Virus record (IMG/VR): IMGVR_UViG_3300030389_002025
Location: 1-34,780 of that record
Direction: 5' to 3' (one strand)
Source: a virus
Length of the DNA: 34,780 nucleotides
Shown: in pieces, positions 1 to 34,780 of the stretch
Position numbering within the stretch: the first letter of the stretch is position 1
How the letters are laid out: each line of letters opens with the position of its first letter
Translations under genes and position numbers: made by a program
Notes under the pieces: generated by a model
Seen by the model: the letters and a program-made list of their open reading frames with translations, nothing else
Told to the model about the DNA's origin: nothing
Database searches by the model: none

Positions 1-13
1 TTTCGTCAGTCAT
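1..13 (-). CDS. Start of second copy of RHH/DnaT-like replication protein gene (partial)
   Basis: Read on the minus strand, bases 13 to 1 give ATG-ACT-GAC-GAA (MTDE), identical to the first codons of the gene at 33357-33827. The gene runs off the left edge. On a circular map it is the same gene as that one, with base 1 joining base 33814. Confidence 0.7.
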
Positions 14-98
14 TGTAAATGTTTGTAAGTATGGAAATGATAAGCCAAATGAAGGTCGCTGAACTAGCGATGAAAATGACTGTAAATATTAGATATTC
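1..98. repeat. Left copy of 98-bp exact direct repeat (genome wrap-around)
   Basis: Bases 1-98 match 33815-33912 without a mismatch; the first differences come at 99 and 101, and similarity then resumes through the CTCATG at 109-114. The repeat contains the start codon of the gene that is complete at 33357-33827, its upstream region, and a small hairpin (TCGCT 56-60, loop 61-65, AGCGA 66-70). Because the genes on both sides of the two copies are also homologous, this is most simply the same genomic position met twice while reading round a circular or terminally redundant genome. Confidence 0.95.
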
Positions 99-109
99 TA
101 TGATTTCCC

Positions 110-754
110 TCATGTCGTTGCCAATGCTTTTGCAAGTGCGGGAAACTTTCCGCTAAACGCTTTTGGGTTTTGAGTTTCAACAAATCTGAACTCAGGTTTT
201 TCATCCAAGTATATTGTAAGTCCTAACTTGGATGCACTCCCATCAAGGTCAAGCTTCTCATTGAACTCATATATTTTCTTGTTCAAGTTCTGCGAAAGTT
301 GCCCAACTCTACTTACAGTCAAATCATGCTTTTTCGCTATCTCACTCATCGGATGCCCTTCAACCCTGTTCATCAAAAGAATATCAATCTCAATCAAATC
401 AAGTTTATCGAAAAGCATTTGCAAGATTTCCTTGTTTTCGAGATTCAATGACTGATTATTTGGTAGCAAACGATCTGACTCAACGTCTTGGTAGTAAGTC
501 ATGCTCTTGGCTTTTGCGGTAAACATCTCAGGCCATTCGCTTATTACGTCCACAATCATTCCGGCATCCAAAAACGCCAACTCGATCTTCTTGACCTCTG
601 TCTCAGTAGGTCTGCGTTTAAGATTTATGATCTGCCCGACTCTCGATTGGTCCATATCCGTTTGCCTGGCAAGCTCGGCTTGCGACCAACCCAAAGTTTC
701 CAATGCTTTCCAAATCTCTCCATGTTTAATCTTTACTAATGCCGCTATTTTCAT
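110..754 (-). CDS. XRE HTH / sigma-70 region 4-like fusion regulator (left allele)
   Basis: A 214-aa predicted DNA-binding regulator. Residues about 13-63 form a Cro/C1-type helix-turn-helix (WSQAELARQTDMDQSRVGQI, then a helical linker). Residues about 104-165 resemble sigma-70 region 4 (ILLMNRVEGHPMSEIAKKHD followed by SRVGQLSQNL). No sigma region 2 is present, so it is unlikely to be a complete sigma factor. It lies between the nuclease gene upstream (29 bp overlap) and the replication genes downstream, and a diverged allele is at 34238-34780. The ATG at 754 is the best start although no strong Shine-Dalgarno is visible. A role in switching early or replication transcription is inferred from the domains, not known. 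Confidence 0.8.
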   Translation of the reverse strand: MKIAALVKIKHGEIWKALETLGWSQAELARQTDMDQSRVGQIINLKRRPTETEVKKIELAFLDAGMIVDVISEWPEMFTAKAKSMTYYQDVESDRLLPNNQSLNLENKEILQMLFDKLDLIEIDILLMNRVEGHPMSEIAKKHDLTVSRVGQLSQNLNKKIYEFNEKLDLDGSASKLGLTIYLDEKPEFRFVETQNPKAFSGKFPALAKALATT

Positions 755-1076
755 TCCACGATTTTTTGTTGAGGAGAGCGACCAGGTCGCTTAGGCGACA
801 AGTGAACATACTCTCCGAGTTCTTCTTTCTATGTATAACGCATGGGGGTTTGTCTCCTGCGTCCCTTAAACTTTGAGTCATTGCCTTATAGAGGTTTAAC
901 GCTTCGACAAATTTGGCTTCGATATGAAACGGAAACTCTTCGCTCACCACGTCCGGTGAGTCGGACCCACCCGCAAATTGCTGACCTCGCCTTGCGGGGA
1001 ATCCGTTCTCATCCAAATAGCGGGCCAGTTCCCGCTCGTATCTAGCTCCCTTTGCTCGACTGTTTATTTTTCCCAT
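726..1076 (-). CDS. Small PD-(D/E)XK nuclease, Holliday-junction-resolvase-like
   Basis: A 116-aa protein with the layout of small phage resolvase or VRR-type nucleases. A basic N-terminus (GKINSRAKGARYERELARYL) carries the conserved helix with glutamate. SPDVV follows around residue 44, and then FHIEAK, giving the D...ExK pattern of a PD-(D/E)XK active site. The C-terminal part ends in a strand and helix (SMFTCRLSDLVALL). It overlaps the 73-aa gene upstream by 35 bp and the regulator downstream by 29 bp, and sits with SSB and the RecE-like exonuclease, so a recombination or DNA-processing role fits. Whether it cuts junctions or other DNA cannot be told. Confidence 0.7.
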   Translation of the reverse strand: MGKINSRAKGARYERELARYLDENGFPARRGQQFAGGSDSPDVVSEEFPFHIEAKFVEALNLYKAMTQSLRDAGDKPPCVIHRKKNSESMFTCRLSDLVALLNKKSWNENSGISKD

Positions 1077-1263
1077 CTGGCTTATCCTTCGTTTGCCTGA
1101 TTACACCCTCAACCGTTGAGTATCCCGCCTTGCGTTCAATCATTGTAACAATCCGATCCACGACCGCATGTAACACGATTAACGCTTCATTATATTCCGC
1201 ATCATCAAGGTGATCCTTGGCGAATTTTACGCCCTTTCTCAGCCTATCGATTTCCAAGTTCAT
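1042..1263 (-). CDS. Small conserved-position hypothetical protein
   Basis: A 73-aa, mostly helical protein (MNLEIDRLRKGVKFAKDHLD at the start; HAVVDRIVTMIERKAGYSTV in the middle) with a Lys/Ser-rich tail. Its ATG overlaps the stop of the RecE-like gene by 4 bp (ATGA) and its end overlaps the nuclease by 35 bp, so it is translated as part of the recombination operon. No family is recognised; an accessory factor for the neighbouring nucleases is only a guess. Confidence 0.7.
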   Translation of the reverse strand: MNLEIDRLRKGVKFAKDHLDDAEYNEALIVLHAVVDRIVTMIERKAGYSTVEGVIRQTKDKPDGKNKQSSKGS

Positions 1264-2237
1264 TGCGCATCCTTCTTGCCTTCATTAAACCATCTCATGG
1301 CATTGGCGAATTCATCCATGTCCACGCGGACCTCATTGCCAATCTTGCGGGTTTCCAGTTGAAACGCTTTGATGATCTTATAAACGTAAGTTCGTGAAAC
1401 TCCGAACATACTTGCCGTCTTTGTAACTGATGAGCTATTGAATTTGTTGCTCAAGTCAAGGGTCTCCACGGAGTCCGAATAGCCCGGCCATATGCCGCTC
1501 GATTTGCATTGTGCCCATAGCTGACATGCCCTACGCATGTCCTCTCTATGGCGGTCAATGTCCGAGCCTCTCAACGTGTAGACGGAAACCACGTAGGGTG
1601 GTTTCTTTTCCACGGCAACGAAGATGAATTGTTTCGGGGAATATCCGAGCATTCTCAATCCTTCCATATAGAAACATGCTTGTTGTGCATATCCATAGGT
1701 TCTTACCGAAGATGCAAAACCTTTCTTGCTACCATCTTGCGTGCTCTTCAGGTCGATTACAACGTCCGCATCGGGCAGGAAGTAATCGGGGCGGATTTTA
1801 CAGTCCGCGCCTTCCATTGTGAAGTATCCGCTCCCTTCAATGATTGCATCAACCTCCGCCAAATATGCGGAGACAACCGGATGGTCTAAGCAGGACTCCG
1901 CCATCTCACAACAAACGTCGTAATCGGATGCCGATAACCATTGCTTGTCGGGATATTGCGCTTCCATCTCTGCAAACGCTTCCTTGTACGCGTTTGTTCT
2001 TGGTCCGTTACCGTCAATCTGGTCGGGCTTTTCTCCGAACTCGGACTCCACCTTGCTCGGCTCCAAGACCAAGCCATGAAAACACCCGCCCATCGCAAGG
2101 GCGGGTGTTTTAGGTTGCGGGTTGTCCAACATCCATCTGACGTGTTTCGGACTAAAACTAGTTATCTTTCGGGCAATGGAAGAGGATAATTCAGGTCCGC
2201 TATGGTACTCGCTATTACTGATTCCAGTCTTGAGCAT
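1260..2237 (-). CDS. RecE/exonuclease VIII-like PD-(D/E)XK exonuclease with C-terminal HTH
   Basis: A 325-aa protein. Residues 1-250 match phage RecE-type exonucleases (PD-(D/E)XK, DUF3799-like): start ISNSEYHSGPELSSS, GGCFHGLVLEP at about 50-60, RPDYF with D151, then VIDLKST with D162 and K164, and the helix YGYAQQACFYMEGL. Such enzymes degrade one strand of duplex DNA to make 3' single-stranded tails for annealing. Residues about 268-314 add an excisionase/MerR-type HTH (TKTASMFGVSRTYVYKIIKA, then RKIGNEVRVDMDEF), unusual for this family. The ATG overlaps the SSB stop (TGATG). Upstream SSB and the downstream small nuclease suggest a recombination or replication module; no RecT or Erf annealase is seen. 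Confidence 0.82.
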   Translation of the reverse strand: MLKTGISNSEYHSGPELSSSIARKITSFSPKHVRWMLDNPQPKTPALAMGGCFHGLVLEPSKVESEFGEKPDQIDGNGPRTNAYKEAFAEMEAQYPDKQWLSASDYDVCCEMAESCLDHPVVSAYLAEVDAIIEGSGYFTMEGADCKIRPDYFLPDADVVIDLKSTQDGSKKGFASSVRTYGYAQQACFYMEGLRMLGYSPKQFIFVAVEKKPPYVVSVYTLRGSDIDRHREDMRRACQLWAQCKSSGIWPGYSDSVETLDLSNKFNSSSVTKTASMFGVSRTYVYKIIKAFQLETRKIGNEVRVDMDEFANAMRWFNEGKKDAQ

Positions 2238-2854
2238 CAGAATGGTACGTTTGGATCGTTTGTTTCAGGTTTCGATTCCGGCTCAGGCTCAGGATCGGGT
2301 TCAGGTTTCGGCTTGGGTTGCGGCTTGGGTTCTTCCGCAACGTCGAACGGATCACCGGAATCGTACAAAGCGGTAAGGTCAACCTTGGTTGCCAAGATGA
2401 CTGCTCTTTGCTCGTCGGTCATCTTTTTGTGGGGCTTTGCAACCATGGCATAGCTAGTCTCTAACCCTTCACCGTTCTTGATGATGTCGATGTCGTATGT
2501 TCGCGGATCGCCCCAATCGGGGTCTTGGCAATAACTATAAAGGGTATCCTTCAAAATCTTCTGCGTGATCTCCAGCACTTGCACCCGGTCCTCGGCGTAA
2601 GAGTATACCTTCATAGCAAAGAACTCCTTGGGTTTGTCCTCAAACTTGCGGGGTGCTTCTTCGCCGACTTTCCAGCGGTAAGGTTTGCGCCCACCTTCTT
2701 CGTTGGTTGTCCATCCGAGCATGCCGTTTATAAATCCATTGTCCGCCTGGCTACCGACTATGCGGAAAGAATTTTTGCCTTGTTGTAATTTTACGTAGTT
2801 TCCACTTCCCCCGCCCGAATCAGGCGCTCTCTCTATATTATCTAAGAATGTCAT
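2237..2854 (-). CDS. ssb: Phage single-stranded DNA-binding protein with SSB-like acidic tail
   Basis: A 205-aa protein resembling phage ssDNA-binding proteins that open with a short linker and a YVKLQQGKNSFRIVGS strand. Residues to about 165 form the presumed OB-type core with many aromatic residues. A Pro/Glu/Lys linker (PKPQPKPKPEPDPEPEPE) leads to a terminus ending DPNVPF, the same type of end as the DDDIPF tip of bacterial SSB that docks replication and repair proteins. It is first in the recombination operon, behind a terminator and a candidate promoter, so it can be expressed independently of the structural genes. Protein partners are inferred from the tail alone. Confidence 0.78.
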   Translation of the reverse strand: MTFLDNIERAPDSGGGSGNYVKLQQGKNSFRIVGSQADNGFINGMLGWTTNEEGGRKPYRWKVGEEAPRKFEDKPKEFFAMKVYSYAEDRVQVLEITQKILKDTLYSYCQDPDWGDPRTYDIDIIKNGEGLETSYAMVAKPHKKMTDEQRAVILATKVDLTALYDSGDPFDVAEEPKPQPKPKPEPDPEPEPESKPETNDPNVPF

Positions 2855-2895
2855 ATCATTATTATTTAAGTTAATTGTTGATTAGGAAAACCGAC

Positions 2896-2922
2896 AAAAT
2901 AATCCTTGTACAGTACTGTCAA
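2896..2922 (-). promoter_or_regulatory. Candidate promoter and palindromic operator for the ssb operon
   Basis: On the minus strand a perfect TTGACA (2922-2917) is followed after 15 bp by TATTTT (2901-2896), a short spacing that keeps confidence modest. A perfect 10-bp palindrome, ACAGTACTGT (2910-2919), overlaps the -35 box, where a repressor could block polymerase. It lies just after the late terminator and 42-68 bp upstream of the ssb ATG. Confidence 0.4.
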
Positions 2923-2930
2923 CACAAAAC

Positions 2931-2964
2931 AAAAAAAAGACCCGTAGGGAGAGATACCTACGGG
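2931..2964 (-). terminator. Rho-independent terminator of the late structural operon
   Basis: CCCGTAGG (2941-2948), an 8-base loop and CCTACGGG (2957-2964) form a perfect 8-bp stem. On the minus strand it is followed by a U-tract from the A-run 2931-2938. It lies downstream of the 1087-aa virion gene and upstream of ssb, separating late and recombination transcription. Confidence 0.9.
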
Positions 2965-3035
2965 CCTTCAAAGAAAGAATACTAACAATAGTATGGGGGT
3001 AGGTTAGTGGCGGGTGCGGGGTTTGTCAAATTAAT

Positions 3036-6000
3036 TTAATTGCGCGGTTTGCGACTCAAATAATATGCAGCCCTTCTGTAGCCTTTCGGTACATTCCGTA
3101 CATTTACTTTTCTCACCACTTGCGCTCTATCCTCATAACTCATGCCCAATAAGGCTTGCACTTGATCAAGTTTATACGGTCCTATTGATGTCCCTTCTCT
3201 TCGCGCTTCGACTTCAAACTTCTCCATAATATCTGCGGCGCTACTACCCTCTCTTGCTAGTGTCCCAATCATATTTTGGAGTGTTTCGGTCATACCGTCA
3301 TTGTCTTCAATCGCATAAACCTCATCATCACCAACAATCCCCTTAAAGGACAACAATGCACCAAGCCCTAAATTACGAGATTTCGTCAATCCTGGGCCAA
3401 CTTTCTTTTCCAACAATGTTTTCATCAACACAGGGTCTTGCATTGCCTCAAGCAAAATTTCTTTAAGCTTCAGATTTGGCATTTTATCCAAAAGGTTTTT
3501 GCCCGCCTTTGATCCGATTTGCGCAATAATTAAATCGTGACCCATACTTTGTCCAAACGGACTCATTAGGATTACGGACGATCCGGCTAGTCTGGCAAAT
3601 ATATCTACAAGAAAATCAGAGTCAGGAGGTACGCTCGGAAGCGTTGCACCTTCTGTTCTTTGCGCGACTGATGCGGCAAATTTATCAGCTTCTTTAGACA
3701 TTGCATCTATGCCAGCCATTTCATCTTTTGTAAACAATCCACTATCAACCAAGTCTTCACGCAAAGTGGTCTTGCCTTGCTTAACGTCCAATAGTTGACG
3801 CAATTTTTGACCAAGCAATAATTCAGCGGCTTCATCCGCCACTCCGCTGGCACTATAAGGAACCATGCTATCTTTGAGCAAATTTTCAACAATGCTTGAT
3901 CTAACTCCGTTGAGCGCTTCCTGATTGTTTACACCTTTTTGTTTTTTCAAAGACAAGTTTCTAATTCTTCTCAATTCCGCATATCTATTTGGCGACTTCA
4001 AAATGTTTGCGGTAAACCTTGGCATACCCGAAGCGGGAATTTGCAAAACCCTACTTGCCATCGTTTTTGGCAGGAAACTTGTTTGCATTTGAGCAGTTGA
4101 ATTTTGCAAGCGTTTGACCAAATGAGCTTGAATTTCGGGTTTTTGCAAACTGTCGTAGATACCCAACGCTTTTAGTCCATTTTCATGTTTTGTTAAAAAT
4201 CCACTAAGTTTTGTAAGATCAACTTCTCCCGTGGGTGATACCGCTTGATTTGCCATAGCGTAATAAAATTTAGCTAATGGGTCTCGCATCTCCTGATAAT
4301 AATGACCTTTTGCGCCCGCTTGCAAAAGAGCCTTAAAGTCTTGATACGGCGCTTGTCCCGCTCCCATCAGCGCTTTATCAAGCACCACGTCAGGTTGTTG
4401 CTCCAAGATGCCTTGTATATTCCTACTATACATTTTGCTTATGATGGGAATACCTAAGAACTCGTATTTGTTTCGCGTGGCGTTATTTGCCAATTGTAAA
4501 GCCGCTGAATCTCCAGCAGTATTAAGATCATTTAAAATTCCGGTCTCAATAATTTTTAAACGTCGAGCAAGGTCACGACTTTGATTTGATCCTGGTCCAG
4601 TCAATGCCTTTCTGATTTGTTCGCTGATTTGTGAACGCGCCGCTAAGAGATCACCAGAAGAAACACTTGAAATTCCGGCTTCAGGCTTAAATTCCAAGTT
4701 TTGCATTCTTTTTAAAACGTTCGGCAGATCAATCTCTAATAATCCACCCTCTTCGGAAGCAAGTTTTTGCAAAGCACTATCGGTTTCCGTTCCGCTTATC
4801 CGCAAAGTTTTGTCTACTCTATCCCACAATGCAGATTCCGACTTTCTTAAATCGTCATAAGTTTTATCAAATATTGCTTTTAATTGGTTTCCAGCTTGTT
4901 CTTTGGTAACTTGCGGATTTGGAGTTCCAAGGGATGTAAGATTTGCCTCCATATTTTGAAGTTTTCTTACTGCTTCAGAAACTCTCAATCCGGTCACGGC
5001 ATTCAATTGATCTATTCTTGCTTGTGCAATTATTCGCAAAAGTTCAGGATCGCCATCTGCAACTTCTATACTATTTCGGAAAAAGCGATTCATATCGATA
5101 ATAGAATTCTTAGTCTGCTCTGCCGCTTCTTTTGAAATTTCTTTATCACTACGTATTAACGAGCGTTCAATAGCCAATAACGCTTGATCACCCGTAAGAA
5201 GTCCTGGTGATTGTCGTTTTTTATAATTAAAACTTTTTTCGTTTAAAACTTTTTGCAAAGTTTCTGCCGCTTGTTTTGGGTCTCCACCCAAGTTTACAAC
5301 TTCACCTTGTAAAAGTTTAGCAGTTTCTTTTTCCGCACCTCTACGACCTGATAACTTCATGCCAAGCGCTCGTTTGAATTTTTCGATATGTCCACGGCTC
5401 ATACCATTTATTATTTGGTAAGATTTTCCCGCTAATAACGGTGCAGACATGACCGAGAGGGGCGCGCCTACCGAACCTATCATTCTTGCGGTCGGATCAC
5501 CCGGAGCAACTGCCTCTGCCACTCCACCACCAAGGCCCGATAATACCGCTACTGAACCTTCAAGGCTTGCAAAAGTGCCAGGATTTTTTGCGGCAAATTT
5601 TACCATCTCATCAATAGTGCCTCCGACTAATTTTCCCGAACCGGGAGTTGCAAGTTGCACCGCAGTTTTTCCTTTTGCGGCCATTGCTATCGGTGCAGAC
5701 ATACTCATTGAAAGTCCCGCTTCTTCACCTGCAACCGCAAATGGACGGGTAGAAGCTGGCATATCCCTCAAAGTTGAATATGGTCTATTTGTAAATGGGC
5801 TTTTTGCCCTTTGATCAGATGCAACGTTTTCAGGTAATCTACCCGCGACTGATGCGGCATCATAATATCCAAGACCCACTTCTTGCAAAGCCCTACTCAA
5901 ATTATAAGGACTAGCAGAATCAGGATACAATGACTCAGGAAGAACCGTTTTTAATGTTGCGTCTACTCCTGCAATTGGTAAGGCAAGAACTGCATCTGCA

Positions 6001-6299
6001 AGTTGCGCCGGACCTTGAAAAAACCCTCTGCCCAATGCACCCAACTTGGCTTGCATCGATGGATCGTCAACTGCTTGCGCTTCCATATCAGCAAAAAGTT
6101 TTGCTCTTGAAGCACCTACTTTTTTAAACTCTTCAACCGCTTTTTGATAATCTTCTTCTCCTTGCAAACCTGCATTTTCCGCAAGAAAACTCTTTAATCG
6201 ATTATATTTGTTATCTTCTGTATGAAAATTAATCTCCGTATCCGTCACACCCCTTTTGCGTAGCTCGGCAATTGCTTGTTCGTTTGTAAGAGTTTTCAT
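3036..6299 (-). CDS. Very large internal virion / ejection-type protein
   Basis: A 1087-aa protein, the last gene of the structural operon. It starts with a helical segment (MKTLTNEQAIAELRKRGVTD), then Ala/Gly-rich hydrophobic patches around residues 85-120 and 200-300 (for example SLEGSVAVLSGLGGGVAEAV), long Lys/Glu helices in the middle, and another hydrophobic patch late in the chain (LAGSSVILMSPFGQSMGHDL). Size, position after the tail genes and mixed helical/hydrophobic character fit the internal core proteins that podoviruses inject into the cell envelope. No lytic transglycosylase motif was recognised, so the assignment is by architecture and context. It is preceded 10 bp away by the 599-aa gene. 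Confidence 0.6.
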   Translation of the reverse strand: MKTLTNEQAIAELRKRGVTDTEINFHTEDNKYNRLKSFLAENAGLQGEEDYQKAVEEFKKVGASRAKLFADMEAQAVDDPSMQAKLGALGRGFFQGPAQLADAVLALPIAGVDATLKTVLPESLYPDSASPYNLSRALQEVGLGYYDAASVAGRLPENVASDQRAKSPFTNRPYSTLRDMPASTRPFAVAGEEAGLSMSMSAPIAMAAKGKTAVQLATPGSGKLVGGTIDEMVKFAAKNPGTFASLEGSVAVLSGLGGGVAEAVAPGDPTARMIGSVGAPLSVMSAPLLAGKSYQIINGMSRGHIEKFKRALGMKLSGRRGAEKETAKLLQGEVVNLGGDPKQAAETLQKVLNEKSFNYKKRQSPGLLTGDQALLAIERSLIRSDKEISKEAAEQTKNSIIDMNRFFRNSIEVADGDPELLRIIAQARIDQLNAVTGLRVSEAVRKLQNMEANLTSLGTPNPQVTKEQAGNQLKAIFDKTYDDLRKSESALWDRVDKTLRISGTETDSALQKLASEEGGLLEIDLPNVLKRMQNLEFKPEAGISSVSSGDLLAARSQISEQIRKALTGPGSNQSRDLARRLKIIETGILNDLNTAGDSAALQLANNATRNKYEFLGIPIISKMYSRNIQGILEQQPDVVLDKALMGAGQAPYQDFKALLQAGAKGHYYQEMRDPLAKFYYAMANQAVSPTGEVDLTKLSGFLTKHENGLKALGIYDSLQKPEIQAHLVKRLQNSTAQMQTSFLPKTMASRVLQIPASGMPRFTANILKSPNRYAELRRIRNLSLKKQKGVNNQEALNGVRSSIVENLLKDSMVPYSASGVADEAAELLLGQKLRQLLDVKQGKTTLREDLVDSGLFTKDEMAGIDAMSKEADKFAASVAQRTEGATLPSVPPDSDFLVDIFARLAGSSVILMSPFGQSMGHDLIIAQIGSKAGKNLLDKMPNLKLKEILLEAMQDPVLMKTLLEKKVGPGLTKSRNLGLGALLSFKGIVGDDEVYAIEDNDGMTETLQNMIGTLAREGSSAADIMEKFEVEARREGTSIGPYKLDQVQALLGMSYEDRAQVVRKVNVRNVPKGYRRAAYYLSRKPRN

Positions 6300-6309
6300 A
6301 CCTTAACCT

Positions 6310-8109
6310 TTATAATTTTTTTAACAAGTCCTCTTTGGAAAATGATCCCATAGGATTTGTCGGCACAGGAATAGTTTTAGTTGATTGATTATCTGAAGCA
6401 CCGCCCAATATGCGATCTATGCTTGGGTCTGAAAATTCAGTATTTATTTGTCCACCAAGACTAGCATTAATTACTACTAAAAGTCTTGGAGCGCTTAACG
6501 CTATTCTTCGCGCCTTTTCATAGGTTTCAGTCCCAGGTTTTATTTCAGGATCGCGCAATACTGACTCCGCCTCCGTTAAGGATTCTTGTAAAAAACGTGG
6601 ATATTCATTTAATCTCCGCAATACGGTTGGGTTGTCTTGCTTTGGATTTGCCAAAATATCTTCATCAACATTCTTCTGAGTATAAACTGGTCCTCTTGAA
6701 TTTACTGCATTGACAAGTATAGGCTTAATTAATGCATTTATTGCAGTTAGTCTAGCGGTTTGCTCTTCTCGTTCCTCAAGTCCCAAACCAATACCAAGAC
6801 CTGCTTCATCAACTTCCTTACCTGATAATCCAACTTTTCCGGCTAGATACAATGTTAAATCTTGAAGCATACCCTTGACATCACCACCTGCGGCAGTAGG
6901 AGCAATAAGTGGTTCTTTTTTCTCATCGTATTCTTCAGCCGCTTTTCTACCCTGTTGTATTATTGCTTCTCCCTTGTCCAATCTTACGGGTCCAATATTT
7001 TCGCTTGGCGTACCTATCCTTACCACATTCCCATCAGGATCTTTTCTTAAGAACCCTGCCCTTGTTTGGAACACATTTGGATCTGATGCCAAAGTTTTTT
7101 CAGCATCAAATCTAAGTTTATCGGCTTCTCGTTCTTCCTGTTTAAATTCTTGTTCTTTACGTTCAGCTAATACTTCAACCACATCAGGCCGTTCACCAAG
7201 AGGTAGGCGTAGTCGTATATTGTCTTCTTGACTTAAAACATAACTATCATCGGGACTAAGCTTTTCTCGCGTTAATCTGCCTTCAGCCAAACCTTTTTGG
7301 ATTCTTTCAAGCTGGCCTTCAAGGGCCAAATATCGATCTTTTTTTATTCTTTCATCTTCTTTAGCCTGTGTTCTTTCCCTGTCTTGATCTTCTAATTCGC
7401 CTTTAAGTTTTTCGAATTCAGTCATATCAATTTTCATTTTCAATGCATCTTCCGCAGATTGCATGTAATCTGATGGATCAAAATTGCCCTGCTTAATTAG
7501 TTGGTATTCACTAATCATCTTTCTTTGTAGCGGATTAAGTAAACTAGTTGCTTTTTGGCGCTCTGGGCCTGATAAATTAAGAAGTCTATTCAAAAGTCCT
7601 TGTGCCTTCTCTTGCACAAGATTCTTACTTGCTTTTCTTTGATTTTCCAATCGATCTTTTAATTCATTTTTATCCTCTTGTTCATTGAGTAAAGCTAGAG
7701 ACATTTTGGTTTTTATATTTCTATCCTCTTCCTGTTGCTTTTGGAGATCGATCTCTTTGACGGTTGCCATTGCACTATCAAGACCTCTCAAGCCCTTTAA
7801 ACCAAGTTCACCTTTGGAGAGTTTGTCCATGTCGGAAAAGTTTTTCTTATCAAAGTCCTCATCACCAGTCATTGTAAGACGTTGCGCCAAGCTAGGGTCT
7901 AGTCTTATACGATTACGAATTTTATTTTCCAACTCTTCTTTCTTTTGCTTATTCAAACCATACTGCTCGATCATACCGCCCACCTGTGCGCCAATATTCG
8001 CCATAGCCTGACCTTGGGTCTGTCCGGCTTGCGCGATTAACTTAGCCGCCGTATCGAACGATCCGAGCGCAGATCCGTAATTTCCTGAAAAGAATGGTCG
8101 TCGTGCCAT
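6310..8109 (-). CDS. Coiled-coil internal virion protein
   Basis: A 599-aa highly charged protein. The N-terminus (GNYGSALGSFDTAAKLIAQA and on to residue 50) is Gly/Ala-rich and amphipathic; residues about 50-330 are dominated by Lys/Glu/Gln heptad-like helices with little hydrophobic core, and the rest is mixed. No catalytic motif was found. It sits between the 798-aa and 1087-aa virion proteins with 6 and 10 bp gaps, the layout of the multi-protein ejection core in podoviruses. Virion location is inferred from neighbours and composition. Confidence 0.55.
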   Translation of the reverse strand: MARRPFFSGNYGSALGSFDTAAKLIAQAGQTQGQAMANIGAQVGGMIEQYGLNKQKKEELENKIRNRIRLDPSLAQRLTMTGDEDFDKKNFSDMDKLSKGELGLKGLRGLDSAMATVKEIDLQKQQEEDRNIKTKMSLALLNEQEDKNELKDRLENQRKASKNLVQEKAQGLLNRLLNLSGPERQKATSLLNPLQRKMISEYQLIKQGNFDPSDYMQSAEDALKMKIDMTEFEKLKGELEDQDRERTQAKEDERIKKDRYLALEGQLERIQKGLAEGRLTREKLSPDDSYVLSQEDNIRLRLPLGERPDVVEVLAERKEQEFKQEEREADKLRFDAEKTLASDPNVFQTRAGFLRKDPDGNVVRIGTPSENIGPVRLDKGEAIIQQGRKAAEEYDEKKEPLIAPTAAGGDVKGMLQDLTLYLAGKVGLSGKEVDEAGLGIGLGLEEREEQTARLTAINALIKPILVNAVNSRGPVYTQKNVDEDILANPKQDNPTVLRRLNEYPRFLQESLTEAESVLRDPEIKPGTETYEKARRIALSAPRLLVVINASLGGQINTEFSDPSIDRILGGASDNQSTKTIPVPTNPMGSFSKEDLLKKL

Positions 8110-8115
8110 GATTTG

Positions 8116-10512
8116 TTATCCCCTAATTTTTGTATCCATCCATTTGCGTATGATTGCTTTGATGCGTGGCTTGTCGCTAATCCAGTTCGCGAAGCGTTCG
8201 CCAAATTTCAAGTATAAGTTGTAGAACCAATTCGGTGCTTCCGAAAGCATCCACTCGCGGAACTGCAACCATTGCGGATTCAAGGGTCCGTAGACTTCGC
8301 GAGCGACCCAGCAAAGAGGCGATTTTTGAGGAAACGCTCTATTAAGGGCAAAGGGAGTGGCGGCTCCTGCAATATCACCAACCATATTATACAATCCTTG
8401 CGTCCTCGCCGCATCCGCCGCAACGTTTGCGCCATACATAGTCGCTTCATTAGCGGCCATCTGTGAAATGAATCCAAGTCCTGCTTCGGGATTGAGATAT
8501 TGCGGACCACTTGACAATCCGTACTGGGCTTGTCCGAACACTTGTCCGGCTTGTCCCAAACTTCCACCACCCGCACGGTTGAGAAGAGCGGCAAATGGGT
8601 CCATCGTGGTACTCGCTTCCAAGCCAGCCAATCGTGTGGATGCGTCAATGAATCCCGCAGTCTGCGCCTGACGCAAACGCTCGGCATCCATATCCGCTCC
8701 GACTTGGCGAAGTTCCTGTTGCATACCTCTGCCCAAATCTCCACTTTGCAAGCCCGCTTCCTGTCCGAGTATTTGGCTTGCAAATGCGCGGTTTTGCATG
8801 CGGCGTTGATTATCCTCGGCAACGCGAGCTTGGGCCTCGGCAATCGCCTCGGACTGATCAAAGGTTCTACCCATCATGGTTGCCCTCGCCCTTGCGGCTT
8901 CGGCAATTTGTCGCTCTTCGCGCTCAGTCAATCCCTCATCTAGGGCCGAGCGGGCATCCCGAATGAGCCTTGCGCGGAGCGGATCGACCTGTATGGTTTC
9001 CCCTACTCTTGTAGCGCGTTCGGCATCCACGTCCGCTTGTGTCGCAATGTCATCAAATCGAGCCAATCCCGCATCAGTACCTAATGCCGTTGGAGCGTCA
9101 AAGACCGGATCTTGAAATCCCGCGCTTATCATATCGCCAACTTGTGTGGCAGTTCCTGCCTTTACGTCGTCCTGTGTAGCTGGTCGAGTAAGTCTGTCTT
9201 GTTGCGCTCTAAGCACTTCCCGCGCACCCGCAAGCGCTTCAGTCGTACCCGGACGAAACTCTGACATCACGTCTTGAAAACGACCTGACAAACGCTCGAC
9301 GTCCGCAAGATCGGCTTCGCGTTGGCGAGATAAGTTTGCCCGTTGTACGTCTTCGGCAAGAGCGGAAAGACCCAGAAAGTTTCCTTGCGCGTCAAATCCC
9401 GCTTGACGACCTGTATCAACGTTCGCAAATTCAGGAGCAGTCAAATTTCCAATTCCGAACTGCTCGCTTATCTTTTGCAAATCTCCTTCATTATCGTCCA
9501 AAAGCTTACGCCCAGCTTGTTGTTTGGTAAGTCCGTAAAACGGATTCGTAGGATCATTTTGCGCACCTTCGTACAACGCTGACAATTCAGGATTTTGCTC
9601 AACGAGTTGCGCACCACGCTCGTCCCTTGAGAGTCTGCGCGTCTCCATAATGTTACGCCTGTCGCCCAACAGATCGATCATGCCGTCACCTTCGCGGACT
9701 ACCTGACCTTCTTGAAGTAAGGCACGACCTTCCGAATCAAAACCTTCTTGACCCGCTTTGGTGGGGTCTGCGGGAATATTGGGGTTGGTGTACGTGAGTT
9801 TTACTTCCTCTTCTTCTTCTGGGTCTTGAACGCCTCTAGACAAGTCGGCGAAAACCTTATCAGGCAAAACATCCAATTTAGAGGGAAGGCCTTGTTTGTC
9901 CGGAATGCTATTATCTGCAAAATAATTAGCCTCTTCACCGTCTGGTATCCTATCGGGATTAGCTCCCGGCAAGAGTCTGCCATCTTTTGAGTATATCAAT
10001 TCCCTGTCGTGAGCAACACTCTCAACGAAAAGGTCGCCATATCCCTCTTCCTTTCCTTTGTCCGTGATATAGTAATAAGGCTGCCCAGCAATTTGACCTG
10101 GTCCTTGTTCCATGAGACCGTTGTCGAGTAAGTAATCAGTCGTATTTACAACCCCTCCGGTCATTGGATTGAATATATCGTTCCCGTATCGAATAAATTC
10201 ACCGCCTGGGCCTTTGACGCTATCTGTAGCTTGTTCTTCGGGTATTCCAAACCTACCGTCTTCATCCCTCACCACCCTTTGCTCAGTACCAAGCAAAGTC
10301 TGACGAAGGACATCGGTGTCAATCTGTGCGGTAGACCTACGAAGTGGAGCTTCGTAATCCTCAACTAATCTTTGCAAGCCACCTGGGAATTGACTGAAGT
10401 CTGCCTCTCCTACTTCTGTTCCTGTCAATAAGGCAACTTGTGCCTCCAACGCTTCACGCATCCCTTCACCGTATGACGGTGGGGTTGGTGCATTATAATC
10501 TCCGCCTCCCAT
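8116..10512 (-). CDS. Large virion protein with CWVAREVYG C-terminal module
   Basis: A 798-aa protein. The N-terminal third is Gly/Asp-rich and looks extended; residues about 350-620 are Ala/Arg/Glu/Gln helices (for example REERQIAEAARARATMMGRT-like stretches); then a Gly/Ala-rich region. The last ~70 residues form a distinct aromatic, basic module beginning CWVAREVYGPLNPQWLQFRE and ending in IRKWMD. I associate such short CWVAREVYG/CFIA-type ends with the C-termini of unrelated phage virion proteins, where they look like a detachable sorting or assembly tag; this is from memory and not established here. Position argues for an ejection or tail-core component. Confidence 0.55.
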   Translation of the reverse strand: MGGGDYNAPTPPSYGEGMREALEAQVALLTGTEVGEADFSQFPGGLQRLVEDYEAPLRRSTAQIDTDVLRQTLLGTEQRVVRDEDGRFGIPEEQATDSVKGPGGEFIRYGNDIFNPMTGGVVNTTDYLLDNGLMEQGPGQIAGQPYYYITDKGKEEGYGDLFVESVAHDRELIYSKDGRLLPGANPDRIPDGEEANYFADNSIPDKQGLPSKLDVLPDKVFADLSRGVQDPEEEEEVKLTYTNPNIPADPTKAGQEGFDSEGRALLQEGQVVREGDGMIDLLGDRRNIMETRRLSRDERGAQLVEQNPELSALYEGAQNDPTNPFYGLTKQQAGRKLLDDNEGDLQKISEQFGIGNLTAPEFANVDTGRQAGFDAQGNFLGLSALAEDVQRANLSRQREADLADVERLSGRFQDVMSEFRPGTTEALAGAREVLRAQQDRLTRPATQDDVKAGTATQVGDMISAGFQDPVFDAPTALGTDAGLARFDDIATQADVDAERATRVGETIQVDPLRARLIRDARSALDEGLTEREERQIAEAARARATMMGRTFDQSEAIAEAQARVAEDNQRRMQNRAFASQILGQEAGLQSGDLGRGMQQELRQVGADMDAERLRQAQTAGFIDASTRLAGLEASTTMDPFAALLNRAGGGSLGQAGQVFGQAQYGLSSGPQYLNPEAGLGFISQMAANEATMYGANVAADAARTQGLYNMVGDIAGAATPFALNRAFPQKSPLCWVAREVYGPLNPQWLQFREWMLSEAPNWFYNLYLKFGERFANWISDKPRIKAIIRKWMDTKIRG

Positions 10513-10514
10513 TT

Positions 10515-10856
10515 TTATTTCCTCCTTCTAAGAATAGTTTCTAAATCGTAAAATTTTACTGGTTTGTTTTTAAGACGTCTCATCCATCCGACCTTTTGCA
10601 AAGGAAACGGCATCAAATCGACCCAATCCATAATCCAATCGTCGCCAACCGCAGTATGAACATACCAAGCATTTGGCCCCGTTACGCCCCATTGGTCTGC
10701 TGGATGCGTGTCTAAGTCAGTCCTTACGGTCTTTGCTAAGATGAAAGATTCGGGAGTTTTATGAACATAGCCATAGCCCATGTAAGCGGATATGTCTTTG
10801 AACATATCAAGCCCACACTCCTTATAAAAGTTTTCGACTCTCATCAAAATATTCAT
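10515..10856 (-). CDS. Hypothetical protein of the tail region
   Basis: A 113-aa protein from the ATG at 10856; a longer version from 10892 exists, but 10856 forms an ATGA overlap with the stop of the upstream gene, the usual arrangement here. Tryptophan-rich centre (ADQWGVTGPNAWYVHTAVGD, then WIMDWVDLMPF) and a basic end (LETILRRRK). No signal peptide or membrane segment. The family is not recognised; its place between a tail-fibre-like protein and the large virion proteins suggests a structural or assembly role. Confidence 0.65.
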   Translation of the reverse strand: MNILMRVENFYKECGLDMFKDISAYMGYGYVHKTPESFILAKTVRTDLDTHPADQWGVTGPNAWYVHTAVGDDWIMDWVDLMPFPLQKVGWMRRLKNKPVKFYDLETILRRRK

Positions 10857-11299
10857 GTCGATATATTCGCCCCCAACGCGACGACTTTCCAATTCGAACC
10901 ATCACTCACCGCAACCGTTGCCGCGCCTGAGTTTCCATCCGTTACGAATATTATTTGTCCCGCAGGACTTGCGGATGGTACGCCAGCCACATTGTAAGTT
11001 TTCAGTGTAATCAGCGTATCACTCATCGTCCCTCCGGTTATTGCAACCGCGCCACTTCCTTGCGTGGCAATCGTGCCAAGGCCAAGGTTTGATCTTGCGG
11101 CGCTCGCGGAGGTTGCATTCGTACCGCCATCGGCAATTGCTATGGGCGAACTCAACCCGCTCACCGTTCCGCCCGAAATGGCAACGTTGCTCTCGTCTAT
11201 CGTAACGGTTGGTTCGCCAAGTTGATTGAGCGAGGCGGCCGTAACGTCAACGCCCGTAGCAAAGGTAAACCCTCTCGTAACTGACGCAGTAATTGCCAT
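10853..11299 (-). CDS. Short tail-fibre-like protein
   Basis: A 148-aa Gly/Ala/Ser/Thr-rich protein with almost no charged clusters. It has the repeat signature of phage tail fibres: ADGGTNATSASAARSNLGLG followed by TIATQGSGAVAITGGT. The end (VSDGSNWKVVALG) resembles the final strand of a trimeric fibre or head-binding fibre. It overlaps the upstream 546-aa tail gene by one base (shared A of TAATG). Likely a trimeric distal-tail or fibre part; no enzymatic or known receptor-binding domain is visible. Confidence 0.65.
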   Translation of the reverse strand: MAITASVTRGFTFATGVDVTAASLNQLGEPTVTIDESNVAISGGTVSGLSSPIAIADGGTNATSASAARSNLGLGTIATQGSGAVAITGGTMSDTLITLKTYNVAGVPSASPAGQIIFVTDGNSGAATVAVSDGSNWKVVALGANIST

Positions 11300-12939
11300 T
11301 AGGTAACCGTCCTCCTTGCGTTCAATCCATTGGCAATCGCTTCCAAGCTAATGTGTCTAAAGCTCGGTCTTCCCGCAGTCACGTCAATTTCGACGTTTGC
11401 GCCATAGCCCCGAACTCTACCAGTTCCAAACCTAAACAACGCTTCTTCGGTCCCCGAAGCGGTATGCGAAAATACCGTGCTTGTAGTATCGGGATCAATC
11501 GTATTTACCTTGATTGTAAAGGCATCGGATGCCACGGTATTCGCTCCGACCTGTCCACGCCTCCAACGTTTAACGTCTACGCTATTGAAAGTAAACGAAC
11601 GAGTCTTGAGTTTTCCCGCAATTGCAGTCGTTCCCGATTCCGAAGTCGATCCAATCTTGCGACCCGAATCATCGGCATTGTTTTCCTCCATCAGGTAGAA
11701 CCCTGTGTCATTACATGCAAAGAGTCTGCGCCTTGGTGGGTCTGAGCCATTGTCGTGCATACAAACCACCCAATCATCAACGTGAAAAGCCAAATCGCCA
11801 AACATTGCAGGATATGAATTTACGCTAGTCCATGTCGATGTGAGCAAGTCGAACTCAAAGATTTTATTTGGTACGGTCGAGCTTCCCGTCGGACAGGCCA
11901 AGATGTAACGATTGTCAAAAACCACTCCACAAGACTTATGCGCATGATCAAAGTTTACTTCATCAAACTGATCTTGTATCGGACGAGTCATCGGAATTGT
12001 TTCTCCGCTGATTTTCGAAATTGCCACTCCGAGACCTTTTGCTGGATCAGTTCCCGGCGACAATACGATTACTCCATTATCGCTGAGAAAGAAAGTCTGT
12101 GGTCCGCTTTGAGCAATACTCTTACGAGCTACGCATCCGTGCTGGCGGGTAATCTCGTAAGTGTTTGCCGCGGAGACGGTTGCAATGTTGTTGATCATAT
12201 GGATCGAGTTGCGCATGAACACGATCAACTGATCTTCCTGATATGGGAAGAATCCAACGAGTTTATCCGCGCTTCCCTTATTTATTCTAAACTGCGCATC
12301 TGCGGTCGTGTACTTGTCGGTATTGAGCAAGTTACTCATCAAGACCGTATAGTTCGAATCCGTAGGTTGTGGAATGATCAAACGATTTCTGTGAAAAACT
12401 CCGAAGTCCGTATTCGGACATTCTATGTTTCCTGCACCCGGACTTGAATTTTCTTTGACTGCAAAATCTGTTGGTGATGCAAAGTTTCCATCCCATTCCA
12501 AAGGTGATTTGTTTTTACCACGAAACAAAATTAATTTTTCCAATGACTGCACGAAGGATGCGCCATCCGCTTCTGCCACTACCTCGCTACCGGGATAATC
12601 AATTGCAATGCCCGAATTGTTGGCATCGTTCCAAATGATTGCTTTTGTCTTGGTCGCAACCACTACGAACTCCTCGCCGCTTGCAGGGTCCGAGAAGAGA
12701 GTCGATGCAAATACTCGCTCGTCTGACCCATTGTAACTAAGGGTCAAACCGCCAGCCAAGAAATCAATCCCTTTGCGAGTTTCCGCCAAGTCTCCGGTCA
12801 GTCTCATATTCTCGCTAGTCTCAACGAATCCACCCTCCAAGGACGTGTTCTCAAGGTAAGAATCAATACCGCGAAATCCACGATCCCCATCGACAAGCGT
12901 GGGATCGTCAAGCGGACCGGATGGAGAATAACGTGGCAT
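11299..12939 (-). CDS. Beta-rich tail protein, probable tail nozzle/hub
   Basis: A 546-aa protein with a regular pattern of short beta strands, aromatic residues and turns (for example QSLEKLILFRGKNKSPLEWD and LSDNGVIVLSPGTD), suggesting a beta-propeller-like body. The N-terminus (RGFRGIDSYLENTSLEGGFV) resembles the start of podovirus tail proteins that define attachment to the adaptor. The C-terminal ~100 residues form another beta domain. Gene order (adaptor, small membrane proteins, this gene, fibre, ejection proteins) fits a nozzle or tail-tube protein. Its ATG shares a base with the stop of the 50-aa membrane protein (TAATG). The exact tail role is inferred. Confidence 0.6.
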   Translation of the reverse strand: MPRYSPSGPLDDPTLVDGDRGFRGIDSYLENTSLEGGFVETSENMRLTGDLAETRKGIDFLAGGLTLSYNGSDERVFASTLFSDPASGEEFVVVATKTKAIIWNDANNSGIAIDYPGSEVVAEADGASFVQSLEKLILFRGKNKSPLEWDGNFASPTDFAVKENSSPGAGNIECPNTDFGVFHRNRLIIPQPTDSNYTVLMSNLLNTDKYTTADAQFRINKGSADKLVGFFPYQEDQLIVFMRNSIHMINNIATVSAANTYEITRQHGCVARKSIAQSGPQTFFLSDNGVIVLSPGTDPAKGLGVAISKISGETIPMTRPIQDQFDEVNFDHAHKSCGVVFDNRYILACPTGSSTVPNKIFEFDLLTSTWTSVNSYPAMFGDLAFHVDDWVVCMHDNGSDPPRRRLFACNDTGFYLMEENNADDSGRKIGSTSESGTTAIAGKLKTRSFTFNSVDVKRWRRGQVGANTVASDAFTIKVNTIDPDTTSTVFSHTASGTEEALFRFGTGRVRGYGANVEIDVTAGRPSFRHISLEAIANGLNARRTVT

Positions 12940-13091
12940 TACTTCTTCTTTTTAATTTCCTGATAAAGTTTCAGGCTCATATACGCCAAGGTTACCAAGC
13001 CGACCAAGATGCCAACGACCGAGTCAAATGCGGACAAGCCGAACGTTGCGAGCGTTCCGCTCATGCCTACGAATGAAACCCGATCAAACAT
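12939..13091 (-). CDS. 50-aa single-span membrane protein next to holin gene
   Basis: A 50-codon gene starting MFDRVSFVGMSGTLATFGLS, with a hydrophobic span around residues 23-40 (DSVVGILVGLVTLAYMSLKL) and a positively charged end (QEIKKKK). Both ends are tied to neighbours by TAATG overlaps: its ATG shares a base with the holin-like gene stop, and its TAA shares a base with the tail gene ATG. That makes it a real translated gene despite its size. The location beside the 3-TM holin suggests a lysis accessory (second holin or antiholin); a virion membrane peptide is the alternative. Confidence 0.7.
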   Translation of the reverse strand: MFDRVSFVGMSGTLATFGLSAFDSVVGILVGLVTLAYMSLKLYQEIKKKK

Positions 13092-13555
13092 TATCTTCTG
13101 CCTCCTGGTGTAAAATAAAATCCAATAATCAACGGCAACACGACTGTTGCTTCGAAGAGTGCAATATGTCCCGTTGTAACGACCAAAGGGGCTTGCTCTG
13201 CCGGAAAACTGATGAGTCCGAAAAGAAATTCTTTTTTTCCTTCACCTGTAATATTTGTGATGCTGACGAGTGGAACGCTTGGGAAGAGGGTAGTGATGCA
13301 GGTGATGAATGAGAGCGTGAACATGCCGATAAGAGCAAGCATGCGACGAGTAGCGCGAGTAAAAGCTCCGCCAGGCCCACTATTGAGTGTCGCCTGGAAT
13401 TTAAGAGCAAACTCATTGTTTCTACATTCTCTCGCCATTTCCATCTCATATTTCTGCTGACGAGCATCGGTAATCGCGCCAAACACGCCTTTAAGAATAC
13501 TCCCCATTGCGGCCGACCCCCCACCGGTAAGAAAGAGCGTAAGAAGTTCAAACAT
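13091..13555 (-). CDS. Holin-like protein (GTA-type three-transmembrane family)
   Basis: A 154-aa protein with a Gly-rich hydrophobic start (FELLTLFLTGGGSAAMGSIL), a charged helical middle (ARQQKYEMEMAREC and on), and two further hydrophobic spans at about residues 73-95 (LALIGMFTLSFITCITTLF) and 128-147 (HIALFEATVVLPLIIGFYF). This matches the three-TM holins named after gene transfer agents. Holins time host lysis by permeabilising the inner membrane. Small membrane and membrane-anchored coiled-coil genes surround it. No endolysin was recognised nearby or elsewhere. Confidence 0.65.
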   Translation of the reverse strand: MFELLTLFLTGGGSAAMGSILKGVFGAITDARQQKYEMEMARECRNNEFALKFQATLNSGPGGAFTRATRRMLALIGMFTLSFITCITTLFPSVPLVSITNITGEGKKEFLFGLISFPAEQAPLVVTTGHIALFEATVVLPLIIGFYFTPGGRR

Positions 13556-13556
13556 T

Positions 13557-13781
13557 TCATTTGTCCTCCAAGCGTTTGAATAAATTCTTTACGTCCTCGC
13601 GCCGATCCTCGGCAAGCTTGGTAAGATGGGCAAGGTCTTTTGATTGTCCCGCATTTGCAATCTCCAACTGGCGTAGTCGATCATTCATCTTCTCAAGCTC
13701 CCACTTGTTGCGCTTAATAAAGAATGCGAGGATGGAGAGGGCAACACCAACTCCTGCGAACATATAATGGGATATTTCCAT
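13557..13781 (-). CDS. Membrane-anchored coiled-coil protein
   Basis: A 74-aa protein with an N-terminal transmembrane helix (FAGVGVALSILAFFIKRNKW) followed by a coiled coil to the end (KMNDRLRQLEIANAGQSKDL and on). The ATG at 13781 is one base past the upstream stop and is preferred over a TTG at 13793. One anchor plus a soluble coiled coil recalls small phage envelope proteins such as haemolysin XhlA-type or i-spanin-like proteins. Next to a holin-like gene, a lysis role is plausible but unproven. Confidence 0.65.
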   Translation of the reverse strand: MEISHYMFAGVGVALSILAFFIKRNKWELEKMNDRLRQLEIANAGQSKDLAHLTKLAEDRREDVKNLFKRLEDK

Positions 13782-13782
13782 G

Positions 13783-14100
13783 TCATTGCCCAACGGGTCG
13801 ATACCTTATTTTATCCAGCAGTTCGTCATGCTTCCCCATTTGCTTCTCCAAAAAGGAAAGTCTCATGTTTTGCTCCGCGTCATCAGGCAAAGCCCCAAGT
13901 TCTCCCCTTGGCCATTTTACCCTAAACTCACTATTCATATCCACCTCATGATGAAGCCTGACGTTCTCATTTCGCAAGTCATCAATGTCGGATTTGATCG
14001 TGACGTAGGAGTATGTGGCTATTGCGACCGCGCCAATAGTCTTGGCCATAAAGGCAAGATTTGCCTTTATCTGTGTTCCTTCTCCTACTTCTGTGGCCAT
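13783..14100 (-). CDS. Small TM plus coiled-coil protein of marine-phage type
   Basis: A 105-aa protein from the ATG at 14100, which shares a base with the preceding TAA (TAATG); an ATG at 14121 would overlap more. It opens MATEVGEGTQIKANLAFMAK, then a hydrophobic stretch (TIGAVAIATYSYVTI) and a helical, charged remainder. I recall very similar openings in marine phages, where function is unassigned. The location between the 75-aa and 74-aa proteins suggests a common lysis or virion-membrane module. Confidence 0.65.
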   Translation of the reverse strand: MATEVGEGTQIKANLAFMAKTIGAVAIATYSYVTIKSDIDDLRNENVRLHHEVDMNSEFRVKWPRGELGALPDDAEQNMRLSFLEKQMGKHDELLDKIRYRPVGQ

Positions 14101-14327
14101 TACTGCGTTGCTACCGTCCAATCATCACCTGACAGGATTGTGAGAATTTGTGAGTGTGTGTAAGTGTCTTTTCCGTAAAGGAATCTAGGCTTTGCGCCCT
14201 CGTACTTGACAAAGGTTTGAGTCTCTTCGTTGTTGTATCGAAGAGTTTCGGCGCTAGTTTCAAACACTTGATCAAAGTCAACGCTTGCAACGTCTTCCGC
14301 ACCAATAATACAATATGTTCTACTCAT
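14100..14327 (-). CDS. 75-aa conserved phage protein of unknown function
   Basis: The start MSRTYCIIGAEDVASVDFDQ and the following TSAETLRYNNEETQTFVKYE are typical of a small protein I recall from marine phage structural clusters; no function is known to me. Soluble, slightly acidic, no membrane span. It is joined to the LamG protein upstream by an ATGA overlap and to the next gene by TAATG. Likely a minor virion or tail-assembly component. Confidence 0.7.
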   Translation of the reverse strand: MSRTYCIIGAEDVASVDFDQVFETSAETLRYNNEETQTFVKYEGAKPRFLYGKDTYTHSQILTILSGDDWTVATQ

Positions 14328-15100
14328 GAGGGTACGCTTGAATTAAATGAGGCTCCGTTTGTCAAAGTGCCATTGTTGCCACCACTCCCCTGATCAGTAA
14401 CCGTGCTTCCCGTGCCACCATCATTGTCACCCATGCGCCACCATCCGTTTGGATTCAAGTCAGTCAAATCGGAGGGTACTCCCGAATTGTACAAAGCGGC
14501 GGTAGCGCTCGCTGAAAGCGGAGTTGACCAAATGGCAACCTCGTCAATTAATCCGTCAAATGCTCGGTCACTTCCATTTCTAATTCCAACGTCAAAGCTT
14601 GAAATTGGTATTTTTGCTTTGGATTGATTGCCAACTACTTGACCGTCGTCGTTTTTGACCTGATTGCCATCAAGGTAAATTTCGTAATCTGATCCGGACC
14701 ATCGTACGGCAAGATGATGCCAATCGGTATTAATTGACCCTGAGCTTGAAGAGTAGGCATAAGCCCAATCGCCCGTGTACAAAGTTATTAATTCATTTGT
14801 GACTGCACCTGTGACGTTACCTCCCGTTTGAATACTTCCAAAAGCGCCAAATGTACTGACTCCCGTGAATCCGACCAATGCTTTTGTTAAACTTGATTTA
14901 GTAATTGTTGCATCCGATTTGAACCAAAGGCTCAAGCAACCCAAATCGTAGCTTGAGTTCATCAAAACGTGATCATTTGTACCGTCTAGTGAAACGCTGA
15001 ATAAATTTGATAAGGCTCCACCACCTGCCGCTCGACCACTGGACGTAGCCGACTTTCCGCCTCCGAGTCCGAGGCCAAGCGATATGACGGAATTAGACAT
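14324..15100 (-). CDS. LamG/concanavalin-like lectin domain virion protein
   Basis: A 258-aa protein from the ATG at 15100, overlapping the upstream stop by 8 bp; another ATG lies at 15109. After a Gly/Ser-rich N-terminus, residues about 35-250 show a LamG/ConA jelly-roll: SVSLDGTNDHVLM, SLWFKSD, NTDWHHLAVRWSGSDYEIYL, DGNQVKNDD, then FDGLIDEVAIWSTPLSA and GWWRMGDNDGG. Such domains bind glycans and occur on phage tails and capsids as receptor- or surface-binding decoration. Its place in the adaptor/tail block suggests a virion-exposed adhesin. Which particle part carries it is unknown. Confidence 0.75.
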   Translation of the reverse strand: MSNSVISLGLGLGGGKSATSSGRAAGGGALSNLFSVSLDGTNDHVLMNSSYDLGCLSLWFKSDATITKSSLTKALVGFTGVSTFGAFGSIQTGGNVTGAVTNELITLYTGDWAYAYSSSSGSINTDWHHLAVRWSGSDYEIYLDGNQVKNDDGQVVGNQSKAKIPISSFDVGIRNGSDRAFDGLIDEVAIWSTPLSASATAALYNSGVPSDLTDLNPNGWWRMGDNDGGTGSTVTDQGSGGNNGTLTNGASFNSSVPS

Positions 15101-15347
15101 TATATGCAATCACCGCACCACTCGTAAGCGTGACGCTCGTAAATCTTCCGTACAGTACGGTTCCCGCAGAAAGTGTCGTTGCGTCTTGTCCGGTACAGAT
15201 GTCAGCTAAATTCGTAATGTTCGAAGATTGCGCGGCAAGCACCGTATCCTCGGTCGCTTGTACCGCAAAAAAGTCTCCCGTGTGAGCGGCAGTATCGTTG
15301 ATATACTCTCCGCCGTTAAGTCCTAAACCTCTATATTCTGATGCCAT
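15093..15347 (-). CDS. 84-aa small virion-like protein
   Basis: A low-charge, Thr/Ala/Gly-rich protein (ASEYRGLGLNGGEYINDTAA and later GTVLYGRFTSVTLTSGAVIA), with the strand-turn look of small capsid or head-fibre proteins. It starts 4 bp after the adaptor-like gene and overlaps the LamG gene by 8 bp, so the lectin and this protein may work together. Family not identified; virion role inferred from context. Confidence 0.6.
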   Translation of the reverse strand: MASEYRGLGLNGGEYINDTAAHTGDFFAVQATEDTVLAAQSSNITNLADICTGQDATTLSAGTVLYGRFTSVTLTSGAVIAYNV

Positions 15348-15351
15348 GATA

Positions 15352-16188
15352 TTATATTCCTGTGGGTGATGTGGTTCCGTAAGTTATAAATTGTAATTTG
15401 CTCGACTGCATTTGTTGCCTCTCAAGCTTGTCAAGTTCTTGGATAATAACCGATTCCGCTTGGGCTTGTATCGGACCCGCTTTTTCAAACTGTCCGTCTG
15501 CCAATAAATAATCGGCAAAAGCTCCTAAAATTGCATATTCCGCCAAGAAGTATGGATAATCATCGCCAGCGGAATATCCCGTGAACGGCGCTCGGTACAA
15601 TACGTAAACCGGAGAAGTACTTGAATGATTGACCAAGACCGCTTGTCCAAAGTCGGAAGTTGACGTGGAAGAGTGTTCGATGCGAAAAGCCAAGTCCTGA
15701 CAACTTCCGGTTTCATATGGATCATGCTCGGTGACTCGCAAAATTTCTCCAATCGTATTTCCAAACTCCAAGACTGCAATGATTGTAGCCTCTGCGGTTG
15801 CGCCCGAACCCGAACCCCCGCTTATGGTCACCGAAGGGGCAGAGGTATATCCCGTGCCAGGATTGGTGACTGCGGCTCCGTTGACCTCATTGTCCGAGTT
15901 TTTGGTAAGTGTGGCGGCGGCGCTCGCTCCTCCACCGCCCGAAAATCCTGCGGTTGGAGTCCCGGTATATCCACTCCCTCCGTTTGTAATGTTTACGTTC
16001 CTGACTTGTATATCGGGAATCTTTTGTTCCAAGCGAATGGCATCAGGCCATCTTGCTCGTTCCCATCCCAATCGTCCATATCGATTGAAGCTACGAATGG
16101 CGGCATTTTGCTCGGATGTCAAGAATGCGTCGATCCCGATCATTTGGGTAAGATCGGTGAGCATATCGTTGACGGATACTGTCCTCAT
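15352..16188 (-). CDS. Head-tail adaptor-like protein with glycine-rich repeat insert
   Basis: A 278-aa protein. Residues 1-55 (MLTDLTQMIGIDAFLTSEQN and on to GWERARWPDAI) and the C-terminal ~70 residues (FLAEYAILGAFADYLLADGQ) have the helical pattern of podovirus adaptor or tail-tubular-A type proteins that bind under the portal. Between them, residues about 66-135 hold two copies of a Gly-rich beta repeat (NGGSGYTGTPTAGFSGGGG and NPGTGYTSAPSVTISGGSG), an unusual insert. ATGA overlap with the upstream 115-aa gene. Adaptor is the best fit; a capsid spike or decoration protein is the alternative. Confidence 0.55.
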   Translation of the reverse strand: MRTVSVNDMLTDLTQMIGIDAFLTSEQNAAIRSFNRYGRLGWERARWPDAIRLEQKIPDIQVRNVNITNGGSGYTGTPTAGFSGGGGASAAATLTKNSDNEVNGAAVTNPGTGYTSAPSVTISGGSGSGATAEATIIAVLEFGNTIGEILRVTEHDPYETGSCQDLAFRIEHSSTSTSDFGQAVLVNHSSTSPVYVLYRAPFTGYSAGDDYPYFLAEYAILGAFADYLLADGQFEKAGPIQAQAESVIIQELDKLERQQMQSSKLQFITYGTTSPTGI

Positions 16189-16532
16189 GCGGTCTTAAAA
16201 CTTGGTCCGCTAAAACTCTGTTTTTCCATCGACTTCGCTTTGAAGCTTGGATTGTCTCTTAGGAATTCGTTTACGAAGCTTTTGTCCCCCCAACATCCAC
16301 GCTCCGCTTGATGCCAGCGAAAATATTCGCGGGCTGGAATCGTACCTTTGAGTTGTCCGAGTCCGTCAGTCTTTGCAGACCCCATCTCTGCGTTTTCCTT
16401 GCGAGCCATTAGTTCGCGCATCGAAGCCTCGTGTTGTTCAAGATCAACTTCGTAACGCAAATAACGATCCAAGTTTTTCATAAACTGTGAACCGTTTCCG
16501 TCTTTCCACTTGGGTAAGAATATATCCGCCAT
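16185..16532 (-). CDS. Hypothetical protein between head and adaptor genes
   Basis: A 115-aa soluble, charged protein (ADIFLPKWKDGNGSQFMKNL at the start; GTIPAREYFRWHQAERGCWG in the middle). No domain is recognised. It follows the hairpin downstream of the decoration gene and overlaps the adaptor-like gene by ATGA, so it probably belongs to head completion or tail joining. Confidence 0.6.
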   Translation of the reverse strand: MADIFLPKWKDGNGSQFMKNLDRYLRYEVDLEQHEASMRELMARKENAEMGSAKTDGLGQLKGTIPAREYFRWHQAERGCWGDKSFVNEFLRDNPSFKAKSMEKQSFSGPSFKTA

Positions 16533-16546
16533 GTTATTGTGTGGTT

Positions 16547-16595
16547 AGGAATAGGGAGAGGTCCGGCATACGAACCTCTCCCTGATGTAATTCCT
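16547..16595. other. Strong inverted repeat between capsid and tail genes
   Basis: AGGGAGAGGT (16553-16562) and ACCTCTCCCT (16574-16583) form a perfect 10-bp stem, with an outer AGGAAT/ATTCCT pair (16547-16552, 16590-16595). There is no U-tract on the minus side, so it is probably an RNA-processing, stability or leaky attenuation site that sets capsid versus tail expression rather than a full terminator. Confidence 0.65.
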
Positions 16596-16603
16596 AGTAG
16601 TTC

Positions 16604-17065
16604 TTATATCTGACAGATTTCCAATTTGATTACGATCTCACCAGCGGTAAGTTCGTTCAAACTATATGGAGCATCATTGTCAGTATCAGGACTGAACAGA
16701 ATGTCGACGGTGTCGGCAGTAGCGTACACCTTGCCATTTTCGTTATCAAGTAACGCGCCAGTATTAGCAACGAAAGAAATCTCAGTTGCATCAGTATGAA
16801 TATCAGCGGCAGTAATATATCCATCAGCGTCATCACCATCTCCAATTGTGATGGTAAGGTCGTCTCCGGAACCACTATCGTTGAACGCGGTTACAAGTTT
16901 GACTGCGCAATTACGAACCTGACTTCCGGCAGGAAGCGTGTAGGTAAACGTTTTGGTTGCGCGATCTGCGAGTGTGCCAGCTTTAGCCACCGAAAAGTCC
17001 TCAAAAGTAATTCTGATTTCATCGGTAAATCCATTAGCGGCTTCTTGGTTTGTTAAAGAACCCAT
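16604..17065 (-). CDS. Probable head decoration/stabilisation protein
   Basis: A 153-aa acidic beta-rich protein (DEIRITFEDFSVAKAGTLAD, then TKTFTYTLPAGSQVRNCAVK and DDLTITIGDGDDADGY). It directly follows the major capsid gene and has its own Shine-Dalgarno (AGGAGA, from TCTCCT at 17074-17079), fitting a high-copy capsid-binding protein. Strong inverted repeat follows it. A small fibre or tail protein is the alternative. Confidence 0.6.
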   Translation of the reverse strand: MGSLTNQEAANGFTDEIRITFEDFSVAKAGTLADRATKTFTYTLPAGSQVRNCAVKLVTAFNDSGSGDDLTITIGDGDDADGYITAADIHTDATEISFVANTGALLDNENGKVYATADTVDILFSPDTDNDAPYSLNELTAGEIVIKLEICQI

Positions 17066-17095
17066 GTCTTAAATCTCCTAAGTTATTGATTAGAA

Positions 17096-18061
17096 TTAGT
17101 TGAAGAAACCGTGGGCTTTAGGCATGTGACATGCAAGCCCAGCGATCAGGGAACAGAAACCTCTGCGGCCACCTCCTTGATTCTCAAGTTCCGAGTTAGA
17201 CTCGGCTTGAAGAGTGTGGATGGCAACATACTCAGGATCGATAAGCAGTCCAGCGTCACCGTCGATAGTTGAACTACCGGAGGTGCGATTCAAGAATACT
17301 GACGGTACAATGGCCACAGTACCGAAGTCTCCTTCGTAGAGGTTAACAGTAAGCGTGATCTTCTTGCTTTCTGCGGGTTGAGTTACGGAGAATGCAAATC
17401 CTGCTCCGCCAGCCTGACGGGCAAAATCACTAATCTCTTTCTTCAACTGCGGTCCGGCAATCAAGGTAAGCTGACCACCCGGCATTCCGTTGGCTTCGTA
17501 AAGCTCCTGAAGAACGCTATTGAAGGTAGCTTCGGTTTGAGTTCCGGTCGTGTCGTTGGCAACGTTTTGAGCAAACGTTGGGATGTCGGATGGTTGACCA
17601 CCAACTCCAAGAAACTTAAACATTCCGCGAGTTTTATAAGGCGAACCAGTCCCGGAGTCGGCTTGACGATCTTGCGCGGAACAAACGGCGGCCTCAAGGT
17701 CACGCTTGATTTCACGAACTGCTTTGGCTTCGGAAGCGGCGAATTCATTCGCAACACCCGCCGTATCAACGAGTTCTGCGATATTCGAGACTGCGTAGGT
17801 GCGTCGGAAGGATTGAATGAAATTTCCGATACGAGCGCGGTTTGCGGCTTTGTTATCAAAACTCGAAACGTCCTCGCCCTCATTGATTCCCGAAAAATCG
17901 ACGACACTAAGGTCATCGACTTGAACTTCGAAAAAAGTTCCGGTTGCAGTTGCTTTGTTTGCCATTGAGACAAACGGAGTAGACTCAGGTTCAAGGATCG
18001 TCAGCACATCCGACAAATCCTCTCTTTGGCCTACGGTATTATAGGTACTTGCTTTAGGCAT
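17096..18061 (-). CDS. Major capsid protein, SU10/DUF5309-type HK97 fold
   Basis: A 321-aa protein whose N-terminus (STYNTVGQREDLSDVLTILE, then PESTPFVS) is diagnostic of the SU10-type major capsid family. The rest follows: FFEVQVDDLSVVDFSGINEG, NFIQSFRRTYAVSNIAELVD, and a C-terminal P-domain-like region with ESKKITLTVNLYEGDFGTVA. It assembles the icosahedral shell, guided by the scaffold encoded just upstream. It has the best ribosome-binding site in the window (AGGAGGT, 6 bp before ATG), matching very high expression. Confidence 0.9.
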   Translation of the reverse strand: MPKASTYNTVGQREDLSDVLTILEPESTPFVSMANKATATGTFFEVQVDDLSVVDFSGINEGEDVSSFDNKAANRARIGNFIQSFRRTYAVSNIAELVDTAGVANEFAASEAKAVREIKRDLEAAVCSAQDRQADSGTGSPYKTRGMFKFLGVGGQPSDIPTFAQNVANDTTGTQTEATFNSVLQELYEANGMPGGQLTLIAGPQLKKEISDFARQAGGAGFAFSVTQPAESKKITLTVNLYEGDFGTVAIVPSVFLNRTSGSSTIDGDAGLLIDPEYVAIHTLQAESNSELENQGGGRRGFCSLIAGLACHMPKAHGFFN

Positions 18062-18067
18062 TTTTTT

Positions 18068-18074
18068 ACCTCCT
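18068..18074 (-). promoter_or_regulatory. Consensus Shine-Dalgarno of major capsid gene
   Basis: AGGAGGT on the minus strand, 6 bases before the capsid ATG. Most other minus-strand genes rely on stop/start overlaps, so this full-strength site marks out the capsid gene for high translation. Confidence 0.85.
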
Positions 18075-18091
18075 TAGATATAATTAAGATT

Positions 18092-19192
18092 TTATTTTGC
18101 GGTTGCCCGCTTGAGTTTAATGTAAGTCTGAAAATCCGCCATTGATCCCGATGCTTCGTATTTACGCTTTGCGGCATCAACCTCTTTGTTCTTTTTAGCC
18201 TGTGGCGTTTTCGGCCTACTCGATCCCGCTTCCGCGCTCGCTACCGGAGTTTTGGGTTTGGGTTTCGGCTTATTCGCCTGTGCTTGTCTAGCTTGTACGG
18301 ACTTCATTCCTTCGACCATCAACCCTAAAGCAAAGTTGCTATTGGGAAGATATTCGACCAAAGGCTTGTAGAGCGGTGAAGCCTTGACTTGCATAAACAG
18401 TTTGTAATCCTCGCTTTCCGGTTCCCCAAGGAACTGAAAAGTTTGAATCGCTTGCTGGTCGGCTTGGGTGCGTTCCTTGATCCAATTCTGCCTAGCGGGC
18501 GCATCCTTGCGAAGAATCTTCTTTGCATTTGCACGAATGCGTTTTAGCTCGGCCTTGGTATAAGTCTTGTCCCCATCCTTCAACACGTACTCGTTTCCGT
18601 CATTGTCGTATTCCGCCTCGTTGTCCATTCCCTCTTCCGCCCACTCAATGAGCGTCTGTAGGTTCTCGACTTCCTTGGCTAATCCGGCTTCGTCGGCTAC
18701 GTTGTGCAGTGCATTGTCCTTGAGGAACTCAGGAAGTTCGCTTGTCGCAGGTTGTTGAGCTTGTTGGGCTTGCGCCTGTAACTCGGCATTTTCAGCGAGC
18801 AATGCTTTCTTCTGAGCGGTCAGTCTTCCGAACCGCTTGACCGCAGATGCGTTCAGCGACTTTGCAAGTTCTCGACTTTCCTCCTCGGACAAACTGTCCA
18901 GGTCTATGTTAAACTTTGAAAGAACGTTTTGAGGTTCTGTCTGCTCTGAAGTCTCCTCCTCGGCTTCGATCTCCTCGACGGATTGGTCCTCAAGCGATTC
19001 CGTAGGCTCCGCAGTTCCTTCAGCGGGTTCGTCCTCACTCTCGGTCGGTTCAGGTTCAGCTTCTTTGGCTTGTCTGCTCTTCAATAACTGATCGGCAAAT
19101 TCGGCCATCGAGACGTTCCCGTCACCTAGCGTTTCACTATCCACGGAATTTTCAGAGGATTCCGAGACAACCTCTTCGGTAATTGTTTCCAT
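18092..19192 (-). CDS. Scaffolding-like protein
   Basis: A 366-aa protein directly upstream of the capsid gene. The first ~95 residues are extremely acidic with repeated EPTESEDEP-type stretches. A helical, Gln/Ala-rich coiled coil follows (LTAQKKALLAENAELQAQAQ), and the C-terminus is basic (PKPKPKTP, then KKNKEVDAAKRKYEASGSM). Acidic helical rods with a basic capsid-binding end, immediately before the capsid gene, are typical of phage scaffolds. No protease domain is visible. It is the first gene after a terminator and a consensus promoter. Confidence 0.72.
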   Translation of the reverse strand: METITEEVVSESSENSVDSETLGDGNVSMAEFADQLLKSRQAKEAEPEPTESEDEPAEGTAEPTESLEDQSVEEIEAEEETSEQTEPQNVLSKFNIDLDSLSEEESRELAKSLNASAVKRFGRLTAQKKALLAENAELQAQAQQAQQPATSELPEFLKDNALHNVADEAGLAKEVENLQTLIEWAEEGMDNEAEYDNDGNEYVLKDGDKTYTKAELKRIRANAKKILRKDAPARQNWIKERTQADQQAIQTFQFLGEPESEDYKLFMQVKASPLYKPLVEYLPNSNFALGLMVEGMKSVQARQAQANKPKPKPKTPVASAEAGSSRPKTPQAKKNKEVDAAKRKYEASGSMADFQTYIKLKRATAK

Positions 19193-19223
19193 AACTTCAA
19201 GGCTAGATTGCCTAGTGTAGCAA

Positions 19224-19252
19224 AATATAGTGCAATGTACTTACAGAGGCAA
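19224..19252 (-). promoter_or_regulatory. Sigma70-type promoter for scaffold-capsid operon
   Basis: On the minus strand TTGCCT (19252-19247), 17 bp, then TATATT (19229-19224): good hexamers at ideal spacing. It lies between the preceding terminator hairpin and the scaffold ATG at 19192, where a new transcript is needed. Part of the -35 box abuts the terminator U-tract. Confidence 0.65.
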
Positions 19253-19253
19253 C

Positions 19254-19291
19254 AAAAAAGCCCGCACGACTACCCCAGATCGTGCGGGCTT
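19254..19291 (-). terminator. Rho-independent terminator upstream of scaffold operon
   Basis: AAGCCCGCACGA (19258-19269) and TCGTGCGGGCTT (19280-19291) form a perfect 12-bp stem with a 10-base loop, followed on the minus strand by a U-tract (A-run 19254-19259). It ends the portal and small-protein transcript. Confidence 0.93.
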
Positions 19292-19310
19292 GGGTGTGGA
19301 TATGACTGAA

Positions 19311-19538
19311 TCAAAGTTTGTAGAAGTTGTCCAACTCCTCGTCTATTGCCTCTAATTTTCCGGTCATCATAAAGTGTCTGTTGGTACTGTCAATTACCGC
19401 TTTGGTCTGCAACTGGCGTATAACTTCTTCGCGCATTGCTTCGCGCATTTTAATATAAGTTTTAAAATTAGGGTCGTTTTTGAGCGCAACCAAGGCAACA
19501 ACCGCTTCTTCAGGATCGATCTCATGATAGGTTTTCAT
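19311..19538 (-). CDS. 75-aa helical hypothetical protein
   Basis: Charged, helical (YHEIDPEEAVVALVALKNDP, then REAMREEVIRQLQTK), ending EAIDEELDNFYKL. It is the last gene of the portal transcript, just before the terminator, and begins in an ATGA overlap with a 40-aa reading frame upstream. Function unknown; a head-morphogenesis accessory is possible from its position next to the scaffold. Confidence 0.65.
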   Translation of the reverse strand: MKTYHEIDPEEAVVALVALKNDPNFKTYIKMREAMREEVIRQLQTKAVIDSTNRHFMMTGKLEAIDEELDNFYKL

Positions 19539-19657
19539 TTTAGGAGTTCGTACAATAGGGATAGGCTTAAAAACATTAGGTCAATGATGGCATCTCTTTC
19601 GAAGAAGAACATGACCAACACAATGATCCAGTACCATTCTCTTTGCAGATGTTGCAC
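19535..19657 (-). CDS. Possible 40-aa hydrophobic peptide (GTG start)
   Basis: Reading from a GTG at 19657 gives a 40-aa peptide with a strongly hydrophobic core (WYWIIVLVMFFF) and a second hydrophobic stretch (LMFLSLSLLYELL). Its TGA forms an ATGA overlap with the next gene, the coupling used throughout this operon. It overlaps a 27-aa Cys-rich frame in another register (19576-19659); only one or both may be used. The start is uncertain because no ATG is available. Confidence 0.35.
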   Translation of the reverse strand: MQHLQREWYWIIVLVMFFFERDAIIDLMFLSLSLLYELLK

Positions 19658-19659
19658 AT
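19576..19659 (-). CDS. Possible 27-aa two-CxxC micro-zinc-knuckle peptide
   Basis: The ATG at 19659 lies two bases after the stop of the basic 80-aa gene, with AAGAG upstream as a weak ribosome site. The peptide contains CNIC and CWSC, ten residues apart, a four-cysteine set that could hold zinc. It overlaps the 40-aa hydrophobic frame. Too short for family recognition; the pattern could be chance. Confidence 0.35.
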   Translation of the reverse strand: MCNICKENGTGSLCWSCSSSKEMPSLT

Positions 19660-19661
19660 TT

Positions 19662-19904
19662 TTATCTCTTCTTGCCCTTATGCAGTCCGTGCTTGGCGTA
19701 TTGCTTGCCCTTTTTGGTCGCGGCTCGCTTCTTTCTGTTCGCCGCCGCAAGCTTTGCCCTGCCCGATTTTGTGCTTTTTAATTTTTTGATCGTTGCGGAT
19801 GGGGCGTATACTTCTCCCGTCTCCGAAGACTTTTTGCCGGAAGCGGTCCTCCACTTCTGCTTAGTCCATCGCTTGAGCGATTTCTGCGACTTTTTCAATG
19901 CCAT
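19662..19904 (-). CDS. Basic 80-aa protein, DUF5872-like
   Basis: A lysine/arginine-rich protein with SLKRWTKQKWRTASGKKSSE and TGEVYAPSATIKKLKS, a pattern I associate with DUF5872 proteins of phages and large viruses, followed by a nearly all-basic tail (RKKRAATKKGKQYAKHG). It overlaps the next upstream gene by one base (19904). With pI far above neutral it probably binds nucleic acid, perhaps as a packaged DNA-condensing protein; function is unproven. Confidence 0.65.
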   Translation of the reverse strand: MALKKSQKSLKRWTKQKWRTASGKKSSETGEVYAPSATIKKLKSTKSGRAKLAAANRKKRAATKKGKQYAKHGLHKGKKR

Positions 19905-20098
19905 CAGTTGCGATATCCTCCACCCGCTTTCTTATAGGCAGATGCCAACATTTGGGCTTTGCGCGCACTCCATTGTCCTGGACGTCCGCCCTTGGAACCC
20001 GCTTTGATTCTATTGAACAAACGCTTGCGCATAGCGGGTTTGGTATAGTTGCCCGCTTCATTGACGCGGGACTTGGTCTTTTTCTTTTTGGCGGGCAT
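19904..20098 (-). CDS. Basic 64-aa phage protein (KSRVNEAGNYTKP family)
   Basis: A small basic protein with KSRVNEAGNYTKPAMRKRLF and GGRPGQWSARKAQMLASAYK, a sequence type I recall recurring in aquatic phages and metagenomic viruses with no assigned function. Ends GGGYRN. It shares a base with the preceding TAA (TAATG) and with the following gene. Likely nucleic-acid-binding or a minor virion component. Confidence 0.7.
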   Translation of the reverse strand: MPAKKKKTKSRVNEAGNYTKPAMRKRLFNRIKAGSKGGRPGQWSARKAQMLASAYKKAGGGYRN

Positions 20099-20214
20099 TA
20101 CTTTTTCTTTTTCCTCCGCCCTTTTAAGGCCACGAAGTCTGCCTTCGTGATTCTATTGCGGGGCTTTGCCGCCCCTGCAATCTTCTTCTGTTTACCTGTC
20201 AACTTTCTTACCAT
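20098..20214 (-). CDS. 38-aa basic microprotein (VRKLTGKQKKIA family)
   Basis: A 38-codon gene beginning MVRKLTGKQKKIAGAAKPRN and ending in a run of lysines. It overlaps the upstream stop by 7 bp (ATGGTAA) and shares a base with the downstream ATG (TAATG), so the reading frame is well supported. Similar very short 'KLTxKQxKIAxAAKPxN' proteins are familiar to me from phages; function unknown. Confidence 0.72.
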   Translation of the reverse strand: MVRKLTGKQKKIAGAAKPRNRITKADFVALKGRRKKKK

Positions 20215-20456
20215 TTCTTACAACTCCAGTATCCTGCGGTCAGTTTAGACTTTTTCTCATCGCATTTATGTCTTGCTCGGAAGGATTTACGCCTTGCGGG
20301 TATGTTCTTCTTAATAGACATCTTAGGGTCTCCATAACGAACAAGGCGAACTTTGTCTCCTTCTTTGGCAAGTACGGCAAACTTCTTCGACTTACCCGGA
20401 GTCCTCTTGGGCTTATTATAACCACTAAAACGTTCACCTCGATAAGTTATGCTCAT
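20208..20456 (-). CDS. Basic 82-aa phage protein (DUF6321-like)
   Basis: Starts MSITYRGERFSGYNKPKRTP, then KSKKFAVLAKEGDKVRLVRY, and ends in FRARHKCDEKKSKLTAGYWS-type basic helix. This matches a widely distributed phage small-protein family (DUF6321-like, from memory). This copy has two cysteines near the end (HKCDEKK, WSCKKW). ATG shares a base with the upstream TGA. Probably a small structural or DNA-associated protein. Confidence 0.7.
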   Translation of the reverse strand: MSITYRGERFSGYNKPKRTPGKSKKFAVLAKEGDKVRLVRYGDPKMSIKKNIPARRKSFRARHKCDEKKSKLTAGYWSCKKW

Positions 20457-21121
20457 CAGTTCTTGTCATCCGCATACAAATTGTCAAAGGTGGTCTCCCA
20501 ATCCGTGTACGAGTCATGCTTCTCAGCGGAATGTACGTATTGACTGGGAACGAAATCAGGCGGACCTTCACCAACCAACCACAATGCGGGGTTCGTTACA
20601 CGAACGCGATTATTGGGTAGGGCGATGATTTGTCCCTTCCACGGTCCCTCAATCAATTCAAGCACGTGGCTTTGCTTATGTTGGGCGGGATCGTCGGCAA
20701 TGGAATTGCCCGTGAAGTCAACGGTGAACATATAATGAGCTTTGTAGAACTCTCCGTCTAGCTTGGCGATCCAAGGGCTTGAACTTACGCGGTCAAGTTT
20801 CATAACCGCAATATCGCGGGACGGACAATCCCACGGCTGGGCAATATGGGTGGGACACTTATCGGGCCATTCCTCGTAGGGAACGTCCGCAATTAATGCG
20901 GTGATTGGCATCCTTGCCCACATTGCGCCGCCATGAGGATTTGGGTCTTCCTCATCACATCCCGTAAATACGACCTGAAAAGACAAGCATCTATCGGGAA
21001 TCGCGCAGACTGCGATTGCCAAACCGTGCAGATATTCTCCTTCGTATTTCATGTGATTATGCGTGAACTCCTTGCGGACCCACACTTTGAACTGCGGAAT
21101 GTTTGCTATAAGGAACGACAT
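20456..21121 (-). CDS. 221-aa conserved marine-phage-type protein, function unknown
   Basis: A soluble protein with many aromatic, proline and cysteine residues: FLIANIPQFKVWVRKEFTHN at the start, then CLSFQVVFTGCDEEDPNPHG, WDCPSRDIAVMKLDRVSSSP and YKAHYMFTVDFTGN. The arrangement (beta strands, conserved CDEEDPNPHGGAMWAR) recurs in marine phages between portal and capsid genes. No catalytic site can be named. It is tightly joined to the 20-aa and 82-aa genes on either side. A head-assembly role is inferred from position. Confidence 0.7.
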   Translation of the reverse strand: MSFLIANIPQFKVWVRKEFTHNHMKYEGEYLHGLAIAVCAIPDRCLSFQVVFTGCDEEDPNPHGGAMWARMPITALIADVPYEEWPDKCPTHIAQPWDCPSRDIAVMKLDRVSSSPWIAKLDGEFYKAHYMFTVDFTGNSIADDPAQHKQSHVLELIEGPWKGQIIALPNNRVRVTNPALWLVGEGPPDFVPSQYVHSAEKHDSYTDWETTFDNLYADDKN

Positions 21122-21183
21122 TAGCGGCGCTTTCTACGCATTCCGCCTTTGCTCATATACTTGCTTTTCTTTTTTCCTCGCAT
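21121..21183 (-). CDS. 20-aa Lys/Arg-rich micropeptide
   Basis: ATG at 21183, starting MRGKKKSKYMSKGG and ending in RRKRR; the TAA shares a base with the ATG of the next gene (TAATG), and GGAG-like purines are limited upstream. Ten of twenty residues are Lys or Arg. Short basic KYMSKGG-like peptides occur near phage portal genes in my recollection. The tight overlap is the main support. Confidence 0.5.
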   Translation of the reverse strand: MRGKKKSKYMSKGGMRRKRR

Positions 21184-21245
21184 GATATGTTGGGTTTTGA
21201 TGTTGGTCGATAGACCGTTTGACCGATCTTAGAAAATTTCTTCAT
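21153..21245 (-). CDS. Possible 30-aa peptide coupled to portal stop
   Basis: The ATG at 21245 overlaps the portal TGA (ATGA). The frame begins MKKFSKIGQTVYRPTSK and ends at TGA 21153, overlapping the 20-aa gene by 31 bp in another register. Without it, a 58-bp untranslated gap would separate portal and the next gene, rare in this operon. Evidence is positional only. Confidence 0.45.
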   Translation of the reverse strand: MKKFSKIGQTVYRPTSKPNISCEEKRKASI

Positions 21246-23314
21246 GCCGCTGATGCAGTCTGTCCGAATTGCGTGGGCATCGCGCCCAATCTGCCGATTT
21301 GAGCGTTTTGTTGTTGTTGAATCTGCATGGAGCGCTGACTCATGTAATTTTGAATACGCTCCTGCAATGCAGGGTCTTGCTGGGCTTTTTGTTGAACGTC
21401 AGGTTGAGCCAGCCATTGCTGGAACACTTGCATCTTCAACTCATGCGCATCTTGCGGTTTGACGTTTGGCTGTACTCCCGCAACCAATTCCGCAATCGTT
21501 TGACGTTCTTCATTGACTGCATTTTGGGATGCGGTCTCCTTGGGTAACAATACCTTTTCGGATGCGCCCGGCAAGACCTGTCCGATTGCCAATTGAAGCA
21601 AGCGTTCGGTGTCCAAAGTTCCGTTCTTGTCAAGCAAACCGCCAAGTTCAGCAACCGTCTTTACACGTTCAAGCATTTGTTGCGGGTCTTGCGTAGCGGC
21701 ATCGAATTGCAAATAAAAATCAAAGCGTTCGCTTGGCGCGCCCTTAGAAAACTTTTGCATGTCGCGCATTCCGGTAACCCGAAAGAACTCAGCGTCAGGA
21801 CCATACTGTTGATAGAGCGTATAAATCTGATCGAACAAATGCTTAAGGTGTTGGAATACTTTGTCGATGTTTCGTTGTTGCTTCATTTGAGCCTCAACGG
21901 GATCAACGCCAGGAGCGTTCCTACCAATCAATCGATCAAATTGTTCTTTGACGTATTGTCGGACCTGTACCGATCCACCGTCAAATCTTGGAGTATCCGC
22001 AAATCTGTACTCACCCGGTGTACGATACGGAATGCGTACTCCCGGCCCCCAGCGGGTCGGAGCGCGCCCGAGTGGATGTTCCAAGGGTGGGAGCGTAGAA
22101 ATGCTTTGTCTGTCAATCGATGCATCCTCTTCGATCTTTAAAATATTTTGCGGACCTTCTCCAAGCTCGGCAACGGAGCGGGAATGATAGAGGCGCTTAC
22201 TCGTCTTTTCGTAAGTCGTGACGACGAACGGATATTTTCCATGACTGTAATCCAAAAGCTGATGCTTGGCATAGACTTCAGGTACGCGGTCGCAAAAGAT
22301 TGTGCAGTAAATACCGGGAACGTCATCAATATCTAGCAAGCGTTGATAGCAGTAAATTACGCGGATGGTCTCGTCATCATTGCGAATGACTTCTTCCTGC
22401 AAGCGCAAATTGTTAATCACGGGATCAACTTCTCCCTGTTGGGCAAGTTCAATTGCCTTATCCACGAACTCCTCGTCCCATCCTTCCGTGCCAATCTTTG
22501 CCCGCAGTTGTTCGGGTGTCATATTGATGACGTGAAAGACGTAGGGCGCTTCCTGCGGATCAATCGCATAGGATGGCCAAAATACGTCCTCATCGGGAGC
22601 GAGGGCTTTGATGCGTGGTTGATTGATCACTCTGCGGGTTATGGGTATCGTAGTCTCTCCGTCCTGACGCAACTCTCTGAGCATTCCGCGAGCCTTGGCC
22701 TTGGAAACATTGAATTGTTCGTTTAGAGCGGCGGACAATTCATTGTCCATACTTCCGTCCTGTATTGCAGTCGCAATCTGTGGAAGGGCTTGAGCAATCT
22801 GATCAAGCTGAATGGATTGTTGTTGCTTGAGGTCTTGCGAGTCCCAGTAGCAATAATGCACCATCATGCCCTTCTCATAAAAATGATTGAGTCCAAGTTC
22901 CACTTCATCATAGAACTCCTGCATCTTCGTATTGAGCATCCAACGCATGAAATTGCTGATGACGTTGGAACGTTCGATATCATCGGATTCCACAGGCGTG
23001 GCAACGATATGGGCGCGTCTGATGGCATTGAGCGACATGGACACAAGCGTGTTGATCGTTTCATCCACCATGCGCACTTCCTGATCACTGGCCCCTTCCC
23101 AAGGGAAGACCTCTCCGGTCTCGCTCAGACTACCATGCTTCTTGTAATCGTCACTCTTTCCATTCCACAAACAGTTCCGAGTGTCGTAATCTCTCTGCCT
23201 ACGATCCATCCATTCGCCCAAGTCGCTTTGGGTACGACGGTAAGTTTCCTGCAAGTATCCAATATCGGGTTCCTTGGAAACGAACAATAATTCAGGATCA
23301 GAAGCACTTTGCAT
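21242..23314 (-). CDS. Portal protein
   Basis: A 690-aa protein next to TerL with the features of podovirus-type portals: a DYDTRNCLWNGKSDDYKKHG region, EVFPWEGASDQEVRMVDETI, a long helical stem, KYPFVVTTYEKTSKRLYHSR, and a Gln-rich C-terminal tail with RSMQIQQQQNAQIG. Portals form the dodecameric ring through which DNA is packaged and ejected. The ATG at 23314 is chosen over TTG 23326, because the TTG falls inside the -10 region of a consensus promoter. Confidence 0.85.
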   Translation of the reverse strand: MQSASDPELLFVSKEPDIGYLQETYRRTQSDLGEWMDRRQRDYDTRNCLWNGKSDDYKKHGSLSETGEVFPWEGASDQEVRMVDETINTLVSMSLNAIRRAHIVATPVESDDIERSNVISNFMRWMLNTKMQEFYDEVELGLNHFYEKGMMVHYCYWDSQDLKQQQSIQLDQIAQALPQIATAIQDGSMDNELSAALNEQFNVSKAKARGMLRELRQDGETTIPITRRVINQPRIKALAPDEDVFWPSYAIDPQEAPYVFHVINMTPEQLRAKIGTEGWDEEFVDKAIELAQQGEVDPVINNLRLQEEVIRNDDETIRVIYCYQRLLDIDDVPGIYCTIFCDRVPEVYAKHQLLDYSHGKYPFVVTTYEKTSKRLYHSRSVAELGEGPQNILKIEEDASIDRQSISTLPPLEHPLGRAPTRWGPGVRIPYRTPGEYRFADTPRFDGGSVQVRQYVKEQFDRLIGRNAPGVDPVEAQMKQQRNIDKVFQHLKHLFDQIYTLYQQYGPDAEFFRVTGMRDMQKFSKGAPSERFDFYLQFDAATQDPQQMLERVKTVAELGGLLDKNGTLDTERLLQLAIGQVLPGASEKVLLPKETASQNAVNEERQTIAELVAGVQPNVKPQDAHELKMQVFQQWLAQPDVQQKAQQDPALQERIQNYMSQRSMQIQQQQNAQIGRLGAMPTQFGQTASAA

Positions 23315-23326
23315 ATGCAGTAGCAA

Positions 23327-23355
23327 ATTATAGCCTTTTGTAGTTGCCAGGTCAA
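23327..23355 (-). promoter_or_regulatory. Consensus sigma70 promoter of portal operon
   Basis: On the minus strand TTGACC (23355-23350), exactly 17 bp, then TATAAT (23332-23327). A transcript would start near 23320, only about 6 bases before the portal ATG at 23314, so the message would be almost leaderless. Confidence 0.75.
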
Positions 23356-23391
23356 ACGGATTAATTCACTCTGAAATTGTATTCATGTTCT

Positions 23392-23429
23392 CCCCGTGGT
23401 CTTTGGCGTTAGGGACCACGGGGTTTTTT
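23392..23429 (+). terminator. Hairpin with U-tract on the plus strand, after TerL
   Basis: CCCCGTGGTC (23392-23401), 12-base loop, GACCACGGGG (23414-23423), then TTTTTT (23424-23429). The U-tract is on the plus strand, although all genes here are on the minus strand. On the minus side it starts right after the TerL stop but lacks a U-tract, so termination of TerL transcription there may be partial. Confidence 0.75.
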
Positions 23430-25104
23430 AATATCCTCCGCCACCCGTGGCCATCATATTTTGGGAAGTTATGTGATCCGCTCCGCTGACCATCAAGTAT
23501 CTCAGACAATCAATTTGATCCTTAAAATGTTCAGCCCTTGATTGTCCGGTATATTCCATCATTGAAGTAATAGTATTTTCGCATTGGTCGGAGACGTACA
23601 ACTTCGGTCTGTTCTCGTCCGTCATTTCCTCCGTATCGTTCCACGATAGCGCATCATTGATTTTCGCAATTCCCGATTCGATCTCCACACCGGGCGCGGG
23701 ACGCATGACGAATCCCAAGTTCGCCATAGTCGTGATGATATTGCTCTCGCCCTCTTTCTCCCTGACCGTAGCCGAACCCATTCGGGGGTCTACGATTCGT
23801 TCGAATATGTCCTCCTCGTTTTCCAAATCCTCAAAATGCTCCCTGTATTGATTATATCCCCAACCGAGCGGACGCTGGGCGGGACCGGGCTTTCCCACGC
23901 TCTTGCCCACTCCATTGACGTGGGGCAATGCCCATTGTCCAAACGTGGAATCGGGAAACTCTCGGTATACGTATATGCTACCGTCCCGCATAACGCCCGC
24001 CCATATGCATACCCACGGTTTCGAACCGCCGGGATCGGCGACGAAGTAGCGGGTAACGGGAACCTGATCATTTTGTATAAATGGAATCTTTTCGTGCGGG
24101 ACGACGTTGACCTCCCGATTAAACTTTGGAAAGCGACCCTCGACCGCTTTACTCGGAATTCCGTACAACCTCGCAAGTTTGACCTCCATGGGTTGTTTGG
24201 AATATGTGCGGACGAGTTCCCGTCCGTCAATAAACGGACTATCTTCCGACCAAAAATAATGAATGCGACAGTCAGGCCAGTTTGCGGATATTTGTTCGAT
24301 GGGAAGCTCGCGACCAAGTAATTCGCTATATCTCTTTTCCACGGTCTCCGCGCCCTTCAACAAGCTATTGATCAATGGTGTCCAACCTTGCAAAGTCGTA
24401 AAGGTCAGGAGCAAACGACCGTGAAAATCAACTGTTCGTCCGAGCAAAGTGTTGAATATCGCTTCGGGAACTTCCTCGTCCAAATGAATACAATGCGCAG
24501 ACCAACCCTCAAATATCTGAGGGTCCGCCATATACTGGCGATAATTATTGAAGTAAATGGTCGATCCGCGCTCAGCGCCGGGATGCGTGGGGGGCAATAT
24601 CGCTTTGGCGGAATTAAATCCGTTCTTCTGAGAATATTGCAAAGAATGAGTCTCACTCTTTTTCTTGGTTCGCTTATAACGCATCGGAAGGTTTTGATAC
24701 ACCGTCTTTTGCGCATCCTGTATGCTTCTCTCCTCAGTCACGTGCATACTGCGAATCTCAGCTTCGGGAATCATTTGCGCCAAGTGTACGACCATGCGTG
24801 ATGCAAACATAGTCTTGGAACTCCGGTTGCCGCCCAAAATGACGTGTATCTTATCCTTGTCCCATCTGTCCATCACCCTGCGCCAACCGGGCAAAGTCCA
24901 TCCCCACCTGATCGGGTCTTCCTTTTCGCTACTTGGTTGATCAATCATCAAGCGGCTCAGAATCTCCGCCCGTTCCTCCGGCAATGCGTCAATCTCGGAA
25001 TCGCTCAATGCGCAAGCAAGTTCGCCCTTTTCAAACTTCAAATCATCCGTCCAAGGAATCCCAAAGTGGGCATCAACTTCGTCTGCGTAGGTTATTCTGG
25101 GCAT
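23428..25104 (-). CDS. terL: Terminase large subunit
   Basis: A 558-aa packaging ATPase/nuclease. Walker A GGNRSSKT (residues about 91-98), Walker B CIHLDEE (about 205-211), coupling motif FTTLQGW (about 235-241), and a C-terminal RNase-H-like nuclease beginning FVADPGG (D near 357) with later acidic residues (ERIVDPR; GQSRAEHFKDQIDCLRYL). It cuts concatemeric DNA and pumps it through the portal. It follows the PAPS-reductase-like gene by 4 bp and precedes the portal. The small subunit is not adjacent; a candidate lies on the other strand at 27487. Confidence 0.92.
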   Translation of the reverse strand: MPRITYADEVDAHFGIPWTDDLKFEKGELACALSDSEIDALPEERAEILSRLMIDQPSSEKEDPIRWGWTLPGWRRVMDRWDKDKIHVILGGNRSSKTMFASRMVVHLAQMIPEAEIRSMHVTEERSIQDAQKTVYQNLPMRYKRTKKKSETHSLQYSQKNGFNSAKAILPPTHPGAERGSTIYFNNYRQYMADPQIFEGWSAHCIHLDEEVPEAIFNTLLGRTVDFHGRLLLTFTTLQGWTPLINSLLKGAETVEKRYSELLGRELPIEQISANWPDCRIHYFWSEDSPFIDGRELVRTYSKQPMEVKLARLYGIPSKAVEGRFPKFNREVNVVPHEKIPFIQNDQVPVTRYFVADPGGSKPWVCIWAGVMRDGSIYVYREFPDSTFGQWALPHVNGVGKSVGKPGPAQRPLGWGYNQYREHFEDLENEEDIFERIVDPRMGSATVREKEGESNIITTMANLGFVMRPAPGVEIESGIAKINDALSWNDTEEMTDENRPKLYVSDQCENTITSMMEYTGQSRAEHFKDQIDCLRYLMVSGADHITSQNMMATGGGGY

Positions 25105-25108
25105 TTAC

Positions 25109-25933
25109 CTACACTCCGCACATTCCCTCGCATTCTGCCATGAAGTCCCAAGTGAGTTGCCCCTTTTCCTCATCAGTTCTCAAGTCAACCTCATCTAATG
25201 GCTTGCAAGATTTGTGTAAGAATACAGGCATTTTCATCTTGTCGTACTTTGCATATTTTTCACGAATTTCCTTATCAAACTCAATAGCTTTTTGAAATGC
25301 TTCAGGCTCATTATCCCGTAAGTGCCTCCAATCATCATTATTATGAAACGGACAATAATAACATGCGCTTCGGGGTGGTTCAGGAAAATTATTTTTTCTA
25401 ATCCACTTTTTGCAGTCTACCCTTGTAATTTTTCGCTCGACTAAAGGGTATCGTTTTTTAGACCAAGGAACTCTTGAATCTTTCATTCTCTGCAATTCAT
25501 CCCAAGAAATCCCAACCCACTCCTCTACCTTGCATTCCTTCTCGCCTCGTTTTACGTCAAATTTTTTCTTTATAAATTTAAGTATAGGTTGAATTTTAAA
25601 ATCATTCGTACATTGCCTTCCTATTGCACCTGTCTTGTTGCCATTTGGCAATATTCCAAAAAGAGGTATTTCCCTGGCCATGTAGTGCTTGCCATCACTC
25701 TCTCTCTTAAATGGCTTGAGTGCTTTCTCCGTCAAACTTCCCGCAGTCACTCGATGCACAGGAAACGGCAATTGTTCCTCAAGCCAATTCAAATAATCAT
25801 ATACGCTTGGAGGTTCCGCTTGCGTATCCGCAAATACGGCAAAATCCGGCATCGGAGTAATTTCCCCATGAGCCGCCATTAAAGCCATCGTGGACGATTG
25901 TACGCCCGCGCCAAGTGATAATACGTGCTTCAT
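25109..25933 (-). CDS. PAPS reductase-like PP-loop protein
   Basis: A 274-aa member of the adenine nucleotide alpha-hydrolase (PP-loop) superfamily. The phosphate-binding loop SLGAGVQSSTMAL is at residues 6-18. Two cysteine regions follow (GRQCTNDFKIQPI; RSACYYCPFHNNDDW), and the end ECEGMCGV has two more, suggesting a metal or Fe-S site. True PAPS reductases make sulfite; phage members more likely adenylate or thiolate nucleic acid or act in DNA modification, but the substrate is unknown. ATGA overlap with the upstream 79-aa gene, 4 bp before TerL. Acting on DNA before packaging is a guess. Confidence 0.8.
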   Translation of the reverse strand: MKHVLSLGAGVQSSTMALMAAHGEITPMPDFAVFADTQAEPPSVYDYLNWLEEQLPFPVHRVTAGSLTEKALKPFKRESDGKHYMAREIPLFGILPNGNKTGAIGRQCTNDFKIQPILKFIKKKFDVKRGEKECKVEEWVGISWDELQRMKDSRVPWSKKRYPLVERKITRVDCKKWIRKNNFPEPPRSACYYCPFHNNDDWRHLRDNEPEAFQKAIEFDKEIREKYAKYDKMKMPVFLHKSCKPLDEVDLRTDEEKGQLTWDFMAECEGMCGV

Positions 25934-26169
25934 CCCCTAGCCTGAATCTCCATGCCTACTATGATCGCTTCTTCAAGCGTTTGGACCGGGATTTCGTTAA
26001 CGCTCCAGCCTTGCGTATTCGTTCCAACGTCTCTTGGTCGAATTTCGACGGTGTCGGACCCAACCTTCTCAAGTCGCACGGTACATATTCGCGTACTGAC
26101 AACGGTATTGCTCGACCGTATTTTTTCCAATAAATCGGATTCCATCCCTTCGGCACTTTCATTCTTCAT
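25930..26169 (-). CDS. 79-aa hypothetical protein
   Basis: Starts MKNESAEGMESDLLEKIRSS, with strand-like centre (TVRLEKVGSDTVEIRPRDVG) and VQTLEEAIIVGMEIQARG at the end. Its stop overlaps the PAPS-like ATG (ATGA). A 67-aa frame in another register (25959-26162) also begins with an ATGA overlap; the 79-aa frame is preferred for its alternating hydrophobic pattern and coupling at the downstream end. Function unknown. Confidence 0.6.
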   Translation of the reverse strand: MKNESAEGMESDLLEKIRSSNTVVSTRICTVRLEKVGSDTVEIRPRDVGTNTQGWSVNEIPVQTLEEAIIVGMEIQARG

Positions 26170-26350
26170 GCTTTTTCTTTCTCTCCTCGCACAAATCCTC
26201 GTACAATTCGCAACATCTGCGCTTCAGTCCCAAATTTTCCTCTTCCAACTCTCTATTTCTCAAGACCAATTCGTCCTTCTCCAGGACCAAGCGACCGACC
26301 CATTGGGGCCAACTCTCCATCTTCTTACCCGTGGACTTGTACAGATTCAT
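26159..26350 (-). CDS. 63-aa leucine-zipper-like coiled-coil protein
   Basis: Residues about 18-60 are an uninterrupted charged helix (LVLEKDELVLRNRELEEENL, then GLKRRCCELYEDLCEERKKK) with heptad leucines and three cysteines. ATGA overlap with the upstream gene. It could dimerise another protein of this cluster; no specific function is recognised. Confidence 0.6.
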   Translation of the reverse strand: MNLYKSTGKKMESWPQWVGRLVLEKDELVLRNRELEEENLGLKRRCCELYEDLCEERKKKHEE

Positions 26351-26520
26351 TCGTCCAAATCAATATCGCTGGAAAAATCAATCACGTCGTCGTCAAAATA
26401 TTTATCGACTCCCTTGGTCACGCACTTAATCAATTGAGTATCGTCCAGGTCGCTCTCCTCGCTCCATCTCCTGAGCAACGAAGCAACTTCATTGACGACT
26501 TGTTTACTTGCCCGATCCAT
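26347..26520 (-). CDS. 57-aa acidic hypothetical protein
   Basis: From the ATG at 26520: MDRASKQVVNEVASLLRRWS, then an acidic tail ending in FSSDIDLDE. A longer version from 26610 exists, but would lie wholly inside the preceding gene. Overlaps the upstream gene by 17 bp and the next by ATGA. Function unknown. Confidence 0.55.
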   Translation of the reverse strand: MDRASKQVVNEVASLLRRWSEESDLDDTQLIKCVTKGVDKYFDDDVIDFSSDIDLDE

Positions 26521-26719
26521 AACGCCAATTGGGACGACTCGGCATCCTTCTCTTTTCATCCGTACGGATCGCAATGAGCTTGCCGTTCTTATCGCGGGCA
26601 TAACTGCCATCCTCCGCCCGCAGGAACTCCTTCACCTTATTCTTCGACCAAAAGCGTTCCCACCCGCGCAACGCTTCATTCGGGTTGAGTACGCCCTCAC
26701 TCCTCCTCTTCTTCCTCAT
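26504..26719 (-). CDS. 71-aa basic hypothetical protein
   Basis: Starts MRKKRRSEGVLNPNEALRGW at 26719, continues KNKVKEFLRAEDGSYARDKN and ends NWRYGSGK. A start at 26815 is possible but would run across the acidic 41-aa gene in another frame. The middle (FLRAEDGSYARDKNGKLIAI) has strand-turn-strand character. Function unknown. Confidence 0.55.
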   Translation of the reverse strand: MRKKRRSEGVLNPNEALRGWERFWSKNKVKEFLRAEDGSYARDKNGKLIAIRTDEKRRMPSRPNWRYGSGK

Positions 26720-26822
26720 CCTCAATCTTCCAGTAATGACCGCGCCTTTTTTGCCGATCCTTCCATAACTCCTCGGAGTAGTCGTCGTGCAAAGTTTGCG
26801 CCTCAAATTCTTCAAAGTTCAT
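26697..26822 (-). CDS. 41-aa acidic microprotein
   Basis: Starts MNFEEFEAQTLHDDYSEELW at 26822 in an ATGA overlap with the preceding gene, contains a KDRQKRRGHYW basic/aromatic patch, and ends in six glutamates. The last 23 bp overlap the next gene. Strong ATGA coupling and the biased composition support it. Acidic mini-proteins can mimic DNA, but nothing here proves this. Confidence 0.6.
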   Translation of the reverse strand: MNFEEFEAQTLHDDYSEELWKDRQKRRGHYWKIEDEEEEEE

Positions 26823-27004
26823 TTCATTTCCTTCCATACCAAACCTAGTCCTTTCGTTGAGCATCGAATATTTAATGTCTTTGATGCATATGTAATATAT
26901 TTAAGCAGAATTGCCTTGTGATCCCTACGAATCTTGGAGGATGAACATTGACCGCAAAGAATCTCCAAGGACTCCAAAGCTTTACGAGTGTCAGTTTTGT
27001 TCAT
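26819..27004 (-). CDS. 61-aa hypothetical protein
   Basis: From the ATG at 27004 (ATGA overlap with the HTH gene), rather than 27019. MNKTDTRKALESLEILCGQC, then KAILLKYITYASKTLNIRCS and a basic end. One CxxC. Helical, probably a small soluble protein. Function unknown. Confidence 0.6.
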   Translation of the reverse strand: MNKTDTRKALESLEILCGQCSSSKIRRDHKAILLKYITYASKTLNIRCSTKGLGLVWKEMK

Positions 27005-27423
27005 CGCACAACCTCCCATCCACTCTCCGCCTTCTTCAACTTAACCTTGTCGCCAATGAAGTATTTATTCGGCTTCGCCCGAAACCAACCATGACTACCA
27101 TCCGGAAATTCAACGTCGTACCGATACGGATTCCTAGGCTTCAAATATACCCGTCCAATCAATTCCTCCGCATCCCGAACCCGCTTCTCAACCTCCCGAA
27201 CCGGAGCAACCACGTCCTCAATCATTTCTCCAATCTCTTCCAGCTCTCCAACCCGCGCCCGTTCACCAAGCATTCGATTAATCTCAGCCTCCATCTTCTT
27301 GGTCACGCGGTTGCCGTACACGCAAACCCGCATAGTTGACTCCTTCACTCCAATGCTCCTAGCAAATTCATCCATTGAAACGTCCAGTTTTTCCAACGCC
27401 TCCCTCAATTCCTTCCCATCCAT
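27001..27423 (-). CDS. HTH-containing regulator at strand-switch point
   Basis: A 140-aa protein with an N-terminal helix-turn-helix (residues about 5-48: LREALEKLDVSMDEFARSIG, then VKESTMRVCVYGNRV), a charged helical linker, and a small C-terminal beta domain (VEFPDGSHGWFRAKPNKYFI). It is first in the minus-strand operon and faces the plus-strand terminase-small-like gene across 63 bp, an ideal place for autoregulation of both directions. It could instead be a small terminase-like DNA-recognition protein. Start ATG 27423 is the first available. Confidence 0.6.
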   Translation of the reverse strand: MDGKELREALEKLDVSMDEFARSIGVKESTMRVCVYGNRVTKKMEAEINRMLGERARVGELEEIGEMIEDVVAPVREVEKRVRDAEELIGRVYLKPRNPYRYDVEFPDGSHGWFRAKPNKYFIGDKVKLKKAESGWEVVR

Positions 27424-27486
27424 ATTCGCTCCCTTGTGCAGTTTATCATGGACAAGTCAAACACTTTCCGATAAAAACTTAAAACC

Positions 27487-28005
27487 ATGCCGAGAGGAAT
27501 ACCAAAAGACCTAAAACCCTTCGATGAGAAGCTAAAGGATAAGGTAATCAGGTCAGCCGCCAAGATCGCACAACGCAAATCAAGGCCAAAGACCGAAGCC
27601 GATAATATGGAACTCTCTCCAAAACAGGAAAAATACAGGAATCGAATACACAACGCTCTCCGCTACGGCCTGGAAATGAATGAGCAACAATTCCTAAACG
27701 CAGTACAAAAAAAACTGCAACACATGGTATCCGACTCCCTCAACGATCTACATGATTCAATCGAAAGAATACCACCGCAAAACAAAGCGTATGCGGTGGG
27801 CTTGCTCTTCGACAAACTAATGACCGTATCAGGACGTCCAACCAATATAACCGCGTCCGCAAACGTGAAGCTCGGAGCTTCCGATATGTCACCCGATAAA
27901 GTCCGCTCAATCCTAAAGGGAGCGAAGAAGGCCGCTGAGTCCATACCACCGCAAGCGTCCGAGGATAAAGTCATCGAGGTAAACCCAAGCGAAGACAAAC
28001 GGTAA
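27487..28005 (+). CDS. Candidate terminase small subunit-like protein
   Basis: A 172-aa basic, helical protein. It starts MPRGIPKDLKPFDEKLKDKV, has a central helical pair (NEQQFLNAVQKKLQHMVSDS, LNDLHDSIERIPPQNKAYAV) and GLLFDKLMTVSGRPTNITAS, a 'DKLxxLxGxPT' stretch I recall in small terminase or related DNA-binding phage proteins. It is the only packaging candidate for a TerS and is on the opposite strand from TerL. Upstream is a 63-bp divergent region; a terminator follows at 28145. The terminase identity is tentative. Confidence 0.4.
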   Translation: MPRGIPKDLKPFDEKLKDKVIRSAAKIAQRKSRPKTEADNMELSPKQEKYRNRIHNALRYGLEMNEQQFLNAVQKKLQHMVSDSLNDLHDSIERIPPQNKAYAVGLLFDKLMTVSGRPTNITASANVKLGASDMSPDKVRSILKGAKKAAESIPPQASEDKVIEVNPSEDKR

Positions 28006-28144
28006 CCTCCGACGTTTTCCCGAACTTTCCGCAAGGGCTGATGAGGTCTGCGAGTAGGGCGTTATAGCGAAAAATTTCGTGGGGGGTGTGATGATAATAT
28101 ATAAATTAACGCGAGAGGTGCCGCACCCCCGCCCCCCCGCCGGC

Positions 28145-28170
28145 GACGTGCGCGACGTGTGCGTCTTTTT
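28145..28170 (+). terminator. Terminator of terminase-small-like gene
   Basis: GACGTGCGC (28145-28153), loop GAC, GTGTGCGTC (28157-28165) give a 9-bp RNA stem with G-U pairs, followed by five T (28166-28170). Located 140 bp after the stop of the plus-strand gene. Confidence 0.65.
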
Positions 28171-28321
28171 ATGCGGATCGCGGTTCAACTTCGCACAATC
28201 TGTTTTATGTCTAATTACTTTTGTTGATTATCAAGCATTTACGCAAAACTCGCATTGCGTTTGTCACGAATCCAATAAAATTTTGACGATTCGCCGGCAA
28301 GCTTGCGCAATCGAATCACAA

Positions 28322-28351
28322 CGCATCAACGCATCATGATATATTGATGCG
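28322..28351. repeat. CGCATCA direct and inverted repeats
   Basis: CGCATCA at 28322-28328 and 28330-28336, with the inverse TGATGCG at 28345-28351. The second and third copies can form a 7-bp hairpin or a dyad protein-binding site. The third copy overlaps the -35 box of a candidate promoter. Confidence 0.7.
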
Positions 28352-28373
28352 ATTCGCGCATACGTATTATAAA
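28344..28373 (+). promoter_or_regulatory. Candidate plus-strand promoter for accessory block
   Basis: TTGATG (28344-28349), 18 bp, TATAAA (28368-28373). It points into the accessory operon beginning at 28641. The GC-rich spacer and overlap with the CGCATCA dyad suggest regulation. Confidence 0.5.
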
Positions 28374-28408
28374 ATGGATGCATTGGGGCGAAATGAATCT
28401 TCCCTATC

Positions 28409-28445
28409 ATTTCCAAATATGGAATCTAGATTTCCAAATATGGAA
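28409..28445. promoter_or_regulatory. Two identical operator-like dyads 21 bp apart
   Basis: The 16-mer ATTTCCAAATATGGAA occurs at 28409-28424 and again at 28430-28445. Each copy is a TTCCA/TGGAA inverted repeat with a 4-bp centre. The 21-bp period equals two DNA turns, so proteins bound at both sites would face the same side. They lie just downstream of the candidate promoter, where a repressor could act. Confidence 0.7.
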
Positions 28446-28499
28446 GCGTGATTACCAGGCAATGAATGCCATGCTTTTACACTTCATTTGATTTTACCG

Positions 28500-28540
28500 G
28501 AGCAACCCGCAAATTTTTTTTGCTCAGTGTGCAAGCGGGT
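28500..28540 (+). ncRNA. Possible H-type pseudoknot in accessory-operon leader
   Basis: GAGCAA (28500-28505) can pair with TTGCTC (28520-28525), while the adjacent ACCCGC (28505-28510) can pair with GCGGGT (28535-28540). The arms cross in H-type pseudoknot order, with a T-rich loop. They share one base, so the full pairs are mutually exclusive at position 28505. This lies 100-140 bases upstream of the first accessory gene. Confidence 0.35.
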
Positions 28541-28640
28541 AAGATCAGTATTTTACAATATTGACTTGACAAGCTTAACCTGATTTGCTTTTGTGAGTTT
28601 GTCGGGGCAATTAAGCCTCGGCGGAAAAGAAAGGAAACTA

Positions 28641-28823
28641 ATGACACTTGACATTTACTGGGGTAACAAAACTTACACCGCATATGTTTACGAGGGTAAG
28701 CATATCGTAACAATGAATTTTGGTGGATACTCATCTGAAGCAAAACTGAGAGAGTTCTTGAAAAGTTGTGGTATCAAAGTGCATAAAATTGAATTGGATA
28801 AACTGACAAAGAAAGGAAACTAA
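28641..28823 (+). CDS. 60-aa hypothetical protein, first accessory gene
   Basis: From the ATG at 28641 behind AAAGAAAGGAAACTA (28626-28640); an earlier start at 28593 lacks such a site. MTLDIYWGNKTYTAYVYEGK, then FGGYSSEAKLREFLKSCGIK: a beta-beta-alpha look. The stop codon lies in the same leader motif for the next gene (AAAGAAAGGAAACTAATC). Function unknown. Confidence 0.65.
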   Translation: MTLDIYWGNKTYTAYVYEGKHIVTMNFGGYSSEAKLREFLKSCGIKVHKIELDKLTKKGN

Positions 28824-28825
28824 TC

Positions 28826-29185
28826 ATGGGATTTTTCAGCTGGAATACACAAGACACGGATAGGAGCATAGCAAACTCTTACTCAAACGAGGATACCTTC
28901 AAGGTTATCATGACGGACGACAAAGGTAATCAATGGGAAGAAACTAATTACGAAGGATACGGAGAATTTGGGGGCAAGGATTACTTTGTTCTGCTTGATG
29001 AAATGAATGGCGGAACTGGTGATCGGAGTCGTGGCATTGACCTTTATTACAATAAAAGTGATGAAGTGAAATATCCGAGTTTGAGCGAGTGTGGAGCTTA
29101 CTATTTCAAAAAACCCGAAGACTGCGAAGCGCAAGGATATTTCTATGATGGGGATAATGAGGATGAATGGGATGACTGGGAATAG
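28826..29185 (+). CDS. MGFFSW-family phage protein
   Basis: A 119-aa acidic protein with MGFFSWNTQDTDRSIANSYS, NYEGYGEFGGKDYFVLLDEM, then RGIDLYYNKSDEVKYPSLSE and a very acidic end. I recall this family as common in diverse phages; its function is unknown. Conserved aromatic and Gly residues suggest a compact binding domain. Standard leader AAAGAAAGGAAACTAATC precedes the ATG. Confidence 0.75.
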   Translation: MGFFSWNTQDTDRSIANSYSNEDTFKVIMTDDKGNQWEETNYEGYGEFGGKDYFVLLDEMNGGTGDRSRGIDLYYNKSDEVKYPSLSECGAYYFKKPEDCEAQGYFYDGDNEDEWDDWE

Positions 29186-29227
29186 ACTATACAAATTCAA
29201 ATAACAAAAAAAGAAAGGAAACTAACT

Positions 29228-29482
29228 ATGAAATATATTGAATCAAATTCGGATGATTTTGTGAAATGTCCAACACCCGCACACTTGCAACGCAATGCAT
29301 GGGGGGGGTTTGCAAACCCCAAAGCGCTTGGCATGGATGCAATGGGCTATGGAAGAAAAATCCGGACCATCTGGAAAGTTGAACATGAGGGTAAGCTTTA
29401 CCGCGTTTTTGCCACGTGTATTTCCAATAGCGCAAGCCATTGGATTTTGGCAAAGGGTGAAAAGCTTTTCATAAGAAACTAA
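29228..29482 (+). CDS. 84-aa hypothetical protein
   Basis: KYIESNSDDFVKCPTPAHLQ, NAWGGFANPKALGMDAMGYG, then RTIWKVEHEGKLYRVFATCI and SASHWILAKGEKLFIRN. The second half looks like a small antiparallel beta domain. A leader AAAAGAAAGGAAACTAACT precedes the ATG. A run of eight G bases (about 29302-29309) lies inside the gene. No family is recognised. Confidence 0.6.
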   Translation: MKYIESNSDDFVKCPTPAHLQRNAWGGFANPKALGMDAMGYGRKIRTIWKVEHEGKLYRVFATCISNSASHWILAKGEKLFIRN

Positions 29483-29503
29483 TACAAAGGAAAGGAACTA
29501 ACA

Positions 29504-29860
29504 ATGAGAAAACAAGACATCATTGATGCCTTAGAATCACGCAAGACGCGGTCCGCATGGTCACGCGGCGTAAACAATTACGCGATTGATCTAGTCGATG
29601 GATTAGATGATTGCGCAAACCTAACAAAGGAAAAACTCCTAAACGGCGCAAGTAATTGGACCGAATACAGTTTCGGCGGATGCGCTTTTATTTATGATGC
29701 GGATATTGCGGAAGCGCTTTGTACGCCATCCGAGTTAAAAGCAAAACGTGGTGGTGATTTGCAACCAAACTCGAATGAGACTTGGTTGGACGTTCAGGCA
29801 AGAGCTTTGTTTCAAGCTTCCATTCTAATTCTTAAAATAGCAAAGAAGGTTGACGGATGA
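29504..29860 (+). CDS. 118-aa conserved phage/prophage protein of unknown function
   Basis: RKQDIIDALESRKTRSAWSR, then NLTKEKLLNGASNWTEYSFG, GCAFIYDADIAEALCTPSEL and ETWLDVQARALFQASILIL. I recall highly similar proteins in gut and aquatic phages, function unknown. Soluble helical. ATGA overlap with the GP88-like gene downstream, and AAAGGAAAGGAACTAACA leader upstream. Confidence 0.7.
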   Translation: MRKQDIIDALESRKTRSAWSRGVNNYAIDLVDGLDDCANLTKEKLLNGASNWTEYSFGGCAFIYDADIAEALCTPSELKAKRGGDLQPNSNETWLDVQARALFQASILILKIAKKVDG

Positions 29861-30555
29861 AAATACTCACAACTGGAAACGCCAAAATCATAAAGGGCGA
29901 AGCGTACGGATTCATGACGCGAGGTATTCACTTTGCGCCCGCAACGTTAAGCGGATACAACGTTTGCGCGTGGGCCTCGCAGGGATGCGCGATGGCGTGT
30001 TTGAATACAAGCGGACGCGGGCGGATGCAATCCATTCAAGACTCGCGCGTTGCCAAGACTCGCGCTTTTTTTGCGGACAAGGAAGGATTCCTTTGCAACT
30101 TGGTAAAAGAGATCGAAAGCGCCGTAAAAAGCGCAGATCGGAAAGGATTGCGTCCATGCTTTCGCTTGAATTTAACAAGCGATTTGCCATGGGAAAATAT
30201 CCGATGCCATGACGGACAGAACGTTTTTGAAAAATTTCCGCAAGTCCAGTTTTATGATTATACCAAAGGCTTCAAACGTATGGAAAAGTACTTGAACGGG
30301 AAAATGCCCAAAAATTATCACTTAACGTTTTCTCGGTCTGAATCGAACGACAAGCATGCGCGCTTGGTTTTGGCCATGGGTGGAAACGTGGCGGTTGTCT
30401 TTCGTAATCACTTACCTAGTCAATGGGAAAATAGAACCGTAATCGATGGTGATGAATCCGATTTGCGATTCAAAGACCCGCATGGCGTTGTCGTTGGCCT
30501 TGTTGAAAAGGGTGATGCCAAAAAGGATGAATCCGGATTTGTAGTGAATCCATAA
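29857..30555 (+). CDS. GP88-like phage protein with CX6CX3C cluster
   Basis: A 232-aa protein resembling the phage 'gene product 88' family: MTRGIHFAPATLSGYNVCAW, ASQGCAMACLNTSGRGRM with C37, C44 and C48, then LRPCFRLNLTSDLPWENIRC, FYDYTKGFKRMEKYLNG, YHLTFSRSESN and VAVVFRNHLP. The cysteine cluster could hold a metal or an Fe-S site, but no enzyme activity is known to me. ATGA overlap with the upstream 118-aa gene. It is the largest gene of the accessory block. Confidence 0.7.
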   Translation: MKILTTGNAKIIKGEAYGFMTRGIHFAPATLSGYNVCAWASQGCAMACLNTSGRGRMQSIQDSRVAKTRAFFADKEGFLCNLVKEIESAVKSADRKGLRPCFRLNLTSDLPWENIRCHDGQNVFEKFPQVQFYDYTKGFKRMEKYLNGKMPKNYHLTFSRSESNDKHARLVLAMGGNVAVVFRNHLPSQWENRTVIDGDESDLRFKDPHGVVVGLVEKGDAKKDESGFVVNP

Positions 30556-30574
30556 GTAAAGGAGAAAGAAAAAT

Positions 30575-30664
30575 ATGAACTATGATTTGTTAGTAATGAC
30601 GCTCCCTTGGCTTTTCCCGCTTTGGGTGATGCTTGCGGATTTATTCGGGGGGGATGATTTATGA
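30575..30664 (+). CDS. 29-aa hydrophobic micropeptide
   Basis: ATG at 30575 behind AAAGGAGAAAGAAAAAT. MNYDLLVMTLPWLFPLWVML then ADLFGGDDL: one hydrophobic span and an acidic end. Its TGA overlaps the next ATG (ATGA). Good ribosome site and coupling support it. Probable membrane peptide, perhaps inhibiting a host membrane protein; unproven. Confidence 0.6.
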   Translation: MNYDLLVMTLPWLFPLWVMLADLFGGDDL

Positions 30665-30894
30665 TTCACGCAAAAGACTTATTCCCCATCGCGATGGATC
30701 GTATCCACGATCTGATGGAGCGTGGCCACACAAACCGAACCGCAAAGGCGCAAGCATTACTAGATGCGTTTGAAGAGGGAGAGCGGAAAGGCGAGAAGCG
30801 TGGGGGACGCAAGACGAGCGTTCGCGGAGCGAACCGCGTAAAGAGAAACGCGGATCGCGTAGGCGCGAGGCAAATGGAATTACCACTAACATAA
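30661..30894 (+). CDS. Small protein ending in a sliding-clamp-binding-like motif
   Basis: A 77-aa protein. N-terminal helices (MIHAKDLFPIAMDRIHDLME, then AKAQALLDAFEEGERKGEKR), a basic linker (RKTSVRGANRVKRNADRV), and a C-terminus QMELPLT. QMELPL fits the hexapeptide by which bacterial proteins such as Hda (QLSLPL) bind the beta sliding clamp. A flexible basic tether with such a tip suggests a host clamp binder; binding is untested. ATGA overlap with the 29-aa peptide. Confidence 0.6.
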   Translation: MIHAKDLFPIAMDRIHDLMERGHTNRTAKAQALLDAFEEGERKGEKRGGRKTSVRGANRVKRNADRVGARQMELPLT

Positions 30895-30911
30895 AATAAG
30901 AAAGGAATACT

Positions 30912-31160
30912 ATGAACGATACAAAAGAGAAACACGCCACATTCACGCCCGGACCGTGGGTGATGGTACAGGAAGAACTTGGTATTGCTTTATCAAAAGC
31001 AGAAGGCAATCTTAACCATCTAGCGCGAGAATCCAATCAATCTGATTGGGGGGGCTCAATAACTCAAGGAGAAGCGATTCTTAATGCTTTAAATGCAGTA
31101 CAACAAGCTCGCAAAGCATGGCAAGCAGTTTTACACGAAGAAAGAAAAGGCAAGCAATGA
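30912..31160 (+). CDS. 82-aa hypothetical protein
   Basis: MNDTKEKHATFTPGPWVMVQ, then EGNLNHLARESNQSDWGGSI and a helical end (ALNAVQQARKAWQAVLHEER). The opening ATFTPGPW is common at the start of phage proteins of unknown function. Leader AAATAAGAAAGGAATACT. Stop overlaps the next ATG (ATGA). Confidence 0.6.
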   Translation: MNDTKEKHATFTPGPWVMVQEELGIALSKAEGNLNHLARESNQSDWGGSITQGEAILNALNAVQQARKAWQAVLHEERKGKQ

Positions 31161-31210
31161 TCACGACCCAATCAAGAAAAAAGTTACTACTCACCGAAAC
31201 GGATGACTAA
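31157..31210 (+). CDS. Possible 17-aa coupling peptide
   Basis: ATG at 31157 overlaps the previous TGA; the frame gives MITTQSRKKLLLTETDD and ends at TAA 31208-31210, overlapping the next gene by 8 bp (ATGACTAA). It may serve only to carry ribosomes to the 43-aa membrane gene. Evidence is positional. Confidence 0.3.
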   Translation: MITTQSRKKLLLTETDD

Positions 31211-31334
31211 GCCAAACGAATCCGACACCATTGCCCGCATGTGCGTTGGCCTGATTGTCTTCCTGGCAATCCGGCTCGCGCCCAAAGCGGTCGAATGGTG
31301 GCAGAAGAGAAATGAGAAAGGAGAAATGCAATGA
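31203..31334 (+). CDS. 43-aa single-span membrane peptide
   Basis: MTKPNESDTIARMCVGLIVF, then LAIRLAPKAVEWWQKRNEKG and EMQ. One hydrophobic span at about 13-24 followed by an amphipathic aromatic/basic helix. Its last codons form the ribosome site for the next gene, ending in an ATGA overlap. Function unknown. Confidence 0.6.
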   Translation: MTKPNESDTIARMCVGLIVFLAIRLAPKAVEWWQKRNEKGEMQ

Positions 31335-31684
31335 AGCTTTTAGATCGAGTTTTAAATGAAACCACAGAGCAAGGTGAAGCATTAAGTGTCTACATTAAGA
31401 AAGCAAAGCATACCTTGGAGGAATGGAACGAGAAAGAGGTAAATCAATGGGAGCTTGTTTTTCATTGGAAAGATGTACCAAACCCAAACTTTGGATATAG
31501 TTATTACATTGATACAATCATGGATGAATACTGGGGTAATAAAGGTGGTTTATGCCTTAATGGACATACCTATGATTACGCTTCAGTAAGTGAAGAAGTA
31601 ATGGATAGAGTAAGAGCATTTATTCAAGAGTTTGTAGATGCAAATGACATTTTACTTGAAAAGGAGAAAGGAGAAATGCAATGA
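31331..31684 (+). CDS. 117-aa hypothetical protein
   Basis: MKLLDRVLNETTEQGEALSV, NQWELVFHWKDVPNPNFGYS, IDTIMDEYWGNKGGLCLNGH and a long acidic helix. Ends EKEKGEMQ, the same terminal residues as the preceding 43-aa protein, because the same AAAGGAGAAATGCA ribosome site is reused. Alpha/beta soluble protein, no family recognised. Confidence 0.6.
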   Translation: MKLLDRVLNETTEQGEALSVYIKKAKHTLEEWNEKEVNQWELVFHWKDVPNPNFGYSYYIDTIMDEYWGNKGGLCLNGHTYDYASVSEEVMDRVRAFIQEFVDANDILLEKEKGEMQ

Positions 31685-31977
31685 GTGAAGAATACAACTT
31701 TAGTGCAATACAAATGGGCATTGCTTTGCTTGCTACCTCTGCGGGTTGTAAAGTTTCAATGATCACAATTGAAGATTTACCCAAAAGGTTTACCAAAAGC
31801 AGTCCTGTAGGACTCGCAGTTTACGGCTATGAAGATTACTTTGTGGTCCACATGGACGGGATTGTCGAGTTTGTGCCTTCAGGGGATAGGACGGAAGAAA
31901 CAGACGATTGGATTATATATCTCGCAAAATTAATAAGAAATTTTAGGACAAAGAATAAAGAGCGCATAACTCTTTAA
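31681..31977 (+). CDS. 98-aa hypothetical protein, last of accessory block
   Basis: MSEEYNFSAIQMGIALLATS, then KVSMITIEDLPKRFTKSSPV, GYEDYFVVHMDGIVEFVPSG and a basic end (RNFRTKNKERITL). Small alpha/beta fold. ATGA overlap upstream. It is convergent with the helicase gene, and no clear terminator is visible in the 120 bp between (31978-32097): only a weak bulged hairpin (about 32027-32066). Confidence 0.6.
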   Translation: MSEEYNFSAIQMGIALLATSAGCKVSMITIEDLPKRFTKSSPVGLAVYGYEDYFVVHMDGIVEFVPSGDRTEETDDWIIYLAKLIRNFRTKNKERITL

Positions 31978-32097
31978 CCCCATACCCCCTCAAAAAAGCG
32001 TTTTGATTGCAAACATGAGTCTTTACCCTCGTCAGCTACAAAAACTCTTTCTGAGGGCTTGTAGGGCATCTTAAACGGCATTATAGGCTTTCACCCT

Positions 32098-33360
32098 TCA
32101 CCCATATGGCTTGTCATTGTTAAGTCGCCCCTCAACGTGGGCCGAAAATCGGCCAAGTCTCTTGTCGAACTCAAGGGTAGTCATCCCCTGCTCGCCGTTG
32201 CGGTTCTTCGCGACCTCGCAATTGATCAAATCCTCATCATCTTTGTGGGGAGAAAGGAGCAAAACCGCATCCGCATCTTGTTCGATGCTTCCGGACTCCC
32301 GAAGATCGGACAAGGCGGGCTTTCGCTTTTGCACTTCAAGCGCTCGGTTGAGTTGAGAAAGGGCGAGGACCGAAGTTTGGTATTCCAACGCCAAAGTTTT
32401 ACAACATCGAGAAATCTCGGAAACTTCTTGGGTTCTCGACTCATAGCCTTTCGCGGAGAGTAGTTGCAAATAATCCACGACTACCAATCCCAGTTCGCCT
32501 TCCATGCGTTGTTGAGCGAGAAATGCGCGAAAACTTTCCAGCGTTGCCTCATGGTCGTCCTTGAAGGTAATTGGCCATTGCTTGATGCGTTGGGTGGTTT
32601 CCGCGAGTCTCCTCTTCGCAATATGGTCCATTGAATCCTTCATCGTGGGGCGCGGGACTCCGCTCACGTTTGTGAGCAAACGTCCTGAGCATTCGCTTGC
32701 CGTCATCTCAAGACTGGCGTATGAGGTTCGCTTCCCAAACTTCGCGGCTTCATGTGTGAAATGAATCGCAAGGGCGGACTTTCCAATTCCCGGTCTTGCG
32801 GCTATGACGTACAAACATCCTTCGCGAAACCCGCCGTTGAGCAAACCGTCCAACCCTTTGAAGCCCGTGGATATTGCGGAGACTCCGCCCGCATCGATTG
32901 CCAGGTACTCGGCTTGCGCTTCTGCGACTGCGTCACGCACGTGAGTCTGTCCTTTTCTTTTCGAGAAAGCCTTTGCCACGCGGGTGGTGAATGCGGATGC
33001 AACTTCCTCAGCGGTTTTATTGGGATCGCGAACGTCGTCCTGAGCGTAGAGTATTGCTTTCTCCACCGACTTGGCGTTTCTTTGCTCGATTACCTGATCG
33101 ACGTATCTGTCGATTTGTCCGCCTCCGTATTGCGCGGATATCTCCGTAACCTCGTTTGCGAGGTCAGGAAGTTCGATCATCACGTCAACCTCGTTAACGT
33201 CGGGCGAATGTTTCGCGATGGCTTTAAATATCTGTTGGCGGGTGGGCGAAGTAAAGTCGTCTTCGGTGAGATGCTCCAATGCGATGGCCGAGGATCGGCC
33301 CGATTCATCGCGCATGGAAGCTGAGAGAACCGCAATCTCCGCTAATGAGAAATCAATCAC
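32098..33360 (-). CDS. dnaB: DnaB-type replicative helicase
   Basis: A 420-aa hexameric helicase. N-terminal DnaB domain (IALEHLTEDDFTSPTRQQIF and on to ~135). RecA-like C-domain with Walker A ARPGIGKS (about 188-195), LEMTASEC (H1a), Walker B VVVDYLQLLS (about 293-302), the ALSQLNRALE loop, LSDLRESGSIEQDADAVLLL and NRNGEQG. It unwinds DNA 5'-3' at the phage fork. Fused primase is absent. It follows the RHH/DnaT-like gene by an ATGA overlap, so this pair is the replication-initiation module. Confidence 0.92.
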   Translation of the reverse strand: MIDFSLAEIAVLSASMRDESGRSSAIALEHLTEDDFTSPTRQQIFKAIAKHSPDVNEVDVMIELPDLANEVTEISAQYGGGQIDRYVDQVIEQRNAKSVEKAILYAQDDVRDPNKTAEEVASAFTTRVAKAFSKRKGQTHVRDAVAEAQAEYLAIDAGGVSAISTGFKGLDGLLNGGFREGCLYVIAARPGIGKSALAIHFTHEAAKFGKRTSYASLEMTASECSGRLLTNVSGVPRPTMKDSMDHIAKRRLAETTQRIKQWPITFKDDHEATLESFRAFLAQQRMEGELGLVVVDYLQLLSAKGYESRTQEVSEISRCCKTLALEYQTSVLALSQLNRALEVQKRKPALSDLRESGSIEQDADAVLLLSPHKDDEDLINCEVAKNRNGEQGMTTLEFDKRLGRFSAHVEGRLNNDKPYG

Positions 33361-33827
33361 ACTCGTTTAATGCCTTCCCATTCGTCCACCTCCTTTTTGG
33401 GTAAGCGCTCCTTTATCCAAGTCCTGCAAGCGTTTCGAAAGGTAGCGTTCCAATCCGCCTTCTCGTGACCGTTGGACTTCGCCCAGTCCATGAATATCTC
33501 AAGAGCTTGCTGATGATCGATTCCGAACTCTTCGCTTATGGTTTCCGGTGGTGAAAAGTTTTCCGGAATCGTGGAGTGTGTTTCCTTCTCTGATTTTCCA
33601 ATTTTTTTGTTTTTGTTTTGTATACTATATATATTAATATTCTCGGAGAGAATATCCGCGCGCGTGAGGGATTTTACCAAAAACCTCCCGAGAACCTCCG
33701 TAATATAGCCGCAAATTGTGGCAGATGGATTTGTGCCGTAAATTTTACAATACTCCTCTAAAATATCACGATGCCACTTTGGTATTCTTAGCCTGATTTC
33801 TACCTTTTCAAATCTTTCGTCAGTCAT
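33357..33827 (-). CDS. RHH/DnaT-like replication protein, probable helicase loader
   Basis: A 156-aa protein. Residues about 8-50 (VEIRLRIPKWHRDILEEYCK, then NPSATICGYITEVLGRFLV) read as a ribbon-helix-helix DNA-binding domain; after a Lys/Ser linker, residues about 98-147 (ISEEFGIDHQQALEIFMDWA, then GHEKADWNATFRNACRTWIK) match the C-terminal part of DnaT/replication-protein-O-like primosome factors. It could mark the origin and recruit DnaB, encoded directly downstream. Its first codons and upstream region are repeated at the left end of the window. Confidence 0.65.
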   Translation of the reverse strand: MTDERFEKVEIRLRIPKWHRDILEEYCKIYGTNPSATICGYITEVLGRFLVKSLTRADILSENINIYSIQNKNKKIGKSEKETHSTIPENFSPPETISEEFGIDHQQALEIFMDWAKSNGHEKADWNATFRNACRTWIKERLPKKEVDEWEGIKRV

Positions 33828-33912
33828 TGTAAATGTTTGTAAGTATGGAAATGATAAGCCAAATGAAGGTCGCTGAACTAGCGATGAAAATGACTGTAAA
33901 TATTAGATATTC
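33815..33912. repeat. Right copy of 98-bp exact direct repeat
   Basis: Identical to bases 1-98. It contains the start of the RHH/DnaT-like gene and its 5' noncoding region with the TCGCT/AGCGA hairpin (33870-33884). Beyond it (leftward on the minus strand of the circle) the two window ends differ: here a 105-aa gene is present, at the left end it is absent. Confidence 0.95.
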
Positions 33913-33923
33913 GAAGATTTCCC

Positions 33924-34241
33924 TCATGGTTTTATTTCAAAGAATTTGAGGGTCCATTCATAAATCTTTAGGCAATCGTTGGCTCGATCTTCTCCGACTT
34001 GCCATAGTGATTGGAAAGCTTCTTTGGGGGTGGAGTGACTCTTTGCAAACCTTATGAAATCCGCAATAGATACGGTTATGCATCCGCATTCTTTGCATGG
34101 TTTTTTTCTAAATTTAAAATGACGTAAAATTGCGTTGACTGCGGGTTTTGGAATTCTCCAACGTTCACCGTCAACTGTTATTACTTGACCATCCAAATAT
34201 TTAAATGGCATTGTTTTTAATTCTTTTAGCGTCTTTTTCAT
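33924..34241 (-). CDS. 105-aa hypothetical gene present only in right allele
   Basis: MKKTLKELKTMPFKYLDGQV, GERWRIPKPAVNAILRHFKF, a CKECGC cysteine cluster, then IADFIRFAKSHSTPKEAFQS and WQVGEDRANDCLKIYEWTL. Its ATG makes an ATGA overlap with the regulator stop, and its own TGA sits in the same CTCATG context that ends the regulator at the left end, so the gene is a clean insertion of about 314 bp. Function unknown; Cys cluster may bind metal. Confidence 0.65.
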   Translation of the reverse strand: MKKTLKELKTMPFKYLDGQVITVDGERWRIPKPAVNAILRHFKFRKKPCKECGCITVSIADFIRFAKSHSTPKEAFQSLWQVGEDRANDCLKIYEWTLKFFEIKP

Positions 34242-34780
34242 GCCGTTACCAATGCTTTTGCAAGTGCGGGAAACTTTCCGCTGAATGCTTTTGGGTTTTT
34301 GGTTTCTACGAGTCTACGTTCTTCAAGGTCTTCGCCCAAGTATATTGTAAGTCCTTCTTTGGATAAAGTCCCATCAAGATCAAGCTTTTCATTAAACTCA
34401 TGTATTTTCTTGTCTAGATTCTGCGAAAGTTGCCCAACTCTACTTGCAGTCAAATCATGCTTTTTCGCTATCGCACTCATCGGATGCCCTTCAACCCTGT
34501 TCATCAAAAGAATATCAATCTCAATCAAATCGAGTTTATCGAAAAGCATTTGCAAGATTTCCTTGTTTTCGAGATTCAATGACTGATTATTTGGAAGCAA
34601 ACGATCTGACTCAACTTCTTGATAATAAGTCATGCTCTTTACTTTTGAGGTAAACATCTCAGGCCATTCGCTTATTACGTCCACAATCATTCCGGCATCC
34701 AAAAACGCCAACTCGATCTTCTTGACCTCTCCCTCGGTAGGTCTGCGTTTGAGATTTATGATCTCACCGATTTGCGATTG
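34238..34780 (-). CDS. XRE HTH / sigma-like regulator, right allele (5' partial)
   Basis: Same gene as 110-754, aligned residue for residue from QSQIGEIINLKRRPTEGEVK to the stop, entering the window at about residue 36. The sigma-region-4-like part is nearly identical. Differences cluster in the C-terminal stretch (DLDGTLSKEGLTIYLGEDLE versus the left copy) and include one 3-bp indel. The end is KALVTA. The N-terminus lies beyond the window. Best seen as a strain variant of one locus; a true paralogue is possible. Confidence 0.8.
   Translation of the reverse strand, partial: QSQIGEIINLKRRPTEGEVKKIELAFLDAGMIVDVISEWPEMFTSKVKSMTYYQEVESDRLLPNNQSLNLENKEILQMLFDKLDLIEIDILLMNRVEGHPMSAIAKKHDLTASRVGQLSQNLDKKIHEFNEKLDLDGTLSKEGLTIYLGEDLEERRLVETKNPKAFSGKFPALAKALVTA

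Follow-up and report, generated by a model that had tools for sequence, protein, structure and literature searches.

The plus-strand genes at 28641-31977 of the window (the whole 34,780-base stretch of phage DNA analysed here) form a compact island in which four small core genes, nearly fixed in order among related islands, are accompanied by optional ones. We give an even chance to the reading that this is an early-type operon whose core protein gF docks on the host sliding clamp, as its terminal sequence suggests. The island would be a single operon of the early, host-directed type, running rightward, with a core (membrane micropeptide, gF, gG, membrane micropeptide) that carries fast-changing genes such as GP88, MGFFSW and others. 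The C-terminal hexapeptide of gF (QMELPL in the window) would fit into the peptide-binding groove of DnaN, the host clamp. In this way gF would either secure host clamps for the phage's own forks or bar host clients from them, its basic linker perhaps holding DNA or a partner. Because the fixed core holds a small protein ending in the kind of short tag by which bacterial proteins hold the clamp, the island may seize host DNA replication. All coordinates are collected in Table 1.

The plus-strand island and its control region

The island consists of eleven genes that lie side by side or overlap by 4 bases, with a coding fraction of 0.957 (~96%). It is flanked on both sides by minus-strand genes, and the GC skew switches sign at ~28 kb. 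An exact AGAAAGGA ribosome site precedes 6 of the 11 genes, and in the whole window this octamer occurs 7 times on the plus strand and 0 times on the minus strand. SD-led open reading frames (ORFs) of at least 40 aa numbered 8 on the plus strand and 0 on the minus strand of the stretch, far above the 200 block-shuffled copies (mean 0.83, maximum 5). These data bear out the original prediction of a gene island on the opposite strand. It had also described a dozen short genes of diverse families; they are indeed short and diverse, and they number eleven. NCBIfam and PADLOC scans of ten proteins, that is nine island proteins (the two micropeptides excluded) and the product of 27487-28005, gave zero matches. 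The latter product matched nothing in Pfam or PHROG either, and its gene recurs beside the island in relatives. Rfam at gathering scores yielded no match, and a tRNA scan found none.

The 635 bases upstream (28006-28640) are conserved among the window and relatives L002, L004 and L020, and nhmmer recovered part of them in 20 of 52 sequences (the window and 19 relatives). The 32 sequences without an nhmmer match (L019 and L021-L051) are other phages, sharing only GP88 or MGFFSW. That the island has a control region of its own, as had been proposed, is thus upheld. The tandem TTCCAAATATGGAA repeat is present in two copies in the window, L003 and L004, as one full and one degraded copy in L020, and as a single copy, one base short, in L002. 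A promoter was not demonstrated, because a sigma-70 scan of 27300-32300 returned zero on the plus strand (2 sites vs. 8.5 in shuffles); the TTGACA was absent from its output, and TTGAC is preserved in the six close relatives compared. In the leader hairpin 91% of cells are paired across 7 sequences, with covariation not above that of shuffles. The conserved DNA element was also considered as a cos site or genome end, and this was rejected: among 13 long records, the 9 that match it have it at scattered positions.

Table 1. Features of the island and its surroundings, in window positions.
Feature	Position	Strand	Remarks
172-aa gene	27487..28005	+	5' of control region, outside the island; small-terminase-like by eye only
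Conserved DNA element	28062..28139	+	G-run can pair with C-run; 20 aligned copies including window
Terminator-like stem, then TTTTT	28145..28165	+	Consensus scan
Tandem TTCCAAATATGGAA repeats	28411..28445	+	Operator-like; copies at 28411, 28432
TTGACA, possible -35	28566..28571	+	Read from sequence; no good -10 found
Leader hairpin, 8 pairs	28601..28622	+	5' of first ribosome site; weak
60-aa orphan	28641..28823	+	No family; no relative among 50 loci
MGFFSW family protein, 119 aa	28826..29185	+	Optional cargo; 32 viral loci
84-aa protein	29228..29482	+	C-terminal half matches phrog_3436 (E 3.6e-13); no relative among 50 loci
118-aa near-orphan	29504..29860	+	No convincing family; no relative among 50 loci; match in 1/55 N-terminally sampled gF loci
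GP88 family protein	29857..30555	+	Optional cargo; PF17338, phrog_1617; radical-SAM-like predicted fold
Membrane micropeptide, 29 aa	30575..30664	+	Core; single-pass
gF, 77-aa basic protein	30661..30894	+	Core; C-terminal QMELPLT, beta-clamp-type motif
gG	30912..31160	+	Core; TPGPW N-terminus
Membrane micropeptide, 43 aa (mem43)	31203..31334	+	Core; no ribosome site seen
117-aa cargo protein	31331..31684	+	1/40 islands; L057 too
98-aa cargo protein	31681..31977	+	3/40 islands
DnaB-type replicative helicase	32098..33360	-	PF03796 1.7e-62; convergent island boundary

Fixed core and optional cargo

Islands were sampled independently of their genes by a pattern search with the control-region DNA element, which found 71 viral loci, 40 of them with at least 4.2 kb downstream. 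The counts are not independent, because the loci are related to one another and some are almost the same. In these 40 islands a core recurs in nearly fixed order: a membrane micropeptide of ~30 aa (38), gF (38), the TPGPW protein gG (35), mem43 (34; 32 by a stricter search) and, as boundary, DnaB (39). The order is intact in 28 of the 40. GP88, by comparison, was found in 7/40 and MGFFSW in 1/40. Of the genes named by the original prediction, the clamp-motif protein and the micropeptides therefore belong to the conserved part, and GP88 and MGFFSW do not. GP88 was dropped as island anchor on this evidence; it had looked universal in the first relatives because those relatives were found via GP88. 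Cargo turnover was rapid: with a rough gene caller, which also admits spurious frames, the genes of 19 islands fell into 85 clusters, of which 54 were singletons. The islands show a way to split core from cargo: the genes with recognisable family names are the cargo.

Across the 71 loci, relatives of the 29-aa micropeptide comprise 50 distinct versions (median 31 aa), with 0 minus-strand control matches. It has a weak PHROG match to a membrane protein (E 0.014), and neither micropeptide matched PHROG or Pfam over the cut-off. The gG relatives also carry NARLIAAAPE further downstream; the C-terminus of the window copy differs. The MGFFSW protein had no Pfam match over the cut-off, and for its fold no PDB chain among 235 aligned reached Z of at least 2 and no Foldseek hit E <1, a known fold still being possible. 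Literature search results included no paper with MGFFSW, PF17338 or DUF5131.

GP88 matches PF17338 at 172.2 bits (cut-off 24.4) over profile positions 3-229 of 230. Where present, it may be an enzyme of the radical-SAM type, acting early to modify a molecule of the host or phage, and the functional centre of GP88-bearing islands, a possibility that we rate somewhat below even. Radical-SAM enzymes are built on a partial TIM barrel with the cluster loop after strand 1, and bind 4Fe-4S and S-adenosylmethionine. Of the 50 VIA-align rows for the predicted GP88 model (pLDDT 89; 63-64 in the cysteine-loop blocks 41-60), the top 33 (Z 5.9 to 4.6), and 41 in all, are radical-SAM enzymes as judged by title, and three cysteines following the first strand are invariant in 20 sequences. 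However, these cysteines are spaced Cx6-7Cx3C (C37-x6-C44-x3-C48 in the window, Cx7Cx3C in L021 and L034) and not as the Cx3Cx2C of the radical SAM cluster motif. Every VIA-align row lies below Z 8, a range that the tool calls common, the three best Foldseek rows are DgpB-C chains, which are not radical-SAM enzymes (none at E 0.001), and a sequence search of solved structures retrieved no radical-SAM entry; confinement to 7 of the 40 islands also counts against a central role. A short peptide lies directly 3' of GP88 in 18/18 distinct loci with GP88 at least 75% identical (12 by script, 6 by reading). The two were rejected as an enzyme-substrate pair, since the peptide is also present in 31/33 islands without GP88.

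The original prediction read the island as having the look of early host-modifying genes. The layout does support an accessory or early operon: a strand switch, a conserved control region, short diverse genes and variable cargo round a fixed core. Early expression is suggested only indirectly, by analogy with relatives of one cargo gene, GP88. According to PMC5712189, right-arm genes 35-89 of L5 are strongly expressed at 30 min. In BellusTerra, a cluster A phage, GP88 corresponds to gene 88, the last but one at the right end. In HMO-2011 it is gp1. Among the 11 Pelagibacter records that match GP88, 6 have it at most 1.5 kb from the record start and 5 do not, nor does it lie near the record start in the jumbo phages among the matches listed.

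The gF tail and its possible roles

Recognisable gF was found in 35/40 islands by the first search, in 38/40 once divergent copies were added, and was absent from two (L078, L111). The family spans 51-77 aa, has no recognised domain, and gave no match when one gF was searched against the sequences of solved structures. A beta-clamp-type hexapeptide sits at or near the C-terminus, after a basic variable linker, in 50 of 51 unique gF proteins (45 in the strict form Q[LM]x[LF]x[LF]), although the middle of the protein drifts. The motif is encoded in 51 of 52 gene copies by 26 DNA spellings. Its Gln is fixed, positions 2, 4 and 6 are mostly hydrophobic, and 3 and 5 are free. When gF was sampled by an N-terminal pattern alone, 44 of 45 distinct complete proteins carried the terminal motif, 40 of them strictly, and the 45th (L143) is a fusion with QLTFQL internal; all 55 such loci have minus-strand DnaB, mem43 or gG nearby. 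In the background the terminal motif occurred in 21 of 3772 other ORFs, several of which are gF copies missed by the filter. According to PMC11139829, the canonical clamp motif is Q-phi-x-[L/M]-x-[F/L], often within C-terminal tails.

The window tail, QMELPL, has this canonical form. Phe, which is outside the canonical [L/M], stands at position 4 in 30/44 tails of the N-terminally sampled set (9/51 in the other set), and position 2 of the former includes three Thr and one Ala. Small hydrophobic tails have several uses. The Phe-rich sample and these uses would suit a degradation tag, a non-DnaN partner or a membrane contact that merely resembles the clamp motif, but the invariant Gln, the alternation of kept and free positions and the fully canonical window tail make such a role rather improbable. 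Profiles of the DnaN N-domain, Pol A and Pol III alpha found no match in the record (controls matched in 10/14 genomes each); for other polymerase families the check was confined to Pfam scans of selected proteins. The phage carries helicase, SSB-like and exonuclease genes. Given a record without matches to these clamp and polymerase families, phage DNA is most likely copied by the host replicase. If gF did no more than block the groove, it would impede the very replicase on which the phage depends, and this counts against clamp docking as host takeover. The same search results, and DnaB as a nearly fixed neighbour, would agree with gF as a replication adaptor for the phage, its N-terminal helix holding a phage factor (e.g. 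DnaB) and its tail recruiting the host clamp to the forks of the phage. Yet gF lies in an operon opposite to the helicase, SSB-like and exonuclease genes, and its N-terminus has no known partner. We hold this adaptor role as a tentative alternative, which sequence cannot tell apart from host shut-off.

The rapid cargo turnover would also fit an anti-defence cassette, in which cargo blocks host immune systems and the core only maintains the locus. We consider this unlikely, as the core genes are nearly as frequent as the helicase boundary and PADLOC matched none of the ten proteins scanned, its library being one of defence and not anti-defence proteins. Far more speculatively, and with very little probability in our view, the four core genes could be one minimal machine of ~230 residues in total, in which gF would seize the host clamp and both membrane micropeptides would anchor the replisome so captured to the membrane. 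Host replication would thus be shut down and a site for phage replication set up, while cargo would answer host-specific defences. Clamp docking by gF within an early-type operon remains our preferred reading.

Comparison with known systems

To our knowledge, only a small number of phage proteins have the sliding clamp as their target. The titles in the literature searched, by which papers were mostly judged, included none on a phage clamp-tail family or GP88 function. In PMC11139829, Hda, Pol IV and Pol V are described as clamp-binding-motif proteins, with a short Q-x-x-L-x-L peptide in the tail like that of gF, and in Pol II and Pol IV the motif is likewise C-terminal. In contrast to Hda, Pol IV and Pol V, gF is a phage-borne protein of 51-77 aa without a recognised domain, and its clamp binding is putative. 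Twort GP168, a phage inhibitor aimed at the clamp (as gF is predicted to be), differs by its description in the same source, since it binds the DNA channel and inhibits clamp loading instead of using the peptide groove. PMC11139829 also presents the sliding clamp as a target for antibacterials, against which peptide inhibitors are being studied.

Members of the gF family are very small, conserve an N-terminal stretch and a clamp-type tail, and are fixed in an operon shared by a group of uncultured phages that may be linked to Verrucomicrobiota. The GP88 of the window belongs by score to the PF17338/phrog_1617 family, and its radical-SAM likeness is by predicted fold only. The T7-type early region and the right arm of cluster A mycobacteriophages have small early genes, which the small, putatively early genes of the island resemble, and the latter also contains GP88. 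The island differs from both in its own fixed core of micropeptides and a clamp-tail protein.

The plus-strand island and its control region

The window is an IMG/VR virus record of 34,780 bases. Outside the island, the genes given an identity encode capsid, terminase-like, exonuclease, SSB-like and DnaB helicase proteins, and these are on the minus strand. The island consists of eleven plus-strand genes with 96% of its bases coding. The original prediction of a plus-strand island was right; its label as early genes is a putative one. The exact ribosome site AGAAAGGA precedes six of these eleven genes, with 0 occurrences on the minus strand. Megablast of window part 26000-34780 against the phage collection gave no match. 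A phosphoadenosine phosphosulfate reductase-like gene (phrog_424, 3.3e-51) and a protein with a Laminin_G_3 (concanavalin A-like) domain, the latter perhaps for receptor binding, were also observed.

Positions of features in the window
Feature	Position	Strand	Remark
Repeat, first copy	1-98
HTH gene, first version	110-754
Laminin_G_3 protein	14324-15109	-
Reductase-like gene	25109-25933	-
Extra gene	27487-28005	+	upstream of island
Control region	28006-28640
DNA element	28062-28139		within control region
Island	28641-31977	+
MGFFSW	28826-29185	+	cargo
GP88	29857-30555	+	cargo
gF	30661-30894	+	core
gI	31331-31684	+	cargo
gJ	31681-31977	+	cargo
Repeat, second copy	33815-33912
105-aa gene	33924-34241
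HTH gene, tail version	34238-34780

No convincing gene was found in the control region, which is kept in common by the window and relatives L002, L004 and L020. Its best-conserved part, a DNA element of about 78 bases, remains recognisable despite differences in the flanking sequence: the window and 19 relatives have it, and 32 of the 52 sequences searched do not, these being phages with only GP88 or MGFFSW in common. The element coincides with the strand switch and the GC-skew minimum. Downstream of it come a terminator-like stem, two TTCCAAATATGGAA repeats and a leader hairpin, in that order. Covariation in the hairpin was no higher than in shuffles, and no sigma-70 promoter was recognised on the plus strand. 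Candidate roles of the element are an origin, a regulatory site or a packaging site; a genome end is disfavoured by its scattered positions in 9 long contigs. Relatives often carry an HNH (PF13395) or PD-(D/E)XK (PF11645) nuclease between the homologue of the extra gene and the element, and neither is present in the window. In the related loci L062 and L070 and their relatives the slot holds an HNH nuclease with an N-terminal HTH, or a PD-(D/E)XK nuclease.

The two 98-base repeats are identical. Beyond them lie variant versions of one HTH gene (compared by eye), and the 105-aa gene is extra in the tail version; the window probably represents a circular genome, about 33.8 kb in length, with a strain-variant tail added.

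Core and cargo genes across relatives

GP88 was overstated in the first relatives because those were found through GP88. Viral contigs were scanned for the DNA element, yielding 71 loci, of which 40 extend 4.2 kb or more downstream of it and were counted; since some islands are near-identical, the counts are locus counts. A membrane micropeptide of about 30 aa and gF were each present in 38 islands, gG (the TPGPW protein) in 35, a second micropeptide in 34 and the bordering DnaB gene in 39. Cargo was found in few (GP88 7, gJ 3, gI 1, MGFFSW 1). A stricter first search had given 35 for gF and 32 for the second micropeptide; the gF copies of three loci (L116, L086 and L075) were added later by motif and reading. 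All four core genes followed by DnaB stood in the same order in 28 of the 40 islands; one of the remainder had the last two core genes swapped, and the others were without one or more. When the minus strand of these stretches was searched with the micropeptide queries, there were 0 matches.

MGFFSW has 32 viral relatives, on contigs of up to 289 kb, and 18 invariant positions in an alignment of 23 sequences. Comparison of its structure model (pLDDT 84) with the PDB found no match.

The clamp-type tail of gF

Unique gF versions have 51-77 residues and a net charge of +3 to +14. Their ends are conserved, the N-terminus (M-x-H-A in most) as well as the last residues, and the basic middle drifts. 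In 45 of 51 unique versions the C-terminal end is Q[LM]x[LF]x[LF]; the other six end in QTELQF (three), QALIQF (one) or QLQLQL with a longer tail (one), or are truncated (one). A separate scan by the N-terminal peptide only found 55 loci, many overlapping the element-based set, and 45 distinct complete proteins, 40 of which carry the tail motif strictly and 44 in relaxed form. The 45th, from locus L143, is a natural gF-gG read-through fusion with QLTFQL internal. At the DNA level 51 of 52 gF copies encode the motif, using 26 different spellings between them; Gln never changes, and positions 3 and 5 vary freely. The background was 21 of 3772 other ORFs with the same terminal pattern, several being gF copies missed by the filter.

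The clamp motif is given in the literature as Q-phi-x-[L/M]-x-[F/L] (PMC11139829). The "clamp-motif protein" of the original prediction was a good hunch. The window tail fits the motif fully; in the N-terminal-peptide sample, Phe occupies position 4 in 30 of the 44 tails, and these do not fit it strictly. Searches of the window for DnaN (PF00712), Pol A and Pol III alpha found no match; the control for each was positive in 10 of 14 genomes. On the simplest reading of these sequences, gF would dock on the host clamp. A clamp-like tail, QMTLNF, also ends a minus-strand protein of related locus L079 (4501-5577) with a canonical CxxxCxxC radical-SAM-like motif.

Host and comparison of GP88 with known systems

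The TerL relatives at 84% and 80% are on contigs of an Opitutia MAG, where the contig also bears the island, and of a Verrucomicrobiota MAG; more distant ones are in an Alphaproteobacteria MAG (43%) and an Opitutae MAG (30%). Matches were found in 4 of 286 genomes of the class of the Opitutia MAG, itself included, and in 6 of 289 of the class of the Alphaproteobacteria MAG, itself included, the other five being short and weak. From MAG binning, a verrucomicrobial host is plausible. Loci L057, L058 and L060 are binned with Opitutae/Verrucomicrobiota MAGs. Few phages are known for the phylum Verrucomicrobiota.

The AlphaFold model of GP88 has a pLDDT of 89 and a pTM of 0.88, with residues 41-60 at only 63-64. 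In VIA-align, rows 1 to 33 of the 50 (Z 5.9 to 4.6; no row reaches Z 8) are radical-SAM enzymes as judged by their titles, among them spore photoproduct lyase, pyruvate formate-lyase activase, viperin, QueE and RlmN. The best Foldseek rows were DgpB-C chains, none below E 0.001. Twenty GP88 sequences share C37, C44 and C48, a spacing that differs from the canonical radical-SAM one, and GP88 is therefore not classed as a member.

A search of 50,697 phage records found relatives of GP88 in 269, of which 240 are mycobacteriophages; in BellusTerra it is the second gene from the right end, gene 88. For L5, strong expression of genes 35-89 at 30 min is described (PMC5712189). In pelagiphage HTVC134P, GP88 is located upstream of genes for MarR, integrase and RNA polymerase. 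HTVC022P is another T7-like pelagiphage, but outside the GP88-bearing Pelagibacter records; there, according to its description (PMC12753301), genes of the MarR, integrase and RNA polymerase types are early.
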